A stretch of 64,000 nt of DNA from positions 1,054,001 through 1,118,000 of the forward strand of contig NZ_LT827021.1 of NCBI RefSeq assembly GCF_900169505.1. Direction: 5' to 3'. The notes under the pieces are model-generated. The model saw nothing but the letters and a program-made list of their open reading frames with translations, searched no databases and was not told where the DNA came from. Below, piece by piece: positions 1 through 64,000 of the stretch. The position numbers and the translations under genes are program-made. The DNA comes from Arabiibacter massiliensis (lineage in GTDB: Bacteria; Actinomycetota; Coriobacteriia; Coriobacteriales; Eggerthellaceae). Each line of letters opens with the position of its first letter. The first letter of the stretch is position 1.

Positions 1-114
1 ACCATCCCGATGTTAATCCACGTGCCCTAAGAGGCAAAGCGAAATAACAAGCGGGGCTTCCTTGCCTGTCCGTCACTCGATGGGCATATCGTCTTTGTCA
101 CGCCCTCATCACGC
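1..114. other. left-edge intergenic sequence, nothing recognised
   Basis: This short stretch lies downstream of rplT. I see no open reading frame with a ribosome-binding site and no RNA gene in it. It ends at the palindrome that begins at 115. Confidence 0.5.
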
Positions 115-148
115 ACGAAGGCCCCGCGAGCGCTCGCGGGGCCTTCGT
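115..148 (-). terminator. 34-bp perfect palindrome downstream of rplT
   Basis: The 17-bp arms (115-131 and 132-148) are perfectly self-complementary and begin with acgaaggcccc. They lie 13 bases past the rplT stop codon, where the infC-rpmI-rplT message would end. No run of T follows on either strand. It is therefore either a non-canonical terminator or a 3' end-protecting hairpin rather than a textbook intrinsic terminator. Confidence 0.6.
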
Positions 149-160
149 CAACCTGAGGGG

Positions 161-514
161 TTACAGGGCCTTCTTGGCCACCTCGACCACGGCGGCGAAC
201 GCGGCGGGGTCGTTCACGGCCATATCGGAGAGCACCTTGCGGTCCAGCTGCACGCCGGCCTTCTTCAGGCCGTTCATCAGCACGGAGTAGCTCAAGCCGT
301 TCAGCCGGGCGCCCGCGTTGATGCGGGTGATCCACAGGCGGCGGATCTCGCGCTTCTTGTTGCGACGGTCGCGGTACATGTACTGGAGGGAATGCTGCAC
401 CTGCTCCTTGGCGGCGCGATAGGAACGCGACTTCGCGCCGTAGTAGCCCTTCGCGCGGTTGAGGACGGTGCGACGCTTCTTATGGGCGCTGACTGCGCGC
501 TTAACACGAGGCAT
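161..514 (-). CDS. rplT: 50S ribosomal protein L20
   Basis: Ribosomal protein L20 binds 23S rRNA early in large-subunit assembly. In many bacteria it also represses its own operon by binding the messenger leader. The 117-residue product has the usual family length, begins MPRVKRAV and carries the family signatures [11 protein letters not shown] and [12 protein letters not shown]. It is the last gene of infC-rpmI-rplT, 24 bases after rpmI. An AAGGAGC ribosome-binding site lies just upstream of the ATG. The strong palindrome at 115-148 follows it. Confidence 0.98.
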
Positions 515-538
515 GTTTGATCACTGCTCCTTTTAAGA

Positions 539-736
539 CTAACGGATGCCGAGGTTGCGGCCGATGACCTTCTGGTCGGCCTTGGCGACCTCGGTCTCGT
601 GGCGGAAGTTGCGCTTGCGCTTGGGGCTCTTCTTGGTCAAGATGTGGCTCTTGAACGCCTTGGAGCGCATGATCTTGCCGGAACCGGTCACGCGGAAACG
701 CTTAGCGGTGCCGCGGTGGGTCTTCATCTTAGGCAT
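539..736 (-). CDS. rpmI: 50S ribosomal protein L35
   Basis: L35 is a small, very basic protein of the large ribosomal subunit. The product is 65 residues, begins [18 protein letters not shown] and contains the family segment [18 protein letters not shown]. Its ATG overlaps the last codons of infC by 8 bases, which implies translational coupling. The order infC-rpmI-rplT is the near-universal bacterial arrangement. Confidence 0.98.
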
Positions 737-1313
737 TGCCTTCGTCCTTCCCTTCTTCGTTCTTCTTCTCGTTCTCTTTCTTTTTCTTCGCCGCCACGGC
801 CGAGGGCAGAGGGGCGATGAGCATGTGCATGTTGCGGCCTTCCATCTTGGGCTGGCTCTCGATGACGGCCATGTCCTTCAGGTCGTCGGCGAGGCGCTCG
901 AGGATGGTCAGGCCCAGCTCCGGGTGGGCCATCTCGCGGCCGCGGAACATGATGGTGATCTTGACCTTGTTGCCGGCGTCGAGGAAGCGCAGCACGTGCT
1001 TCTTCTTGGTGGTGTAGTCGCCCACGTCGATCTTCGGGCGGAACTTCATCTCCTTGGTCTCGATCTTGCTCTGGTTCTTGCGAGCCTGCTTGGCCTTGAT
1101 GGCCTGGTCGTACTTGAACTTGCCGTAGTCCATGATGCGGCACACGGGCGGCTCGGCCATGGGGGCGATCTCCACGAGGTCGAGGCCCTGTTCGTCGGCA
1201 ACCCGCTGGGCCTCCGCCGTGACGTAGATGCCCATCTGCGTGCCGTCGAAGCCGATGAGGCGGCATTCGCGGACGGTGATTTGTTCGTTGAGCCGGGGCT
1301 CCTGAGCAGCTAT
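729..1313 (-). CDS. infC: translation initiation factor IF-3, probable AUA start
   Basis: IF-3 keeps 30S subunits free and rejects non-canonical start codons. The family motif [15 protein letters not shown] opens the protein, and the linker and C-terminal domain ([21 protein letters not shown]) are intact. The frame stays open upstream to an ATG at 1481, but the intervening residues look unlike IF-3 and run through an attenuator hairpin. A near-perfect Shine-Dalgarno (AAGGAAGGTGA) lies 5-6 bases before an ATA codon at 1311-1313, giving a normal 194-residue protein. Rare starts such as AUU in infC are known autoregulatory devices, because IF-3 discriminates against them. The AUA choice is my inference; a GTG directly after the Shine-Dalgarno is the alternative. 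The acidic/lysine-rich C-terminal tail is longer than in most homologues. Confidence 0.93.
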
Positions 1314-1341
1314 CGCGCTCACCTTCCTTCCTTGCGCATAC

Positions 1342-1372
1342 AAAAAACCCGCGGGCTTCGAGGGCTCGCGGG
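1342..1372 (-). terminator. intrinsic terminator/attenuator in the infC leader
   Basis: On the minus strand a hairpin with a cccgcg/cgcggg outer stem is followed directly by six T residues. It sits between the putative promoter near 1482-1509 and the infC start, so it would stop transcription before the operon. Leader attenuation of infC-rpmI-rplT, by L20 or by translation status, is established in Firmicutes. The same role here is inferred from position. Confidence 0.75.
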
Positions 1373-1481
1373 CGTCGCATTCGCATAAGGCCGGAAGGCC
1401 GGTATTCGAGCGACCCGTCAGCAGCCGAAGCGCCGATGCAGGTGGAGGGCGGAAACCCTCGCTTGAGTAAACAGCTTGCAT

Positions 1482-1509
1482 AGTGTATCACGGAATGCGC
1501 TGGATGCAA
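1482..1509 (-). promoter_or_regulatory. candidate promoter for infC-rpmI-rplT
   Basis: On the minus strand TTGCAT (1504-1509) and TACACT (1482-1487) are separated by 16 bases. Transcription would start near 1475, about 160 bases before infC, leaving room for the leader hairpin. The match is moderate, so this is a prediction. Confidence 0.45.
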
Positions 1510-1568
1510 GGAAAATCTACATGCCGACGACGGCGGGCGCTGGCCGCGCCGCAGAATCCCCGAGAAGG

Positions 1569-1729
1569 CGCATCGAATGACGGTTTTGCGCAGGATTTTG
1601 TTGTTTTTACAACACGATTGGAGAACGATCACGGGCTACGCGGCCTCCAGTAAAAACGCGACCTGGGCAAACCCCATCAACGCTTTGAGCCGCATGGCGA
1701 AATCCTGCGCAGAACCGTCATTCGATGCG
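1569..1729. repeat. 161-bp element with 32-bp inverted arms
   Basis: The left arm 1569-1600 and right arm 1698-1729 are reverse complements with two mismatches. The roughly 97-base interior has no convincing reading frame on either strand. The architecture is like a miniature inverted-repeat element or a very large hairpin. No flanking target duplication was evident by eye. Confidence 0.7.
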
Positions 1730-1884
1730 TTCCCGAGCGCTTTTCGTAGCACGCGGCGCCGCTCGGCGAAAGGCGCTTGCGCGCGACGTAGCGTCATGCG
1801 ATAGACTGCGCGAAAGCGCGCCTGAGGGCTCGGGGAAAACCCGGCCGTCCGATTCCATCGGGACGCGACGCGCGCGCCGTTTGC

Positions 1885-1890
1885 TATACT
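1885..1890 (+). promoter_or_regulatory. candidate -10 box for the DUF454 gene
   Basis: TATACT lies 29 bases upstream of the ATG at 1920, in a locally AT-richer patch. No clear -35 box is visible at the expected distance, so the call is tentative. Confidence 0.4.
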
Positions 1891-1919
1891 CGCCAGCACC
1901 ACCGACACGGAAGGACACC

Positions 1920-2333
1920 ATGAGCCGTATCTCCCGCATCCTCATGCTCGCCGGCGCCTGGATCGCCTGCATCCTCGGATGCGTGGGCGTGTTCATCCCC
2001 GTGCTGCCCACCACGCCTCTCCTGCTGCTGGCGACGTTCCTGTTCGCGAAGTCCTCGCCGCGCTGCCACGCGTGGATCGTGCAGACGAAGGTGTACCGCA
2101 CCTACGTGGCGGCGTTCAAGCAGGCCGGCGGCATCCCGCTCGGCACGAAGGCGCGCATCCTGGCCGTGTCGTTCGCGGTCATGGGGCTGTCGGCCTGGTT
2201 CGTGCGCAAGCCCGTCGTCTGGGCCGTCCTGGCGGCCGTGTCGGCGTTTCTGCTCTGGCTCATGTTCGTGCGCATCCCCACCATCGCGCCCGAGCACGTG
2301 CGGATGATCCGCCAGCTGGAGGAAGCGGAGTAG
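1920..2333 (+). CDS. DUF454 (YbaN-like) inner-membrane protein
   Basis: This is a 137-residue integral membrane protein of the DUF454/YbaN family, whose function is unknown. The start at 1920 is preceded by a GGAAGGA ribosome-binding site, and the first helix (residues 6-24) follows at once. The family hallmark VGVFIPVLPTTPLLLLA is present, then FAKSSPRCHAWIV. Two more hydrophobic segments lie at roughly residues 80-115. Its 3' end is only 9 bases from the convergent surface-protein gene, and no terminator is visible between them. Confidence 0.85.
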   Translation: MSRISRILMLAGAWIACILGCVGVFIPVLPTTPLLLLATFLFAKSSPRCHAWIVQTKVYRTYVAAFKQAGGIPLGTKARILAVSFAVMGLSAWFVRKPVVWAVLAAVSAFLLWLMFVRIPTIAPEHVRMIRQLEEAE

Positions 2334-2342
2334 ACCAGCTCC

Positions 2343-3782
2343 CTAGCGGCGCAGGCTCCCATCGTCGCCGCGGAGCCGCCGTTTGATCGCGAACGCCATG
2401 CACGCCGCCGCAAGGATGGCGACGGCCGCGAGCGCGGAGGGCGCGGGTGCGTCGCCTGTGGGGGCGAGCGCGGAGCCGTCCTCGGGATTCTGCGCCTTCT
2501 CCTTTACGGGCAGCTCGAAGGCGGCCGCCAGCGAGACGTCGGCCACCACGGGCGCGTCCCAGTCGTAGGCCGAGCCGTCGAGAAGCTTCCACCCGGCGAA
2601 CAGGTACCCTTCCCGCGCAGGATCGGCGGGGCGCATTGCGGCTATCCCGTGGTTCACCTCCTGCGCGTCGTACGCCGAGCCGTCGGGCAGCGCGCAGGCA
2701 ACCGTATGGCGCACCAGCTCGGGCACGAACACGCCCGCCGTGCGCAGGGGCACCGCGTCGTACGCCTCGCCGAGCGGGTTCGCGTCGCTCCCGTTCCCCA
2801 CCGCGCGCCAGCGGCCGGTGTGCGCGCCGTCGGCCGCATCCACGCCGGGCGCGGGGAACGCATCCTCCAACGTGAATCCCTCGCCTTTCAGCTCCACGCG
2901 CACGAGCGAGTCCACACCAGCGAACATGCCTTCCGCGTCCATCGCATTCGAGGTGTCGAAGGCTGCGGGCAAAACGAGTGAGGCGAGGCTCGAGCAGCCG
3001 GAGAACATATCGCACATGTCCTCCACGCTCGACGTATCGAAGGCGTCCGGGAGCTCGAGAACCTCGAGCGAGGAGCAGTCTAGGAACATCTCGTACATAT
3101 CCTCCACGCTCGACGTGTCGAAGACGCCGGGGAGATCAAGGTAGGCGAGCGAGGAGCAGCCGGAGAACATGCCGTACATGTCCTTCACGCTCGAGGTGTC
3201 GAAGCTCTCGGGCAGCGCGAGGGATTCGAGCGAGGAGCAATCGGAGAACATGCAGGCCATGTCCTTCGCATTCGATATGTCGAAGGTGCTGGGGAGCTCA
3301 AGGGAGACAAGCGAGGAGCAGCCGCTGAACAGGCCGAACATGTCCTCCACGTTCGACGTGTCGAGGCTCGAAAGGCCCTCGATCGAGGTCAGGTTCTTGA
3401 AACCGGAGAACAGGGAGAAGCACTCGGCGGGGGCGGCCACCGGCGCATCGAAGGCGATGGAGACGACGGACTCCTCCCAGCCGGTCCAAGGGGAATCGCC
3501 GCCCGTGTCGGCGCCGGCCCCTCCCAGCAGATGGAGGACGCCGTCGCCCGACAGCTCCCAGGCGCACGTGCCCCACATGCCTGCGGCAAGGTTCTGGGAG
3601 GTCGCGGCCGACGAGACGTCAGCCGTCACGTCTCCGTCGATTCCGTACGCGGGCGCCGCCTGCGCGCACAGCATGAGGGCGGCCGCCAGAAGGGCGGCGA
3701 GCAGGGGAAGGGAGGCGGGCCGGACAGGCCGGCCAATGCGAGCGCGGACACGTTCCCCGAAACCGCAACCGTCGGTCGCCAT
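2343..3782 (-). CDS. DUF285/BspA-type repeat surface protein with LAxTG-like anchor
   Basis: This 479-residue exported protein has a signal peptide (hydrophobic run ending AQAAPAYG, about residues 20-50). From about residue 115 to 295 it carries about six tandem repeats of roughly 28 residues, each with the core FDTSSVEDMxxMFxxCSSLxxLxLP. This is the DUF285 leucine-rich-like repeat of lipoproteins and BspA-type adhesins. A Listeria-Bacteroides-type repeat (REGYLFAGWKLLDG) follows. The C-terminus has LAPTGD, a hydrophobic helix and an arginine-rich tail, as in a cell-wall sorting signal. The start at 3782 was chosen over an upstream ATG because a GGGAGGGGAGG site precedes it. Adhesion or host interaction is inferred. 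The repeats could vary in number between strains. Confidence 0.85.
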   Translation of the reverse strand: MATDGCGFGERVRARIGRPVRPASLPLLAALLAAALMLCAQAAPAYGIDGDVTADVSSAATSQNLAAGMWGTCAWELSGDGVLHLLGGAGADTGGDSPWTGWEESVVSIAFDAPVAAPAECFSLFSGFKNLTSIEGLSSLDTSNVEDMFGLFSGCSSLVSLELPSTFDISNAKDMACMFSDCSSLESLALPESFDTSSVKDMYGMFSGCSSLAYLDLPGVFDTSSVEDMYEMFLDCSSLEVLELPDAFDTSSVEDMCDMFSGCSSLASLVLPAAFDTSNAMDAEGMFAGVDSLVRVELKGEGFTLEDAFPAPGVDAADGAHTGRWRAVGNGSDANPLGEAYDAVPLRTAGVFVPELVRHTVACALPDGSAYDAQEVNHGIAAMRPADPAREGYLFAGWKLLDGSAYDWDAPVVADVSLAAAFELPVKEKAQNPEDGSALAPTGDAPAPSALAAVAILAAACMAFAIKRRLRGDDGSLRR

Positions 3783-3895
3783 GAGAGACGCCTCCCCTCC
3801 CGCTTGCAAGACAAGCGCAGGCTTTTCGGCGGGCATGCGCGCCCGCCGCTGCAGTGGGGTCAGTATATCAAACGAGGGTGGGCGGGACGCCGCCG

Positions 3896-4219
3896 CTAGT
3901 TCTTGTCCTCGTAAAGCTCGATGACCGCGCCGTCTTTCACCACGAACGCGAGGCGCACGCCAGGGCCGGCGTCCATCGGGCCGCAGATGACGCGGTCGGC
4001 ATCGTCGGCGTAATGATCAAGGTCGTCCACCGCGTAGGCCACGTGCCAGCGGCGATGCAGCTCCTCGGGGAAGGGCGTGCCCTCCTCGAACTTGAGGTAC
4101 TCGATCTTGTAGTCGTAGTCGTCGACGTTGGACACCCAGAACTTCATGTCCTCGTTGTAGGTCATGTTCGGCTTCTTCTCCGTGATGGGGATGCCGATAT
4201 GCATATAGGTTGCGGTCAT
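3896..4219 (-). CDS. VOC-family (glyoxalase fold) protein
   Basis: The 107-residue product begins MTATYMHIGIPI and ends AFVVKDGAVIELYEDKN, a layout typical of single-domain vicinal-oxygen-chelate proteins with metal-ligand His and Glu in these terminal strands. An AAAGGAGC ribosome-binding site precedes the ATG. It follows the aldolase gene on the same strand after a REP array and probably belongs to the dhaL-dhaK-aldolase operon. An isomerase, epimerase or lyase acting on a sugar-phosphate-derived carbonyl is plausible, but no substrate can be assigned. Confidence 0.7.
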   Translation of the reverse strand: MTATYMHIGIPITEKKPNMTYNEDMKFWVSNVDDYDYKIEYLKFEEGTPFPEELHRRWHVAYAVDDLDHYADDADRVICGPMDAGPGVRLAFVVKDGAVIELYEDKN

Positions 4220-4234
4220 GTGGCGCTCCTTTCT

Positions 4235-4436
4235 GTTTTTGTCATTCTGAGCGAAGCGAACGCAGTGAGCGGAGTCGAAGAATCCCGAACGGTGACAACC
4301 TCGGCGCTTGCTGCTGGCGCCGCACGGGATCCTTCGACTCCGGCCTGCGGCCTCCGCTCAGGATGACACGGGGGGAAGCCTGCGGCCTCCGCTCAGGATG
4401 ACAGAGGGGAAGCCTGCGGCCTCCGCTCAGGATGAC
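4235..4436. repeat. REP-type repeat array (four units)
   Basis: The array contains one gtcattctgagcgaagcg unit, an inverted partner (ggatccttcgactcc) and three copies of gcctccgctcaggatgaca in tandem. The same family recurs at 5288-5363, 20560-20779, 22449-22585, 47762-47786, 48930-49020 and 57979-58017. The last unit overlaps the 3' end of the aldolase gene and supplies its stop codon. Confidence 0.85.
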
Positions 4437-5272
4437 ATGCTGAACACCTCCATCGCTGCCTCCGCGTCGGCTTGCATGGCGGCGGTGGCGGCGTTGGCAA
4501 GGGCGTGGAAGTACTTGGGATGCTCGCGGGCGATGAGCTCTTCCACGGCGCGCACGCCCGCGTTGGACATGTAGCTGAAGTAGTTGATCTTGCGGATGCC
4601 GGCCGCGATGGCCGCGCGCGTGTCCTCGCGCGACAGGCCGCTTCCGCCGTGCATGACGAGCGGCACGCCGCAGACGCGTTTGAGCTCGGCGATGCGGTCG
4701 AAGTCGAGCTTGGGCTCGGCCTTGTAAAAGCCGTGCACCGTGCCCACGCTGGCCGCCAGCGCGTCGATGCCGGTGTCGGCCACGAAGCGCGCGGCCTCGG
4801 CCGGGTCGGTGTAGACGTTCGCGCGGTCGTCGTCGGCGTTCTCCAGGCCTTCGTGGCCGGTGGTGAAGCCGATCTCGGCCTCCACGTCGGCGCCGTAGTC
4901 GTGCGCGAGCTCCACCGCGGCGCGGGTGAGCGCCACGTTCTGGCCGTAGGGCAGCTGCGAGCCGTCGATCATGACGGCCGAGAAGCCCAGGTCGAGCGCG
5001 CGGCGCACGTAGTCCAGGTCCTCGCCGTGGTCGAGCATCACGCACACCGGCACGCTCGCCGCCTCGGCACGGGCCACCATGATGGGGCCGATCACGTCGA
5101 TGGACGTCTCCTCCTCGTGCAGCTGGGCGTGCTGGATGATGACGGGCTCGTCGCGCGCCTCGGCGGCGGCGATGGCGGCCAGCAGAAGCTCCAGGTTGGG
5201 CGTGTCGAAGGCCGCGGCCGCGCAGCCGCGCTCCTCCGCCCAGGCGAGGACGGTGTTCATTGATGCGAGCAT
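4427..5272 (-). CDS. class II ketose-bisphosphate aldolase
   Basis: A 281-residue zinc-dependent class II aldolase that would cleave or form a ketose bisphosphate (fructose- or tagatose-type) through a dihydroxyacetone-phosphate enediolate. Family features in order are the AFDTPNLE opening, the MLDHGEDLD motif with zinc-binding His, DGSQLPYGQN, EAEIGFTTGHEG, and VMHGGSGLSREDTRAAI followed by KINYFSYM near the phosphate-binding end. The ATG at 5272 has an AAAGGAGC site. Placement beside DhaK and DhaL suggests the pathway converges on dihydroxyacetone phosphate. The final residues SMSS and the TGA are encoded by an adjoining REP unit, so the natural C-terminus may have been altered. Confidence 0.9.
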   Translation of the reverse strand: MLASMNTVLAWAEERGCAAAAFDTPNLELLLAAIAAAEARDEPVIIQHAQLHEEETSIDVIGPIMVARAEAASVPVCVMLDHGEDLDYVRRALDLGFSAVMIDGSQLPYGQNVALTRAAVELAHDYGADVEAEIGFTTGHEGLENADDDRANVYTDPAEAARFVADTGIDALAASVGTVHGFYKAEPKLDFDRIAELKRVCGVPLVMHGGSGLSREDTRAAIAAGIRKINYFSYMSNAGVRAVEELIAREHPKYFHALANAATAAMQADAEAAMEVFSMSS

Positions 5273-5287
5273 GGCGCTCCTTTCGGG

Positions 5288-5363
5288 AGATGCGTCGCGG
5301 CTTCGCCGCCGCACGGGATCCTTCGACTCCGCGCCTTCGGCGCTCCGCTCAGGATGACAAGAG
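5288..5363. repeat. REP-type repeat pair
   Basis: Two inverted REP units (gggatccttcgactccgcg and gcgctccgctcaggatgaca) fill the gap between dhaK and the aldolase gene. They could form a hairpin in the operon message and modulate processing or stability of the downstream part. Confidence 0.8.
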
Positions 5364-5391
5364 GGGGAGCGCCGACAGGCGCGACACTGTT

Positions 5392-6390
5392 TTACTTCTT
5401 CAGGTACGGCGTGGTGCAGGGGGCGTTCCAGAGGCGCAGGAGCTCGTCGTCCATGCGGGCCATGAACATCTGGAAGCCGGCCTGCTCTTGCACGGTGAGC
5501 ATCTCGCCCACGAAGTTGGCCACCACCTCGATGTTCTGCTTGGCGAGCTCCTTCACGGCGGCGCGGTACACGATGAGCTGCTCCATGAGCGTGGTGGCGC
5601 CCGAGCCGTTGATGATAAGCATGACCTTCTCGCCCGGCTCGATGCCGATATCCTTCACCAGGGCGTTCACCATGATGGCGGCCGTCTCGTCGGCGGACTT
5701 CATGGGCTGGCGACCGCCGCCCTCTTCGCCGTGCTGGCCCATGCCGATTTCCATCTCGTCGTCGCCGAGCTCCGCGAGCAGCGTTCCCGTCTGCGGATGC
5801 GTCGCGCCGCGCACGGCCACGGCGAGCGTTGCCATGTTGTCGGCGAAGCGCTGCGCGACGGCGGCCACCTCCTCGAGGCTTCGGCCCTCGGCGGCCGCGG
5901 CGCCCGCGATCTTGTACGTGGGGATGCAGCCCACGAGTCCCCGGCGGTCGTCGGCGTTCTCGCGCGGGGCGTTCGACACGTCCTCCTGCGTGACCACCTT
6001 CACCACGTTCAGGTCCAGCTTCTTGCACTGCTTCATGGTCATGTTGCCCGTGAGCATGTCGCCGGCGTGGTTGAGCACGATGTAGAGCACGCCTTTGCCC
6101 TTGTCGGCCAGTTTGATGGCATCCACGCAGGCCTGCGGGCCGGGCGCGGCGAAGATGTCGCCCACCACGTCGATGTCCACCATGCCCTCGCCCACGAACC
6201 CCTCGATGGCCGGCTCGTGGCCGCTGCCGCCCTGGGTGACGATGGTCACGCGGTCGGCGCTGGCCAGGCCCTTGTTGATGACCATGTTATCCTCACCCAG
6301 CTCGATGATGTCGGGGTTGGCCATGGCCAAACCCTCCAAGAGCTCCGCGGTGAGATCGTCGGGGTTGTTGATGAACTTCTTCATCTGCAT
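5392..6390 (-). CDS. dhaK: dihydroxyacetone kinase subunit DhaK
   Basis: DhaK binds dihydroxyacetone (or a related short ketose) as a covalent hemiaminal and passes it to DhaL for phosphorylation. The 332-residue protein shows VTQGGSGHEP (His58), NHAGD (Asp111) and EIGMGQHGEEGG, in which His220 is the expected covalent substrate-binding histidine. The start could equally be the Met at residue 3. It is transcribed after dhaL, 78 bases downstream, and before a ketose-bisphosphate aldolase. No DhaM phosphotransfer subunit is in the window, so the phosphate donor (PTS or ATP) cannot be told from the context. Confidence 0.93.
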   Translation of the reverse strand: MQMKKFINNPDDLTAELLEGLAMANPDIIELGEDNMVINKGLASADRVTIVTQGGSGHEPAIEGFVGEGMVDIDVVGDIFAAPGPQACVDAIKLADKGKGVLYIVLNHAGDMLTGNMTMKQCKKLDLNVVKVVTQEDVSNAPRENADDRRGLVGCIPTYKIAGAAAAEGRSLEEVAAVAQRFADNMATLAVAVRGATHPQTGTLLAELGDDEMEIGMGQHGEEGGGRQPMKSADETAAIMVNALVKDIGIEPGEKVMLIINGSGATTLMEQLIVYRAAVKELAKQNIEVVANFVGEMLTVQEQAGFQMFMARMDDELLRLWNAPCTTPYLKK

Positions 6391-6468
6391 GGTGCTTCCT
6401 CCTTGTCGGACGGATGGGTGGGACGAAAAAGGCCCGCCGCGCGCTGCAGCAGGCTCGGATCCCCTTAG

Positions 6469-7104
6469 TTATTGCGCGCAGCCCTGGGCGAGCCCGCGCA
6501 GGAAGAGCGATGTGGACACGGCGCCCGCATCCGGCGTGCCAATGGTGGCGTCGCCGTAGCTGCGCGCGCGGCCGAACTTCGAGGCGAAGCTCTCGGAAGC
6601 CTTGGCACCCGTCTCGGCGGCATCGGCCGCGGCGGCGAACACGGCGGCCGCGTCGTCGTCGGCAGCGTCGCACGCCTGCGCGGCCTCCACGGCGGGGATG
6701 AGCGCGTCCATCATGGTCTTGTCGCCCACCTGGGCGTTCGTGATATCGCGCATCTCGGCCAGGCACCCGGCGAACATGCGGCGCGCCGCGTCGGCTCCGA
6801 TGGCGTCCTCCTCATCGCCCAGCTGAACGCCCAGGCCGCCGATAAGCGTGCCGTACAAAGGCCCCGCCGACCCGCCGCGCACGGCCATGGCGGCCATGCC
6901 CACGTCGTCGAGGAAGTCCTTGACGGGCTGGCCGTCGTCCCAGGCGCCTGCCTGCTCCTGGATGACCTTCGCGATCTTCGTCACGGTGATGCCGTGATCG
7001 CCGTCGCCGAACTTCGAGTCGATGTCGCTCAAACGGTCGGCCTCCTCCAGCATGAGCCGCGCGCTCTCGCGCAGCATCCCCTTGAACGTTTCCCGATCGA
7101 TCAT
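6469..7104 (-). CDS. dhaL: dihydroxyacetone kinase subunit DhaL
   Basis: DhaL carries the nucleotide and phosphorylates the substrate held by DhaK. The 211-residue, helix-rich protein has the Mg-nucleotide motif DSKFGDGDHGITV, GGSAGPLYGTL and the C-terminal GRARSYGDATIGTPDAGA. The last motif differs somewhat from glycerol-pathway DhaL, and related kinases act on erythrulose, so the true substrate is open. It is the first gene of the operon dhaL-dhaK-aldolase-VOC. An AAAGGGGC site precedes its ATG. Confidence 0.92.
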   Translation of the reverse strand: MIDRETFKGMLRESARLMLEEADRLSDIDSKFGDGDHGITVTKIAKVIQEQAGAWDDGQPVKDFLDDVGMAAMAVRGGSAGPLYGTLIGGLGVQLGDEEDAIGADAARRMFAGCLAEMRDITNAQVGDKTMMDALIPAVEAAQACDAADDDAAAVFAAAADAAETGAKASESFASKFGRARSYGDATIGTPDAGAVSTSLFLRGLAQGCAQ

Positions 7105-7260
7105 GGAAGCCCCTTTCCCGCGCCGGAAATTCGCCTAACGCAAACTCTACCCGCTCCCCCGCCCGAGGTCAATGAGGGAGTTCCGCCGACACGAACGACG
7201 CCGAATACGCCACGGGCGTCGCCTGCGGGCATCGACAGCCCCAAAGCAGCAGCGAACTCG

Positions 7261-7290
7261 TTGACGGCGGGAACGCGCGGTGTCTATGAT
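7261..7290 (+). promoter_or_regulatory. sigma-70-type promoter for the 7348 surface protein
   Basis: TTGACG (7261-7266) and TATGAT (7285-7290) are separated by 18 bases and lie about 58 bases before the start codon. It is one of the best housekeeping-type promoter matches in the window. Confidence 0.65.
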
Positions 7291-7347
7291 GACGCCACGT
7301 CTGCCAGCGCGGACGGCAGCGTAAAAACGCAGAGGAAAGGCAACAGC

Positions 7348-8958
7348 ATGAAAAAAGGCGCCCGGGGTTTGCTCGTTTTCCTGATGACGGCGGCAATGGC
7401 GGCGCTCTGCGCCCCCGCGATCGCCCTGGGCGACGAGCCTGCGGCTGGAAACGGCGTCGCGCAGGCGGGCGGCGTCGAATACGCCACGCTGCAGGAGGCC
7501 ATCGATGCCGCGCAGCCGGGCGAGAAGGTCACGGTGCTGCAGGATGTCGAGGAGAACGTCGTCGTGGGCGCGGGGACGGACGTCGTGCTCGACCTGAACG
7601 GAAAGATCGTCGCCGGAGCGGCCGATGCCGACGGGACCTACCGCCGCGACACGGTCGTGGTCGAGGGAGCGCTCACGGTCCGGGACGCCACAGCGCCCTC
7701 GTTCGGCCCCGTGGTGGATGAGGACTACGGCGACATCTACCCGTACGCGTCGGGCAAGATCCTCGGCAAAGCCCCCACGGCCGAGCCTTGCGCGAAGGCC
7801 CTGCGCGTGCGCAACGGCGGCTCGGCCGTCATCGAGAGCGGCATCGTGGAGTCCGAGGGCGGCGACGCGGCGCTCGTGAACGCCGGCTCGTCCCTCGAGG
7901 TCGGCCGCGCGTACGTCCACGGCTCGCAGCGCGGCGTGGGCGTGGAGGGCGAGGGCGCCACGTTCAAGGCGGGAGGCTGCGTGATCATCTCCGAGGACGG
8001 CGCGGCCGTCGGCGGCAGCGGAACCGAGGGCGCCGAGTACGGCGGCACCTCCATCGCAATAGACGGCGGGGCCCTCATCAGCCATTCCAAAACCGACGGC
8101 TACCTCGCCTGCGGCATCTACCATCCCCAGCGCGGCACGCTGGACGTCTCCAGCTGCACCGTGTACTCGCACGGGGGCGTGGGCATCCTCATGCGCGGCG
8201 GCACGTTGAACATGACGGGCGGCACCGTGGTCACGACGGGGGACGCCGGCGGAAAGGTGGGCGACGGCGCGACGGTCGTGGATGCTTGCTACAACGTGGT
8301 GGTGGACGGCGCGTGCGGGTACTACGACAGCGCCAACGCCCGGGCGTCCCTCTCCGGCGGCCTGTTCGTGTCCGAGGGCGGCGCGACCCCGCCTCCGCTT
8401 TGCCAGATGGGCGCCGAGGGCCGGCTCGTGGTCACCGGCGGCACGTTCGACGCCGACGTGTCCGCGTTCTTCGACGGGAGCATCTACTCCCAGAACCCGC
8501 AGGGCGCGCTTGAAGACTCCGGGGCCGTGGTGCCGCGCGTGTACGGCATAGCCTACGACCTGGCGGGAGGGACGCTGCCGGACGGCGCGGACAACCCCGC
8601 GGCGTACACCTACTTCGACGGGCCGATCACGCTGGCGAATCCGACGCGGACGGGCTACGTGTTCGCCGGCTGGACGGGCACGGGGCTCGCGGGTGCCGCT
8701 GCGCAGGCCGTCATCCCCGCCAACTCCACGGGCGACCGCTCTTACACGGCCACGTGGGATCCCGAGCCGGGCACCCGCGTGGATCCGGACGCTTCGACGG
8801 GCGAGGACCCGCATGCGCAGGACCGCCCGGAGGCGAAGCGGCTCGCCAAGACGGGCGACGGCAGCGGCACGGCCGTCGGCACGCTCGCATGCATCGCCGC
8901 CCTCGCCGGCGCAGGGGCGGCCGTCGCCGCCGTGCGCGGAAGGCGCCGCGAGAGGTAG
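7348..8958 (+). CDS. right-handed-repeat surface protein with LAKTGD anchor
   Basis: This 536-residue exported protein opens with a clear signal peptide (MKKGARGLLVFLM to about residue 28), then YATLQEAIDAAQPGEKVTVLQD, a module common at the start of parallel beta-helix surface proteins. Glycine-rich repeats of the GGTFDADV type run to about residue 390. A Listeria-Bacteroides repeat (TRTGYVFAGWTGTG) follows, then LAKTGD, a hydrophobic helix and the tail RGRRRER. The ATG at 7348 is preceded by an AGAGGAAAGG site. The likely role is adhesion or polysaccharide binding; no catalytic residues are recognised. Confidence 0.83.
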   Translation: MKKGARGLLVFLMTAAMAALCAPAIALGDEPAAGNGVAQAGGVEYATLQEAIDAAQPGEKVTVLQDVEENVVVGAGTDVVLDLNGKIVAGAADADGTYRRDTVVVEGALTVRDATAPSFGPVVDEDYGDIYPYASGKILGKAPTAEPCAKALRVRNGGSAVIESGIVESEGGDAALVNAGSSLEVGRAYVHGSQRGVGVEGEGATFKAGGCVIISEDGAAVGGSGTEGAEYGGTSIAIDGGALISHSKTDGYLACGIYHPQRGTLDVSSCTVYSHGGVGILMRGGTLNMTGGTVVTTGDAGGKVGDGATVVDACYNVVVDGACGYYDSANARASLSGGLFVSEGGATPPPLCQMGAEGRLVVTGGTFDADVSAFFDGSIYSQNPQGALEDSGAVVPRVYGIAYDLAGGTLPDGADNPAAYTYFDGPITLANPTRTGYVFAGWTGTGLAGAAAQAVIPANSTGDRSYTATWDPEPGTRVDPDASTGEDPHAQDRPEAKRLAKTGDGSGTAVGTLACIAALAGAGAAVAAVRGRRRER

Positions 8959-9019
8959 CGGGAGACCGTCCCGTTCGCGGGATCCGGGGCGCGGCGAGGA
9001 GACCCTTTCCGCGCGCCTG

Positions 9020-10159
9020 TTACGCGTTGATGTAGACGTAGATGATGCGGATGGTGTCGGCCAGATTGCCGGACATGTTGGCGGTGGCGTAGTCGTAGAG
9101 CAGCACCGACGACCACTCGTGCTCCGCGCCGTCGAGCTCGACCGTGCCGGAGAACGAGCAGTTCTCCTTCACGAGCGTCGTGCCGTCGGAGGCGTAGGTG
9201 GAGTAGGCGGTCTTGTCCTCGGGCAGCTTGGCCGAGCCTGCGGGCACGTCGATGCCGGCCTCCTGCAGGGTCTTCTCCACGATGCGCTCGTTCTGCACGG
9301 CGTCGACGAAGCTGAGGGAGCCGTACCCGAGCGACGCGGTGGCCGCCGAGTAGCCCGCCTGCACGACCGCGCCGTCCTCGTTCAGGCCCAGGTACACCGT
9401 AGGCGTGCCGGAGCGCGTGTCGGCCGGCTCGTCGGTGAGCAGCACCGTCGCGTTCGTCTTGACGGGGTTGCCCTCCTCGTTGACCTCCTCGGTCTTCGTC
9501 ACGGTGGCTCCGTGCTGAAGCGCCGCGACGGCCTCGTCCTGCGTCATGCCCAGCACGCCCGCCAGATCGGGCACGTCGGTCTTCTTCGCGGTGGCCGTGG
9601 CGGCGTCCTTGGTGTCCGCCTCCTGCATGGCGTCCACCTCCTGGGAGCCCTGCTGCTGCTGCGCCTGCTGCGTGGCCATCAGCTGGCTTTCCTGGAACCA
9701 GAGCCAGGCCACATAGCCGAGCGCGCCGATGAGCAGCACCAGCAGCACGACGATGGCGATGAGGATGCGCCGCATGCGGCGTGATTTGCGCTGGTGCGGC
9801 GGGATGGGCGGCTTCTTCTGCTTCTTGCCGTGGCGGGCCTTGGGCTCCTCCGTCCCGGCGGGCACGACGTCGTCGCCGAACAGCAGCGGCGGCGCGTCGA
9901 CGGGCTCGAGGCTTTCGAACGCGTCGGGATACTCGTCGTCGTTGTCGCCGCGGTAGCTGAAGCCGCCCGCATGGGCGCCGGGACGCGCGGGGATCGGGGC
10001 GAACGCCTCGGTGAGCCCGAGGGAGCCCTCGCCGTCGGGGCCGTCCTGCCCGCCCACGGGCGCGAAGGCCTCGGTCAGGCCGATGCGATCGTCCGTCGCG
10101 GGATCGGTCGAGGGATCGAAAGCGGAGCCATCGGGTACGTTTGCGGCATGTTTGGGCAT
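9020..10159 (-). CDS. single-pass membrane protein with PASTA-like segment
   Basis: I do not recognise a characterised homologue. The 379-residue protein has an acidic cytoplasmic N-terminus carrying two near-identical motifs (IGLTEAFAPV and LGLTEAFAPI, about residues 26 and 48), a basic patch, and one transmembrane helix at about residues 129-155. An extracytoplasmic part starts with a Gln-rich coiled stretch. The segment VPDLAGVLGMTQDEAVAAL at about residue 195 resembles a PASTA repeat, the module that senses muropeptides or beta-lactams. The start at 10159 has an AGGAAGG site. The gene lies 32 bases after the small membrane protein on the same strand, so the two are likely co-transcribed. 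The duplicated N-terminal motif looks like a docking peptide. Confidence 0.75.
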   Translation of the reverse strand: MPKHAANVPDGSAFDPSTDPATDDRIGLTEAFAPVGGQDGPDGEGSLGLTEAFAPIPARPGAHAGGFSYRGDNDDEYPDAFESLEPVDAPPLLFGDDVVPAGTEEPKARHGKKQKKPPIPPHQRKSRRMRRILIAIVVLLVLLIGALGYVAWLWFQESQLMATQQAQQQQGSQEVDAMQEADTKDAATATAKKTDVPDLAGVLGMTQDEAVAALQHGATVTKTEEVNEEGNPVKTNATVLLTDEPADTRSGTPTVYLGLNEDGAVVQAGYSAATASLGYGSLSFVDAVQNERIVEKTLQEAGIDVPAGSAKLPEDKTAYSTYASDGTTLVKENCSFSGTVELDGAEHEWSSVLLYDYATANMSGNLADTIRIIYVYINA

Positions 10160-10191
10160 CGTTTCAACCTTCCTGGATGTGCGCGGCGAAG

Positions 10192-10518
10192 CTAGTGGGT
10201 GACGATGTAGGCGACCATGACGACGACGAGCACCACGGCGATGACGACGAGCGCCTTCTGCATGATCGGCATCGGCGCGGACTCGAGGTCCTCGGCGGTC
10301 GTCGCGCGGTAGCCGTCCTCGCGCGCGGCCTTGGGCGCGGGGGCGGGTTCGGGCTCCGTCGCAGGCGCCGCTTCGGGCGCAGGCTCGAACGCCTCCGGCT
10401 CCTCGGCGGGAGCGGGGGCCGGCTGCGCGGGCTGCCGGATGCCGGCCTGGATGACGACGTCGTCCTCGTCATCGGACGTCACGGTGATATGGGAAAACTT
10501 GGCTTCGTCTTGGGCCAC
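10192..10518 (-). CDS. small tail-anchored membrane protein
   Basis: The 108-residue product starts with GTG behind an AAAGGAAC site. It has a charged N-terminus, a proline-alanine-glutamate-rich linker (about residues 30-65) and one C-terminal hydrophobic helix (about residues 87-106) with almost nothing after it. This is the layout of a tail-anchored protein facing the cytoplasm. It is flanked by fetB (27 bases upstream) and the PASTA-like protein (32 bases downstream), all on the minus strand. The function is unknown. Confidence 0.7.
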   Translation of the reverse strand: MAQDEAKFSHITVTSDDEDDVVIQAGIRQPAQPAPAPAEEPEAFEPAPEAAPATEPEPAPAPKAAREDGYRATTAEDLESAPMPIMQKALVVIAVVLVVVMVAYIVTH

Positions 10519-10545
10519 GGGATGTTCCTTTCGCCTCGTCTGCGA

Positions 10546-11352
10546 TTATAGAGGATTATCGTCGCGGATGCCCCTGTCCAAATAATATCCATCGGGCGCG
10601 AAGCGCTTGCGGTACGTGAGGTAGCATGCCGACACGATGGCGATGGTGTTGGCCGCCGACAGCATGAGCATGACCACGATCTGGTACTTGGCCGCCGCGA
10701 GCGGGTCGGCCCCCGCGAGCAGCTGGCCGGTCATCATGCCGGGAAACGTCACGATGCCCGCAGCCGACATGTTGGCGAGGATCGGCGTCATACCCGCCCC
10801 GATGGCGGCCTTGAGCGAGGGTGCGGCCGCCTCGTGCGGCGTGGCCCCGAGCGCCACGAGCGAGAACATCTCGGGCGCGCGGGCGTCCATGTCCGCGAAC
10901 AGCCTATCGATGGCCACGGCGATGGCCGCCATGGCGTTTCCCATGATCATGCCCGTGATGGGCACGAGCTGACGCGCGTTGTACCACGGCTCGGCGTGCA
11001 CGACGCCCTCCACCACGATGAGCCCGATGGCGAACGACGACACGAACAGCGATACGAACACGGCGCCCGCGAGGCCGGGCACGCGGCTCTTCACGCGCGA
11101 GGTGGCGATCTGCGTGGCGGCGATGACCATGGCCGCCAGCACCAGCAGCACGAGCCACCACGTTTGGAACTCGAAGAGGTACGTGAGCAGGAAGCCCGCA
11201 GCCAGAAGCTGCACGAAGCAGCGCACCGACGACACGGCTATGCGCCGCGTCTGCCCCAGCTCCAGCCGCCACGACACGAGGCCCGCCACCAGCATGAGCG
11301 CGCTCGCCGAGAAGAGCTCCACGTAGCCGATGTCCACCACGCCGTCGGTCAT
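10546..11352 (-). CDS. fetB: FetB-type iron export ABC permease
   Basis: A 268-residue polytopic membrane protein of the UPF0014/FetB family, the permease of a transporter reported to export iron and protect against oxidative stress. Family signatures VSSVRCFVQLLAAGFLL, PITGMIMGNAMAA and ANMSAAGIVTFPGMMTGQLL are all present. Its ATG overlaps the stop codon of fetA as ATGA, which points to coupled translation. The length matches the family (about 260 residues). Confidence 0.9.
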   Translation of the reverse strand: MTDGVVDIGYVELFSASALMLVAGLVSWRLELGQTRRIAVSSVRCFVQLLAAGFLLTYLFEFQTWWLVLLVLAAMVIAATQIATSRVKSRVPGLAGAVFVSLFVSSFAIGLIVVEGVVHAEPWYNARQLVPITGMIMGNAMAAIAVAIDRLFADMDARAPEMFSLVALGATPHEAAAPSLKAAIGAGMTPILANMSAAGIVTFPGMMTGQLLAGADPLAAAKYQIVVMLMLSAANTIAIVSACYLTYRKRFAPDGYYLDRGIRDDNPL

Positions 11353-12044
11353 GGGCGCTCCTCCCCCGTCGCCGCTGGCGCGGGTGCGAACGAGAGCGCG
11401 TCGCCGGCCAGCGTGAACGTGCCTGCCGCGAAGCCGTCGGAGGCGCGGTGGCGTATGCGCAGGCAGGCGGTGCGCTCGTCCACGAGGCTGCGCGTGAGGC
11501 GGCCCACCGCGAGCGCGGAGGCGTCGTCGAGCGCGGCGTCCACCTCGTCGAGCAGCAGCACGCGCGGACGCGTGGCGAACGCGCGCAGAAGCGCCACGCG
11601 CGCGGCCTGGCCGCCGGAGAGCTGCGAGGCGTCGCGGGAAAGCTCCACGTCGCCGAGCTCGGCCGCCTCGAGCAGCCGCGCGAGCTCCTCGTCGGCGGGC
11701 GGACGGGTATCCGCGTTCACCTTGAGCTTCCAAGGGAGCACCAGGTTGTCGCGCACCGTGCCCGCCACAAGCGACGCCTGCTGCGGCACGAGGCACACCC
11801 GGCGGCGCCACTCGACGGGCTTGAAGCCCGCCGACGGCAGGGCGTCCAGGTAGAACTCGCCCGCATCGCGCGCCATCATGAGGGCGCACGCGCGCAGGAG
11901 CGTGGACTTCCCCGCGCCGGAGGGGCCCACGAGGTCGTAGATCGCCCCTGCCTCGAGCGCGAACGACACGTCGCGCGCGAGCGGCACGGCTTCGCCGCCG
12001 CGGCGGTAGGACAAGGCGATATGCTCGGCTCGGAAAAGGCTCAT
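11349..12044 (-). CDS. fetA: FetA-type ABC transporter ATPase
   Basis: The 231-residue ATPase powers FetB. It shows Walker A (VGPSGAGKST), a Q-loop (LVPQQASLV), the signature LSGGQAARVALLRA and Walker B (VLLLDEVDAALDD). The start at 12044 (MSLFRAEHIALSYRRG) was preferred to an upstream ATG because it begins the ABC domain directly. The C-terminal 30 residues are short and proline-alanine-rich. It shares the ATGA overlap with fetB. Confidence 0.9.
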   Translation of the reverse strand: MSLFRAEHIALSYRRGGEAVPLARDVSFALEAGAIYDLVGPSGAGKSTLLRACALMMARDAGEFYLDALPSAGFKPVEWRRRVCLVPQQASLVAGTVRDNLVLPWKLKVNADTRPPADEELARLLEAAELGDVELSRDASQLSGGQAARVALLRAFATRPRVLLLDEVDAALDDASALAVGRLTRSLVDERTACLRIRHRASDGFAAGTFTLAGDALSFAPAPAATGEERP

Positions 12045-12110
12045 GCGACCATGGTAGCACCGTTTCGCCATCGGTAGCGACCCCGTTGCCAACCGTCCTC
12101 ATTGCGCCGC

Positions 12111-12162
12111 TTGCTTATGCGTTGTTTCATACGTATTATATACTGCATATTCGACATATGAA
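12111..12162 (+). promoter_or_regulatory. promoter and possible operator of the first toxin-antitoxin pair
   Basis: TTGCTT (12111-12116) and TATTAT (12134-12139) are 17 bases apart, with an overlapping TATACT at 12139-12144. TTCATA (12126-12131) and TATGAA (12157-12162) form an inverted pair across the -10 region. Autoregulation by the antitoxin would be typical; the operator itself is inferred. Confidence 0.45.
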
Positions 12163-12177
12163 CCGAAGGAGCATTCG

Positions 12178-12495
12178 ATGTTGAACTTCGAGAAGATATA
12201 CCCTGTATCGGCCATGCAGCGCAAGCAAGGCGAGCTCAAGCAAGCAGCTCGGGAAGGCATCGTGCGCATCACGGAGAACGGCTCGGCCGCCTACGTGTTC
12301 TGCTCCGAGGACATCTTCATGGACGCGCTCGAGCAGACCGCGCGCGACGCCGCCTTCGCCGCGCGCCTCGACGAGATGCTCGCGCGCGGACGCGACGACG
12401 TCTCCTCCGGCCGCTTCCACGAAAGCCCCGAGGACGCTCTGAACGCGATCGAGGCCATGCGCACGTCGATGGGGCTTTCCGATGAAGAAGACTAG
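12178..12495 (+). CDS. Phd/YefM-type antitoxin
   Basis: The 105-residue product has the short N-terminal beta-alpha fold of the Phd/YefM family (VSAMQRKQGELKQAAREGIVRITENGSAAYVF). This fold binds DNA as a dimer, and the acidic C-terminus would wrap the toxin. A GAAGGAG site lies 7 bases before the ATG. The toxin gene overlaps its last 14 bases, the standard order for this type of module. Confidence 0.8.
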   Translation: MLNFEKIYPVSAMQRKQGELKQAAREGIVRITENGSAAYVFCSEDIFMDALEQTARDAAFAARLDEMLARGRDDVSSGRFHESPEDALNAIEAMRTSMGLSDEED

Positions 12496-12754
12496 GGTGC
12501 TGTTCACCTACGGATTCGAACGCGACGTGGCCATGAAGGTGCAGCGCGCATCGAAGCGCAGGGAGGTGATCGAGGCCGCGCGGCTCATCGCCGACATGCC
12601 CGTCCTCGGGAGCACGAACCTCCCCGCATCCATCGTCGAGAAATACGGGGAGGGCGTGAGGAAGGCGGTGGTGTCCCCCTTCCTTCTGATATACGAACTC
12701 AAGGGAGACGAAGCGCGCATGATCGGCCTCATGCACGAGCGGGAGGCTTATTGA
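12482..12754 (+). CDS. RelE/ParE-superfamily toxin
   Basis: This 90-residue basic protein follows the antitoxin and overlaps it by 14 bases. The fold features are the N-terminal helix pair (EVIEAARLIADMP), the central NLPASIVEKYGEGVRKAVVS segment and the C-terminal strand FLLIYELKGDEARMIGLMH. Members act as ribosome-dependent mRNA interferases or gyrase poisons, and I cannot tell which applies here. Its 3' end overlaps the convergent protease gene by 26 bases. Confidence 0.72.
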   Translation: MKKTRVLFTYGFERDVAMKVQRASKRREVIEAARLIADMPVLGSTNLPASIVEKYGEGVRKAVVSPFLLIYELKGDEARMIGLMHEREAY

Positions 12755-15700
12755 GCGCGCGTCGCCGGCGGGCTGCGGCGGCTGCGGCGGCTGCGGCAAA
12801 CGCCAGCGCGGCGAGGGCCGCCGGCGCGCCCGCGAGCGCATCGCCGGTGGGCGCGAGCGCTGCGGCCTCCGACACGTCTCCGCCGCCGGCCGCTGGCGGC
12901 CCGTCGGTAGCGGGCGGCGGCGCGTCCGGCTTCCCGGGGGCTTCCGGCTTTTCGGGCTCCGCAGGATCGGGCTCCTCGGGCTGCGAGGCGTCCACCTCGT
13001 AGATGAAGAGGGAGTGCGCTGATGCGCCGCGATCACAGGCGAACCGAGCGGCGATGACCGGCGCGTCCGGGTCGAAGGCGATGGGCCCGTCGTACTCCTG
13101 GTAGACCCATTCGCCCCGTCTGTTCGCTTCATACGTTTCATACGACATCGCGCAGTACTCGAGGCGCGAGCCGTCCACCATGTCGAGCTGCGGCGAGTCC
13201 AGCGAGATAGGGTCGCCGTCCCGCAGCGCGCTGCCCTCGGCCGGGGAGGCCTCGATGGCGTAGTCGAGCGGCAGCGGGGAATCCACGATGCGCTCCTGCA
13301 CGCCCTCCCCCGCGCCGGCCGTGGGCTGCGCGCGGTCCAGCTCCACGTACACCGCCGCTCCCCCGCCGTAGACGGCCTCGGGGACGAAGCCTTCCACCAC
13401 CGACAAAAGGCTGATCTGCGCGCCATCGATCACGGACGGGTCGGCGGACGGGTCGTTCGTCAGGCTGCAGGGGCCCTCCTTGTCGCGCACCAGAAGCGCC
13501 GTGTTGTAGTTGAGGAGAAGCTCGTCGAAATCCTTGGCCGCGCATCCCGCGCCCTCGCCGAGGTAACCCAGGGCCTCGAGCGTCTTCACCAGGGCTTCCT
13601 TCGTGCAGGAGCCGAAGCCTCGGTCGTCGCGCTCGAGGTCGAACACGGATCTGTACAGCCCGTCGCCGCCGTGCAGCCTCCCGTCGCCGCTCGAGAGCCC
13701 CCGCGTCTGGTTGGCGAGGTAGCGCGAGAACAGGTACCAGTGGGCGTAGTACGCACTGCCATACACGTCATTCGGCGCATACTCGCCCTCGAAGACGAAC
13801 GGCACCCCCACGCCGAAGTGCAGGAGCGTGTGCAGAAAGTCCAGCCTTGAGTTTACAGTCGCCCCGTACCCCGCGACGGCCACCGCAGCCTCGGAGAATA
13901 CCTCGTTGAGCCACGTGTCTTGATGCCCGCCTGTCTGGGCGTAGTTCACGAGGTGCTGCAGCTCGTGCACGAGGGTATACATGACCCGGTCCTTATCGAA
14001 GTACAGCCCTCCTTCTTCAGCGCGGGCGTTCACCGTGTTAAGGTGCAGCATGTCCATGTGGTTTGTGAAGCCCGCAAGCTCCGGTTCTATCGGCTCGAGA
14101 TCCTCCTTCGAGAACAGGTCTACACTCGAGAAATACCCGGCGGCGTAATCCATGCTCTCGCCGAACCGGTGGAACACGAATGCCACCTTGCCGTCGCCGT
14201 CCACGTCGTAGCGCGCGGCGTCGCCGAACGTTGCGTACACCTTCTTGATGGCGGCATCGAGCTCGGCGGCGAACGTCTCCAGGTCGGCAGGGGCGAACAG
14301 ATCGTAGCCCTCCTCCTCCCAAATCGTGTACGTGCCGCCTGTGGCGACCACCCGGGCCTTGAAGCCCTCCGCCTCGCGGCCAGTGGCGAAGAACGTGCGC
14401 ACGTCGCCCACTTGGTAGATCGTCTTGGACTGGCCGCCGTCCTCGCCATCGAGGGCCAGCGCGTTCGCGGAGTCCGAGGAAAGGCCCTCGGGCAGGGGCT
14501 CCATGAAAGGAGTGCCGCACACGAGCGCGGGATCGCCCGCCGCGCCTTCCGCAGCGACGTCCGAGAGCGCCCGCGCAGCCGCGGCCTTGGTGTAGCCCGA
14601 GGACATCAGGCTCGCATCATACGACGCTTCGTCGCCAATGGGAAGCGTGCCCTGCACGACGGCCACCTGCGTCACGCCCTCAACAGGTGCAGGTGCGGGA
14701 TCGCCGTAGGCCTTGATGCCGAAGTTGTCGTAGGTTAAGAAGTCCTCCCCCATCTCGGCGGCTTCCTGATGTAAAGACTCGACGACTTCGGCCCAATCGC
14801 CCCATCCGCCCCCGAAGCACAGGAGGCTCTCCCCGGGGTTTATGACCCCTTCCTCATAGCACGAGAGCAGCCGGCCTTCGGGCTGGGACTGGTTGACGAA
14901 GTCCACGCCGTCCCTATTGACACCCATTCGCGTCAGAAGATCGTATCCATCCTCCGCCTGCACGGTGATCACGACGCTATACGCCTTGCCCGCCTCCACC
15001 ACGATGGGCGACTCGAGCTTTTCGCGATGGTAGCCGCCATAGCGGTACGTCTTCTCGAAATGAGCCGCCAGCCGGCCGTCCGCAGGGTTGGCGCATCCGT
15101 CGTCGAGCAGGTACACGTCGAACGCCACCTGCGACCCCGGCGCCACGGTCTCGCACGACACGGCGGTCAGGTTCATGCGTTCCTCGGCTGTGAACACGTT
15201 CGCCATCGAGGTGGGCTCGGTCTGCGGCATCCGCAGGGCCCCTCGCGAGGGCATGAAGTCGTACTGCGCCACGATCCAGTATTCCGCCTCGGGGTTTGGA
15301 TCGACGGTGTAGTAGTCGAACGTCTCCGCGCACACGAGGCTCTTGTCGTAGTACGAGAGCCAGAAGTACCCGTTGCCGTCCACGCCCCATTCGTTTTTGT
15401 TGGGGAACTCCTGATTGTTGGCACCCCAGCTGTTCTTCACCAGCCACGCGCCGTCTCCCGAAGGCTGATGGTCGGCCAGGAAGTTGTCCTTGGAGTAGGC
15501 GTCGTCCCATCCCACGACGCACACGGCATGGTTGGCTCCGGCGTCATCCCAGGTATAGTGCGCCCAGGTGTCGGTATCGAGGTACTTCGCCGTGCCGGGC
15601 TTCCCGGGTCTCCAGGTGTCCGCGCAGAAGGAGATCTCCACCGCGCGCCCGGCCAGCAGTTCTTCCTTTATGGCCGTGACGCCCTCCGGGCGGTTGTTCT

Positions 15701-16487
15701 CGGGCGGCGGCAGGATAGAGCTTTCTTCCAACTGGAAAGACTGCGAGAACCGCAAGCTCTGGTCGACCGCCCAGGTGCCTTCCTCCGCGTAGTACCGGCC
15801 GTCGGCATCCTTAATGCCCTCGTCGTTTTGGTAGGGGGCCAGATATTCGGGCACCGGTCCTATCCCGGAGCAGAGCACGGACGTCGCCTGGAAGGCCGTG
15901 CCGCCTGTGTTCATGACGAGGGAGGGATCCAGAGGGTCGATCGAAGGGTCGTCTGAGAAGGTGTGGATGCCCTCGCCGTCTTGCGACGACCCGTCGGAAA
16001 GCGGCGTCTTGGACATCCACGCCAGATGGCGCTCGGACAAATCGAACTTAGAGAGGTCGACGGCTTCGCCGCGCGCCTTGAGCTCGGAGAGGATGCTCGT
16101 CTCGGACGCGGCGATGGCGCCGAACGCCCAGCAGGTGCCCCAGGGGTTCTGGAACTTGACGGGAGTCACCACGCCCTCGTCCACCAGGCTGTATGCGGAG
16201 GGTAGCAAGGCGTTATCGAGCGGCGCCGCCCCATCCGCAGAGCCGTACGCGTCATAGCCCATGAGGGCGCGCATGCTTCCCGTGGCCTCGAACTCGGCGA
16301 GGGCCTCCCTGTTGGCGGCCAGCATCTGGTCGACGACGCGCGAGGCGGGCGAGGGCTCGTCGGCGTGCGCGGGGACCACTGCGGGCGCGAGGGCCGCCAT
16401 GGGCGCGAGGGCCAAGGCGAGCGCCGCCGCGAGCAGGATCCTCGGCAGTTGGACGGACGCGAAACGCGGGCGCGTGGTTTCCCTCAT
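12729..16487 (-). CDS. giant surface double protease: papain-like (C1) plus M30-type metallopeptidase
   Basis: A 1252-residue exported protein containing two unrelated proteases. After the signal peptide (about residues 1-42), a C1 papain-like domain shows Gln113 and Cys119 in VKFQNPWGTCWAFGA, His320 in GANHAVCVVGWDD and Asn352 in VKNSWGANN, so its catalytic set is complete. A beta-sandwich-like region (about 420-600) follows. The second catalytic module has the zinc motif HELQH at 841-845 with WLNEVFSEAA at 859-868, as in M30 hyicolysin-type peptidases. The C-terminus has a proline/glutamate spacer, LAPTGD, a hydrophobic helix and an arginine-rich tail. The ATG overlaps the stop of the upstream subtilisin gene as ATGA, with its own AAAGGAGG site, so the two should be made together. 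The 3' end overlaps the toxin gene. Joint degradation of host or dietary protein at the cell surface is inferred. Confidence 0.87.
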   Translation of the reverse strand: MRETTRPRFASVQLPRILLAAALALALAPMAALAPAVVPAHADEPSPASRVVDQMLAANREALAEFEATGSMRALMGYDAYGSADGAAPLDNALLPSAYSLVDEGVVTPVKFQNPWGTCWAFGAIAASETSILSELKARGEAVDLSKFDLSERHLAWMSKTPLSDGSSQDGEGIHTFSDDPSIDPLDPSLVMNTGGTAFQATSVLCSGIGPVPEYLAPYQNDEGIKDADGRYYAEEGTWAVDQSLRFSQSFQLEESSILPPPENNRPEGVTAIKEELLAGRAVEISFCADTWRPGKPGTAKYLDTDTWAHYTWDDAGANHAVCVVGWDDAYSKDNFLADHQPSGDGAWLVKNSWGANNQEFPNKNEWGVDGNGYFWLSYYDKSLVCAETFDYYTVDPNPEAEYWIVAQYDFMPSRGALRMPQTEPTSMANVFTAEERMNLTAVSCETVAPGSQVAFDVYLLDDGCANPADGRLAAHFEKTYRYGGYHREKLESPIVVEAGKAYSVVITVQAEDGYDLLTRMGVNRDGVDFVNQSQPEGRLLSCYEEGVINPGESLLCFGGGWGDWAEVVESLHQEAAEMGEDFLTYDNFGIKAYGDPAPAPVEGVTQVAVVQGTLPIGDEASYDASLMSSGYTKAAAARALSDVAAEGAAGDPALVCGTPFMEPLPEGLSSDSANALALDGEDGGQSKTIYQVGDVRTFFATGREAEGFKARVVATGGTYTIWEEEGYDLFAPADLETFAAELDAAIKKVYATFGDAARYDVDGDGKVAFVFHRFGESMDYAAGYFSSVDLFSKEDLEPIEPELAGFTNHMDMLHLNTVNARAEEGGLYFDKDRVMYTLVHELQHLVNYAQTGGHQDTWLNEVFSEAAVAVAGYGATVNSRLDFLHTLLHFGVGVPFVFEGEYAPNDVYGSAYYAHWYLFSRYLANQTRGLSSGDGRLHGGDGLYRSVFDLERDDRGFGSCTKEALVKTLEALGYLGEGAGCAAKDFDELLLNYNTALLVRDKEGPCSLTNDPSADPSVIDGAQISLLSVVEGFVPEAVYGGGAAVYVELDRAQPTAGAGEGVQERIVDSPLPLDYAIEASPAEGSALRDGDPISLDSPQLDMVDGSRLEYCAMSYETYEANRRGEWVYQEYDGPIAFDPDAPVIAARFACDRGASAHSLFIYEVDASQPEEPDPAEPEKPEAPGKPDAPPPATDGPPAAGGGDVSEAAALAPTGDALAGAPAALAALAFAAAAAAAAARRRRALNKPPARA

Positions 16488-19400
16488 CGTCTTCCTCCTT
16501 TGCGGCGCGAGGCGGCTGAAGCCCCGATGGCGAGGCAGGCGACGGCGGCCAGCAGCGCCGCGGCGCCGCCCATCGCATCGCCCATGTCCGCGAGCGTGGA
16601 GGGCGACTGCCGGCCGGCTTCATCCTTCCCATCCGCGGGATCGTCGGCAGCAGGATCCTTGCCGCCGGGCTCGTCCCCGCCGGGCTCCTCGGGCGCGGGC
16701 TCGAACGTCAGGCGCTTGAACACGTCGCGCCCCTCGATGGCGTCCACGCCCAGCACGTAGAACGCGTCCCCCAGCACCGCTCCCCCCGCATAGGACACCT
16801 TCGTCGCCGCCAGGCGCGTGGAGAGCGCCTGCCACGAGTCGGCCGTCGGATCGTACACCCACGTGTCGGAGCCCTCCAGACCCTCCTCGTTCAGGCCCGC
16901 GATCACCAGCCGCTCGCCCGCCGCCTTCGCCCCCTCCACGGTGGAGCCGGCGGGCAGCACGCCCCAGGCGGCCTGGCCGTACTGGCCGGCCATCAGCGAC
17001 GAGGGCAGCGGCCCCTGCTCCCAGGCGCCGTTCACGAGCCGCTCCACCGTGCCCACCAAGATGCTCGCCTCCGCGTCGGAGTTTCCAGCTGCGACGGTCG
17101 GCACGCCGTCGAGCACGGCGAAGGCGGGGGCGAAGCGCGCGTCGCCAAGGGGAGGCAGAGGGGTCGATTCCCCCGTCTCCAAGTCGAGGCTCGCGAACAG
17201 CGGGGCCGCCTCGAGGCCGAGCAATGGGACGCCGCCGCCGCACACCCAGAACGTACGGCCATCGCAGAAGGAGGAGGCAGTGGGCAGAACCAACCACTCA
17301 AGGCCGTACTGGTTCAGAGCGCTGCCGTCGATCGGCCCTCCCACCGCGCCGGTGGACGTGTCCAGGGTGTAGACGAGGTTATCGACCGTCGAGGTCATGA
17401 CGTACAGGACGTCGCCGTGCGAGCAGAGCAGAAACGGATCCTCTATCCTGTCTTCCAGGGCCTCCTCGAGCGCCCAGGAACGGTCGGCGGGATCGTAGAC
17501 CAGCAGGCCGTAGAAGGGGACGAGCCGCTGGCCGTCGCTGCGGCACAGGCCGTCGCACGCCGCATACACCTTCCCCCCGGCCGCCGCCACCTTCCAGGGG
17601 TAATTCTGCTCCAATCCCCTTGCCAGCCCCAGGCTCTCCAAGTCGGGGGCGGGAAGGCTCTCGTAGAAGCCCTCCCCCTCCTCGCTGCCCACGAGCACCT
17701 GGCGGCGGCCCGTCTCGCCGTCCTCCGCGCGCACGACCTCCACGTAGCGCCGCTTGGATTCGAGCGAGGCGGGCAGCGTCACCCGGATCTCGTCCTCGCC
17801 CCACTGCGCCACGGAAAGCTCCTCGCCATCCAGCAGCACGCGCCCCTCCTGGGATCCGAACCAGCTTCCCCGCACCGTGGCCTCGAGCGACCCGTCCGCC
17901 GCGCATTCGAGCGCATCCACCACCGGGTAGGGGTTCGTCGCCGCCCGCATCACGTCCACCATGCCGTCGGTGGTGCAGGTGCCCGAAAGCGCGTCGGTGC
18001 GCCGCACGCCGCCGAGGAGGCGGGCGCGCAGCGTCTCCGCGTCTTCGTCCGCGAACACGCCCGCCAGCAGGGCATAGGCGCCTGCGGCCGCCGGCGAGGC
18101 CATGGAGGTCCCGTCGTAGAAGTCGTAGGGAACCGTCGTCTTCGAAAGCGATACATCGTCGATGCCGAACTCGAGGTCGAGCCCCTCGTCATAGGCGGTG
18201 AAGTTGCGCGAGAGCTTCACGGCGAAGTTCCCCCAATCCACCTGGCCGCGCACCTCGTCGGGAATGGGGGCGACGGACGTCTTCCACGCGCCGTAGTTGG
18301 CGTCGAGGTCCTTGGGCGTGATGTCGAGCCATTCGCCGTCCGTCGCACGCAACGACACCCTGATCAGGCGGTTGCCGCTCTCTTCTTTGGAATCGGCCAC
18401 CTTCGCGTTGAAGGCGAGGAAGCGCAGGTCGTCCACGCTGCCGCCCGCAGCGACTTCGACCGCCCCCGGCTGCGTGCGCAGCACGAGCGAAGCCTTCTGG
18501 CCCTCGTGCGCCCCGCTCACGGTCCAGCGCACGCTGTGGCCGGATGCGGCCGAGCCCGCCCATGCGGCGTCCGTCCGCACGGCGGCCGTCGTCACGCCGT
18601 CGCCGCCTTCGGCCTCGAACGAGAACAAGCCGGGCTCGTCCTCGAAGTCGTCCCTGACGGGAGTCGTGCCGGCGTCTTCGGGGTCGACCATCCCCAGCGC
18701 AGCGGGGACCGTGGAAAGGATGCCCACCCCTGGGGCCGCGATGTCGGTGGTCGCCGCGCCGTAGTCGGAGAACGACGAGAGGGCGCCGTCCCGGCCGGCG
18801 GCGTCCACCGCGACGATGCCCTCGGACGTTCCGCTGGAGGGCATGTCGGAGGCGAGGTCGTGGTCGATCGAATAGTTGCCTGAGGCGCAGAAGGAGACGA
18901 TGTCCTCGGTGCGGTAGAGATCTTCCATCACGTCGCTCAAGAGCCAGCTGACGCCGCCGCCTCCCCACGAGTTGTTAGCCGCCACCAACGGCACGCCCGC
19001 CTCGGCCGCCTGCTTCATGTAGGAGTACGCGTCGATGGCCAGCGAATCAACGAGCCCGCCCTCCTCGTTGGCGATGCGCAGCCCCATGATCTTCGCGTTC
19101 GGAGCCACGCCCGCGCCGCCCTCGTTGTTGTTCGCCGTGGCGGCCACGATGCCCGCCACGTGCGTGCCGTGTCCGTCATCGTCTCGAGGGTCGTCCATGC
19201 CGTGGAAGAAGTCGTAGCCGTGGACGCCGGGAAGCCCAGTTTGATCGGGGTCGTTCACCCAGAGAGAGTCCACCAGGTCGGGATGGGTGCAGTCCACGCC
19301 GGTGTCGATCACGGCCACCACCACCTCGCGCAGATGGGAGGCGCCGGGAAAGCCCTCCTGCGCCCACAGCTCGCGCGCGTTCGTGGCGCCGACGACGTCA

Positions 19401-19948
19401 CCGTTCGAGGAGAGCTGCCACTGGCGCTCCAGCAAAGGGTCGTTCGTGGTGGCCTGCGCGGCGTTCGCCGCCGGCGCGGCGGCGGCGGCGGTTTCGCCTT
19501 CGGAGGACGGCTCGGGATCGTCCAGGCGGACCACGTAGTCGGGCTCGGCGCACACCACGCCCGGGACGTCGGCCAGGCTGAGCAGCAGCTCCTCGGTGGA
19601 AAGCTCGTCCGATTCGATGAGCAGCACCTGATCGGCGCTCTGGGCTGCGAAGCTGCGCGCGCCGGACGCCGGCTGCTGAGCGGCGCCGTAGGAGTAGAGG
19701 GACTCGGCCGACCAGGCGGGCGCGTCGTTCGAGTAGGAAGACACGGGGGCGAACTCGTCGGTCACGCGGGCCAGCACGCGCCCCTGCTCGTAGTCGCCCG
19801 CGCCCAAAAGCTCTTCGAGGGTGCGCGCGCCCTCGCCGGAGCCGACGCGCGGGTTGCCGTCGGAGGCGGCGGGAGGCTCCTCGGCGAGCGCGGGCACCGC
19901 CATGAGCGACAACGCGAGAGCCAGAACCAGGGAAAGAAGACGTTTCAT
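16484..19948 (-). CDS. surface subtilisin (S8) with TIG and Kelch-like domains
   Basis: A 1154-residue exported serine protease. It has a signal peptide (about 1-22), a propeptide ending GVVCAEPDYVV, and an S8 domain with Asp215 (VIDTGVDCTHPDL), His260 (DDDGHGTHVAG), probable oxyanion Asn326 and Ser615 (YDGTSMASPAAAG). A beta-rich insertion of about 190 residues (about 420-605) separates the oxyanion region from the serine. An IPT/TIG-like segment (VRGSWFGSQEGRVLLDGEEL) and Kelch-like blades (LLVYDPADRSW, TWVYDPTADSWQAL) follow. The end has the degenerate signal LADMGD, a hydrophobic helix and RRKGGRR. The start at 19948 has an AGGGGGG site and begins the signal peptide; earlier in-frame codons do not. 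It is translationally coupled to the double protease downstream. Confidence 0.88.
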   Translation of the reverse strand: MKRLLSLVLALALSLMAVPALAEEPPAASDGNPRVGSGEGARTLEELLGAGDYEQGRVLARVTDEFAPVSSYSNDAPAWSAESLYSYGAAQQPASGARSFAAQSADQVLLIESDELSTEELLLSLADVPGVVCAEPDYVVRLDDPEPSSEGETAAAAAPAANAAQATTNDPLLERQWQLSSNGDVVGATNARELWAQEGFPGASHLREVVVAVIDTGVDCTHPDLVDSLWVNDPDQTGLPGVHGYDFFHGMDDPRDDDGHGTHVAGIVAATANNNEGGAGVAPNAKIMGLRIANEEGGLVDSLAIDAYSYMKQAAEAGVPLVAANNSWGGGGVSWLLSDVMEDLYRTEDIVSFCASGNYSIDHDLASDMPSSGTSEGIVAVDAAGRDGALSSFSDYGAATTDIAAPGVGILSTVPAALGMVDPEDAGTTPVRDDFEDEPGLFSFEAEGGDGVTTAAVRTDAAWAGSAASGHSVRWTVSGAHEGQKASLVLRTQPGAVEVAAGGSVDDLRFLAFNAKVADSKEESGNRLIRVSLRATDGEWLDITPKDLDANYGAWKTSVAPIPDEVRGQVDWGNFAVKLSRNFTAYDEGLDLEFGIDDVSLSKTTVPYDFYDGTSMASPAAAGAYALLAGVFADEDAETLRARLLGGVRRTDALSGTCTTDGMVDVMRAATNPYPVVDALECAADGSLEATVRGSWFGSQEGRVLLDGEELSVAQWGEDEIRVTLPASLESKRRYVEVVRAEDGETGRRQVLVGSEEGEGFYESLPAPDLESLGLARGLEQNYPWKVAAAGGKVYAACDGLCRSDGQRLVPFYGLLVYDPADRSWALEEALEDRIEDPFLLCSHGDVLYVMTSTVDNLVYTLDTSTGAVGGPIDGSALNQYGLEWLVLPTASSFCDGRTFWVCGGGVPLLGLEAAPLFASLDLETGESTPLPPLGDARFAPAFAVLDGVPTVAAGNSDAEASILVGTVERLVNGAWEQGPLPSSLMAGQYGQAAWGVLPAGSTVEGAKAAGERLVIAGLNEEGLEGSDTWVYDPTADSWQALSTRLAATKVSYAGGAVLGDAFYVLGVDAIEGRDVFKRLTFEPAPEEPGGDEPGGKDPAADDPADGKDEAGRQSPSTLADMGDAMGGAAALLAAVACLAIGASAASRRKGGRR

Positions 19949-20181
19949 GCAAGACCCCCCTGCGAGCGTGAGTATACCTACGGGTATTTTACCGGGGTCT
20001 TGGCCGGCCGACCTGCGGCTCCGCGCAACGTCCGCCCCGCCTCGCACCAACGCGCCCGAAACTCGAACGAACGTCGAAGCACCCCTCCCCCGCGCGCCGC
20101 TCGACGCGCAACCCCGGCCGCTCGGTCGCGCACGCAAGAACACCCGCCCGAAGGCCGATCCTGTCCATGATGCTTCAACTC

Positions 20182-20209
20182 AACAAATGTTTCACGTGAA
20201 ACATTTGTT
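20182..20209. promoter_or_regulatory. parS site (ParB-binding), perfect 28-bp palindrome
   Basis: Positions 20188-20203 read TGTTTCACGTGAAACA, identical to the Bacillus parS consensus. The palindrome extends perfectly to 28 bp. It lies in a gene-free stretch about 240 bases upstream of the subtilisin start. ParB/Spo0J nucleates on such sites, which cluster around the replication origin in most bacteria. Confidence 0.9.
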
Positions 20210-20265
20210 CCGGCTCCCCCTATGACGCACAATCGAGCTCAGGGGAGGGTGTGCACGCGGTTCGA

Positions 20266-20433
20266 GCCCTCCCGACACGAAAACCCTCGACGTGAAAGGA
20301 TTCCGGCGATCCGTGCGGGCGCCGGGATTACGCGACCTGGGAAAACGCCGAGGGCCCTTCGCTCTGGGGAGCCGATGGCCGCCCTCTTCCGCCTTCGGAC
20401 CTTTCACGTCGAGGGTTTTCGTGTCGGGAGGGC
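20266..20433. repeat. 168-bp element with 34-bp perfect inverted arms
   Basis: Arms 20266-20299 and 20400-20433 are exact reverse complements (core gacacgaaaaccctcgacg). The 100-base interior has no convincing gene. It is the most perfect of the several inverted-arm elements in the window and would fold into a long hairpin if transcribed. No sequence kinship with the 1569 or 27425 elements is obvious, only shared architecture. Confidence 0.75.
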
Positions 20434-20559
20434 CCGCTTCGCCTGCAAGAGGACGCGGCCGCCGGATCATGCGTTAAGCGGAAAGCCAGAGCATTTGTAC
20501 TGACGCCGTTTCGGCGACAAGGCCTTCAGCCGCCGGTGAACGAGTCGTGCGTGATGTCG

Positions 20560-20779
20560 CGTCGGCTGTCCGAGCGGAGGCCGCAGGCCGTGTTGCTTGT
20601 CATCCTGAGCGGAGGCCGCAGGTCGTATCGCTTGTCATCCTGAGCGGAGCGCGTAGGCCGTATCGCTTGTCATCCTGAGCGGAGCGCGCAGCGCGGAGTC
20701 GAAGGATCCCGCGCGGCGACAGCCGTGGCGCTTTCGGCTGGCGCCGCAGGGGATCCTTCGACTCGCTTCGCTCGCTCAG
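20560..20779. repeat. REP-type repeat array interrupted by the IS element
   Basis: Three direct copies of cttgtcatcctgagcgga and an inverted unit ending ggatccttcgactcgcttcg run up to 20779. The last unit breaks off after gctcag, and its remainder (aggatgaca) reappears at 22450, on the far side of the transposable element. Confidence 0.85.
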
Positions 20780-20942
20780 ACAATATGACCCGAACCGATG
20801 CACCTGCGAGTGAAAAAGAGAGAAGACCCCGAAGATACTGACGGCCTTGAAGGCTCTATCGTGGGTTATTCCCCGCTACACTTGCAGGTATCTGGCCATC
20901 GGTGCGCAAGGGCGTACCACAAGCATTGGAAGGGGTCTTCTC

Positions 20943-22121
20943 ATGGCGCAGTATACCATCAACACCAAGTACCGCTCGATCTTCGGGATGGATGTGCACG
21001 CACGCTCCATCACCATCAAGGGCTTCGACTGCGCGACCGGGCGCACCAAGATAGCCAAGCTCGGCGGCTGCCCGGCTCCCGCCGAGGTAATCGGCTGGAT
21101 GCGCGCGAACTTCGAGGAGCCCTTCTACGCCGCCTACGAGTCGGGGTGCACCGGCTTTCATCTGTGCCGGGAGCTGCGCGCACTCGGCGCCGCCTGCGAC
21201 GTGATCGCCGTCTCGTCCATCGCGCGCTCGACCGACGACAAGCTGCACAAAAACGACCGGCGTGACGCCGCAAGGCTGCTCTTCGAGCTTTTGAACCCCG
21301 TCTCCACGCTCTCGGCGGTGTGGTGCCCGGATCCGGAGTGCGAGGCCGCGCGCAACCTCGCCCGGGCGCGCTTTGGCGCCGCGCGCGACGCCAAAGCCGC
21401 CAAGCAGCGCGTCACCTCGCTTTTGCTCACCCACGGCGCTATCTGGAACGAGAGGACTCCTGCGGGAAACCTCAAGGCGACCTGGACGCGCGAGTGGCGC
21501 GAGTGGCTCTCGAAGGTGCGTCTGGAAGGAACCGGGGCACAAGACGCGCTTGCCTTCCTGGTCTTGTGTGCGGACGAGGCGCAGGCGCGCCTTGCGCGCA
21601 TCTCAAAGCAGACGCTTGCCCTCGCCCAGACCCCGAGGTGGAAGCCCGTGGTTGATGCGCTCTCGGCCATGAAGGGGATCGACGTGCAGAGCGCCTTTTC
21701 ACTGGCAGCCGAGTACGGCGATTTCGAGCGCTTCGGCGGCGGGGGCGCCGTCGTCAAGTGGGCGGGGCTCACCCCCTGCGAGTCCTCGAGCGACGATTCG
21801 GTGAGCCGCGGGCGCATCGACAAGGCGGGGGACAACTACGTCCGGGCCGCCCTCGTCGAAGCGACCCAGACGCTCTCGCACCAAACCGAAGCCTTCAAGG
21901 CCCTGCGCAAGGATCAAAAGGTCGATCCGGGCGTGCTCGCCTGCGCGCGCAAGGCCTCGCGCCGGGTGCTCGAGCGCTTCCACCATCTCACCTGCGAGGC
22001 GAAGAAGGGCTCCAACAAGGCCAAGGTGGCAGCTGCCGCCGAGCTCGCCCGACAGGTGTGGGCCGTGGGACGTGCCGCCCAGAGGGCTCAGGCGGCCGCC
22101 AGCCAGGCGCAGGAGAGCTGA
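20943..22121 (+). CDS. IS110-family transposase (DEDD recombinase)
   Basis: The 392-residue protein has the N-terminal RuvC-like DEDD domain (FGMDVHARSI, YAAYESGCTGFHLCREL, KNDRRDAARL). A C-terminal transposase-20 domain follows (MKGIDVQSAFSLAAEYGDF, WAGLTPCESSSDDS, GDNYVRAALVEA), with the conserved serine region. IS110-type recombinases work without terminal DDE chemistry and are guided by an RNA copied from the element's non-coding end. The ATG at 20943 is preceded by GGAAGGGG. The frame appears intact, so the element may be active. Confidence 0.93.
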   Translation: MAQYTINTKYRSIFGMDVHARSITIKGFDCATGRTKIAKLGGCPAPAEVIGWMRANFEEPFYAAYESGCTGFHLCRELRALGAACDVIAVSSIARSTDDKLHKNDRRDAARLLFELLNPVSTLSAVWCPDPECEAARNLARARFGAARDAKAAKQRVTSLLLTHGAIWNERTPAGNLKATWTREWREWLSKVRLEGTGAQDALAFLVLCADEAQARLARISKQTLALAQTPRWKPVVDALSAMKGIDVQSAFSLAAEYGDFERFGGGGAVVKWAGLTPCESSSDDSVSRGRIDKAGDNYVRAALVEATQTLSHQTEAFKALRKDQKVDPGVLACARKASRRVLERFHHLTCEAKKGSNKAKVAAAAELARQVWAVGRAAQRAQAAASQAQES

Positions 22122-22433
22122 CAGAGGCATCCCCCCTGGCAAGCCCGCCGTCTAAGTCCGTTCGGGAGCCCGCGCGTCATCCTTGCGCACCAAAGGTCGT
22201 GTGGCGTGCGCGTACTCAGACTAGTTTTCTCTCTCATAGGCGGATAGCCCGAACAAAGGACAATTGGAGTGCGGGCCGCATGATCTGCCGCGGTGTCCGC
22301 GGATTTAAGGTATGAGAAAGCGCCGTGTAAGAAGACGGCGCATATGCTCGGCGGGCTTTGCAGGGAGATGTTCATAGAGAAGGGCCGATCCTTATCCGAC
22401 GGGAAAGGACCGGTCCTTTATTGCCTCTTGACA
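22122..22433 (+). ncRNA. candidate bridge/seek RNA region of the IS element
   Basis: The roughly 310 bases after the transposase stop have no plausible gene but contain hairpins, for example gcgccgtgtaagaagacggcgc-like pairing around 22320-22341. In IS1111-type elements the guide RNA lies downstream of the transposase. In IS110/IS621-type elements it lies upstream, here 20798-20942. The inverted repeats favour the downstream location. The RNA itself is inferred, not demonstrated. Confidence 0.45.
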
Positions 22434-22448
22434 CGGTTCGGGTCATAT

Positions 22449-22585
22449 AAGGATGACAAAGCTGGGGCTTCGCTCGTTCAGGATGACAAGGGGGAGGCTT
22501 CGCTTGCTCGGGATGACAAAGCTGGGGGCTTCGCTTGCTCGGGATGACAAGCTGCGCGGCTTTCGCCGCCTTCGCTCAGGATGAC
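22449..22585. repeat. REP-type repeat array, right side of the IS
   Basis: It begins with the REP remainder aggatgaca and continues with three or four units of the form gcttcgcttgctcgggatgaca. The final ctcaggatgacatcat overlaps the 3' end of the LytTR gene and provides its stop codon at 22576-22578. Confidence 0.85.
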
Positions 22586-23421
22586 ATCATGTGCGCTGCT
22601 CGGGCGCGTACGGCTTGGCGGCGGCGCACCGCGAGGGGGCAGGTGGATCCGTCGTCCAGAAGCAGGCTTTGCTGCTCGATCCGCGCGACGTGGCCCACGT
22701 TCACCACGCACGAACGGTGCGCGCGCACGAACGCGTCGGGGAGCCGCCCCTCCATCTTCTGGATGCCCTCGCGCACGAGGAACTCCTCGTCCCCGCCCCA
22801 GATGCTCCGCACGCGGCAATGGGGCCCTTCCGCGATCACGCACAGCACCTCGTCGGGCGCGAGGTAGTGGATGTGCCCGGCGACGTCGCGAAACGCAAGC
22901 TTGCCGTCGTCCTTTTCCTCGCCGAAGTGCTCGCGCAGCAAGCGGAGCATGTCGCTGTTCGCAGTGGAGGCGGGCGGCCCGCCTACGCCGCCGTCGATGG
23001 CATGGGAGCAGTGGACGCAGGCGATGCGCGGCCCCTCGGGCCGGCGTCCCCACACGAACGTCATCCGCTGCTTGAACCGCAGCGTCTCCTTGAGCTCGGG
23101 CACGTCGATGGCCAGCATGCACGACCCGATCACCACCCAGGCGCTTCCGACGCGCCGGGCGTGCCAGTGCTCATCTGACAGCGACAGCGTCCCCTCCCCC
23201 TTGTCGGAAACGAACGCCTCGCGAATCGAATCGACCCCCGCCATCGCCTGCCATGAGAAGGGGCCGAACCACTCGACGTCGTCCGCGACCCACCGAAACG
23301 CCGCCTCTTCGTCGTTGGTGACGTCGAAGGCGACCGCCGTCTGGCGCGAGAGGTCGATGAGCACCTGCTCCTTCCACTCCGGCACCGGCGCGCCGCGGCC
23401 CTCCGTCGCTTCCTTCGCCAT
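22576..23421 (-). CDS. SnoaL-like sensor fused to a LytTR DNA-binding domain
   Basis: This 281-residue predicted regulator has an N-terminal alpha/beta domain of the SnoaL/NTF2-like type (about 10-150: AVAFDVTNDEEAAFRWVADD, then FGPFSWQAMAGVDSIREAF). A C-terminal LytTR domain (about 180-280) carries GHIHYLAPDEVLCVIAEG, FLVREGIQKMEGRLPDAFV and RAHRSCVVNVGHVARIE. No phosphoacceptor receiver domain is present, so it is probably a one-component regulator sensing a small molecule. The start at 23421 has a GGGAGGCG site. It is divergent from the 23629 subtilisin gene, with a 207-base shared control region. The last residues MMSS and the TGA come from a REP unit. Confidence 0.83.
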   Translation of the reverse strand: MAKEATEGRGAPVPEWKEQVLIDLSRQTAVAFDVTNDEEAAFRWVADDVEWFGPFSWQAMAGVDSIREAFVSDKGEGTLSLSDEHWHARRVGSAWVVIGSCMLAIDVPELKETLRFKQRMTFVWGRRPEGPRIACVHCSHAIDGGVGGPPASTANSDMLRLLREHFGEEKDDGKLAFRDVAGHIHYLAPDEVLCVIAEGPHCRVRSIWGGDEEFLVREGIQKMEGRLPDAFVRAHRSCVVNVGHVARIEQQSLLLDDGSTCPLAVRRRQAVRARAAHMMSS

Positions 23422-23459
23422 GCGCGCCTCCCTTCGCCCGTGAAGATCATCTCGAGGAA

Positions 23460-23498
23460 AGTATACCTGCAACCGACCCGGTTCTCGAAAGCTTTCGA
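23460..23498 (-). promoter_or_regulatory. LytTR-gene promoter with palindromic operator
   Basis: On the minus strand TATACT (23460-23465) with an upstream TGCAGG extension forms a -10 box. A perfect 14-bp palindrome TCGAAAGCTTTCGA (23485-23498) covers the -35 position. It sits between the divergent LytTR and subtilisin genes and could control either; autoregulation is the simplest reading. Confidence 0.5.
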
Positions 23499-23628
23499 CG
23501 CTCGTGCCGAATCGGGGCGCGTTCGTGCCGCGTCGACTCGCGGACGGACGACGGCGGCACGGGAGCGGGCGCGCGTTCCGTAAAATGGTGCGTGCAGGTT
23601 CCGATTCACGGTTCACAGGAGGAACGCC

Positions 23629-26600
23629 ATGGCTGGATCCACCCGAAGCTGCGAAGGCGCCGGAAGCTCGAGGGAAGGCGGCGGGCCGGGCGGGCGCGTC
23701 CTGCGCCTGGCGCTGGCGGCGCTGCTCGCGCTCTCGCTCGCGCCCCTGGTGACGCCCGGGAGCGCGCGGGCCGACGAGGGAGCGGACGCGGGCGGCGGGG
23801 CCGACGAGGTGGCGCAGCAGCTGGCCGTAGGCGCCTACGCACAGGGCGAGGCGGTGGTCATCGTGGACAACACCGCGGCCGGATACGGCCTACGCTCGCG
23901 CAGCGTCGACGTGCTGGCCTCGGCCGAGCCCCTGATGGACGCGTCGGGCGAGACCTACGCGAGCGCCACCGGCGAGAGCCTTCCTCTTGAAGAGCCGGCC
24001 GAGAACGGCGCTACGGTGCTGCGAAGCCGCGCGGCTCTGCCGGAAGAAGACGCCGTGACTGTGTCGCTCGTGCGGCAGGAGGGGGCTTCCACCGAGGACC
24101 TGCTGCGCCAGCTCGCCGACGACCCGCGCGTGCTCGCCGCGGAGCCGAACTACCTGTTCAGCGTCGATCCCGGCGAGGATGCCGACGAGGCGCGCCTGGC
24201 CGCCGTCCAGGAGGCGCTGGGGATGGATGCCGCAGTCGACGCGGACGGCTCGAACGGCCCGGGCGCCCCGGCCGCTGCGAACGGCGCCGGCGCGGACGTG
24301 CTCGACCTGACCGCCTACCAGTGGGGCTGCGACAGCAGCGGCGACACGCTGGTCGACGAGTCCGTCACCCGCCCCGACGACTTCGACATCAACCCGCCTT
24401 CGTGGAACGTCGAAGGGGCCCAGAACGCCTCCGGCGTCGTGGCCGTGGTGGACACCGGCGTCGACGTCGGCCACCCCGACCTGAAGAACATCATGTGCGA
24501 CATGACGCAGTACACGACGCTCGGCGGCGAGCACGGGTTCAACGCCTTCGCCGCGCTCACGGGCGGCGACGAGACCGACCTTACGGACAACTACCACCAT
24601 GGAACCCATTGCGCCGGCATCATCGCGGCCGAATGGAACGGCTTCGGCACGAGCGGCGTCGCCTCGGGCGTGCAGCTGGTCGCGGTCAAGGCTGACAACG
24701 AGGAGCGCAGCCTGCCCCTATCGGCCATCCTGCTGGGCTACGGCTACCTCGCCAACGCCGTGGAAGGCGGCCTGGACCTCAAGGTCATCAGCAACTCATG
24801 GGGCGGCGCGGACAACGCCATATCGTTCTCCCTCGCGGTGACCAAGCTCGGCGAGAAGGGCGTTGTGTCGGTGATGGGCTCGGGCAACGAATCCGCCGAC
24901 CTGGACAAGAACCCCTCGATGGCCGGCGCGCTCGCGCACAACCCCTACGTGGTGACGGTGAACGCTTCCGACATCGCCGGACGCGTCGCCTCCTTCAGCA
25001 ACTTCGGCTTGACGAGCACCGACGTCTTCGCGCCCGGCGTGAATATCCTGTCCCCCGTCCCTGTCGGCACGGGAGCGTACCTGCCCGAGGCCGACGCGGG
25101 CCGTCTGAGCTTCGACACGTTCGACGGCAAGGGCGAGGGCGTCCAGCTGCTCGGGATGGACGCGAGGGGAGAGGAGGTGACCGAACCCGTGCCCGGCCAG
25201 GCTGTGCAGGACGCGACGCGCTACGACGCCGCAGGCGGGGCGCTCACCGTCAAATCCACCGATCTGAACGGGCCGATTCCGGGCATCTCCTTTGCGGCCG
25301 TGTCGATTCCCGTGAGCGAGGAGAACTTTCCCAAGGTGCGCTACATCGGCCTGAAGTGCCTGGGCTGGCCGCACGAAGGGGTGATGGTGACCGTCTCCGT
25401 CAAAGCGAACACCGCCCGCGGCGTCGACTGGGTCGCCCTTAAAGGCCCGACCCAAAGCGAAAACGGCTGGGGGACGGTGTCCATCGACACGCAGGCGCTT
25501 CTCAAGGAAGGCGAGCAGCTCGCCTACGAGGACGGCAGGCTGCTGGTGCAGCTGATGATCCTGGCGGAGGATCCCATCGACTTCGCCATCGACGCCGTGG
25601 GCGTGGGCGCGGACGGCGCGTCGACCGGATACGCCTACAATAGCGGCACGTCCATGGCCACCCCCATGGTCACCGGCGCCGCCCTGGTGCTGGCCGGCGA
25701 CGCCTCCCTGGAAGGGATGGCGCCGGCCGAGCGGGCCGCCGGGCTGGCGGCGCTCGTGAAGGGCACGGTGCGGCCCATGAAGGAGTTCGAGGGCCTGTGC
25801 AGCTCGGGCGGGCACGTGGATCTGTCCGTCGCGCAGCAGCCCGCCATGCGCACGCCGGTGGTGTCGAACGCGCGCGTGGAGGCCGACGGCGACCAGGTGC
25901 GCATCGTCGTGGAGGGCAGCTTCTTCGGGGCCGATAAGGGCAGCGTGCGCGTCGGCGGGCTTTCTGCAACCGTGGAGACCTGGTCCGACTCTTCCATCGC
26001 CGTGACGTGCCCCAAGGACGCGAGAAGCGGCGTGCTCGCCGTGGAGGTGACGACCGCGAACGGACGTGCGGGCACGAAGGGCTTTTTGCTGGACGTGCCG
26101 CACTCCCCTGCGGGTTCCACCCCCGTGTTCGAGAAGACCATTCCGCTTCCCACCCTTGAAGAGGGGTTTTCCGCAAACGTCGACGTCCTGCTGCCCATCG
26201 GGCTGGGCGGCTCCCTGTACGTGCTGCCCGTGTTCTCCGAGAAATACCGGCCCTTCACGCAGCTGTGGCGCTACGACGAGGGAGGGGCGTCGTGGACGCA
26301 GTGCGCCGACCTGCCCGTCACGCCCAACAACAACGTCTCGGTCACCACGTACGACGGCAATCTGTTCCTCTACGGAGAGACGGGCGCCGACGCCGAGGCG
26401 AGGCCGCTGCTGCTCAGCTACGATCCGGCCGCCGACGCGTGGCAGGAGCACGACGCGTCGGGCCTGCCCCTCGACACCACCATCGCGAACTGCGACGGGA
26501 CGCTGCTGTTCGTGGGAGCGGCGGAGTTCAAGAACGGCAAGTGGCGGAACGTCACCGCAGACAACATCGTCTCCTACGATCCCGAAACGGGTGCTGTCCA

Positions 26601-27318
26601 GGTGGCAGGCACGCTCGCCGTCCCCTGCGCGACGCCCCAGGTGGCCGTCCGCGGCTCGGAGCTCCTCGTGGCGGGAGGAACCCAGTACACCTCAAGCGGC
26701 AAGGCCTCCATCCTCCAGAAGATCGAGCGCGTGACGAAGCAGGGCGGCGCCTACGCTGGAAAGGAGATCACGGACGCGCTGCCCGCGCTCGCGCCCGGCT
26801 ACGCCTTCTCCCCCTCGCTGGCAAGCGCGAAGAAGGGCTTCGTGCTGACGGGGATCACGGGCATGGCGGATGCGAAGAGGGCCGACGCCGTGCTGGACGA
26901 GGACACGTTCCTGCTCGATCTGGAGGGCGGCGGCACCTCCTTCCAGGGCCTCGGCACGCGCGCGTCCGCCGCGCCGCTGTACAACCCCCGCGCGACGGCC
27001 TACGACGGCTGGCTGTACGTGGCGGGATCGTCCAACCAGGAGGAAGGCGGCTTCGTGCTGCGCGCCACCCCGATGGAGACGCTCCCGCAAGCAGGCGACG
27101 TGCCGGAGCCAGGTCCGGAGCCTGAGCCGGAGCCGGGACCTGAGCCGGGACCCGATCCGCAGCCTGAGCCCGAACCCGAGACGACGCCGGCCGCGGACGG
27201 CGGCTCGCCGGCAGCGCTCGTACGCACTGGCGACCCCCTCGCCCCCGCCGCCGTGCTCCTCGCCTGCGCGCTGGCCGCAGGGGCGCTTGCGATGGCGGCG
27301 CACCGCAAGCGCGAATAG
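23629..27318 (+). CDS. second surface subtilisin (S8) with TIG and Kelch-like domains, LVRTGD anchor
   Basis: A 1229-residue exported protease with the same architecture as the 16484 protein but clearly diverged. It has a signal peptide (hydrophobic run about 26-48), a propeptide ending RVLAAEPNYLF, and S8 residues Asp275 (VVDTGVDVGHPDL), His324 (NYHHGTHCAG), Asn389 region (VISNSWGGA) and Ser675 (NSGTSMATPMVTG). A beta-rich insertion lies before the serine. A TIG-like segment follows (VEGSFFGADKGSVRVGGL), then Kelch-like blades (QLWRYDEGGASW, LLSYDPAADAWQEH). A Pro-Glu repeat spacer (about 1155-1185) leads to LVRTGD, a hydrophobic helix and the tail HRKRE. The ATG has an AGGAGG site. Control by the divergent LytTR regulator is likely but unproven. 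Confidence 0.88.
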   Translation: MAGSTRSCEGAGSSREGGGPGGRVLRLALAALLALSLAPLVTPGSARADEGADAGGGADEVAQQLAVGAYAQGEAVVIVDNTAAGYGLRSRSVDVLASAEPLMDASGETYASATGESLPLEEPAENGATVLRSRAALPEEDAVTVSLVRQEGASTEDLLRQLADDPRVLAAEPNYLFSVDPGEDADEARLAAVQEALGMDAAVDADGSNGPGAPAAANGAGADVLDLTAYQWGCDSSGDTLVDESVTRPDDFDINPPSWNVEGAQNASGVVAVVDTGVDVGHPDLKNIMCDMTQYTTLGGEHGFNAFAALTGGDETDLTDNYHHGTHCAGIIAAEWNGFGTSGVASGVQLVAVKADNEERSLPLSAILLGYGYLANAVEGGLDLKVISNSWGGADNAISFSLAVTKLGEKGVVSVMGSGNESADLDKNPSMAGALAHNPYVVTVNASDIAGRVASFSNFGLTSTDVFAPGVNILSPVPVGTGAYLPEADAGRLSFDTFDGKGEGVQLLGMDARGEEVTEPVPGQAVQDATRYDAAGGALTVKSTDLNGPIPGISFAAVSIPVSEENFPKVRYIGLKCLGWPHEGVMVTVSVKANTARGVDWVALKGPTQSENGWGTVSIDTQALLKEGEQLAYEDGRLLVQLMILAEDPIDFAIDAVGVGADGASTGYAYNSGTSMATPMVTGAALVLAGDASLEGMAPAERAAGLAALVKGTVRPMKEFEGLCSSGGHVDLSVAQQPAMRTPVVSNARVEADGDQVRIVVEGSFFGADKGSVRVGGLSATVETWSDSSIAVTCPKDARSGVLAVEVTTANGRAGTKGFLLDVPHSPAGSTPVFEKTIPLPTLEEGFSANVDVLLPIGLGGSLYVLPVFSEKYRPFTQLWRYDEGGASWTQCADLPVTPNNNVSVTTYDGNLFLYGETGADAEARPLLLSYDPAADAWQEHDASGLPLDTTIANCDGTLLFVGAAEFKNGKWRNVTADNIVSYDPETGAVQVAGTLAVPCATPQVAVRGSELLVAGGTQYTSSGKASILQKIERVTKQGGAYAGKEITDALPALAPGYAFSPSLASAKKGFVLTGITGMADAKRADAVLDEDTFLLDLEGGGTSFQGLGTRASAAPLYNPRATAYDGWLYVAGSSNQEEGGFVLRATPMETLPQAGDVPEPGPEPEPEPGPEPGPDPQPEPEPETTPAADGGSPAALVRTGDPLAPAAVLLACALAAGALAMAAHRKRE

Positions 27319-27424
27319 TCTTGAGCCGCCCGGTCACTCGGGCGGCACCGCCTTGGAGAAAGCATGCCCTCGGCAGGCGGGTTCCCCGCGGTGGCCGAGA
27401 CCTGCCGCCGATTTCGCCCCTCCC

Positions 27425-27553
27425 GTCAAAAAAGAGCCGGTTTGGCAATCCTCGGGCGCATTTCGAGGAGCCTCTCGGCGAGCCGGCCCGAGAAAGCCCA
27501 GGTCGCCATGTTCGGCGGCGCGCAGCCGATTGCCAAACCGCCTCTTTTTTGAC
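27425..27553. repeat. 129-bp element with 26-bp inverted arms
   Basis: Arms 27425-27450 and 27528-27553 match in 25 of 26 positions as reverse complements; each outer end is GTCAAAAAAGAG. Because the outer end is T-rich on leaving the hairpin, it may also serve as a bidirectional terminator after the subtilisin gene. The size and plan resemble the 57396 element, but the arm sequences differ. Confidence 0.7.
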
Positions 27554-27715
27554 AGCAGCCCCTCGTTTCGGCGTCAAGGCTCCCGGGTCGAAGGGAGGGA
27601 TCCTCGCGCAGCGCGACGACCCTGGCGCGCGGCCCGGCGGAAACCGCAGCGCGGCCGGGAGACCGGGGCGTCGCTCCGCCGATCCGAGCCCGCAGGCGGT
27701 TCTCCGGGAGGACAC

Positions 27716-27865
27716 GCACGAAATTTGCGTCTGTGCGAGCTGTTTGCCACAGTTAACTCACGGTTTCGCTTATGCGTTCAGCATAATGCCTGGTCGCTAG
27801 AGCCTGTGTGCTGAAGTTTGCGAGTTAGCTATGGCAAACAGCTCGCACAGACGCAAATTTCGTGC
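27716..27865. repeat. 150-bp inverted-arm element, family shared with 62345-62498
   Basis: The 44-base arms (27716-27759, 27822-27865) pair with two mismatches and contain gtgcgagctgtttgcca. The interior includes cataatgcctggtcgc. The element at 62345-62498 has related arms (gtgcgaggtgtttgcca) and the same core in the opposite orientation. This supports a dispersed, mobile or formerly mobile element family. Confidence 0.75.
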
Positions 27866-27920
27866 ATCCGCAGATGTTGCGGCCGGGGAGGCACGCCCTC
27901 CCCGGCCGCGGCGGTCCCTC

Positions 27921-29306
27921 TTACTGCAAGCCCTCGATGTGCGGGATGGTGGCGAAGCCGGCGGCCAGCTCCTCGTCGGTGGGCTCGTGGTCGGACATCT
28001 CGCCCTTGTTGAAGGCGTCGTAGGCTTTCATGTCGAAGTAGCCGGTGCCGGTGAGGCCGAAGAGGATGGTCTTGGCCTCACCCGTCTCCTTGCAGGCCTT
28101 CGCCTCCTCCATGGCCTGGAAGATGGCGTGCGCGCTCTCGGGCGCGGGCAGGATGGTCTCCAGGCGCGCGAACTCCACGGCGGCGGCGAACACGTCGGTC
28201 TGCTTCACGGCCACGGCCTCCAGGTAGCCGTCGTGCTTGAGCTTGCTCACGATGGGGCTCATGCCGTGGTAGCGCAGGCCGCCCGCATGGTCGGGACTCG
28301 GCTGGAAGCCGTTGCCGAGCGTGTACATCTTGGCGAGCGGGCAGGTCTGGCCCGTGTCCGCGAAGTCGTAGGCGAAGCGCCCGCGCGTAAGGCTCGGGCA
28401 GCTCGCGGGCTCCACGGCCACGAAGCGCGTGTCGGGCTTCTCGCCGCGCAGCTTGTCGCGCATGAACGGCGCGATGAGGCCGCCCAGGTTCGACCCGCCG
28501 CCCGCGCAGCCTATCACCACGTCGGGGTACTCGCCCAGCTCTTCAAAGGCCGCGTAGCTCTCCAAACCGATCACCGACTGGTGCAGCACCACCTGGTTGA
28601 GCACGCTTCCCAGCGTGTAGCGCCCCTTGTTCTCGGGGATGTTGAGCGCGCGCTCCACCGCCTCGGAGATGGCCGTGCCGAGCGAACCCGTGGAATCGGG
28701 GTGCTGGCTGAGCATCTTGCGCCCGATGGCCGTGGTGTCCGACGGCGAGGGCGTGACGTTGGCGTTGAACGTCTCCATGATGTTACGGCGGAACGGCTTC
28801 TGCTCATACGAGCACTTCACCATGAACACGTCGAGGTTCAAGCCGAAGTGGTCGGCCGCCTCGGCGAGCGCCGTGCCCCATTGGCCCGCGCCCGTCTCGG
28901 TGGTGATGCCCGTGAGCTCCTGCGCCTTGGCGTAGTAGGCCTGCGCGATGGCCGAGTTCAGCTTGTGCGAGCCGGAGGTGTTGTTGCCCTCGAACTTGTA
29001 GTAGATGCGCGCGGGCGTGCCGAGCGCGCGCTCCAGGTTGTACGCACGGCAGAGCGGCGAGGGGCGGTAGATGCGGTACATCTCCTGGACGGGCTCGGGG
29101 ATGTCGAAGTAGGCCGTGTCGTCGTCGAGTTCTTGCGCCACCAGCTCGTCGCAGAACACGGGCGCGAGGTCTTCCGGGCGCGCCACGGCGCCGTTCGGCA
29201 GCCGGATGGGCTCGGGCTTCTCCGGCATGTCGGCCCGCAGGTTGTACCACTGCGTGGGAATCTGGTCTTCTCGCAGGTACAGGCGATGCGGCGCGTTGTC
29301 GGTCAT
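27921..29306 (-). CDS. tryptophan synthase beta-chain-like protein (TrpB2 type)
   Basis: A 461-residue PLP enzyme of the TrpB2 subgroup, which joins indole and serine to make tryptophan, often without a partner TrpA. Signatures are GNNTSGSHKLNSAIAQ with the PLP lysine, TETGAGQWGTALAEAA, VIGCAGGGSNLGGLIAPF for phosphate binding and EPASCPSLTRG. The extended N-terminus (LYLREDQIPTQWYNLRADMP) is typical of TrpB2 rather than TrpB1. The start at 29306 follows GAAAGGAAC. No other trp gene is adjacent. Upstream lie a leader peptide with three Trp codons and an intrinsic terminator, so expression should respond to charged tRNA-Trp. Confidence 0.92.
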   Translation of the reverse strand: MTDNAPHRLYLREDQIPTQWYNLRADMPEKPEPIRLPNGAVARPEDLAPVFCDELVAQELDDDTAYFDIPEPVQEMYRIYRPSPLCRAYNLERALGTPARIYYKFEGNNTSGSHKLNSAIAQAYYAKAQELTGITTETGAGQWGTALAEAADHFGLNLDVFMVKCSYEQKPFRRNIMETFNANVTPSPSDTTAIGRKMLSQHPDSTGSLGTAISEAVERALNIPENKGRYTLGSVLNQVVLHQSVIGLESYAAFEELGEYPDVVIGCAGGGSNLGGLIAPFMRDKLRGEKPDTRFVAVEPASCPSLTRGRFAYDFADTGQTCPLAKMYTLGNGFQPSPDHAGGLRYHGMSPIVSKLKHDGYLEAVAVKQTDVFAAAVEFARLETILPAPESAHAIFQAMEEAKACKETGEAKTILFGLTGTGYFDMKAYDAFNKGEMSDHEPTDEELAAGFATIPHIEGLQ

Positions 29307-29365
29307 GATGGTTCCTTTCACGTTTTGCGGCGTCCCCGCCGCCGGTCGTTCCTCCGTCCGCACAC

Positions 29366-29396
29366 GAAAAAGAGCCCCCGGATCTCCGAGGGCTCT
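29366..29396 (-). terminator. trp attenuator terminator
   Basis: On the minus strand a seven-pair stem (AGAGCCC with GGGCTCT) is followed by TTTTT. It lies 46 bases after the leader-peptide stop codon and 60 bases before the trpB2 ATG. This is the spacing expected of a transcription attenuator controlled by ribosome stalling in the leader. Confidence 0.8.
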
Positions 29397-29441
29397 TCTG
29401 TGTATGTATGCGCGGAACAGAAGCCTATGCGAGACCCGGGA

Positions 29442-29531
29442 TCAATGCCTTCTATTCCACCACCACGCGCCGACGAGCAACGTGCAGAACACGAGGTCGG
29501 CGAAAGCTGCGGTGTTGGCGGTTGCGGGCAA
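29442..29531 (-). CDS. trp operon leader peptide with three tandem Trp codons
   Basis: A short frame begins with TTG at 29531, 4 bases after AGGAG, and encodes 29 residues ending GAWWWNRRH followed by TGA. Three consecutive TGG codons (29457-29465) are very unusual and match the classical design of trp leader peptides. Actinobacterial trp leaders also use WWW runs. The terminator at 29366-29396 and trpB2 follow directly. The exact start is uncertain: the spacing to AGGAG is tight, and an upstream in-frame GTG exists. It is too short for usual gene callers. Confidence 0.75.
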   Translation of the reverse strand: MPATANTAAFADLVFCTLLVGAWWWNRRH

Positions 29532-29566
29532 AGGGCTCCTTCTGAATCGGTTTCCGGGTCGGACGA

Positions 29567-29572
29567 AGCATA
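29567..29572 (-). promoter_or_regulatory. candidate -10 box for the trp leader transcript
   Basis: TATGCT on the minus strand lies about 36 bases before the leader-peptide start. I see no good -35 box, so this is a weak prediction. Confidence 0.35.
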
Positions 29573-29610
29573 GCACGCCCGCCCCGCTTTTGGGAAGGGG
29601 CGAATTTCAG

Positions 29611-29630
29611 ATCGCTCCCGCCCGCCCGGA
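29611..29630. repeat. left copy of a 20-bp direct repeat bounding the redox module
   Basis: ATCGCTCCCGCCCGCCCGGA occurs here and, identically and in the same orientation, at 35211-35230, exactly 5600 bases away. The two copies bracket the molybdenum-enzyme and LuxR genes, whose base composition looks less GC-rich than the flanks. Confidence 0.6.
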
Positions 29631-29664
29631 TCCCAGGCCGCTGCAACACGGCCTAAAGCCAGCC

Positions 29665-30228
29665 TCAGTCAAACACTTCGAACGCATGCACCGCCGGCGA
29701 CGGAGAGCAGATGCCTTTCTCGTTCACCGCACGAACCTTAAGGCGATAGGCCCCAGGGGCGTTCGGCGTGTATGCGAAGCGCCAGTACACCCATCGCTCG
29801 GCATCGGCGCGCTCAACCGGATACGTCGTCCAATGTTCGCCTTGGTCGAGGGAAAACTGTATCGCCGCGATGCTGCAATCGAAGTCGGAGGCGTAACCCT
29901 CGAAGGGAAGCGGTTCGCCAACCCGAGCGACGTATGGAGCCTTCACCGACACGTTAGGGCGGTTCGCGAAGTCATGCCCATCGTATTCGAACGAATCGAG
30001 CAAAGGAGGGTCGTCCTCACGCGTGAATCGGATGCCGACGATGTCGCGGATGTAGAACTTCGCGGGGAGCTGCGGAATCCAAAGCTGGTTGATAGCCCCC
30101 ATCACCGACAGAACATCCTCGCCGTTCACCTTCGAAGCGACGATCGCCCCCTGCTCCACGAGAGCCTTGAGAGGAAGCGACAGCTCTTTGCCGTCAGCCG
30201 CCGTGAATGTGACCGTGTTGCATTCCAT
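29665..30228 (-). CDS. C-terminal half of a split sulfite-oxidase-family molybdoenzyme
   Basis: The 187-residue product starts MECNTVTFTAADG behind a GGGAGG site about 10 bases upstream. Residues 1-65 align by eye with the last part of the molybdopterin domain of the neighbouring 533-residue enzyme (ALVEQGAIVASKVNGE versus ALKNGAFVATEYYGHE; YIRDIVGIRF versus YLKTIEF). The rest is the immunoglobulin-like dimerisation domain (IAAIQFSLDQGEHWTTY, YRLKVRAVNEKG). The normal PGFPGGTW-type segment is altered to IPQLPAKF. There is no signal peptide. The preceding gene encodes the complementary N-terminal half in another frame, so this is either half of a broken gene or a subunit of a split enzyme. Confidence 0.7.
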   Translation of the reverse strand: MECNTVTFTAADGKELSLPLKALVEQGAIVASKVNGEDVLSVMGAINQLWIPQLPAKFYIRDIVGIRFTREDDPPLLDSFEYDGHDFANRPNVSVKAPYVARVGEPLPFEGYASDFDCSIAAIQFSLDQGEHWTTYPVERADAERWVYWRFAYTPNAPGAYRLKVRAVNEKGICSPSPAVHAFEVFD

Positions 30229-30295
30229 ACCCTCATCGCCTCCCGAAATCGAAGCCGGCGCCCCGCTATGCGCGATGGGCGCCGGCAGTGCTTCG

Positions 30296-30796
30296 CTACC
30301 TGGCTTCGGCCATCTCGGCGATGGACTCGAGCGACACACCTTCGACCTCGGCGTTGGCGATGGCGCCGCCGCCCGCCACGTTCGACGCGCATGCGCACGC
30401 CATGACATGGGAAGCCGCGCCCTTCTCGCCCTTCATCTCGTCTACGGTCGCAGAGAACGCATTGCCGACATCGCCCGAGACGTCGATGGATGACTGCATC
30501 CGCTCGATGCCGTACCCGGGCAACGACGAGCACAAGGTCGCAGCAGCCTTGCAAAACACGTTCGATATCTCCTCGTTCGACGAAAGCACACCCTGGTCGA
30601 AGGAGAAATTCCCCACAACCCGCGAGACATTTGTCAGCGGCGATTCGCTTGCGGCCCCATCCTCCGCCGTTACGCCCGCACGAACGGCCTCGTCTGCGCC
30701 GTCCTGTATCGCAGGGACGGCGACGGCCGCACCTGCTCCGACCAAAAGCGTCAGGGAAGCAAACGCTCCGGCAACCTTCGTAGTTGTTTCATTCAT
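30296..30796 (-). CDS. N-terminal half of the split sulfite-oxidase-family molybdoenzyme
   Basis: The 166-residue product has a signal-anchor (about residues 8-30) and ends SHVMACACASNVAGGGAI followed by ANAEVEGVSLESIAEMAEAR. This tail resembles the molybdenum-ligand cysteine region of sulfite-oxidase-type proteins (CAGN..., then GAIGNAxWxGVxLxxI). The frame stops where the domain should continue; the rest appears 67 bases later in another frame (29665-30228). A 9-10-bp GC stem (gccggcgcc) lies in that gap. The ATG at 30796 has a GAGGTG site. It directly follows the heme-Mo enzyme gene on the same strand. It may be a decaying frameshifted gene or one half of a two-polypeptide enzyme. Confidence 0.65.
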   Translation of the reverse strand: MNETTTKVAGAFASLTLLVGAGAAVAVPAIQDGADEAVRAGVTAEDGAASESPLTNVSRVVGNFSFDQGVLSSNEEISNVFCKAAATLCSSLPGYGIERMQSSIDVSGDVGNAFSATVDEMKGEKGAASHVMACACASNVAGGGAIANAEVEGVSLESIAEMAEAR

Positions 30797-30809
30797 CGAT
30801 GCCACCTCG

Positions 30810-32411
30810 CTACCCTTCTACCGTGACCATGACGCTTGCAGGTTTCTTCTGATGCCAATCTTTCCCATCGACAGCCTGCACCTTCAGACAATACGTGCCG
30901 GGCTGAGTCGGCGTCCATTGCGCATGGAAGCGCTGCCAGTTGTTGGGATCCGCATCGGCCGCCACATCCACATTGATCCACGACTTGCCATAGTCCCAGC
31001 TGAACTGCACTTGCTTGGTGCTGTGGCCGTCCACGTTCCACACCCACGCGAAGCCTTCAAGGTCGATAGCCTCGCCGACCTTGAACACCTGGCCGTCGGT
31101 CGCCGGGTTGAACCATGCCGAGTTGCACCCGTACAAATGCGGATCCTCGGCTCCATCATAGAAATCGTCGCCGGCGATGACTCTGACCGGGGCGGTGACG
31201 GGCTCAGTTCCGAACTCGATGGTCTTAAGGTACTTGACCCAAGTACCACCAGGGAAGCCGGGCTGCACGAGCACGGCGGGAGCGCCTTGCATCTCTGTCA
31301 GTTCATGGCCGTAGTACTCGGTGGCGACGAACGCGCCGTTCTTCAAGGCGTCGTCGAGCTCCACGCAGAAGTTCCAACCCTCTTCAGGATCAGCGATGCC
31401 GTTCACGGTCACAGCCCCCTCGTCGATACCGCCGCAATACTCGATGATATCGCTCAACAAGTAGCCTGAAGCCTCGAAGCTGTCCTCAAGCGACGAGTTC
31501 ACGCCGTTGACGAGGCATTCCTGCGTGACCTGCTGAGTGTGCTTCTCGAAATGATCCTCGAGGTCGGCGAGCGTGAGCGTCATGGGGTTCTTCACGCCCT
31601 TGACCTCGATGCTCCAGGAGGCGAAGTCTTCGTCGGTCCACTCGGGGATGTCGAAGTTCACCGCCTCGTAGCGCTGGGATTCGTCGGTCATCTCCTGGTC
31701 GAGCTCAACCTTGAGATCGACTTCGTCCGATGCCAGCGTCGATATGCCGATGGAAGTATCGGCATCGTAGCCGCGCATGTGGAAGAAGGCTTCCGAAGCG
31801 GGCGTGTTCGCCGTGTAGCCGCTCAGCTGCTCTTCGTAGCAATACTCGTCCCACATGACGATCTCGCCGTTCTTCTTAGTAGCATGGCAGCTCCAGCAGT
31901 TGCCGTTGTCGGCATCCGTGAACGTCGCGCTGCTGAAGTGCGTCGCATGCATGTAATCACCTAGATACACGCCGCCGCGTGTATCATGCATCGAATGGCA
32001 CGACTCGCAATCGTTCCAATCAACCGTCTTGCCGAAGATGGCACCAGTTGTCATGATGTGCACCGTAGGCGCGATGTCCTTGATCGTCGCTTGAAGATCC
32101 TCGTGGCACGCATCGCACCCTCGACTCCCCCAGTTGACCTTAGCCGAAATATTGTAGTCGTCAGGCAGCGCCCCCGCATCGCGCTGCTGGAAGTCGTTCA
32201 GCTTTATGTTGGTGCCCTCTAAGGCGACCGTCTCAGTGGAATTCTGCTCCGTCGCAGCATCGCCGGAAGCATCCGGCTGCTGCGAAGCCGGCTGTTGCGG
32301 CGCGCATCCGACTGCGGCCAGCGTGGCCGCGATCATCGCTGCGATGCACAGCGCGGCGATCAGCATCCTCTTCGATGGGCGGCGCGTCTCGGCCGTTTCC
32401 TCGGTTTGCAT
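30810..32411 (-). CDS. exported multiheme cytochrome c-molybdopterin oxidoreductase fusion
   Basis: A 533-residue lipoprotein (lipobox LAAVGC, Cys36) with three CxxCH heme sites at 99-103 (CDACH), 135-139 (CESCH) and 172-176 (CWSCH). A sulfite-oxidase-type molybdopterin domain follows: Cys299 in TQECLVNG is the expected Mo ligand, and APAVLVQPGFPGGTWVKYL lies further on. A C-terminal Ig-like dimerisation domain (KQVQFSWDYGKSWINVDV, CLKVQAVDGKDW) completes it. Such fusions let a reductase receive electrons directly through hemes. The substrate is unknown. The start at 32411 has GGAGAGGACG; upstream in-frame residues lack signal features. It heads an operon with the split Mo protein and faces a lipoprotein and LuxR gene transcribed the other way. 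Confidence 0.87.
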   Translation of the reverse strand: MQTEETAETRRPSKRMLIAALCIAAMIAATLAAVGCAPQQPASQQPDASGDAATEQNSTETVALEGTNIKLNDFQQRDAGALPDDYNISAKVNWGSRGCDACHEDLQATIKDIAPTVHIMTTGAIFGKTVDWNDCESCHSMHDTRGGVYLGDYMHATHFSSATFTDADNGNCWSCHATKKNGEIVMWDEYCYEEQLSGYTANTPASEAFFHMRGYDADTSIGISTLASDEVDLKVELDQEMTDESQRYEAVNFDIPEWTDEDFASWSIEVKGVKNPMTLTLADLEDHFEKHTQQVTQECLVNGVNSSLEDSFEASGYLLSDIIEYCGGIDEGAVTVNGIADPEEGWNFCVELDDALKNGAFVATEYYGHELTEMQGAPAVLVQPGFPGGTWVKYLKTIEFGTEPVTAPVRVIAGDDFYDGAEDPHLYGCNSAWFNPATDGQVFKVGEAIDLEGFAWVWNVDGHSTKQVQFSWDYGKSWINVDVAADADPNNWQRFHAQWTPTQPGTYCLKVQAVDGKDWHQKKPASVMVTVEG

Positions 32412-32693
32412 ATCGTCCTCTCCTCTCCATATCCAACTCGTACGTTTGCTACCGTCCCCTTGCGATTTTGCACCCCCTTTCTCGTTAAGCGGGGATAGCC
32501 GCACCCTAAAGGAAAGCGAAGTTGAGCGCATCGACGGTTTGAGGCGGTCTTTCAAGGACATGAAACCTCCCCTCATCAAGCCGTCATCACTTCTCGTCAA
32601 AAATCGTTTAGTCAGTTATTAGACCGTGATTGTTGATGCCAAAAACCGAGGAGTCGGTAGCATGGGAGGACACCGGAGAGGATCGGGGGGATC

Positions 32694-33347
32694 ATGCTCA
32701 CACTCGCACAAACGCTCAGATCGAAGCTCACAGCCGGGGTCGCCATCGCCCTTGCCGCAACAGTGGTGCTCGGAGGATGCGCCGGGAACATGCAAGGGTC
32801 CGACGGACCGCAACCGGCGTTTTCGGGGGCAGTGCACGAGCAAACCATGGCGGCTATTGCAGAAAAGGACGTTGACGCGTTCCCTGTCTCCACCGTTATG
32901 AACTCGTACGCGGTGCCCGGCGGCAATGTGCCCTCGTGGTCCTACCTGTTCGCGTCGCAACGATACGCGAAGTTCTATACAGTGTTCAACTACAGCACGA
33001 AAGCGACCGCAAGCATTTATGGTGCCACCACCTGGAACGAGGACGATTGGGAGGAGGCACCGAAGGACGTGCCCTCGATGGTGCGCGTCGACGCCGACAA
33101 AGCCTACCTCAACATACTTGATGAGCATCCCGAGCTCCGAAGCCAACCCTACCGTGTGTCTTTTTTGGCCTACGAGCCCGAAATAGAGAAAACCGAAGAT
33201 GCACCCGAAACAATGACGTGGTATTTTTACTTCACGGATGAAGACGCTCTGAACGCATTCAACAGCAGCGTCGAGCATCCGAACGACATAGCGAATGCGA
33301 TCGTAACCGTCGATGCGCGAACAGGGGATGTTCGTCAACAGGGGTAG
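32694..33347 (+). CDS. predicted lipoprotein of unknown function
   Basis: The 217-residue product has a signal peptide with lipobox VLGGC (Cys29). I recognise no family. Visible features are many aromatic residues (WSYLFASQRYAKFYTVF, TMTWYFYFTDEDALNAF) and an acidic C-terminal half. It is the first gene on the plus strand of the divergent pair and is followed 17 bases later by the LuxR gene. A sensor or electron-transfer accessory of the redox module is plausible, and no more can be said. Confidence 0.7.
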   Translation: MLTLAQTLRSKLTAGVAIALAATVVLGGCAGNMQGSDGPQPAFSGAVHEQTMAAIAEKDVDAFPVSTVMNSYAVPGGNVPSWSYLFASQRYAKFYTVFNYSTKATASIYGATTWNEDDWEEAPKDVPSMVRVDADKAYLNILDEHPELRSQPYRVSFLAYEPEIEKTEDAPETMTWYFYFTDEDALNAFNSSVEHPNDIANAIVTVDARTGDVRQQG

Positions 33348-33364
33348 CGTCAAGGAAAACGCGT

Positions 33365-35194
33365 ATGATAAAAGAACAGGGCAATCTGTTTTACGGGGCG
33401 ACGTCGGCGAGTTCCATCGTCGGGTCGGCGCTTATGTGGGCCTGGTGGGATCTCGCCTTCTACTCGGGCATCTTCTTCAACTGGAGCCGAGCATCGCAGC
33501 CTTTCACGGTGCCGTCGTTTGTCGTCGGCATGGCCACATGCGGCGCAACCCTGTTTCTCCTAGCCCGTTTCGCACCCTCCGCATCCGCACTGCTCCACAA
33601 CAAGACGACGACGCAGCTAGCAGGATTCGGCGCGATCGGCCTCGCTTCGTCCCTGCTATCCATCGCAGCCGCCATTTGGGAATCGCTGCCACTCGCTCTG
33701 GTTTTCGGCGCCACGAATGGAGCGGTCCTTGCCGTCGTCATGGCACTGTGGGGCGCGGTCTGGACGGAACGCGGCGCCCAATCGGCAACCATCAACGCCT
33801 CGCTGGCCATAGCAATCGGAATCGCGTTCGACGGCATCGTCCTGTTCGCCATGAAGCCCTTAGCCGCCGCTGTCGCCGTCTCAGCGTTTCCCCTGATCTC
33901 CATCTTGTTGTACGGCTACGCGAAACGCAGCTGCGTCGACGGCGAGGTGTTCTCCCGCACGCGCTCGACCCGTTACGAGCATGCGAGGGTGCACAACGTG
34001 CTGAAGAAGGAGTTCTTCGGCATAAGCGTGCTGTTGCTCCTCGGATTAACCATCGGCGAGATAGCGTTCAACTTCATGAACTACCACTTCGCCTACGAGC
34101 AGATCGAATCGATCTCAGGAGTGGACTTCAACTACCCCTACCACGTTGCGAGAGCTATAGGCGCGTTCATATGCTTCGTGGCCATCGGCATCTTCAACGT
34201 TTCTTACAAACGCTTCTTCTGGGTAGGCACGCTGCTCATGTCGTTCGCGTTCGCCATGATGCCGTTCCTCGGCTCTCTGGGCATACCCGCGTACTACAGC
34301 AATTACGTCAACATGGCCTGCTTCGCCCTCGTCGCCATATTCGAGCTGAGCGTATTCTGCGAGATATCATACGCCCGGCGCACCTATCCGTTCGAGTCGG
34401 TGTGCTTCGGGATGATTTTCATGACCGGCTTCATCGACACGGGACTGATCGTGGGCATCTTAGTCGATTTTCTCCACCTCGACTCCTCGCAATATGCAAG
34501 CCTGATGACGGCGGTCGGGTACGTGCTCATCTTCGGATTGCTCGCTGCGATCTCCGAGGGGCAGCGCTACCTTGATCCGGAAACAGGCGTTGCTTCGGGC
34601 CGTAGGCTCAAGACCGAGCTGCAGAACAGCCTTGAAGCAAAGCATCGGAAGCTGCACGACACTTTGGTAAAGCAGGCGAAGCTCACGGCTCGCGAGCAGG
34701 ATATCCTCGACGAGCTGCTGCGAGGGCGCAGCACGATATCCATAGCCGGAAGCTTCAACATCTCCGAAAACACCGTGAAATCCCACGTGCAAAGCATATA
34801 CAAAAAGCTGGGTATCCACAGCAAGCAAGAGATGCTCGAGAAGTTCAATGCTCCATTCGACAGAACGGGAGTCGTGCAGAACGAGCTCGACGGGGGCGAG
34901 TCCGGCACCGACGCCTCTCGCAAGCGCTCGCTTGACGCGATTATCACCCATCTCGCCAAATCCTACGGCTTGACGGTTCGGGAGTCCGAAGTGTTCAGTT
35001 TGATGGCACGCGGATATCGTCACAAAGAGATGGAGGAAAAGCTGTTCATCTCCGCAGCCACAGTGCATTCCCACACGGCGAGTATATACGCGAAGATGGA
35101 TCTGCACTCGCACGACGATCTCTCGGCCCTCGTTAAGAAAACCCGGAGCAGCATGGCAAAGCTCGACGAGCCGGCCAAGGAACCTGCCGGCTGA
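33365..35194 (+). CDS. membrane-integrated LuxR regulator with two HTH domains
   Basis: A 609-residue protein with a polytopic membrane domain of about 12 helices (about residues 12-400), as in the MFS-like LuxR regulators abundant in Eggerthellaceae. It then has two separate LuxR-type helix-turn-helix domains. The first, LTAREQDILDELLRGRSTIS to IYKKLGIHSKQEML, starts near residue 438. The second, LTVRESEVFSLMARGYRHKEM to IYAKMDLHSHDDLSALV, starts near residue 535. A single HTH is the norm, so the tandem pair is odd. It lies divergent from the heme-Mo enzyme and probably controls the module in response to its substrate. The ATG has an AAGGAAA site. Confidence 0.88.
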   Translation: MIKEQGNLFYGATSASSIVGSALMWAWWDLAFYSGIFFNWSRASQPFTVPSFVVGMATCGATLFLLARFAPSASALLHNKTTTQLAGFGAIGLASSLLSIAAAIWESLPLALVFGATNGAVLAVVMALWGAVWTERGAQSATINASLAIAIGIAFDGIVLFAMKPLAAAVAVSAFPLISILLYGYAKRSCVDGEVFSRTRSTRYEHARVHNVLKKEFFGISVLLLLGLTIGEIAFNFMNYHFAYEQIESISGVDFNYPYHVARAIGAFICFVAIGIFNVSYKRFFWVGTLLMSFAFAMMPFLGSLGIPAYYSNYVNMACFALVAIFELSVFCEISYARRTYPFESVCFGMIFMTGFIDTGLIVGILVDFLHLDSSQYASLMTAVGYVLIFGLLAAISEGQRYLDPETGVASGRRLKTELQNSLEAKHRKLHDTLVKQAKLTAREQDILDELLRGRSTISIAGSFNISENTVKSHVQSIYKKLGIHSKQEMLEKFNAPFDRTGVVQNELDGGESGTDASRKRSLDAIITHLAKSYGLTVRESEVFSLMARGYRHKEMEEKLFISAATVHSHTASIYAKMDLHSHDDLSALVKKTRSSMAKLDEPAKEPAG

Positions 35195-35210
35195 CCCACG
35201 GGACGGGATA

Positions 35211-35230
35211 ATCGCTCCCGCCCGCCCGGA
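35211..35230. repeat. right copy of the 20-bp direct repeat
   Basis: Identical to 29611-29630 and followed by a similar ccc(a/g)gg stretch. It lies 16 bases beyond the LuxR stop codon. Confidence 0.6.
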
Positions 35231-35462
35231 CCCCGGGCAGCGCCGTTCGCGGGCGTTTCCAGACCGTTGAAAACGAGCCTTTCGGAGGGCCATTCTGCAC
35301 GCTCGGCAAATTAAATCCACGTTTCATGGGCAGTTCCGGCCCCACGGCGGGCTTTATTGCACTAAAGTATGCGGATACGCTTCCGCGCTCGACGCGGAGC
35401 GCAAGCGGGCGCAGGCCCGCGGACGGCCCCGAATGGACGGGGCGCGAGGGAAGGAGAACCAT
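35231..35462. other. intergenic region upstream of dppA
   Basis: About 230 bases separate the direct repeat from dppA. TTGCAC at 35357 and an AAGTAT nearby could be promoter parts, but the spacing is poor, and I make no firm promoter call. No gene is seen. Confidence 0.4.
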
Positions 35463-37091
35463 ATGGAAGAAAAGAAGAACGCGTTCAGCAGGCGCACGTT
35501 CGTCGAGCTGCTCGGCGTCTCGGCCGCAAGCTTCGGACTCGTGAGCCTTGCCGGCTGCGGCGGCGGTGGCGGCGAGGGCGGCTCGACCGGCGGCGGCGCG
35601 GCGGGCGGCGCGACCGACACCATCACGTACAGCCTGACGGCGGATCCGCGCGCGCTCGACCCGGCGTACTTCGACGACGGCGAGTCGGCGGTCGTGGCCT
35701 GCAACATCTACGAGGGCCTGTACCAGTACGGCGCCAAGGACGCCAAGGTGGCGCCCTGCCTGGCCACCGACCTGCCCGAGATCTCGGACGACGGCCTCAC
35801 CTACACGATCAAGCTGCGCGAGGGCGTGAAGTTCCACGACGGCGCCGACTTCAACGCCGAGGCCGTGAAGAAGTCCATCGAGCGCCAGCTCGAGCCCAAC
35901 CGCAACTCCGACATGCCCTACGCGTCGTTCGTGTTCGGCGAGGAAGCCGCCGGCAACGGCGTGGAGAAAGTGGAGGCCGTCGATCCCACCACGGTGCGCA
36001 TCACGATGCGCGCGGCGTCCGCCCCGTTCGTGAAGAACCTGGCCATGGCGCTCGCCTCCCCCATCGTGTCGCCGACGGCGGCCGACGCGGCCACGCCCGG
36101 CCAGCCCATCGCCGAGCCCAGCGGCACCGGCCCCTTCAAGTTCGTCGACTGGACGAAGGGCGCCTCGGTCACCCTCGTGGCCAACGACCAGTACTGGGGC
36201 GACGCTCCCAAGCTCAAGAACCTCGTGTTCAAGATCATCGCCGAGGGCAACACGCGCCTCACCTCGCTCATGAACAACGAGTGCGACATCATCTCGAGCG
36301 TCGATCCCGCGTCGGCCGACCAGATCACGAGCAACGGCTTCGAGCTGTTCTCCGAGGACGGCATGACCATCAACTACATGGCGTTCAACACCGAGTCCGA
36401 CATCTGCAAGGACCAGGAGGTCCGCAAGGCCATCGCCCAGGCCATCAACGTCGAGGAGATGGTGAAGTCCATCTACGGCGACTACGCCACCGTGGCGAAC
36501 TCGGTCATGCCCACCTGGATGGCCCCCTACACCAAGGACGTCAAGCAGACCACCTTCGACCCCGAGGCCGCCAAGAAGACGCTCGCCGACAAGGGCGTCA
36601 CGTCGCTGCAGTGCATCACCTACACCACCGCCCGCCCCTACAACCAGAAGGGCGGCACCGACCTGGCCAACATGATCCAGGGCTACCTGTCCGAGGTGGG
36701 CGTGGACGTGTCCATCACGCAGTACGACTGGACCACGTACAAGACCAAGGTGCAGACCGATCCCTATGACATCTGCTTCTACGGCTGGACGGGCGACAAC
36801 GGCGACCCGGACAACTTCATGAACCTCTTGGCCGACACCAACTGGTCCATGAACGTGGCGCACTTCCAGGACGAGGAGTACAAGAAGCTCATCGCCCAGG
36901 GCCTCGAGACCCCCGACGGGGACGCGCGCGACGCCATCTACCTCCAGTGCGAAGAGATGGTGGCCGAGAAGCAGCCGTGGGTGCTCATCTCGCACTCCAA
37001 GAACCTGCTCGGCATCAACCCGAAGGTGCAGAACTTCTACTACCATCCGACGGGCGTCGCCTTCTTCAAGGGCGTGTCCAAGGAAGCCTAG
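35463..37091 (+). CDS. dppA: peptide ABC transporter substrate-binding lipoprotein
   Basis: A 542-residue family-5 solute-binding protein, the extracytoplasmic receptor of a Dpp/Opp importer. The N-terminus carries a twin-arginine-like motif (SRRTFVELLG) and a lipobox LAGC followed by a glycine-rich linker, so it may be a Tat-exported lipoprotein. Family signatures include LTYTIKLREGVKFHDG, GTGPFKFVDW and the VRKAIAQAINVEEMV segment. The start at 35463 has an AAGGAGAA site. A strong terminator hairpin follows, so it is probably made in excess over the membrane components. Peptide preference (di- versus oligopeptide, or nickel) cannot be decided from sequence alone. Confidence 0.9.
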   Translation: MEEKKNAFSRRTFVELLGVSAASFGLVSLAGCGGGGGEGGSTGGGAAGGATDTITYSLTADPRALDPAYFDDGESAVVACNIYEGLYQYGAKDAKVAPCLATDLPEISDDGLTYTIKLREGVKFHDGADFNAEAVKKSIERQLEPNRNSDMPYASFVFGEEAAGNGVEKVEAVDPTTVRITMRAASAPFVKNLAMALASPIVSPTAADAATPGQPIAEPSGTGPFKFVDWTKGASVTLVANDQYWGDAPKLKNLVFKIIAEGNTRLTSLMNNECDIISSVDPASADQITSNGFELFSEDGMTINYMAFNTESDICKDQEVRKAIAQAINVEEMVKSIYGDYATVANSVMPTWMAPYTKDVKQTTFDPEAAKKTLADKGVTSLQCITYTTARPYNQKGGTDLANMIQGYLSEVGVDVSITQYDWTTYKTKVQTDPYDICFYGWTGDNGDPDNFMNLLADTNWSMNVAHFQDEEYKKLIAQGLETPDGDARDAIYLQCEEMVAEKQPWVLISHSKNLLGINPKVQNFYYHPTGVAFFKGVSKEA

Positions 37092-37112
37092 GGCAGATCC
37101 GCGCTATTCGAC

Positions 37113-37143
37113 GGGGCCGCTCGCCACGAGCGGCCCCGTTTTG
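37113..37143 (+). terminator. intrinsic terminator between dppA and dppB
   Basis: An 11-bp perfect stem (GGGGCCGCTCG with its complement) and a 3-base loop precede GTTTT. Partial read-through would give the usual excess of binding protein over permease subunits. Confidence 0.8.
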
Positions 37144-37237
37144 GGTTCTATCGCCGCCCAGCGACGTTTTCTAGCCGCTAATCGGCAATGCATGCGCTAC
37201 ACTGTCATGCATCTTTTCCGCAAGAAAGGAGCAGCCA

Positions 37238-38257
37238 TTGCTCAAATACATCCTCAAACGAATCCTCATGGTGATTCCCGTCTTGCTGGGCGTGACCGTC
37301 ATCATCTTCATGATCACGCGCGTGTTGGCCCCGGACCCGGCTCCGGTGGTTCTGGGCGAGCACGCCACTCCTGAGGCGATGGCCGTCTGGCGGGCGGACA
37401 ACGGGCTGGACGATCCCATCTGGCTGCAGTACGTCAACTTCGTCGTGGGCGCCGTGCAGGGCGACCTCGGCACCTCGTACTACACCCACCAGCCGGTCAC
37501 CTCCGAGATCGCCGCGCGCTTCCCCGCCACGGCCGAGCTCGCCATCTGCGCCATCATCGTGGCGTCGCTTCTGGGCGTCGCGCTGGGCGTCTTGGCGGCG
37601 GTGAAGAAGAACAAGCTGGCCGACAACGTGAGCATGGTGGTGGCCCTCGTGGGCGTGTCGATGCCCATCTTCTGGTCGGGCATCCTGCTCATCCTGCTGT
37701 TCGCGGGCATCCTGCACGTGCTGCCCTCGAGCGGCCGCGTCACGCCGCTTCTGCAACCCACCGGAGGGACGGGCTTCTTCATCATCGACACCATCATGCA
37801 GGGCAACTGGGCGGCGCTCGGCGACGTGCTCGTGCACCTCATCCTGCCCACCGTGGCGCTGTCGCTGTACTCCATGGCCATCATCACGCGCATGACGCGC
37901 TCGAGCATGCTCGAGACCCTGAACGCCGACTACATCCGCACGGCGCGCGCGAAGGGCCTGAAGAAGGGCACCGTGAACGTCAAGCACGCGCTGCGCAACG
38001 CCATGCTGCCCATCTCCACGGTCATCGGGCTTCAGTTCGGCAGCCTCCTCGGCGGCGCGCTCCTCACCGAGACGGTGTTCGCGTGGCCGGGCATCGGCAA
38101 GTTCGCCGTGGACTGCGTGCTGAAGAGCGACTTCCCCGTGGTGCAGGGCATCGTGCTTCTGGTGGCGGTCATCTTCGTCATCATGAACCTGGTCGTCGAC
38201 ATCGTGTACGCCTACCTCGATCCCCGCATCAAGTACGGCGCGAAGGAAGAGGGGTGA
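37238..38257 (+). CDS. dppB: peptide ABC transporter permease DppB
   Basis: The 339-residue permease has six predicted helices and the conserved EAA loop (ADYIRTARAKGLKKGTVNVK) that contacts the ATPase. The N-terminal MLKYILKRILMVIPVLLGVT is typical of DppB. It starts with TTG at 37238, 6 bases after AAAGGAG; no ATG fits better. dppC follows 5 bases after its stop. Confidence 0.93.
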   Translation: MLKYILKRILMVIPVLLGVTVIIFMITRVLAPDPAPVVLGEHATPEAMAVWRADNGLDDPIWLQYVNFVVGAVQGDLGTSYYTHQPVTSEIAARFPATAELAICAIIVASLLGVALGVLAAVKKNKLADNVSMVVALVGVSMPIFWSGILLILLFAGILHVLPSSGRVTPLLQPTGGTGFFIIDTIMQGNWAALGDVLVHLILPTVALSLYSMAIITRMTRSSMLETLNADYIRTARAKGLKKGTVNVKHALRNAMLPISTVIGLQFGSLLGGALLTETVFAWPGIGKFAVDCVLKSDFPVVQGIVLLVAVIFVIMNLVVDIVYAYLDPRIKYGAKEEG

Positions 38258-38262
38258 TCCGC

Positions 38263-39201
38263 ATGGCGAAGAGAAAGCAGCTGGCCGCAGAGCCGGCCGG
38301 CGCCGACGGAGTCGTGCTGAACGGCCAGCCGGCCGCCAAGGAGAAGCGCGTCAGCGTGTGGCGCGACGTGGTGGCGGGCATCGTGTCCAACAAGGCGTCG
38401 CTCGTGAGCGCGATCTTCATCCTCATCCTGGCGGCCATCGCCATCGTGACGAAGCTGTTCCCGCAGGTGCTGCCGTACGACCCGTACGCGCAGAACCTGG
38501 GCGAGTCGCTGGTGGGGCCGAGCGCGGCGCACTGGTTCGGCACCGACATCCAAGGCCGCGACATCTTCAGCCGCGTGCTCGTGGGCACGCAGATCACGCT
38601 GACCGTGGGCCTGGCCGCCGTGGCCATCTCGCTCACCGTGGGCGTGCTTCTGGGCTCCATCGCCGGCTACAAGGGCGGCAAGACCGACACCGTCATCATG
38701 CGCGTCATGGACATGATGCTGGCCATCCCGTCCATCCTTCTGGCCATCGCCATCATGGCGGCCCTCGGGCCCGGCATCGAGAAGGCGGTCGTGGCCATCG
38801 GACTCGTGTCCATCCCCGAGTACGCGCGCATCGTGCGCTCGGAGATACTCTCCATCAAGGAGAACGACTACGTGGCCGCCGCACGCGTCATCGGCGACTC
38901 CAACGCCAAGATCGTGTTCCGGCACGTGCTGCCCAACGTCCTGCCGTCCATCATCGTGCGCGCGACGCTCGGCATCTCCACGGCCATCCTCGACGCCGCC
39001 GCGCTCGGCTTCCTGGGCCTGGGCGTCCAGCCGCCCGACGCGGAGTGGGGCGACATGCTGGGCCGCGGGCGCAACGAGCTGTTCCGCGCGCCGTGGCTCA
39101 TGATCTTCCCCGGCCTGGCCATCACGCTCACCGTGCTCGCGTTCAACCTGCTGGGCGACGGCATCCGCGACGGCCTCGATCCCAAAGCAAGGAAGAGGTG
39201 A
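38263..39201 (+). CDS. dppC: peptide ABC transporter permease DppC
   Basis: A 312-residue permease with an N-terminal cytoplasmic extension, six helices, [19 protein letters not shown] and the EAA loop ([19 protein letters not shown]). The final [18 protein letters not shown] signature is diagnostic of DppC/OppC. The ATG has a GAGGGGTGA site that overlaps the dppB stop. Confidence 0.93.
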
Positions 39202-39205
39202 TCCC

Positions 39206-40329
<1,124 letters not shown>

Positions 40330-40333
<4 letters not shown>

Positions 40334-41373
40334 GCGAGAACATCGCAGCCGGCGCATCCGCGCAGGCGGACGCGCCCGAGCAGGATATCCTGCTCGACGT
40401 CCAGCACCTCACGAAGCGCTTCGCCGCCGAGACGAACTTCTTCGGCCGCGCCACGTCCTACGTGCAGGCCGTGGACGACGTGAGCTTCCAGATCCGCCGC
40501 GGCGAGGCGTTCGGCCTGGTGGGCGAGTCGGGCTGCGGCAAGACCACCGTGGGCAAGATGCTGGTGAACCTGCTTCGGCCCACGTCGGGCACCATCGTGT
40601 TCGACGGGCACGACCTCACGGCCATGAAGCAGGCCGAACGCAAGCGCTACTGCAAGGACATCCAGCTGATCTTCCAGGATCCCTACGCGTCGCTCAACCC
40701 CCGCATGCGCGTGGGCGACATCATCGCCGAGCCCATCATCACGAACAACATCCTGCCGAAGGACCAGGTGGAGGACCGCGTGAACGACCTCCTGGAATGC
40801 GTGGGCCTGGCCAACTACATGCGCAACCGCTACCCGCATGAGTTCTCCGGCGGCCAGCGCCAGCGCGTGGGCATCGCGCGCGCCCTGGCGGTGAACCCGA
40901 AGCTCATCGTGTGCGACGAGCCGGTGAGCGCGCTCGACGTGTCCATCCAGGCGCAGGTGCTGAACCTGCTCGACGAGCTCAAAGAGCAGTTCGGGCTCAC
41001 GTACCTGTTCATCGCGCACGGCCTGAACGTGGTGAAGCACGTGTCCGACCGCGTGGGCGTCATGTATCTGGGCAAGATGATGGAGATCGCGCCGAAGAAG
41101 TCGCTCTACGCCGATCCGCTGTCGCCCTACACGCAGGCGCTGCTCTCGGCCATCCCGTCGGTCGACCCGGCCACGAAGCGCGAGCGCATCATCCTGGAAG
41201 GCGACGTGCCCTCGCCCATCGACCCGCCGGCAGGCTGCCGCTTCGCCGGCCGCTGCTTCGCGAAAGTCGAGGGCTGCGACGAGGTGATGCCCCCGCTCGT
41301 GGAGGTGAAGCCCGACCACTGCGTGGCCTGCCACCGCTACGACGAAGGCGGCCCCGGCACGGCGAAGATCTAA
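40330..41373 (+). CDS. dppF: peptide ABC transporter ATPase DppF
   Basis: The 347-residue partner ATPase has Walker A ([10 protein letters not shown]), [15 protein letters not shown], the signature [15 protein letters not shown] and Walker B ([13 protein letters not shown]). The C-terminal CRFAGRC...C motif also has cysteine spacing suited to a cluster. It is coupled to dppD through ATGA. A strong intrinsic terminator ends the operon. Confidence 0.93.
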
Positions 41374-41382
41374 GCAACCCCC

Positions 41383-41416
41383 AAGGGCCCTCCCCGCAAC
41401 GGAGGGCCCTTTCTTT
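41383..41416 (+). terminator. intrinsic terminator of the dpp operon
   Basis: An 11-bp stem (AAGGGCCCTCC and its complement at 41401-41411) with a 7-base loop is followed by TCTTT. Confidence 0.85.
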
Positions 41417-41731
41417 ATGACGCAGGGCGTGACAGGGGGACGCAGGACGGGGGTAATGTCATCGCTCTGGGGTCGGTGCAGAAAAAATCGAGGGTTTTGG
41501 CAAAACGGAGCGAATATGCACTGGAAATCGCCCGTCCGGGCACCTCTGATGCCGAGCTTCTGAGGAAAACGCCTGATGGCGAAATCCGATGCACCTAGGA
41601 ACGGGTGCATATGCGTTCCAAATTGCCAATCCGGCTGCAAAATCGTGCATCGGGCATCTATCGCAGGGCGGCGCGCCCTGCGGGGCCGAAGCGGCGGTCG
41701 CGCTATCTCGCTGTGGATGAGACGATTACCC
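41417..41731. other. gene-free stretch before the adapter-like sequence
   Basis: These 315 bases have no supportable gene. A diverged inverted pair (around 41490-41510 and 41605-41635, sharing atatgcac and ttggcaa) hints at a decayed inverted-arm element. Because an adapter-like segment follows, the right part of this stretch may be low-quality assembly. Confidence 0.4.
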
Positions 41732-41809
41732 CTGGCTCTTATACACAACTGACGCCGCCGACGAAGGGTTAGGGGTGGATGATGGGGGGGGCCGCAAGGT
41801 TCAAAAAAA
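41732..41809 (+). other. probable Illumina Nextera adapter read-through (assembly artefact)
   Basis: Positions 41732-41750 match the 19-base Tn5 mosaic end as read through (CTGTCTCTTATACACATCT) with two mismatches. 41751-41764 matches the adjoining 14-base Nextera read-1 tail with one mismatch. After 8 bases in the index position (41765-41772), 41773-41801 match the P5 flow-cell sequence in 17 of 29 positions, with 8 of the 12 mismatches being G. A run of A follows (41803-41809), as in reads that run off the end of a fragment. The match is from memory of the published adapter sequences. The join between left and right flanks is therefore unproven. Confidence 0.9.
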
Positions 41810-41923
41810 CAAGAAGCCCAGGGCCAGGCGCGAGGCGTTGCTCTGCGAACCGCTCTACCCACATCTCAGACTCTGGCACGCCCTCCCCGATCGAAAACAG
41901 GCATCCGACGAAAGGCAAGGCAT

Positions 41924-44900
41924 ATGGATCTCACGCCCCAACAGAAGCTGCACGGGTTCACCGTGCGCACGCGCGAGGAGCTGCCGGAGATCGACGGCAC
42001 CGCCTACGTGCTCGACCACGACAAGAGCGGCGCGCAGCTGCTGTATATGGCCAACGACGACGCCAACAAGGCGTTCTCCATCGCGTTCAAGACCCCGCCG
42101 GCCGACGACACGGGCGTGTTCCACATCCTGGAGCACTCGGTGCTGTGCGGAAGCGACAAGTTCCCCGTGAAGGAGCCGTTCGTGGACTTGCTGAAGAGCA
42201 GCATGCAGACGTTCCTGAACGCCATGACGTTCCCCGACAAGACGATGTATCCCGTGGCCAGCACCAACGACCAGGACCTCATGAACCTCACGGACGTGTA
42301 CCTGGACGCGGTGCTGCACCCGGCGATCTATCGCAAGCGCGCCATCTTCGAGCAGGAGGGCTGGCACTACGAGCTGGCGGCCGACGTGGAGGCCGATGCG
42401 GGCGATTCCATCGCGGGCGACATGGTGGCCGCCACCGAGGCGGCGGACGGCAGCGCGCGCCTTACGCTCAACGGCGTGGTGTACAACGAGATGAAGGGCG
42501 CGCTGTCCGACCCGAATTCGGTGCTCTACGACGCGCTGGCGGCGGCGCTCTTCCCCGACACGGCCTACCGCTTCGAGTCGGGCGGTACGCCGCGCGCCAT
42601 CCCCGACCTCACCTACGAGCAGTTCCTGGACGAGCACGCGCGCCACTACCGCCTGAACAACAGCTACCTCACGCTGTACGGCAACCTGGATATCGACCGC
42701 ATGCTGGCGTTCCTCGACGAGGCCTACCTCTCCCCCGTGGCCGACGAGGAGGCTGCGCGCGACCAGGCGCGGGCGCACAACGGCGAGGCGCCGCTTGAGC
42801 CCCGCACGCTGGAAGCGCAGGCGCCGGTGAAGAACCTCGACGTGGTGCGCACCATGGTCACCGCGCCGGAGAACGCGTGCGCGGGCCTGGCCTTCGTGGT
42901 GGGCCCCGTGGCCGACCGCCGGCGCGCCGTGGCGGCCGACATCCTGGTGGACGCGCTCATGGGCTCGAACGAAGCCCCGCTCAAGCGCGCGCTCTTGGAC
43001 GCGCGGCTGGCCGACGACGTGGAGGCCTACCTGGAGACGTCGGTGCTGCAGCCGTTCGCCGTGGTGCAGCTGCGCGGCCTGGCCGAGGGCGCGATGGAGC
43101 GCTTCCGCCCCGCGTTCGAGGACGCCGTGCGCGACCTTCTGGAGCAGGGCATCGACCCGGCGCTTCTGGAGGCGTCGCTGTCGAAGGCCGAGTTCGTCAT
43201 GCGCGAGCACGACTTCGGCACGGCCGACGGCGTGGTGCTTTCCATGACGGCGCTGTCGGGCTGGCTCTACGACGACGATCTGGCCACATCCTACCTGAAG
43301 TACGAGGATGACTTCGCGTTTCTGCGCGGGGTGCTGGACGAGGGCTACTTCGACGACCTGGCGCGCGAGCTGTTCTTGGAAAACAGCCACTGCGCCCAGG
43401 TGGAGGTGCGGCCCGTGGACGGCGACGAGGAGGCCTTCGAGGAGGAGCGCCTGGCGGCGGCCGAGGCGGCCATGGACCCGGACGACTTCGCCCGCGTGGC
43501 CGACGAGGAGGCCGAGCTGCGCCGCTTGCAGACAGAGCCCGACTCGCCCGAGGCGCTGGCCACCCTGCCGCGCCTTTCCGTGGCCGACATCGGCGCGGCG
43601 CCCGAGGAGCCCGCATACGGCCTGGTGCCGGACGCCCCCGTGCCGTGCCTGCGCCACGACGCGCCCACGCGCGGCATCGCCTACGCGTACCGCTACTTCG
43701 ATCTGGCGCGCATCCCGTTCGAGGAGCTGCCCTACGTCGCCGTGCTCGGGCTCGTGCTGGGCAAGCTGGGCACCGCGCGCCGCAGCGCCTCGGAGCTGGA
43801 CACGCTCATGAACGGCAAGCTGGGCAACCTCTCGTTCTTCGCCGAGATCTACGAGGACGCCGACGACCCGGAGGCCCTGGCGCCGAAGCTCGTAGCCAGC
43901 GCGAGCGCGCTCTCGGAGAACATCGACTGGCTGGCCGGGCTGCCGCGCGAGGTGATGCTGGAGACGGACTTCTCCGACACGGGCAAGATCAGAGACGTGC
44001 TGCAGCAGCGCCGCATCGCCATGGAGCAGGGCTTCGCCTCGGCGGGCCACACGAGCGCCATGGCCCGCCTGTCGTCGTACTACCTGCCGGCCGGCGTGGT
44101 GCGCGAGCAGCTGGGCGGCGTCGGATTCTACCGGTTCCTGAAGGGCCTGCTGGCTTGCTTCGACGAGCGCGCGGACGAGCTGTCCGCAAAGCTCGAGGAC
44201 CTGGCGCGGCGCCTGTTCTGCGACGACGGCGCCGTGGTGAGCTTCACCGGCTCGGACGAGGACTACGCGCGCTTCTGGGAGGCCGGCGGCGTCTTGGGCC
44301 GCGAGGGCGAGGGCGGCGGCGAGGCGCGGCTCGTCGTGCCCGCGCCTGTCGTGCGCAACGAGGCCTTCGTCGTGCCCACCGACGTGTGCTACGCCGCGCA
44401 GGGCTTCGACCGCCGCGCGTTCGGCGCGCCCTACACGGGGGCGTGGCAGGTGGCCGCCAAGGCGCTCTCCTACGACTACCTGTGGAACGAGGTGCGCGTG
44501 AAGGGCGGCGCGTACGGGGCGGGCTTCCAGGCGGCGCGCACGGGCACCCTGCGCTTCTACTCGTACCGCGACCCGCACCTCGACGAGACGCTGGCGCGCT
44601 TCGCCGGCGCCTCGGCATGGCTGGCCGCGTTCGACCCCGACCCCGACGCGATGGACGGCTACGTGGTGAGCACGGCGGCGGGCTTCGACACGCCGCTTAA
44701 GGCGCGGATGCTCGTGCGCCGCCAGGACGGCGACTTCTTCGGCGGGCGCACGCCCGAGAGCCGCCTGCGGACGCGCCAGGAGATCGTGGAGGCCGACGCG
44801 GCCGCCGTGCGCGCGCTCGCGGCCCCGGTGGCCGACGCCGTGCAGGCGCAGGCCGTCTGCGTGTTCGGCAACCGCGACATCATCGAGGGTGCCGCGACCG

Positions 44901-44932
44901 ACCTCGACGTAGTGGACCTGCTAGCCGAGTAA
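41924..44932 (+). CDS. M16C (presequence-protease-like) zinc peptidase
   Basis: A 1002-residue cytoplasmic metallopeptidase of the insulinase superfamily, subgroup M16C. The inverted zinc motif HILEH is at residues 67-71 with Glu70 catalytic, followed by SVLCGSDKFPVKEPFVDLLK. The distal zinc ligand is expected in VVYNEMKGALSDPNSVLYD. The C-terminal half repeats the fold without the motif. Such enzymes enclose and degrade free peptides up to about 70 residues, which fits its place beside a peptide importer. No signal peptide is present. The ATG has an AAGGCAAGG site. The upstream region contains the adapter artefact, so its promoter cannot be read. Confidence 0.92.
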   Translation: MDLTPQQKLHGFTVRTREELPEIDGTAYVLDHDKSGAQLLYMANDDANKAFSIAFKTPPADDTGVFHILEHSVLCGSDKFPVKEPFVDLLKSSMQTFLNAMTFPDKTMYPVASTNDQDLMNLTDVYLDAVLHPAIYRKRAIFEQEGWHYELAADVEADAGDSIAGDMVAATEAADGSARLTLNGVVYNEMKGALSDPNSVLYDALAAALFPDTAYRFESGGTPRAIPDLTYEQFLDEHARHYRLNNSYLTLYGNLDIDRMLAFLDEAYLSPVADEEAARDQARAHNGEAPLEPRTLEAQAPVKNLDVVRTMVTAPENACAGLAFVVGPVADRRRAVAADILVDALMGSNEAPLKRALLDARLADDVEAYLETSVLQPFAVVQLRGLAEGAMERFRPAFEDAVRDLLEQGIDPALLEASLSKAEFVMREHDFGTADGVVLSMTALSGWLYDDDLATSYLKYEDDFAFLRGVLDEGYFDDLARELFLENSHCAQVEVRPVDGDEEAFEEERLAAAEAAMDPDDFARVADEEAELRRLQTEPDSPEALATLPRLSVADIGAAPEEPAYGLVPDAPVPCLRHDAPTRGIAYAYRYFDLARIPFEELPYVAVLGLVLGKLGTARRSASELDTLMNGKLGNLSFFAEIYEDADDPEALAPKLVASASALSENIDWLAGLPREVMLETDFSDTGKIRDVLQQRRIAMEQGFASAGHTSAMARLSSYYLPAGVVREQLGGVGFYRFLKGLLACFDERADELSAKLEDLARRLFCDDGAVVSFTGSDEDYARFWEAGGVLGREGEGGGEARLVVPAPVVRNEAFVVPTDVCYAAQGFDRRAFGAPYTGAWQVAAKALSYDYLWNEVRVKGGAYGAGFQAARTGTLRFYSYRDPHLDETLARFAGASAWLAAFDPDPDAMDGYVVSTAAGFDTPLKARMLVRRQDGDFFGGRTPESRLRTRQEIVEADAAAVRALAAPVADAVQAQAVCVFGNRDIIEGAATDLDVVDLLAE

Positions 44933-44953
44933 CGGACGGCCCCTCGCGTCCGA

Positions 44954-44987
44954 CGGCCCCCGGCGCCCTACGCACCGGGGGCCGTTT
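44954..44987 (+). terminator. intrinsic terminator after the M16C gene
   Basis: A ten-pair stem (CGGCCCCCGG with CCGGGGGCCG at 44975-44984) is followed by TTTC. It abuts the end of the convergent toxin gene. Confidence 0.75.
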
Positions 44988-45307
44988 CAATTCCCGAAGT
45001 GGATGCGGCTGAAATCGGCTTTCGAATGAAGGATGCGCTCGACGTGCACGACGCTCGACTCCTCATCGATCCAGTAGAACGCCGCGTACTTCCCCACCAC
45101 GAGCTTCCGGCGCAGCGTCTCGGTGAATCCATACGCTTTCTCGGAGTTGCGCGCGGGGAGTGCAGAAAGAGCCTGAACCGTTCGCTCCATGACCTCGTGC
45201 ATTCTTTCTTTCGAACGTTCAACCGAGAACGTGAACTGCACCTCATAGAACGTCGACTGCTTCAGATCGAGAAGGGCGCTGTGCTCGAATTCAACCTCAT
45301 AGTCCAT
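44987..45307 (-). CDS. RelE/ParE-family toxin
   Basis: The 106-residue product has the ParE/RelE fold: VEFEHSALLDLKQSTFYEVQF, central SKERMHEVMERTVQALSALP, then TLRRKLVVGKYAAFYWIDE and VVHVERILHSKADF. Conserved Arg and Tyr residues near the end are typical of the superfamily. It overlaps the upstream antitoxin by 11 bases. The target (mRNA or gyrase) is undetermined. Confidence 0.82.
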   Translation of the reverse strand: MDYEVEFEHSALLDLKQSTFYEVQFTFSVERSKERMHEVMERTVQALSALPARNSEKAYGFTETLRRKLVVGKYAAFYWIDEESSVVHVERILHSKADFSRIHFGN

Positions 45308-45581
45308 GGTTCTTCAGCTCCTCTTCGACGAGGCGGTCGAGCTCCGCTTTCGCTTCCTCGAGGTTGTACGTTTGCGGGTGCCTCTTGTTGTGCTCGACGG
45401 CCTCGTCGATGAGCAGGCCCACGTACTGGTCGTAATCGAACGCGGCCGCGTCCATGACCACGAGGGACGCGCGACCGTTCTTCGTAAGGTAGATAGGCTT
45501 GCCGGTCTCCTTGGCGAGCGATTCGATGGCGTTGTAGTCGCGTCGGATGTCGGTGGACGAACGGATAATCGGTGCTGCCAT
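45297..45581 (-). CDS. Phd/YefM-family antitoxin
   Basis: A 94-residue antitoxin with the family N-terminus IIRSSTDIRRDYNAIESLAK and IYLTKNGRASLVVMD, and a long acidic helix for toxin binding. The start at 45581 has an AAAGGAG site; an earlier in-frame ATG lacks one. It is first in the operon, with the toxin second. Confidence 0.87.
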   Translation of the reverse strand: MAAPIIRSSTDIRRDYNAIESLAKETGKPIYLTKNGRASLVVMDAAAFDYDQYVGLLIDEAVEHNKRHPQTYNLEEAKAELDRLVEEELKNHGL

Positions 45582-45614
45582 GCTGGGCTCCTTTGCGCGT
45601 ACGCTGATAATTCT

Positions 45615-45628
45615 CACAGTATACTATG
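45615..45628 (-). promoter_or_regulatory. promoter/operator of the second toxin-antitoxin pair
   Basis: A 14-base near-palindrome (CACAGTATACTATG, 12 of 14) contains the minus-strand -10 box TATACT. It lies about 35 bases before the antitoxin start and is a natural site for antitoxin autoregulation. Confidence 0.45.
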
Positions 45629-45674
45629 CTCAAAGTGTGATTTCCAGCGGGGAATCGCATGAAAGGCGCGCCGA

Positions 45675-45690
45675 CGTTTCACGTGAAACA
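45675..45690. promoter_or_regulatory. parS-like site (one mismatch)
   Basis: CGTTTCACGTGAAACA matches the 16-bp parS consensus in 15 positions. It lies between the antitoxin gene and the suf promoter, 1060 bases from the exact copy at 46735. Confidence 0.75.
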
Positions 45691-45869
45691 TTTGTACGGG
45701 CACCGGCGCTCGGGGCGGGCGCACAAATGCGGCGATTCGGGGGCGCAGGGGCGCGGGTTTGAGCTAGAATAAGCGGTTGGAACCGAGCGCATGCGCAGGG
45801 GGTTTCGGGGGCCGCCTCTGCCGTCCGCAGCCGGGACGAACACGCCGCCCGACGCGCATGCGGCCGCGC

Positions 45870-45907
45870 TTGACGAAGCGCGGCATAAATGATAGTAATA
45901 GAGTATC
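45870..45907 (+). promoter_or_regulatory. promoter and palindromic operator of sufCB
   Basis: TTGACG (45870-45875) and TAGTAA (45893-45898) are 17 bases apart. An imperfect palindrome with GATA...TATC ends (45891-45907) covers the -10 box. Fe-S regulators of the Rrf2 type often act at such positions. The regulator is not identified in the window. Confidence 0.5.
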
Positions 45908-45940
45908 AAATAGACGAGAAGGATACGGAGACCGCACATC

Positions 45941-46717
45941 ATGCTCGAACTCAAGAACCTCACCTTCGAGGTGCCCATCGCCGAGGGCTCGAAGGAGACG
46001 AAGCGCATCATCGACGACCTCACGCTCACCATCCCCGACGACCGCTTCACCGTGATCACAGGCCCGAACGGCGGCGGCAAGTCCACGCTCGCCAAGCTCA
46101 TCATGGGCGTCGAGCGCCCCACGAGCGGCCAGATCCTGTTCGACGGCGAGGACATCACCGAGCTTACCATCTCCGAGCGCGCGAACAAGGGCATCGGCTA
46201 CGGCTTCCAGCAGCCCGCCCGCTTCAAGGGCATGAAGGTGAAGAAGCTCCTCGACATCGCCGCCGGCAAGAAGCTGCCGATGCTGTCGTGCAACGAGTAC
46301 CTGGCGCGCGTGGGCCTGTGCTCGGCGAACTACCTCACCCGCGAGGTGGACAAGAACCTCTCCGGCGGTGAGGTGAAGCGCATCGAGATCGCCACCATCC
46401 TCGCGCGCGACCCGAAGCTCGCCATCTACGACGAGCCCGAGGCCGGCATCGACCTGTGGAGCTTCGACCGCCTGACCGAGACGTTCCGCGACATCCACGA
46501 GGCGCGCGACGGCCGCTCCATCGTGATCATCTCGCACCAGGAGCGCATCATCCAGCTGGCCGACGAGATCGTGCTGCTGCGCGAGGGCCGCGTGGCCGAG
46601 ACGGGCACGCCCGAGGAGCTCATGCCCAAGCTCGGCTTCGTGGCGAAGGGCATCCCCGGCTGCACGTTCACCGAGCCGCCCGAGCTGCACCTCACCGAGA
46701 TCCCCACCACCTGCTAA
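45941..46717 (+). CDS. sufC: SufC-type ATPase of Fe-S cluster assembly
   Basis: The 258-residue ABC-type ATPase drives Fe-S cluster building on the SufB scaffold. It has Walker A (GPNGGGKST), the SufC-specific signature NLSGGEVKRIEIA, Walker B (LAIYDEPEAGIDLW) and IISHQERIIQLADE. Together with the next gene it forms a two-component SufC-SufB set without SufS, SufU or SufD. This resembles the minimal SMS/SufBC systems described in anaerobes and archaea. A parS site separates it from sufB. Confidence 0.92.
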   Translation: MLELKNLTFEVPIAEGSKETKRIIDDLTLTIPDDRFTVITGPNGGGKSTLAKLIMGVERPTSGQILFDGEDITELTISERANKGIGYGFQQPARFKGMKVKKLLDIAAGKKLPMLSCNEYLARVGLCSANYLTREVDKNLSGGEVKRIEIATILARDPKLAIYDEPEAGIDLWSFDRLTETFRDIHEARDGRSIVIISHQERIIQLADEIVLLREGRVAETGTPEELMPKLGFVAKGIPGCTFTEPPELHLTEIPTTC

Positions 46718-46734
46718 CCCGCGCTGCGAACGGA

Positions 46735-46750
46735 TGTTTCACGTGAAACA
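46735..46750. promoter_or_regulatory. parS site (exact consensus) between sufC and sufB
   Basis: TGTTTCACGTGAAACA, an exact 16-bp match, lies 17 bases after sufC and 36 bases before sufB, within what should be one transcription unit. A ParB complex nucleated here would sit on the operon. Confidence 0.9.
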
Positions 46751-46786
46751 TTCCGCCGCCCGCACATCCGAAGAAGGAGGCCACCC

Positions 46787-47716
46787 ATGGCTGTCGACCT
46801 GTCCCCCATCGACGAGAGCCTGCTCGCCGAGATAGCGAACATCCACGGCATGCCGAAAGGCGCGTTCAACATCCGCAAGGACGGCCAGCTCGTCGAGCGC
46901 CACTCGTCCGCGAACATCGAGATATCCACCAAGACCGACCACCCCGGCATCGACATCCGCATCAAAGCCGGCACGCGCGGCGAGACGGTGTACATCCCCG
47001 TCATCGTGACGCAGGCGGGCCTCAAGGACGTCGTGTACAACACGTTCTACATCGAGGACGACTGCGACGTGACCATCGTGGCCGGCTGCGGCATCCACAA
47101 CGAGAGCCACCAGGCCTCCGAGCACGACGGCATCCACACGTTCTACTGCGGCAAGAACTCCCACGTGAAGTACGTGGAGAAGCACTACGGCGAGGGCACT
47201 GGCACCGGCGAGCGCATCCTCAACCCCGTGACCAACGTGGTGATGGAGGAGAACTCGAGCTGCGAGATGGAGCTCACGCAGCTGCGCGGCGTGTCGTCCA
47301 CCGTGCGCGACACGAACGCGGAGCTCGGCGCGAACGCGAAGCTGGTGCTCACCGAGAAGCTACTCACGCACGACGACCAGGTGGCCACGTCGAACATGAA
47401 GATCGAGCTCAAGGGCGACGACTCAAGCGTGCAGGTGATCTCGCGCTCGGTGGCGCAGGACAACTCGAAGCAGGTGTTCAACCCGCTCGTCATCGGCGAG
47501 GCGGCGTGCCGCGGGCACGTGCAGTGCGACGCCATCATCATGGGCACGGCGAAGGTGACGGCCATCCCCGGCATCGAGGCCGCCAGCGAGGACGCGCTGC
47601 TGGTGCACGAGGCCGCCATCGGCAAGATAGCCGGCGACCAGATCGTGAAGCTCATGACGCTCGGCCTCACCGAGGAGGAAGCCGAGCAGGAGATCCTGGA
47701 AGACTTCCTCAACTAG
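46787..47716 (+). CDS. sufB: SufB/SufD-type Fe-S scaffold protein
   Basis: The 309-residue beta-helix protein belongs to the SufB/SufD family but is much shorter than classical SufB (about 470 residues). Features include VYIPVIVTQAGLKDVVYNTFYIEDD, GCGIHNESHQASEHDGIHTF with Cys and His suited to cluster binding, and the C-terminal family core AACRGHVQCDAIIMG with IPGIEAASEDALLVHEAAIG. The ATG has a GAAGGAGG site. A terminator follows. With SufC it probably suffices as the scaffold in this lineage. Confidence 0.9.
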   Translation: MAVDLSPIDESLLAEIANIHGMPKGAFNIRKDGQLVERHSSANIEISTKTDHPGIDIRIKAGTRGETVYIPVIVTQAGLKDVVYNTFYIEDDCDVTIVAGCGIHNESHQASEHDGIHTFYCGKNSHVKYVEKHYGEGTGTGERILNPVTNVVMEENSSCEMELTQLRGVSSTVRDTNAELGANAKLVLTEKLLTHDDQVATSNMKIELKGDDSSVQVISRSVAQDNSKQVFNPLVIGEAACRGHVQCDAIIMGTAKVTAIPGIEAASEDALLVHEAAIGKIAGDQIVKLMTLGLTEEEAEQEILEDFLN

Positions 47717-47723
47717 CTCCGAA

Positions 47724-47757
47724 CGCCCGCCCATCCCCTGGATGCGCGGGCGTTTTT
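47724..47757 (+). terminator. intrinsic terminator of sufCB
   Basis: CGCCCGC (47724-47730) pairs with GCGGGCG (47746-47752), followed by five T. Confidence 0.85.
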
Positions 47758-47761
47758 CGTT

Positions 47762-47786
47762 TGTCATCCTGAGCGGAGCGAAGCCC
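47762..47786. repeat. single REP unit
   Basis: gtcatcctgagcggagcgaag, one copy of the dispersed family, follows the sufB terminator. Confidence 0.75.
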
Positions 47787-47885
47787 CTGGTTGTCGAAAG
47801 CGGCCGTTCGCCCTCAAAACTCCTTGTTTTGCCGCGCAGAACCGTCACAACTTGTGAAAATCCGGGCATTTCGTGTCGCGAGAGG

Positions 47886-48440
47886 CTACGCCTCGAAGCG
47901 GTTGGCGAAGTGGAGGATGAGGGCGGCGCTCGTGGGGGTGCAGCGCTCGCCGGGAAGCGTATGTTCGCAGACGGGGATGCCGCGCGCGATGATAGCGGCC
48001 GTCGCGGGCGCGGGGATGGGAAGCTCGCCGTGGGCGCACTGCACGGTTCCGCAACCCGTCTGCACGCGCGTGGCGACGATCTCGTCGGGATCGGCGGCCT
48101 CCACGGCCAGGCAGAGGCGCAACGCATTCGCGATGCCGGCGCCGTTTCCCACCTCGTGGAAGTGCGTCTCCTCCACCGCGCAGCCGTGCGCCGCCGCCTC
48201 AGCCTCGGCGAGGATGCGGTAGACGCCGCGCAGGTCGTCCTTCACGCGGCTGCTCGCCGCGAGAGCGTCGATGGTGGCGAGCACCTCGCCCAGGTCGTGA
48301 TGATGCCCCTCGGGCACGCCCGCCGCCGCAGCCGCCGCCTCCACGCGCTCGCGCGCTTCAGCCGGGAGCGCCGCGAGCGTCTGCTCGAGCAGCGCCGCCC
48401 GCGTGGCCGACTCCCTCAGATCCCAGTGCAGAACCGTCAT
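47886..48440 (-). CDS. larC: LarC1-type nickel-insertion protein, N-terminal part only
   Basis: The 184-residue product matches the first half of LarC (DUF111), which inserts nickel into the pincer cofactor of lactate racemase and related enzymes. Visible signatures are GHHHDLGEVLATIDAL, THFHEVGNGAGIANAL, CGTVQCAHGELPIPAPAT and GERCTPTSAALI. Full LarC is about 400 residues and can be made by frameshifting between LarC1 and LarC2. Here no LarC2-like frame follows, only about 100 bases and a REP unit. The usual VGAVDSI-type motif is also altered. The protein is either a working short form or a decayed gene. It is coupled to larB through an ATGA overlap. Confidence 0.75.
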   Translation of the reverse strand: MTVLHWDLRESATRAALLEQTLAALPAEARERVEAAAAAAGVPEGHHHDLGEVLATIDALAASSRVKDDLRGVYRILAEAEAAAHGCAVEETHFHEVGNGAGIANALRLCLAVEAADPDEIVATRVQTGCGTVQCAHGELPIPAPATAAIIARGIPVCEHTLPGERCTPTSAALILHFANRFEA

Positions 48441-49312
48441 GCCGTCCTCGCTTTCACATGGTTGATGAGGTGCGCCTGGTAGCCCGCACCGAAGCCGTTG
48501 TCGATGTTCACGACGGACACGCCCGAGGCGCAGGAGTTGAGCATGGCCAGCAGCGCCGCCACGCCGCCGAAGCTCGCGCCGTAGCCGACGCTCGTGGGTA
48601 CGGCGATGACCGGGCACGATGCGAGCCCGCCCACCACGCTGGCAAGCGCGCCCTCCATGCCGGCCACGGCCACCACCACGCTCGCGGCCGCGATGTCGTC
48701 CGCGTGCGCGAGCAGCCGGTGGATGCCGGCCACGCCCACGTCGTAGAGGCGCACGACGTCGTTGCCGAGCATCTCGGCGGTCACGGCGGCCTCCTCGGCC
48801 ACGGGAAGGTCGCTCGTGCCGGCCGCCGCGATCACCACGGAGCCGTTGCCGTCGGGCGCGGGAGCCTCCCCCAGGATGCCGAGGCGCGGCAGCTCGCGAT
48901 ATGAGAACGGGAGGGGGAACGGCTGGCGCCGCACGGGATCCTTCGACTCCGCGGCTTCGCCGCTCCGCTCAGGATGACAGGGGGTGCAGGCTTCACCGCT
49001 CCGCTCAGGATGACAGGGGGCCGCGAGCAGGCGCTCCACCTCGGCGGCTTTGTCGGCGTCGAGGCGCGTGACGAGGACGCGCTCCTGCCCGCCCTCCACG
49101 AGCGCGCGGCAGATGCCGGCGATCTGCTCGGCCGTCTTGCCCGCGCCGTACAACACCTCCGACACGCCCTGCCTCACGCCGCGATGATGGTCCACCGTGG
49201 CGTAGCCGAGCTCCGTGAACGGCGCCACGCGCAGGGCCCGCTCGGCCTCCTCCACTGGCTCCTCGCCCGCAGCCACCCGCTCGAGCAGCTCGCGCAGCTC
49301 TCGTTGCTCCAT
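48437..49312 (-). CDS. larB: LarB-type pyridinium carboxylase with a REP-encoded insert
   Basis: LarB carboxylates and hydrolyses nicotinic acid adenine dinucleotide in the first step of nickel-pincer-nucleotide synthesis. Family signatures in this 291-residue product are FTELGYATVDHHRGVRQGVSEVLYG, VVIAAAGTSDLPVAEEAAVT, DVGVAGIHRLL, VVVAVAGMEGALASVVGGL and PVIAVPTSVGYG. Residues 99-131 (twice PCHPERSGEA, then ESKDPVRRQ) have no counterpart in the family and are the translation of two REP units at about 48930-49020. The frame is kept open. Without the insert the length is about 256, normal for LarB. The insert falls between the N-terminal domain and the catalytic core, where a loop could tolerate it. 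The start at 49312 has a GGAGAGGG site. LarE and LarA are not in the window. Confidence 0.87.
   Translation of the reverse strand: MEQRELRELLERVAAGEEPVEEAERALRVAPFTELGYATVDHHRGVRQGVSEVLYGAGKTAEQIAGICRALVEGGQERVLVTRLDADKAAEVERLLAAPCHPERSGEACTPCHPERSGEAAESKDPVRRQPFPLPFSYRELPRLGILGEAPAPDGNGSVVIAAAGTSDLPVAEEAAVTAEMLGNDVVRLYDVGVAGIHRLLAHADDIAAASVVVAVAGMEGALASVVGGLASCPVIAVPTSVGYGASFGGVAALLAMLNSCASGVSVVNIDNGFGAGYQAHLINHVKARTA
48930..49020. repeat. REP units inside larB
   Basis: One inverted pair (gggatccttcgactccgcgg with ctccgctcaggatgacag) and a further ctccgctcaggatgacag lie inside the coding region without breaking the frame. The insertion length must be a multiple of three. Confidence 0.85.
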
Positions 49313-49352
49313 GTTCGCCCTCTCCGTCGTCTCCGATTCGCCGTGCCCGACC

Positions 49353-49383
49353 ATTGAACCACTTGGAGCGCGCTCCAAGTCAA
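49353..49383 (-). promoter_or_regulatory. MerR-type promoter of larB-larC
   Basis: On the minus strand TTGACT (49378-49383) and TTCAAT (49353-49358) are 19 bases apart, the over-long spacing typical of MerR-regulated promoters. The spacer carries a perfect 20-bp palindrome, ACTTGGAGCGCGCTCCAAGT (49361-49380). The start codon of larB is about 40 bases further on. No MerR gene is in the window. Confidence 0.65.
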
Positions 49384-49386
49384 GAA

Positions 49387-49420
49387 GAAAAAGGCCGGAA
49401 CGCGAACGCGCGCCCCGGCC
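49387..49420 (-). terminator. intrinsic terminator after the orphan binding-protein gene
   Basis: GGCCGG (minus strand, from 49420) pairs with CCGGCC and is followed by TTTTT. It separates this gene from larB on the same strand. Confidence 0.75.
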
Positions 49421-49444
49421 CCTCGACTCCCTCTTGCAAGGTCC

Positions 49445-50434
49445 TTACACGGCGACGTCTTCCGGCTGCACCGCGTTGCCGCCGGCCTCGAGCTCGCTCT
49501 CGGCAGGCGTCTTGCCTTCGCCTTCCGCAGCGGCGTCGCCCTCCGCCGCAGGCGTCGCAGGCGGCTCGGCGGTAGCAGCGGCCTTGTTCGCCGTCGCGCC
49601 CTCGGTGAGCGGCACCGTCGACAGGTCGAGCGCGATGCCGAGCCACTTCGTCTCGATGACCGAGATGATGCCGTTGCCGGTGAGCGTGGCGAGCGCGTCG
49701 GACACCGCCTGCTTGAGGTCGGCCTTGCTGTCGAGTACGCCGGCGCAGTAGCCGCTCGGCTGCTGCATGAGCGCCACGACGTGCACCTCGTCGCCGGCGT
49801 TGTGTGCGGCGTAGGCGCCGATGACGGCGTCGGCCGCCACGTACTGCACCTGACCGGACTCAAGCGCGGCGAACGCGCCCTTCAGGTCGTCGGTGGTGGT
49901 GATGGCGCCCTGGTCGAACTCGTTGGTCACGGCCCAGGCGCTCTTCGAGGACACCTGCGCGGCGATCGCGGGGGCCGTGGCGTTCGTCGGCACTGCAGCG
50001 TCCGCCGTAGCCGCGAACAGGGCCACGCCCGTGGGCAGGTAGGCCTCGGATTTCCAGAACGTCGCCTCGGTGTCGGACTTGTCGATGCCGAGCACGATGT
50101 CGACGCGCTCCTCCGTGAGCGCGGCCGCGGGATCGGCGCCCACGTCCACGATCTCGAGCTTCAACCCGAAGCTGTCCGCCAGCGCGGCGGCGATGTCCAC
50201 GTCGATGCCGATGATCTTGGAGGAGCTGTTGGGCTGCCCGGCCAAAGGCGCGCTGTCCGCGTTCACGCCGACGCGCAGCGTGCCGTCCTTGCCGATGGTC
50301 GGCGAGGAGAGCGTGGGCTCCTTCTCGGGCGGAACATAGCCCTCCTTCGACGAGCATCCTGCCAGCACAGCGAGCAGAGCCGCCGCGCACACAACCGCCA
50401 AACCGCAGGTCGCGAGCCTCTTCATACGCTTCAT
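49445..50434 (-). CDS. orphan family-3 amino-acid-binding lipoprotein
   Basis: A 329-residue solute-binding protein with lipobox LAGC (Cys27). The core is of the polar-amino-acid type (DGTLRVGVNADSAPL, IIGIDVDIAAALADSFGLKLEIV, RVDIVLGIDKSD, GVLDSKADLKQAVSDALATL). The Ala/Glu-rich C-terminal tail of about 50 residues is unusual and low-complexity. No permease or ATPase gene lies nearby, so it either serves a transporter encoded elsewhere or acts as a sensor. The start has a GGGAGGCC site. A long structured leader precedes it. Confidence 0.83.
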   Translation of the reverse strand: MKRMKRLATCGLAVVCAAALLAVLAGCSSKEGYVPPEKEPTLSSPTIGKDGTLRVGVNADSAPLAGQPNSSSKIIGIDVDIAAALADSFGLKLEIVDVGADPAAALTEERVDIVLGIDKSDTEATFWKSEAYLPTGVALFAATADAAVPTNATAPAIAAQVSSKSAWAVTNEFDQGAITTTDDLKGAFAALESGQVQYVAADAVIGAYAAHNAGDEVHVVALMQQPSGYCAGVLDSKADLKQAVSDALATLTGNGIISVIETKWLGIALDLSTVPLTEGATANKAAATAEPPATPAAEGDAAAEGEGKTPAESELEAGGNAVQPEDVAV

Positions 50435-50469
50435 ATCCGATGGGCCTCCCTAAGCCGCGTTTCTCTCTC

Positions 50470-50683
50470 GTGCGCTTCTTCCGACTGACCTAGTCTTTGC
50501 CCCCACACTCGCGCACCGGGGCGGAGCTTGCGCCCGTGCCCTCTCGCCCGTCGCGGCGGTATACCGCTTCATGTATACGGGCGGTGCGGCTTACCTCTAG
50601 GATACGCCATGATCGTCGCGCGCGGACGCGCGGCTTACGTGGGTCCTTTCGACCGCATCTGCCGTGGACTAGGGTTCTCACCC
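50470..50683 (-). ncRNA. candidate structured leader RNA or small RNA upstream of the binding-protein gene
   Basis: The minus-strand transcript would begin with a GAGA-tetraloop hairpin (GGGTGAGAACCC, 50672-50683). It then has a GGTC/GACC stem with a GAAAG loop (50642-50654), a GC-rich hairpin near 50614-50634, and a CGCCCG/CGGGCG stem (50545-50583) enclosing the palindrome GCGGTATACCGC. A plausible promoter sits exactly upstream. GNRA-type loops and stacked helices suggest a riboswitch-like leader or a free structured RNA. The Actinobacterial raiA RNA, known to occur near comF genes, is one candidate, but I cannot confirm the class. Confidence 0.4.
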
Positions 50684-50686
50684 GCA

Positions 50687-50714
50687 ACTACAGACTCGAA
50701 AGAAGCACCGTCAA
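50687..50714 (-). promoter_or_regulatory. candidate promoter for the structured leader
   Basis: On the minus strand TTGACG (50709-50714) and TGTAGT (50687-50692) are 16 bases apart, ending just before the first hairpin of the leader. Confidence 0.5.
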
Positions 50715-50869
50715 GTGTATCAGAACATGAAAAGGCCCGGAAGCGCACGCGCGGAATCTGCGCGAACGCCGCCGGGCCCCCACAAGTCGAGCGTCTTACG
50801 CGGCCGCCTCCCCGCCGGCGAGCAGCGTGCGCTCACGCGCTCGACGAGGGATTTCAGCAGGGGCGCTAC

Positions 50870-51015
50870 GTTCGCGCTTGATTTCTGCTTGATCTACGCT
50901 GGAAATGCGCTTGATCCGCGCTGGATTTTGGATGGAAGCGCGTCGGGCGCGCGCTGGATTCGCGCTGGATCGGGGCGGCGATGCGCTGGAACGCGGCTTG
51001 GGATGCGCTGGAAGC
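50870..51015 (+). repeat. degenerate short tandem repeats upstream of comF
   Basis: About eleven copies of a gcgcTGGAT/gcgcTTGAT-like 8-12-base motif occur with irregular spacing directly before the comF start. They do not encode a recognisable repeat protein. Confidence 0.55.
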
Positions 51016-51023
51016 GCCGTGCT

Positions 51024-51830
51024 ATGCTCCCTTCCATGGCCGCCGTCCTCGAAAGAGCAACCCGATCCCCCGCGCCCGCCCGTCCGGTGCTCGGACGCGT
51101 GCGGCGCGAAGCCGGGCTCTACGGGCGCGCCGCCGCCGAGGCCGTGGCCGAGACGCTGTGGCCCACGCGCTGCGCCGTGTGCGACGAGCCCGGGGAGGTG
51201 CTCTGCGCCCGCTGCCGCATGATGCTTCCCCACCTCGACTGGTGGCGCGCCTGCCCCCGCTGCGGCGCGCCGTTCGGGCGCGTGCAGTGCAGCGAGTGCA
51301 ACCCCGTCGTGCTGGGCGCGTCGGGCCTGGACGAGCCGCCCTTCGACGGCTGCGCGAGCGCGGTGGTGTACGGCGACGACGCGGCGCGCGTGGTGCGCAC
51401 GTGGAAGGATTCGAGCGAGCGTCGGCTCGTCGAGGAGATGGCCGGGCTCATGGCGCTCGTCGCGGTGCCGGCGTGGCTCGAAGGGCGGCCGGCGGTCGTG
51501 CCGGTGCCGGCCACGTCGGCGGCGCTTCGGCGGCGCGGGTTCGATCACGGGGCGGACCTGGCGCGCGCGACGGCCGAGCGCCTGGGGCTGGACGTCGCTC
51601 CCCTGCTCGCGCGCCCGCGCAGCCGCGACCAGCGCGCGCTCGCCCGGCGCGGCCGCATCGCCAACATGGAGGGCCGCTTCCTCGCGCTGCCGGGAGCGGA
51701 CGCGCCCGAGGCGGCGATCATCGTGGACGACGTGTACACCACGGGCTCGACGCTCTTCGCCGCCACCCAGGCCGTGCGCGCGGCGGGCGCGCGGCGGGTA
51801 TACGGCCTGACGTTCGCCCGCGTCTGGTGA
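51024..51830 (+). CDS. comF: ComF-family phosphoribosyltransferase-like protein
   Basis: A 268-residue ComF/ComFC-type protein, linked in other bacteria to uptake of single-stranded DNA during transformation. The N-terminal zinc-binding region has CAVC...CARC and CPRC...CSEC pairs. The C-terminal phosphoribosyltransferase motif AAIIVDDVYTTGSTL binds the 5-phosphate and pyrophosphate. The start is uncertain: ATG at 51024 (weak GGAAG site) or 51036. The gene stands alone, with no other competence genes in the window. Confidence 0.85.
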   Translation: MLPSMAAVLERATRSPAPARPVLGRVRREAGLYGRAAAEAVAETLWPTRCAVCDEPGEVLCARCRMMLPHLDWWRACPRCGAPFGRVQCSECNPVVLGASGLDEPPFDGCASAVVYGDDAARVVRTWKDSSERRLVEEMAGLMALVAVPAWLEGRPAVVPVPATSAALRRRGFDHGADLARATAERLGLDVAPLLARPRSRDQRALARRGRIANMEGRFLALPGADAPEAAIIVDDVYTTGSTLFAATQAVRAAGARRVYGLTFARVW

Positions 51831-51843
51831 GGGCAAGGAGATC

Positions 51844-51892
51844 TTCGCTCCTAAAACACGCCTCAGCGCGTGAGGCGTGTTTTAGGAGCGAA
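51844..51892. repeat. long-hairpin repeat, left copy
   Basis: A perfect 22-bp stem (ttcgctcctaaaacacgcct...) with loop gcgcg. The identical 49-base sequence occurs at 52921-52969 in the same orientation, so the two copies bracket the DUF559 gene. Confidence 0.85.
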
Positions 51893-51941
51893 AATGCTCC
51901 CTACGAGCTTCGAAACCGGCAGAAAGGGCGGTGATGCTACG

Positions 51942-52931
51942 ATGAAAACCAACGACGGGGAGATGGCGCTTCTCTTCTCGCAGGCCGAAAGCAGGGGGAC
52001 ATGCGTGGTGCCGTCCGACACGCGCATCCGCGAAAGCATGCGGCGGCAAGTGGAGCGCGGCAAGGCCGTGCGCCCGGTGCGAGGGGCTTACGCGCGCGCC
52101 TCGTACTGGAACGCGCTGCCAAGGCGCGAACGGGCGCTTCACAAGATGAGATCGCTGCAGGAGCTTCACCCCGATTGGGTGTTCTGCCACGAATCCGCCG
52201 CGCTCGCATACGGTCTGCCGGTCACGCTCGATCGACTGGACAACGTGCACGTGATCACATCGCAAAGGAATCGAAACGCGACGTGCGGGGCGATTCGCTG
52301 GCATATAGTGGAAAACGACCGGGCGATCGAAGCGGGAGGCCTTCGCGTCACCTCCCTGACGCGCACCGTGTTCGATTGCATGCGCACTTCGGATTTCAAG
52401 CAAGCGCTCGCAACGGCAGATGGCGCCCTGCGGCTTACCGGGATGGGGTCGAGCACGTTCGCGTCGCGTTTCATGCAGATCGGCAGCGGCCTTGCAGGGT
52501 TCCGCCACGCCATTAAGACGATGCATTGCGCCGATGCCCGCAGCGAAAGCGCGGGCGAGTCCATCGCGCGAGCCGCGATGATCGAGCTGGGATTCGCGCT
52601 CCCCGAACTCCAAGTGCCTTTCCGGCAGCCTATGAGCCCGGGGCGCACCTTCCGCGTCGACTTCTTGTGGACCCGCTTGGATGGCAGCATGGTCATCGGG
52701 GAATTCGACGGGATGCAGAAGTACGAGGACGCCGCGATGCGGGGCGGCCGCGCGCCCCTTCGCGTGCTCGCGGACGAGCAGCACCGGGAGTCGCAGCTCA
52801 CGCTGTACGGCATGCCCATCGTGCGGTTCTCCTACAAGGATGTGATGGATGCGAAACGCTTCGAAACGCTGCTCGACAATTACGGGATTCCCCGGAGAAA
52901 GAGAGGGCCTAAACCAGATCTTCGCTCCTAA
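51942..52931 (+). CDS. AbiEi-like/DUF559 endonuclease-fold protein
   Basis: The 329-residue protein has an N-terminal winged-helix-like region (SDTRIRESMRRQVERGKAVRPVRGAYAR), a middle part of the AbiEi-antitoxin type (VFCHESAALAYGLPV, LRVTSLTRTVFDCMR) and a C-terminal DUF559/Vsr-like nuclease fold (FRVDFLW, VIGEFDGMQKYED, where Asp, Glu and Lys form the expected PD-(D/E)xK set). Such proteins are common single genes in Coriobacteria and are of unknown role; phage defence or gene regulation is possible. The start at 51942 follows a GAAAGGGCGG site. Its last residues DLRS and the TAA lie inside the right hairpin repeat. Confidence 0.75.
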   Translation: MKTNDGEMALLFSQAESRGTCVVPSDTRIRESMRRQVERGKAVRPVRGAYARASYWNALPRRERALHKMRSLQELHPDWVFCHESAALAYGLPVTLDRLDNVHVITSQRNRNATCGAIRWHIVENDRAIEAGGLRVTSLTRTVFDCMRTSDFKQALATADGALRLTGMGSSTFASRFMQIGSGLAGFRHAIKTMHCADARSESAGESIARAAMIELGFALPELQVPFRQPMSPGRTFRVDFLWTRLDGSMVIGEFDGMQKYEDAAMRGGRAPLRVLADEQHRESQLTLYGMPIVRFSYKDVMDAKRFETLLDNYGIPRRKRGPKPDLRS

Positions 52932-52973
52932 AACACGCCTCAGCGCGTGAGGCGTGTTTTAGGAGCGAAGATC
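52917..52973. repeat. long-hairpin repeat, right copy
   Basis: The same 49-base sequence as 51844-51892, here with the stem extended to 26 bp by flanking gatc. It contains the stop codon of the DUF559 gene. Confidence 0.85.
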
Positions 52974-52987
52974 GCTGCCGCGCGCGC

Positions 52988-53018
52988 AAAAACGGCGGAC
53001 CCGCCTGGGGCCCGCCGT
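52988..53018 (-). terminator. intrinsic terminator after the glycosyltransferase gene
   Basis: ACGGCGG pairs with CCGCCGT (53012-53018) and is followed by five T on the minus strand. Confidence 0.8.
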
Positions 53019-53031
53019 CGTAGGGGCGCTT

Positions 53032-54360
53032 CTACAGGATGCGCTCGCGCTGCTGCTTGGCGCTGGCGGCGTCGGAGAGCTCGGCGACGTCCACCGAGAT
53101 GCTGTGCCTGATGGGCTTCCAGTTGCACTTGCGCACGAGGGCCACGAGCGCGATGGGGATGTAGGTGAGCATGAAGATGGGGAAGGTGAACATGTAGCGC
53201 ACCTTCTTCGCCGTGGTGGAGCGGATGGAGTCCCACTCGACGAACGTGGTGAGCACGCCGAACATGAACATGAACACCAGGTAGTTGAACAGGCAGAAGA
53301 AGATGGACGACACGGAGGAGGCGATCATCACGCCCGTGGACATCATGCCGGTGAGCGCGAGCGCGATGATGATGCCGTTGAACAGCACGCTCACGATGGT
53401 GAGCAGCATGCCCGGCGCGATGGTCATCAGCATGTCGTAGCACGCGAAGCGCGAGCCCTTGGGGTTGGTGACCACGCCCTTCGCCAGGCGCGCGCCGTAG
53501 TGCCAGAACACCTGGTAGAAGCCCTTGGCCCAGCGGAAGCGCTGGTTCCACGAGTCGCGGAACGTGATGGGCTGCTCGTCGTAGAGGATGGCCGTGGGCG
53601 TGTAGCTGATGCGCACGCCCTCCAGGATGCTGTTCGTGGAGAACTCGATGTCCTCGGTGAGCAGGTGCCACTTCCAGCCGCCGTGGCGCTCGATGATGTC
53701 GGCGGCGATGAAGAAGCCCGTGCCCGACACCGCGCAGCTCGTGTTCAGCGTGAGGCGCGCCTGGTTGAGGAACTTCGCCTCGCGCAGGAACCACACCGCG
53801 TAGCCGGCGCTGATCCAGTTGGAGTCGTAGTTCTTGGAGTTGCGGTAGCTGGTGGAGGCCTTCGCGCCGTTGTCGTAGGTCTTGTTCATCTCGCGGAAGT
53901 AGTTCACGTCGAGCACGTTGTCGGCGTCGAACACGAAGTAGGCCTCGTAGCCGGCGTCGGCGTACTGCGAGCGGATGCACTGGAAGCCGTAGTCGAGCGC
54001 GTAGCCCTTCCCCACCTCTTTGTCGTTGTGGCGCGGGAACACGACGGCGCCGGCCTCGCGCGCCACCTGGGCCGTGTTGTCCGTGCAGTTGTCGGCGATG
54101 ACGAACACGTCGATGAGCTCCTGCGGGTAGTTCTGCACCTTGATGGAGTGGATGAGGTCGCCGATGACGGCGCTCTCGTTGCGCGCCGACACCACGACGG
54201 CGAACTTGTGGTTCCTCTTCGCCTCGAGCGTCTTCGGCTTGCGCGTGAGCACCACGAACACGTAATACAGCTGGTAGGTGTAGCAGATCGTGAACGTGAT
54301 GAACACGCAGAAGTTGAACACGTCTATGAACGAGATCTGCGAGAAAAACTGGTCTAGCAC
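53032..54360 (-). CDS. processive family-2 membrane glycosyltransferase
   Basis: A 442-residue membrane enzyme of the cellulose-synthase-like GT2 type. A first helix (about 12-35) is followed by the catalytic domain with VVVSARNESAVIGDLIHSI, DNCTDNT, FDADN (metal binding), LLTEDIEFS (catalytic Asp) and QRFRWAKG (QxxRW). Three or four C-terminal helices follow, with a basic tail. It probably makes and exports a polysaccharide; the product is unknown. The ATG has an AAAGGAGC site. No partner genes are adjacent. Confidence 0.9.
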   Translation of the reverse strand: MLDQFFSQISFIDVFNFCVFITFTICYTYQLYYVFVVLTRKPKTLEAKRNHKFAVVVSARNESAVIGDLIHSIKVQNYPQELIDVFVIADNCTDNTAQVAREAGAVVFPRHNDKEVGKGYALDYGFQCIRSQYADAGYEAYFVFDADNVLDVNYFREMNKTYDNGAKASTSYRNSKNYDSNWISAGYAVWFLREAKFLNQARLTLNTSCAVSGTGFFIAADIIERHGGWKWHLLTEDIEFSTNSILEGVRISYTPTAILYDEQPITFRDSWNQRFRWAKGFYQVFWHYGARLAKGVVTNPKGSRFACYDMLMTIAPGMLLTIVSVLFNGIIIALALTGMMSTGVMIASSVSSIFFCLFNYLVFMFMFGVLTTFVEWDSIRSTTAKKVRYMFTFPIFMLTYIPIALVALVRKCNWKPIRHSISVDVAELSDAASAKQQRERIL

Positions 54361-54830
54361 CTTCGCTCCTTTGCCGGGCCGCCCTTCTTCCGCGGCCGTT
54401 CCATGCGCGCACCCGTGTCCGGGGGCCGCTTTCCGCCCCCCTGGTCCGTATCATGTTCTCGTCGAGGGTGCGCCGAGCGCATGCGCGCCGCGCGTTGCGG
54501 CGGGCCTTGCGTTCGAGCTTGGCAGATTATAGCTGCTCACCACCCATGTTGGTCAACAGGGAGCGCGTTCGTTACCGTTTCTTCCGTTTTCCGCATCGGA
54601 AATCACCGGGAATCACAAAGCTTCTGCATACGAACTTCATAAACGCCGTGTTAAGGGTGCGCGGGCGGACGGCGGGGAGCGCTCGGCGAGCGGCCGGGAG
54701 CGTCGTCTGCGCGCGGCCTCGTCCGTCCGTTTTATGAAACGGAGCGCGGGGCTCTGCGGGTGCGCGCCGCCCTGTGATACTCTGGGAAGCTATCCGGAAC
54801 CATCATATCTACGCGCTTTTTGGAGGCAGC
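54361..54830. other. divergent intergenic region, glycosyltransferase/ahcY
   Basis: No gene is supported in these 470 bases. The left half holds a minus-strand promoter (54526-54556). The AT-rich patch at 54570-54640 has no recognisable motif. The GATACT at 54776 may be the -10 box of ahcY. Confidence 0.45.
54526..54556 (-). promoter_or_regulatory. promoter of the glycosyltransferase gene
   Basis: On the minus strand TATAAT (54526-54531) is a perfect -10 box, with TTGACC (54551-54556) 19 bases upstream. The untranslated leader is about 160 bases. Confidence 0.6.
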
Positions 54831-56096
54831 ATGCCCGAGAACCACGACATCAAAGACATCGCCCTGGCCGACGCCGGCCTTGCCCGCATCATGTGGGCCG
54901 ACCGCGACATGCCCGTGCTCGCCCGCATCCGCGAGCGCTTCGAGCGGGAGCGCCCCCTCGCGGGCGTGCGCATCGGCGCGTGCATGCACGTGACCACCGA
55001 GACGGCCAACCTCATGCGGGCGCTCGTCGCCTCCGGCGCGCAGGTGACGCTGTGCGCGAGCAACCCGCTGTCCACCCAGGACGACACGGCCGCCTCGCTC
55101 GTGCGCGACTTCGGCGTGGACGTGTTTGCCGTCGCCGGCGAGGACGCCGACACCTACAACCGCCACATCGAGGCCGTCATCGCCACGAACCCGCAGATCA
55201 TCATGGACGACGGCGCCGATTTGGACACCGCGTTGCACACGACGCACCGCGACAAGCTGGAAAACGTGGTCGGCGGAACCGAGGAGACCACCACCGGCGT
55301 GGTGCGCCTGGCCGCGATGGCCGCCGAGGGCGCGCTCGCCTACCCCGTGTTCAACATCAACGACGCCAACACCAAGCACTGCTTCGACAACCACTACGGC
55401 ACCGGCCAGTCCACGCTCGACGGCATCGTGCGCGCCACGAACCGCCTTCTGTGCGGGCGCACCATCGTCATCTCGGGCTACGGCTACTGCGGCAGCGGCC
55501 TGGCCCTGCGCGCCCGCGGCATGGGCATGCGCGTGATCGTGTGCGAGGTGGACCCCTTGAAGGCGCTCGAGGCGCACATGGAGGGCTACGAGGTGATGCC
55601 CGCGGCCGAGGCGGCGCGCTTCGCCGACGTGTGGGTGACCGTCACCGGCAACTGCAAGGTGGTGGACGCGCCGGCGTTTGAGAACATGAAGGACGGCGCC
55701 ATCGTGTGCAACTCCGGTCACTTCGACTCCGAGATCAACCTCGTGTGGCTCGAGGAGCACGCCGTGAAGAAGCAGGAGCTCAAGCCGCTCGTCGAGGAGT
55801 ACACGCTGCCGGACGGCCGCACGGTGATCGTGCTCGCGCAGGGGCGCCTCGTGAACCTCTCGTGCGCCGAGGGGCACCCGGCGTCTGTCATGGACATGAG
55901 CTTCGCGAACCAGGCGCTGGCCGCCGAGTACCTGTACCTGCACGCCGGCGAGCTGGAGAACAAGGTGTACGACGTGCCGGCAGAGATCGACGACGGCGTG
56001 GCCCGCGTGAAGCTGGAGACGCTCGACATACGGATCGACACGCTCACCGAGGAGCAGATCAAGTACATGAACTCCTGGAACTTCGCCGAGGTGTAG
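54831..56096 (+). CDS. ahcY: adenosylhomocysteinase
   Basis: The 421-residue NAD-dependent enzyme hydrolyses S-adenosylhomocysteine to adenosine and homocysteine, relieving inhibition of methyltransferases. Signatures include CMHVTTETANLMRAL, NPLSTQDD, the catalytic NINDANTKHCFDNHYGTG, the NAD-binding ISGYGYCGSGLALRARGMG and SGHFDSEINLVWL. The start at 54831 has a GGAGGCAGC site. The gene stands alone and ends at a strong terminator. The length is typical of shorter bacterial forms. Confidence 0.93.
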   Translation: MPENHDIKDIALADAGLARIMWADRDMPVLARIRERFERERPLAGVRIGACMHVTTETANLMRALVASGAQVTLCASNPLSTQDDTAASLVRDFGVDVFAVAGEDADTYNRHIEAVIATNPQIIMDDGADLDTALHTTHRDKLENVVGGTEETTTGVVRLAAMAAEGALAYPVFNINDANTKHCFDNHYGTGQSTLDGIVRATNRLLCGRTIVISGYGYCGSGLALRARGMGMRVIVCEVDPLKALEAHMEGYEVMPAAEAARFADVWVTVTGNCKVVDAPAFENMKDGAIVCNSGHFDSEINLVWLEEHAVKKQELKPLVEEYTLPDGRTVIVLAQGRLVNLSCAEGHPASVMDMSFANQALAAEYLYLHAGELENKVYDVPAEIDDGVARVKLETLDIRIDTLTEEQIKYMNSWNFAEV

Positions 56097-56126
56097 GCCC
56101 CCGCTTCGGCCGCTCGCCCGTCCGGG

Positions 56127-56159
56127 CCCCGCTCGCCTGCCGCGAGCGGGGCTTTTTTT
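56127..56159 (+). terminator. intrinsic terminator of ahcY
   Basis: CCCCGCTCG pairs with CGAGCGGGG (56143-56151) and is followed after a C by a run of seven T. Confidence 0.88.
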
Positions 56160-56200
56160 GCTATGATGGCGCCACCTTCCAAGGAAAGGCGGTGGCCCGC

Positions 56201-56401
56201 ATGCTCGGCACTCTGATCTCGGTCTTCTGCGCCATGGCTCTGTACCTGCTCATCTTCCTGTTCGTGCTGTTCGTCGGCTACCTCATCGTGAGGCGCGCCG
56301 TGCGCGACGGCATCATGGACGCCCGCGCCCGCATCAAGGAGCTCGAGGAGCCCTGGACGCCGCCCGCCGGGCCGGCCGCTCCCCCGAGCACGCGGGAGTG
56401 A
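56201..56401 (+). CDS. small single-helix membrane protein
   Basis: A 66-residue product with one long hydrophobic helix at the N-terminus (LGTLISVFCAMALYLLIFLF, about residues 2-30), then a charged helix (RRAVRDGIMDARARIKELEE) and a proline-rich tail. A GGAAAGGCGG site precedes the ATG, and a TATGAT at 56162-56167 could be its -10 box. The family is unknown. The pattern resembles small membrane-bound modulators. Confidence 0.6.
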   Translation: MLGTLISVFCAMALYLLIFLFVLFVGYLIVRRAVRDGIMDARARIKELEEPWTPPAGPAAPPSTRE

Positions 56402-56577
56402 CGGCTTGCGATTCGGAGTCGGGTTGTCAACGCCCTCGGCCGTTTCTTGCCTATTGAGCAAATTTGCTCAATAGGCTCGCAAATCTGCTCAACGGAAGCC
56501 GCCGTCCTGCGTGGAGCGCGCCAGCGCATGCCCCTCATGTCATCCCGAGCGGAGGGTCGCCAGCGTATCCCCTCGCG

Positions 56578-57252
56578 TCAGTCTTTGACGGTCACGCCGA
56601 GGCGGCGGGCGATGCCGGCGGCTTGGAAAAGGTCCATCGCGCAGCCGCGCAGCTCGCCCATGGCGTCGGAGAGCACGATGCCCTCCAGCTGGCACGTTGA
56701 GAAGTCGATGCCGGCGAGCGTCGCGCGGAAGAAGCTCGTGCCCAGGAAGCGCACGTCGTCGAAGGCCGTGCGCTTCTGGCGCAGCTCGGCCAGGTCGGCC
56801 CCGGAGAAGTCCGTCGCCGCCATGCGCACGTCGGTGAGGCGCGCCTTCGCCAGCGAGGCGTAGGCGAACGTGGAGTCGCGCGCCTCGTCGCGGCTGAGCA
56901 CGGCCTCCGTGAAGTCCGCGCCGGTGAACTTGCACGACGAGAACGTGCAGCGCGTGAAGTTGGCCTCCGCAAACGAGCTGTTCGAGAAGTCGCAGCCCGA
57001 GAACGACACATCCGTGAACAGCGCGCGCTCGAAGTCGCAGCCCACAAACGAGCAGCCCTCCACCCGCGACTCGGACAGCTCGAGCAGCGCGAAGTCGGCC
57101 CGCTCGGCCGCGTCGCCCGCGATGCGCACGTGCGCGACGCGCGGGTCTCCCCCGCAGGCGCGCTCGATCCAACCCTTGAGGCTTTCGACCTCGACGAGCT
57201 CGGCGGGAATGGAAGGGTTAGCGAGCTGGGGCGCGCTCGACGGCTGGGGCAT
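56578..57252 (-). CDS. pentapeptide-repeat protein
   Basis: The 224-residue protein contains about 20 pentapeptide repeats of the A(D/N)FxxC type (VGCDFERALFTDVSFSGCDF, EANFTRCTFSSCKFTGADF, AATDFSGADLAEL), which fold as a right-handed quadrilateral helix. Some members mimic DNA and protect gyrase, but most have no known role. The start at 57252 has an AGGAGCC site. A diverged REP unit lies downstream near 56540. Confidence 0.87.
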   Translation of the reverse strand: MPQPSSAPQLANPSIPAELVEVESLKGWIERACGGDPRVAHVRIAGDAAERADFALLELSESRVEGCSFVGCDFERALFTDVSFSGCDFSNSSFAEANFTRCTFSSCKFTGADFTEAVLSRDEARDSTFAYASLAKARLTDVRMAATDFSGADLAELRQKRTAFDDVRFLGTSFFRATLAGIDFSTCQLEGIVLSDAMGELRGCAMDLFQAAGIARRLGVTVKD

Positions 57253-57395
57253 GGCACGGGCTCCTCTTCGCGAGGCCGCCGGCGGCGGCGCGGAAAACGA
57301 CCTTCTCATGATAGCATCGGCGCGCAACGCCGCACCCCGCCATCCGAGAGAAGAAGTCGCCGGCACGCCACATTAAACAATGACTTACAGCATCA

Positions 57396-57525
57396 TGGAC
57401 AAAATCGGCCTTCGGGACTGATTTTTTCGCATCATTGCTGCCGAAGAACGAAGAAACCCCTGGTGGCAAGAAGCAGACCCGGTGGTTGCGAACAAGAAAT
57501 CAGTCCCGAAGCCCGATTTTGTCCA
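57396..57525. repeat. 130-bp element with 29-bp inverted arms
   Basis: Arms 57396-57424 and 57497-57525 pair with one mismatch and contain tggacaaaatcgg. It fills the gap between two minus-strand genes. The rest of 57253-57671 shows no gene. Confidence 0.7.
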
Positions 57526-57671
57526 CAGCCTTTCCTCCGCGGCCGGACAACATCCAGGATGACAACAGGCGTGCCATTATCCCCGGGCTTTTGGCACGTT
57601 CACCTCGGGCGGCGAACCGGCCGGCTCCTCCACGATCTCGACGTCCACGGCGCCTCCTTTCGCACGCCATT

Positions 57672-57959
57672 CTACCCGACCCGCGCACCGGCAAGCCCTT
57701 CGGGCACGATCTCCTCCACGAACCAGCGCGGGCCCTCGTGGAACAGGAACGTGTGCGCGTGCCCCACGAGCACGTCGTAGCGCACGCCCTCGCCGCCCAC
57801 CTTGAGCGACGCGCACATGCGCACCCCGAGCACGGCGCGCACCGGGAACCGCCGCCCGTCGCGCCACAGCACCGCGCGCGGCACGATGCGCCCGTCCTCC
57901 AGAAACGTCGCCTCCACCTCCACGTAGCGCTTCCTCCTCCCCGCGATCCCCCGCACCAT
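57672..57959 (-). CDS. small DUF6504-like protein next to dinB
   Basis: The 95-residue product is strand-rich (YVEVEATFLEDGRIVPRAVL, WRDGRRFPVRAVLGVRM, HTFLFHEGPRWFVEEIV). Its pattern resembles DUF6504, small proteins encoded beside translesion-polymerase genes in Actinobacteria. It lies 61 bases after dinB on the same strand, with a REP unit between. The function is unknown; an accessory in DNA repair is suggested only by context. Confidence 0.65.
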   Translation of the reverse strand: MVRGIAGRRKRYVEVEATFLEDGRIVPRAVLWRDGRRFPVRAVLGVRMCASLKVGGEGVRYDVLVGHAHTFLFHEGPRWFVEEIVPEGLAGARVG

Positions 57960-57978
57960 GACCCGCCCCCTTTCCCTT

Positions 57979-58017
57979 TGTCATCCTGAGCGAGCGCAGC
58001 GAGTCGAAGGATGACAA
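57979..58017. repeat. REP unit after dinB
   Basis: gtcatcctgagcgagcgcag plus its partner gtcgaaggatgac form a short hairpin 4 bases from the dinB stop codon. Confidence 0.8.
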
Positions 58018-58020
58018 GCT

Positions 58021-59364
58021 CTAGAAATAGCCTACCGGGTGCACGACGTTGTCGCGCTTGATGTCGAGGTCTGTCAGGCTCTCGTCCACGAGCTCGGCGC
58101 CGCGGCGGACGCAGGCGTTGCCGAAGCGGCGGCGCAGCTCGTCGATCGTCTCGTCCAGGTCCTCCAGCATGCGCCGGCGCGCGTCGAAGGGCAGCTCGAG
58201 CTGCTGGGGCGCGTCCATGGGCTCGAGGCTCGACGCGCGCACGTGCAGCCCGCGCAGCGGATGGCCCTCGTCGAGCGGCTCGTTCGCCGCGAGCAGCTCC
58301 CAGGCCGTGCGCGCGATCGTCCCGGTCGTGTTCGTCGCGCGGTGAAGCGTCGTCTGGCGACCGTAGCTCGAAAGGTCGCGGGCGTCGCGCACGCCCACCG
58401 ACACGGTGGACGCCCGGAAGCGCGCCTCGCGCAGCCGCTGCGCCACCGACTCCGCCAGAAGGTAGATGAGCGCCTTCGCGTCGCCGGGGCTCACGATGTC
58501 GTGCGAGCAGGTCAAACCGTTACCGAAGCTTTTCACCGTGCGGTCGACCTCGTTCCTCGCCGGGTCGTAGGCCTTCACGGGCGTCGCGTCCTCCCCGCGG
58601 GCGAACGCGCGCAGCACGAGGCCCACCTTCCCCAGGCGGCGACGTAGAAGCTCGGGCGAGGCGCACGCGAGCTCGCCGATCGTATCGATGCCCGACGAGT
58701 GCAGCTTGGCGCGGGTCGCCCGGCCCACGTACAGAAGCTCGCCCACCGGCGCGCGCCACACGAGCTCGCGGTAGTTCTCCGGCGTGACGGCCGTGACGGC
58801 GTCGGGCTTGCGCACATCGCTGCCGAACTTCGCGAAGATCTTGTTCCACGACACGCCGATGGACACCGTGCAGCCCAGCTCCGCCTTGACGCGTCCGCTG
58901 ATCTCGGCCGCCGTGCGCAGCGCGTCGCCGCCCAGAAGCGGCAGCGAGCCGGTGAGGTCGAGCCAGCACTCGTCGAGGCCGAACGGCTCCACGAGGTCGG
59001 TGTACTGGTAGTAGATGCGCCGCGCCAGGGCGGAGTAGCGCTGGTACACGTCGTAGCGCGGCGGCACCGTCACCAGGCCGGGGCACTTCGCGCGGGCCTC
59101 CCACAGCGCCTCGCCCGTCTTCACGCCGGCGGCCTTGGCCTCGGCGCTCTTGGCCAGCACGATGCCGTGGCGCGTCTCCTCGCGCCCGCCCACCACGAGC
59201 GGCACGCCCCGCAGCTCGGGGCGCTCGGCCTGCTCGACGCTCGCGTAGAACGCGTTCATGTCCGAATGGAGGATCACGCGGCCGTGGTCGACCCCCTCCG
59301 GCGAACCGATCACGCAGCCCCCGAACGTCTCGTGCTCCCGCAGTTCCCCCGCAGCCATCGCCAT
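58021..59364 (-). CDS. dinB: DNA polymerase IV (Y-family)
   Basis: A 447-residue translesion polymerase. The catalytic palm has SDMNAFYASVEQ and LDECWLDLTG (the usual SIDExxLD, here with Cys and Trp), and the SIGVSWNKIFAKFGSDVRKPD segment is intact. Helix-hairpin-helix (IDTIGELACASPELLRRRLG) and little-finger domains follow. PQQLELPF near the C-terminus is a likely beta-clamp-binding motif. The start is either 59364 or 59358; both follow GGGAGGAGGG. An N-terminal extension of about 30 residues precedes the polymerase core. Confidence 0.92.
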   Translation of the reverse strand: MAMAAGELREHETFGGCVIGSPEGVDHGRVILHSDMNAFYASVEQAERPELRGVPLVVGGREETRHGIVLAKSAEAKAAGVKTGEALWEARAKCPGLVTVPPRYDVYQRYSALARRIYYQYTDLVEPFGLDECWLDLTGSLPLLGGDALRTAAEISGRVKAELGCTVSIGVSWNKIFAKFGSDVRKPDAVTAVTPENYRELVWRAPVGELLYVGRATRAKLHSSGIDTIGELACASPELLRRRLGKVGLVLRAFARGEDATPVKAYDPARNEVDRTVKSFGNGLTCSHDIVSPGDAKALIYLLAESVAQRLREARFRASTVSVGVRDARDLSSYGRQTTLHRATNTTGTIARTAWELLAANEPLDEGHPLRGLHVRASSLEPMDAPQQLELPFDARRRMLEDLDETIDELRRRFGNACVRRGAELVDESLTDLDIKRDNVVHPVGYF

Positions 59365-59536
59365 CGCCCTCCTCCCGCATCGCCTTCTCGTCGTCTCGCA
59401 GAGAACGCATGTTCGCACATGTGGAGACCCTCCGCAAGCGAACAGACCGTGGAGTTTTAGGAACAATATTCGGCGTTTGATCAGGTCATATATGAGCGGC
59501 CAGCCCTACAGGGCCAGGTGGGTGCGCACAAGCGAG

Positions 59537-59568
59537 GCGGCCGCCTTACGAGAAGGTAAGGCGGCCGC
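59537..59568. other. 13-bp perfect stem-loop upstream of the 33-residue gene
   Basis: GCGGCCGCCTTAC (59537-59549) and its complement (59556-59568) enclose a six-base loop. No T run follows on either strand. It lies between dinB (divergent) and the small gene, so it may be a regulatory site or an RNA hairpin. Confidence 0.5.
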
Positions 59569-59643
59569 AAGGAGCCCGCAAGCGTCGCGTCAGGACGCCC
59601 GCGTAGACTGGAAGGCGTCGAACACGAGAGCGAGGAGGATGCC

Positions 59644-59745
59644 ATGGAAAAGCTGCGCGTGCTGGCGACGCTCGCCGCCATCGTCGCCGCCGTCGTGATG
59701 GAGACGCTGCTGGGACGCTTCGACCGCGCGGGCGCGCGCCCGTAG
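59644..59745 (+). CDS. 33-residue membrane peptide
   Basis: The frame starts MEKLRVLATLAAIVAAVVME and ends FDRAGARP. It is a single hydrophobic helix with charged ends, preceded by a strong GCGAGGAGG ribosome-binding site 4 bases from the ATG. It is convergent with and 7 bases from the uvrA2 stop codon. Its length is below usual gene-calling limits. Coding status rests on the ribosome-binding site and the amphipathic layout. Confidence 0.55.
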   Translation: MEKLRVLATLAAIVAAVVMETLLGRFDRAGARP

Positions 59746-59752
59746 CCCCGCC

Positions 59753-62230
59753 CTACAGCCACGCCGCCGTGGTGCCGACGCCTGAGGCGCGCAGGGCGGC
59801 GGGGGTGCCGGCGAACACCACTTCCCCGCCCGCATCGCCGCCGCCGGGGCCGAGGTCGATCACCCAGTCGGCATGGTCGATGACCTGCGGGTTGTGCTCC
59901 ACCGCCACCACGGCGCCGCCCGCGTCCACCAGGCGGTCGAGAAGCGCCAGGAGGTGCTCCACGTCCTGCGGGTGCAGCCCGCGCGTGGGCTCGTCGAGCA
60001 GGTAGAGGCTCGCGCGCCCCTTGCCGTCCGCCAGCTCGCGCGCCAGCTTGAGGCGCTGGCTCTCGCCACCGGAGAGCGTGGTGAGCGTCTGGCCCAGCAG
60101 AAGGTAGCCGAGCCCCACGTCCTCGAGGAGGCCGAGCGTGCGCGCGAGCCGCCGGGCCGCCGCGCCCTTCGCGTGCGCGCTGTCCGCGTCGGCAAAGAAG
60201 GCCCGGGTCTCCTCCACCGACATGCGCAGCACGTCGTCGATGGATTTGCCCGCGAAGCGCACGGCCAGCACCTCGTCGGAGAACCGGCGGCCGCCGCAGG
60301 CCGGGCACGTCGCCTCGACGTCGGTGAAGAACAGCATGTTGCTGGTCACCGTGCCCAGCCCCTCGCACCGCTCGCAGCGCCCGCCCGGCGCGTTGAACGA
60401 GAAGCTCCGCGCCGCGAGCCCCGCCGCCAACGCATCCTCGGAGCCCGCGAACAGCGCGCGGATGTCGGCAGCGGCCCCGGAATAGGTGGCCACGTTCGAG
60501 CGCTTCATCTTCACGAGCGGCTCCTGCCCCACGTCCACCACCCGGTCGAACCGACCCGCGCCGCGCACCGTGCCGCCCTCGAAGTCGCCGTCGCCGCGCG
60601 CGACGAGCCTGAACACGAGGGTGGACTTGCCGGAGCCGGACGGCCCCGTGACCGCGGTGAGGCAGCGGGCGGGGATGTCCACGTCGATGCCCTTGAGGTT
60701 GAACAGGCGCGCGCCGCGCACCTCCACGGCCGTCTCGCCGGCCGGGCGGAACGCCTCCTTGCGCGCGGGCGGCCGGGCGAGCCAGCGCCCCGTGGCCGAC
60801 GCGGGCTCGGCCATGACCTCGTCGAGCGTGCCGGCCGCGACGATGCGACCGCCGTGCGCGCCCGAGCCGGGGCCCAGGTCCACTACGAAGTCGGCCGCGC
60901 GCACGACGTCGGGGTCGTGCTCGATGACGAGCACGGTGTTGCCCGCGTCGCGCAGCTTCTCGAGCACGGCCACGAGGCCGCGGGTGTCCTTGGGATGGAG
61001 GCCCTGGGTGGGCTCGTCGAGGATGTAGACGACGCCGGAGAGCTCCGAGTCCAGCACGCTGGCCAGGCGCATCCGCTGCAGCTCGCCGCCGGAGAGCGTG
61101 ACCGTCTGGCGGTCGAGCGTCAGATACGAGAGCCCCACCCGCGCCAGCCGGTCGAGCTTCGTGAGCACGTCGCGCAGGTAGTCCTCCACGTCGGCGCGGT
61201 GCGCGGCGGGAAGGGACCCATCGAGCGCGCGCACCCAGTCGCGGATGCCCTCGAGCGAGGAGGCGGCCAGCTCGGGCAGCCGCGTGCCCGCCACCGTCGC
61301 CGTGCGCGCCAGCTCGCCCAGGCGCTCGCCGCCGCACACGGCGCACACTGCCTGCGAGAAGTAGCGCTCGAAGTCGCGCCCGCCCCCTTCGCGTTCCGCC
61401 CAACGGCGGCGCAGAAGCGGCACGACGCCTTCGAACCTGCCCGCGGCGGCGGTCTTCGGCTCCTCGACGCCCGGACATGCTGCGGCGAGGGCCAGGCTGG
61501 CCGTGCCGTTCAGCAGGATCTCGCGCTGCAGCGCGTCGAAGCGCGCGACGGGCGCGCCCGCAGGGTCATCCAGGCCGTAGCGCCGGCACGCCTGGCGAAA
61601 CGATTCCACCAGGTAGTCCCGGTAGCGGCCCTTCCAGAAGTCCACGGCGCCGTCCTCGAGCGTGCGGCTCTCGTCGAGCACGGCCACCAGGTTCACGTCG
61701 AGCGTCCTGCCCAGGCCCTCGCACGCCGGGCACGCGCCCTCCTTCGTGTTGAACGAGAACTGCGTGCGCGTGAGCTTGGGCATCCGATGCCCGCAGGCGG
61801 AGCAGCGCATGAACACGAGGAAGTCGTCGCCGCGCCGTTCCGTCTCCTCCTCGCAGTCGGCCGAGCAGATGCGCGCGCCGCACTCCGGGCAGGCGCGCTC
61901 GTGCAGCTTCTCGAACACCATCCGCAGGTCGGTGTACACGTCGGTGACCGTGCCCACCGTGGAGCGCGGGTTGCGGTTGCCGGAGGACTGCGAGACGAGC
62001 ACGGCCGGCGAGGCGCCCCGCACGCGCCCGACGCGCGGCTTGCGGATGCCCTCGAGCCCCATGGCCTCGAGGTACTGGCGCTGGCACTCGTTGAACAGCA
62101 CGTCCACCGCGAGCGTCGACTTGCCCGAGCCCGACACCCCCGTGAACGCGACGAGCTTCCCCTTGGGGATGGCCAGCGAGACGCCGCGCAGGTTCCCCTC
62201 GCGCGCGTCCTCGATCACGATGTCGGCCAT
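59753..62230 (-). CDS. UvrA2-type ABC ATPase
   Basis: An 825-residue UvrA paralogue with two ABC ATPase cassettes: Walker A VSGSGKST and GPSGSGKST, signatures TLSGGELQRMRLASV and TLSGGESQRLKLAREL, and Walker B VYILDEPTQGLHP and LYLLDEPTRGLHP. Zinc motifs CPEC...C and CERCEGLG...CPACGG are present. It is about 115 residues shorter than true UvrA (about 940) and lacks the UvrB-binding domain region, which defines the class II forms. These are linked to DNA-binding drug resistance or accessory repair rather than standard excision repair. The start at 62230 has an AAGGGGCG site; upstream residues run into the 62345 repeat. Confidence 0.9.
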   Translation of the reverse strand: MADIVIEDAREGNLRGVSLAIPKGKLVAFTGVSGSGKSTLAVDVLFNECQRQYLEAMGLEGIRKPRVGRVRGASPAVLVSQSSGNRNPRSTVGTVTDVYTDLRMVFEKLHERACPECGARICSADCEEETERRGDDFLVFMRCSACGHRMPKLTRTQFSFNTKEGACPACEGLGRTLDVNLVAVLDESRTLEDGAVDFWKGRYRDYLVESFRQACRRYGLDDPAGAPVARFDALQREILLNGTASLALAAACPGVEEPKTAAAGRFEGVVPLLRRRWAEREGGGRDFERYFSQAVCAVCGGERLGELARTATVAGTRLPELAASSLEGIRDWVRALDGSLPAAHRADVEDYLRDVLTKLDRLARVGLSYLTLDRQTVTLSGGELQRMRLASVLDSELSGVVYILDEPTQGLHPKDTRGLVAVLEKLRDAGNTVLVIEHDPDVVRAADFVVDLGPGSGAHGGRIVAAGTLDEVMAEPASATGRWLARPPARKEAFRPAGETAVEVRGARLFNLKGIDVDIPARCLTAVTGPSGSGKSTLVFRLVARGDGDFEGGTVRGAGRFDRVVDVGQEPLVKMKRSNVATYSGAAADIRALFAGSEDALAAGLAARSFSFNAPGGRCERCEGLGTVTSNMLFFTDVEATCPACGGRRFSDEVLAVRFAGKSIDDVLRMSVEETRAFFADADSAHAKGAAARRLARTLGLLEDVGLGYLLLGQTLTTLSGGESQRLKLARELADGKGRASLYLLDEPTRGLHPQDVEHLLALLDRLVDAGGAVVAVEHNPQVIDHADWVIDLGPGGGDAGGEVVFAGTPAALRASGVGTTAAWL

Positions 62231-62344
62231 AGGTCGCCCCTTCCTCCCAACGGTTTCACGGCGAAGGGCCATTGTACCGCGCCGCAGGGGCGGCGGACGG
62301 ATGGCGATCTCACGACGATTGTCTGAGCAGAGCTCCGGAGGCAC

Positions 62345-62498
62345 TTGCATGGAATTTGCGCCTGTGCGAGGTGTTTGCCACGGGAAACTTGCGATGGGCA
62401 AAGCTCTACCTCACGCGACCTGGCATTATGAAGAACCTCTTTCCGATTTTGCAAGTTAGCCTCGGGAAACAGCTCGCACAGGCGCACATTCCATGCAA
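62345..62498. repeat. 154-bp inverted-arm element, family shared with 27716-27865
   Basis: The 48-base arms (62345-62392, 62451-62498) pair with a handful of mismatches. The core gcgacctggcattatg is the reverse complement of the 27716 element core with one change, so the two copies have opposite orientation relative to each other. Confidence 0.75.
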
Positions 62499-62519
62499 AG
62501 GGCCAGAGCCGTTGAGCGG

Positions 62520-63995
62520 CTAGCGCGCGCACTCTGCACCGAAGTGCACGGCGGCGGCGATGGCAGCGGTCGCGAGGGCGATGCCGGCCACGACGACGGG
62601 CAGCGGCGCGAACAGCCACAACGCGAAGGACGCGGCCGCAAGCACGAGCGCCCCCTGCTCGTAGCACAGGCGCGGGCCGTTCGGGAACAGGCGTACCGCA
62701 TCGAATCCGCAGCTCAGAAGCGAACCGGCATTCAGAAGCACGGCGAGCGCGACGGCGGCCGGCAGGGAGGCGCCCGCAGGGGCCGCGATCAGCGAGACGC
62801 CGCAGGCGAGCGCCGTGGTGAGGACGAACGCGGGCAGCGCGTCCCAAACGAGGAGCTCGAGCGTGCCGAACGGCAGACGGTCGCGTACGAGGCGCACGCG
62901 CACGTCGTCGCGAAACGGCCGCGAGGCTTCGCGCACGCCCTGCTTCATCATCATGAGGGCCTGCAGCCAGAACAGGAAGAGCACCGGCCCGCCCGCCCCC
63001 AAGACGGCGAGCACCCCCAGCGGCACGACGAGCGCGCCCTGCACGAGCAGCGCGGGGATGCCGTCCCACTGCCGCAGGTGCGACAGCGCCGCACGGGCAA
63101 CGAGGGTGCGCCGCCCCTCCGCAGGCGGCAGCGAGAAGCGCACGGCGCGGTCGGCCAGTTTGCGGCGGCGCTGGTGCTCGGCCACCTGCTCCCAGGAAAG
63201 GGGCGACAGCGGGTCGAGCCCGCACAGGTCGGCGAACAGCGCGCTCTCCTCGATGACACGGGTCATGTCGATGCGCGGCGCCATGAGGGCGAACATAGCG
63301 GCAGCCGCGGCGAGGGCAAGCGCCGCGCCAGCGCCGAGTGCCGCGGCTGCGGCCGGGACGAGCAGCAGCGAGGAGTCCGCACATACCGCGAACGCGATCC
63401 AAACGGCGGCGAGCACGACGAGCAGGATCATGGCCGCCGCCGTCTTGCCCCTGCTCCAGCGCGGGCTCGCGAGCCGCACGACGCCCACGGCCCAGCCGGC
63501 CGCGACCGCCGCGCCCGCGAGCGCCGCGCAGGCGAGCGCCGCCGCCGGGACGGCTGCGGCCGCGACGCCGGCGCTCTCCAGGCCGACGCCCAGCAGGAAC
63601 CCGACGGCTCCGCCCGCGAGCACGCCGCCGAGCACCTGAGCTCCGGCCGCCACGCCCGTAAGCGCCCGCGCGCCCACCGGGCTCGCGGCCACATGTGCGA
63701 TGTCGGGATGCGACAGCTTGAGCGGCGACGTCCGTGCGCCGCCGATGCCGATGCGCGCGAAGAGAAGCACGGCTGCGATCAGCGCCGCCCGCACCGCGAG
63801 CGCGCAAGCGGCGACGCCGGCGCCCGCGAACACAGCGGCCACCGCGTCGACGAGCGCGGCGGCCATGAGCGCGAACCACACGGCGAAGAGGCCGACCGCG
63901 TACAGCTGGTAGACCCGATCCAGCGCGCCGCCCTCCTCGATGCCTGCGCCCACCAGGTGCAGAAGCCGGTTCGCCGTCCAGCGCGCGTGCCGCAC
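62520..63995 (-). CDS. polytopic membrane protein, probably ABC-2-type permease (5' end may lie outside)
   Basis: The visible 491 residues are rich in Ala, Val and Leu and contain about ten hydrophobic segments, with one cytoplasmic stretch in the middle (LCGLDPLSPLSWEQVAEHQR, about 260-330). This pattern is seen in large ABC exporter permeases, but no family motif is decisive. A GTG at 63995 could start it, yet only 5 bases remain before the window ends, so no ribosome-binding site can be checked. The true start may be further upstream. Confidence 0.6.
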   Translation of the reverse strand: MRHARWTANRLLHLVGAGIEEGGALDRVYQLYAVGLFAVWFALMAAALVDAVAAVFAGAGVAACALAVRAALIAAVLLFARIGIGGARTSPLKLSHPDIAHVAASPVGARALTGVAAGAQVLGGVLAGGAVGFLLGVGLESAGVAAAAVPAAALACAALAGAAVAAGWAVGVVRLASPRWSRGKTAAAMILLVVLAAVWIAFAVCADSSLLLVPAAAAALGAGAALALAAAAAMFALMAPRIDMTRVIEESALFADLCGLDPLSPLSWEQVAEHQRRRKLADRAVRFSLPPAEGRRTLVARAALSHLRQWDGIPALLVQGALVVPLGVLAVLGAGGPVLFLFWLQALMMMKQGVREASRPFRDDVRVRLVRDRLPFGTLELLVWDALPAFVLTTALACGVSLIAAPAGASLPAAVALAVLLNAGSLLSCGFDAVRLFPNGPRLCYEQGALVLAAASFALWLFAPLPVVVAGIALATAAIAAAVHFGAECAR

Positions 63996-64000
63996 GCGCA

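Follow-up and report, generated by a model that had tools for sequence, protein, structure and literature searches.

An untrimmed Nextera adapter tail assembled between dppF and an M16C-type peptidase gene in the Arabiibacter massiliensis genome

Positions 41732-41809 of the window, the 64,000-nucleotide stretch of the Arabiibacter massiliensis genome analysed here, are an assembly artefact and no biological feature. With a probability of roughly 0.98, they are the 3' tail of an Illumina read whose Nextera fragment was so short that sequencing continued past it into the i5 adapter of the read, the P5 end and a poly-A run; this tail would have stayed untrimmed owing to its errors and been assembled into a thinly covered gap that separates dppF from the M16C-type peptidase gene. 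The stretch could be mistaken for the end of a mobile element or for a regulatory region, and is instead a matter of data quality. This assembly should not be relied on for the sequence upstream of the M16C gene. Elsewhere in the genome, the same fault gives a U32 peptidase and a penicillin-binding protein the appearance of broken genes.

Table 1. Features of the dppF-M16C interval, in window coordinates
Feature	Position	Strand	Evidence or remark
dppF-like ABC transporter ATPase, left neighbour	40330..41373	+	ABC_tran and oligo_HPY
Tn5 mosaic end of the Nextera adapter	41732..41750	+	17/19 bases
Nextera read-1 (i5-side) tail	41751..41764	+	13/14 bases
i5 index octamer AGGGTTAG	41765..41772	+	1 mismatch to the reverse complement of S508, as we take the index table to read
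P5 flow-cell sequence, degraded	41773..41801	+	17/29 ungapped; G at 8/12 mismatches
Poly-A run after adapter end	41803..41809	+	seven A
Probably unreliable sequence, from the adapter to the first by-eye resemblance to relatives	41810..41900	+	suggested by the missing motif of the relatives
M16C-type peptidase, right neighbour	41924..44932	+	M16C_assoc and PreP_C; open frame of 1002 aa

Adapter blocks at the site

A first-pass annotation had read 41732-41764 as the Tn5 mosaic end joined to the Nextera read-1 tail, at three mismatches in all, followed by an index-sized gap of 8 bases, a G-biased match to P5 at 17 of 29 positions and a poly-A run. Both its coordinates and its mismatch count for the first block were right, and a base-by-base comparison confirmed the positions and counts of the blocks that follow. 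At a threshold of three mismatches, 41732-41764 was the sole match in the window to the 33-base mosaic end and read-1 tail, from which it differs at exactly three bases, and the pattern was found in 0 of 100 dinucleotide-preserving shuffles. The adapter letters on which these block identities are based (mosaic end, tails, P5 and P7) are those that we take to be the Nextera sequences, and S508 (i5) and N705 (i7) are named from what we take to be the index tables.

The blocks downstream of the tail bear out the same identity. The index octamer is one base off AGGCTTAG, the reverse complement of S508, and the next-best index has four mismatches. A P5 fit of at least 17 of 29 was reached by 8 of 100,000 shuffles of the 29-mer at 41773-41801, which is separated from the poly-A run by a single C. 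If the S508 index is assumed, 37 of the 51 bases after the mosaic end match the i5 adapter. Every block at 41732-41809 therefore stands in the order and spacing of the Nextera (XT) i5 adapter, from which the site differs by its three mismatches in the first 33 bases and by its degraded, G-biased P5 block, as would be expected of a low-quality read end. A second adapter in reverse orientation 3' of the poly-A run is not claimed, since local alignment of the reversed i5 and i7 adapters to 41803-41900 was no better than background (equalled by 1988 and 2000 of 2000 background pieces, respectively).

Adapter copies and apparently broken genes elsewhere in the genome

The genome is a single contig of 3,377,915 bases with a completeness of 100, and the named loci closest to its M16C protein point to the family Eggerthellaceae. 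It holds 10 copies of the 19-base mosaic end at up to three mismatches, every one with exactly two, and no match to a reversed mosaic-end control pattern. By the bases that follow them, six of these mosaic ends are of i5 type (tail matching at 9-14 of 14 positions) and four of i7 type (9-14 of 15). At 8 of the 10 sites, fewer than 1% of 3000 background pieces did as well as the sequence after the mosaic end; these pieces came from the window and may include the site itself. The two exceptions, L111 and L112, did not rise above background and have tails of 11/14 and 9/15. The P7 sequence was found at three places in the genome, one of them at 24/24, and the i7 tail with its index (CCGAGCCCACGAGACGGACTCCT / GGACTCCT) likewise at three, one of them exact. 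The nine further mosaic ends, like the one-base distance of the octamer from the S508 reverse complement, go beyond what had been annotated before.

The octamers at these sites agree to a large extent. Four of the five i7 octamers were nearest to N705, with 0, 0, 2 and 3 mismatches (two exact), and four of the six i5 octamers were nearest to S508, with 1, 2, 2 and 3 mismatches; at L111, L112 and L114, the last with a tail of 14/14, the octamer was nearest to neither. Because the indices are largely shared among the adapter sites, one library with one index pair explains the octamer pattern better than a natural element does.

Two of the other sites interrupt genes. At 2360709-2360969 (L114/L118), two adapters on opposite strands point at each other, one an i7 tail with P7 and 12 A and the other an i5 tail, and the 170 bases of filler between them have 45% G+C vs 68% in the flanks. 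The insert splits a penicillin-binding protein gene: one side matches positions 1-136 of the 299-position transpeptidase profile and the other side positions 172-298, which leaves 35 profile positions matched by neither. At 2965816 (L116), an identical run of 17 genomic bases stands on either side of the adapter insert, which splits a U32 peptidase; U32 and DUF3656 are matched ahead of the insert, and U32 is matched once more past it in a different frame. From one 17-base copy to the other the shift is 82 bases, exactly the frame offset of the two halves of the peptidase, whose apparent break is an assembly fault. Both sites look like contig ends that each ran into adapter and were then joined. 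A Pfam scan for gene breakage, which covered seven of the nine other mosaic-end sites (L110 and L112-L117, with L108 and L111 left out), gave a clear break at L114 and L116. No split was shown at the five remaining scanned sites, where different families were matched on the two sides of the adapter (L112, L115), a match was found on one side only (L113, L117), or an ABC transporter domain lay on both sides (L110).

Rival origins, gene order and the spacer

The mosaic end by itself would suit the natural end, or a relic, of an IS50/Tn5-like insertion sequence. Positions 41732-41750 share 17 of 19 bases with CTGACTCTTATACACAAGT, which we take to be the natural IS50/Tn5 outer end, and thus have two mismatches to it, the same number as to the engineered mosaic end. 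However, 13 of the next 14 bases fit the synthetic read-1 tail, the index, P5 and poly-A follow in order, and other copies in the same contig carry the i7/P7 adapter. Nor is there a DDE_Tnp_1 match nearby: in a search for this one transposase family, the sole match in the genome was at 2543538, about 1.4 Mb off. A transposase between two inverted ends, the arrangement of an IS50-like element, was not found in the roughly 550 bases between dppF and M16C. The synthetic tail, index and P5, together with the i7/P7 copies, rule out a Tn5/IS50 relic for practical purposes, and we regard it as highly improbable. Even less credence is due to a laboratory Tn5 mutant, in which an engineered transposon would truly have inserted into the genome of the sequenced strain. 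Such a mutant would account for the presence of a mosaic end, but the interval from dppF to M16C holds no more than about 80 foreign bases, with no transposon body or marker, and mosaic ends occupy ten places in one genome. To our knowledge, P5, P7 and sample indices are not expected in an engineered Tn5 transposon, which also counts against this origin.

A further alternative accepts the adapter and holds that it joins two contigs that do not adjoin in the real chromosome. This would resemble the two other sites at which adapter lies at apparent contig-end joins (L114/L118 and L116). The gene order was compared across the loci of 80 relatives, retrieved with the M16C protein. An upstream dppF was not seen in 71 of the 80 loci, many of them distant or cut short, a count that would also suit a false join; among these are three rather close relatives (L031, L035 and L046, all 74% alike) whose loci extend 4 kb upstream. 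However, nine of the 80, including the first three on the list (L028, L029 and L030), have dppF ahead of M16C on the same strand. The dppF and M16C matches are about 260-440 bases apart in L028, L029, L034, L037, L056, L065 and L067, and about 1.8-1.9 kb apart in L030 and L032; the spacing in the window is about 550 bases. Many of the nearest relatives thus have this order, though it is not universal, and its presence in nine of the 80 loci makes the order in the window credible. A false join is therefore very unlikely, if less remote than either transposon origin, and the earlier proposal that dpp and M16C are perhaps not adjacent in reality is unsupported.

The companion proposal, that the sequence between the two genes may be missing or wrong, is upheld by the 78 foreign bases and by the absence of a motif shared by the relatives that have dppF in front of M16C. 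This motif, TT(A/G)TGNGANAAT, is perhaps a promoter. It was found upstream of M16C in 14 of the 77 loci that extend 160 bases or more in that direction (L028-L037, which are the first ten on the list, and L056, L061, L065 and L067). Its absence from the other 63 of the 77 weakens the argument, but all nine loci that have dppF in front of M16C contain it. Random 160-base pieces contained it in 43 of 20,000 cases. When 13 relatives were left out in turn, their motif scores were 12.2-22.3 bits, and shuffled 200-base pieces had a mean best score of 0.1 and a highest score of 8.4 bits. The window reached at best -1.1 bits within 41724-41923 and 3.9 bits within 41374-41923; the motif is missing there.

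The right limit of the wrong sequence can be placed approximately. A blastn comparison of 41374-41935 with the 80 relatives' loci gave one short match, at 41422-41461, so that the end of the wrong stretch cannot be fixed by alignment. By eye, the roughly 23 bases before the M16C start codon resemble those of L033 and L034. This resemblance close to the start codon and the missing motif suggest that the wrong sequence probably reaches to about 41900.

Repeats also lie in the spacer on the dppF side of the adapter. In a repeat search in which 40 of 156 candidates were scored, a 25-base word at 41439-41463 recurred at 11 other places in the genome with 94-100% identity; six of these copies form three opposite-strand pairs whose partners are 41-46 bases apart, and another two form a pair about 400 bases apart. 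The 180-base stretch at 41469-41648 has a 74% copy at 1766924. Dispersed intergenic repeats at 41439-41648 could explain a weak assembly here.

Probable route into the assembly, and adapters in related genomes

The preferred explanation, an untrimmed adapter tail, would involve the following events. An Illumina read from a short Nextera fragment would run past the insert into the i5 adapter, P5 and poly-A, and sequencing errors in the adapter tail would allow that tail to escape trimming. The finding of exactly two mismatches at every mosaic end suggests that the trimmer would have taken out copies with no mismatch or one mismatch in the 19 bases. A gap-closing or contig-joining step may then have used the untrimmed tails that remained, and in this way the tail would have entered the assembly across the thinly covered gap from dppF to M16C.

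The i5 and i7 patterns, at up to three mismatches, were searched for in 396 sampled genomes of the class. The i5 pattern occurred in nine genomes, the A. massiliensis genome and eight others, with 13 matches (none exact; one, two and three mismatches in 1, 7 and 5 of them, respectively), and the i7 pattern in three, with four matches, none exact. One or the other adapter was thus present in 11 of the 396 genomes, A. massiliensis included, and 0 of the 17 copies were exact. For the eight other i5 genomes, one locus apiece was read. In three of these the contig ended within 20 bases of the adapter tail, and in five an octamer was followed by P5 at 10, 13, 17, 19 and 25 of 29 positions, the first of these being a weak fit; nominal P5 fits of 29/29 for L123 and L128 and of 28/29 for L129 came from empty or truncated comparisons at contig ends and were not counted. 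The octamers in the other genomes were ATAGAGAG, TACTCCTT, TCTTACGC, GCTTACGC (twice) and AGTGTATA, and they vary between genomes as sample indices would.

The A. massiliensis site resembles adapter contamination of public assemblies in that adapter lies at a join or gap, both adapter ends occur in one genome, and the index is near-constant within that genome and replaced by other octamers in other genomes. It differs in lying inside a one-contig genome, where no contig end marks it. The adapter read-through put forward by the first-pass annotation is strongly supported: the whole i5 layout is in order, more i5 and i7 copies occur in the contig, and their indices are largely consistent, with others in other genomes. 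It is likely that embedded adapters with one to three mismatches are left behind systematically when trimming and screening are exact or near-exact, and that they flag concealed gaps and genes falsely shown as broken in finished-looking reference genomes. The Nextera adapters in the ten other genomes of the class (L121-L123, L125-L129, L134 and L135) were either embedded or at contig ends.
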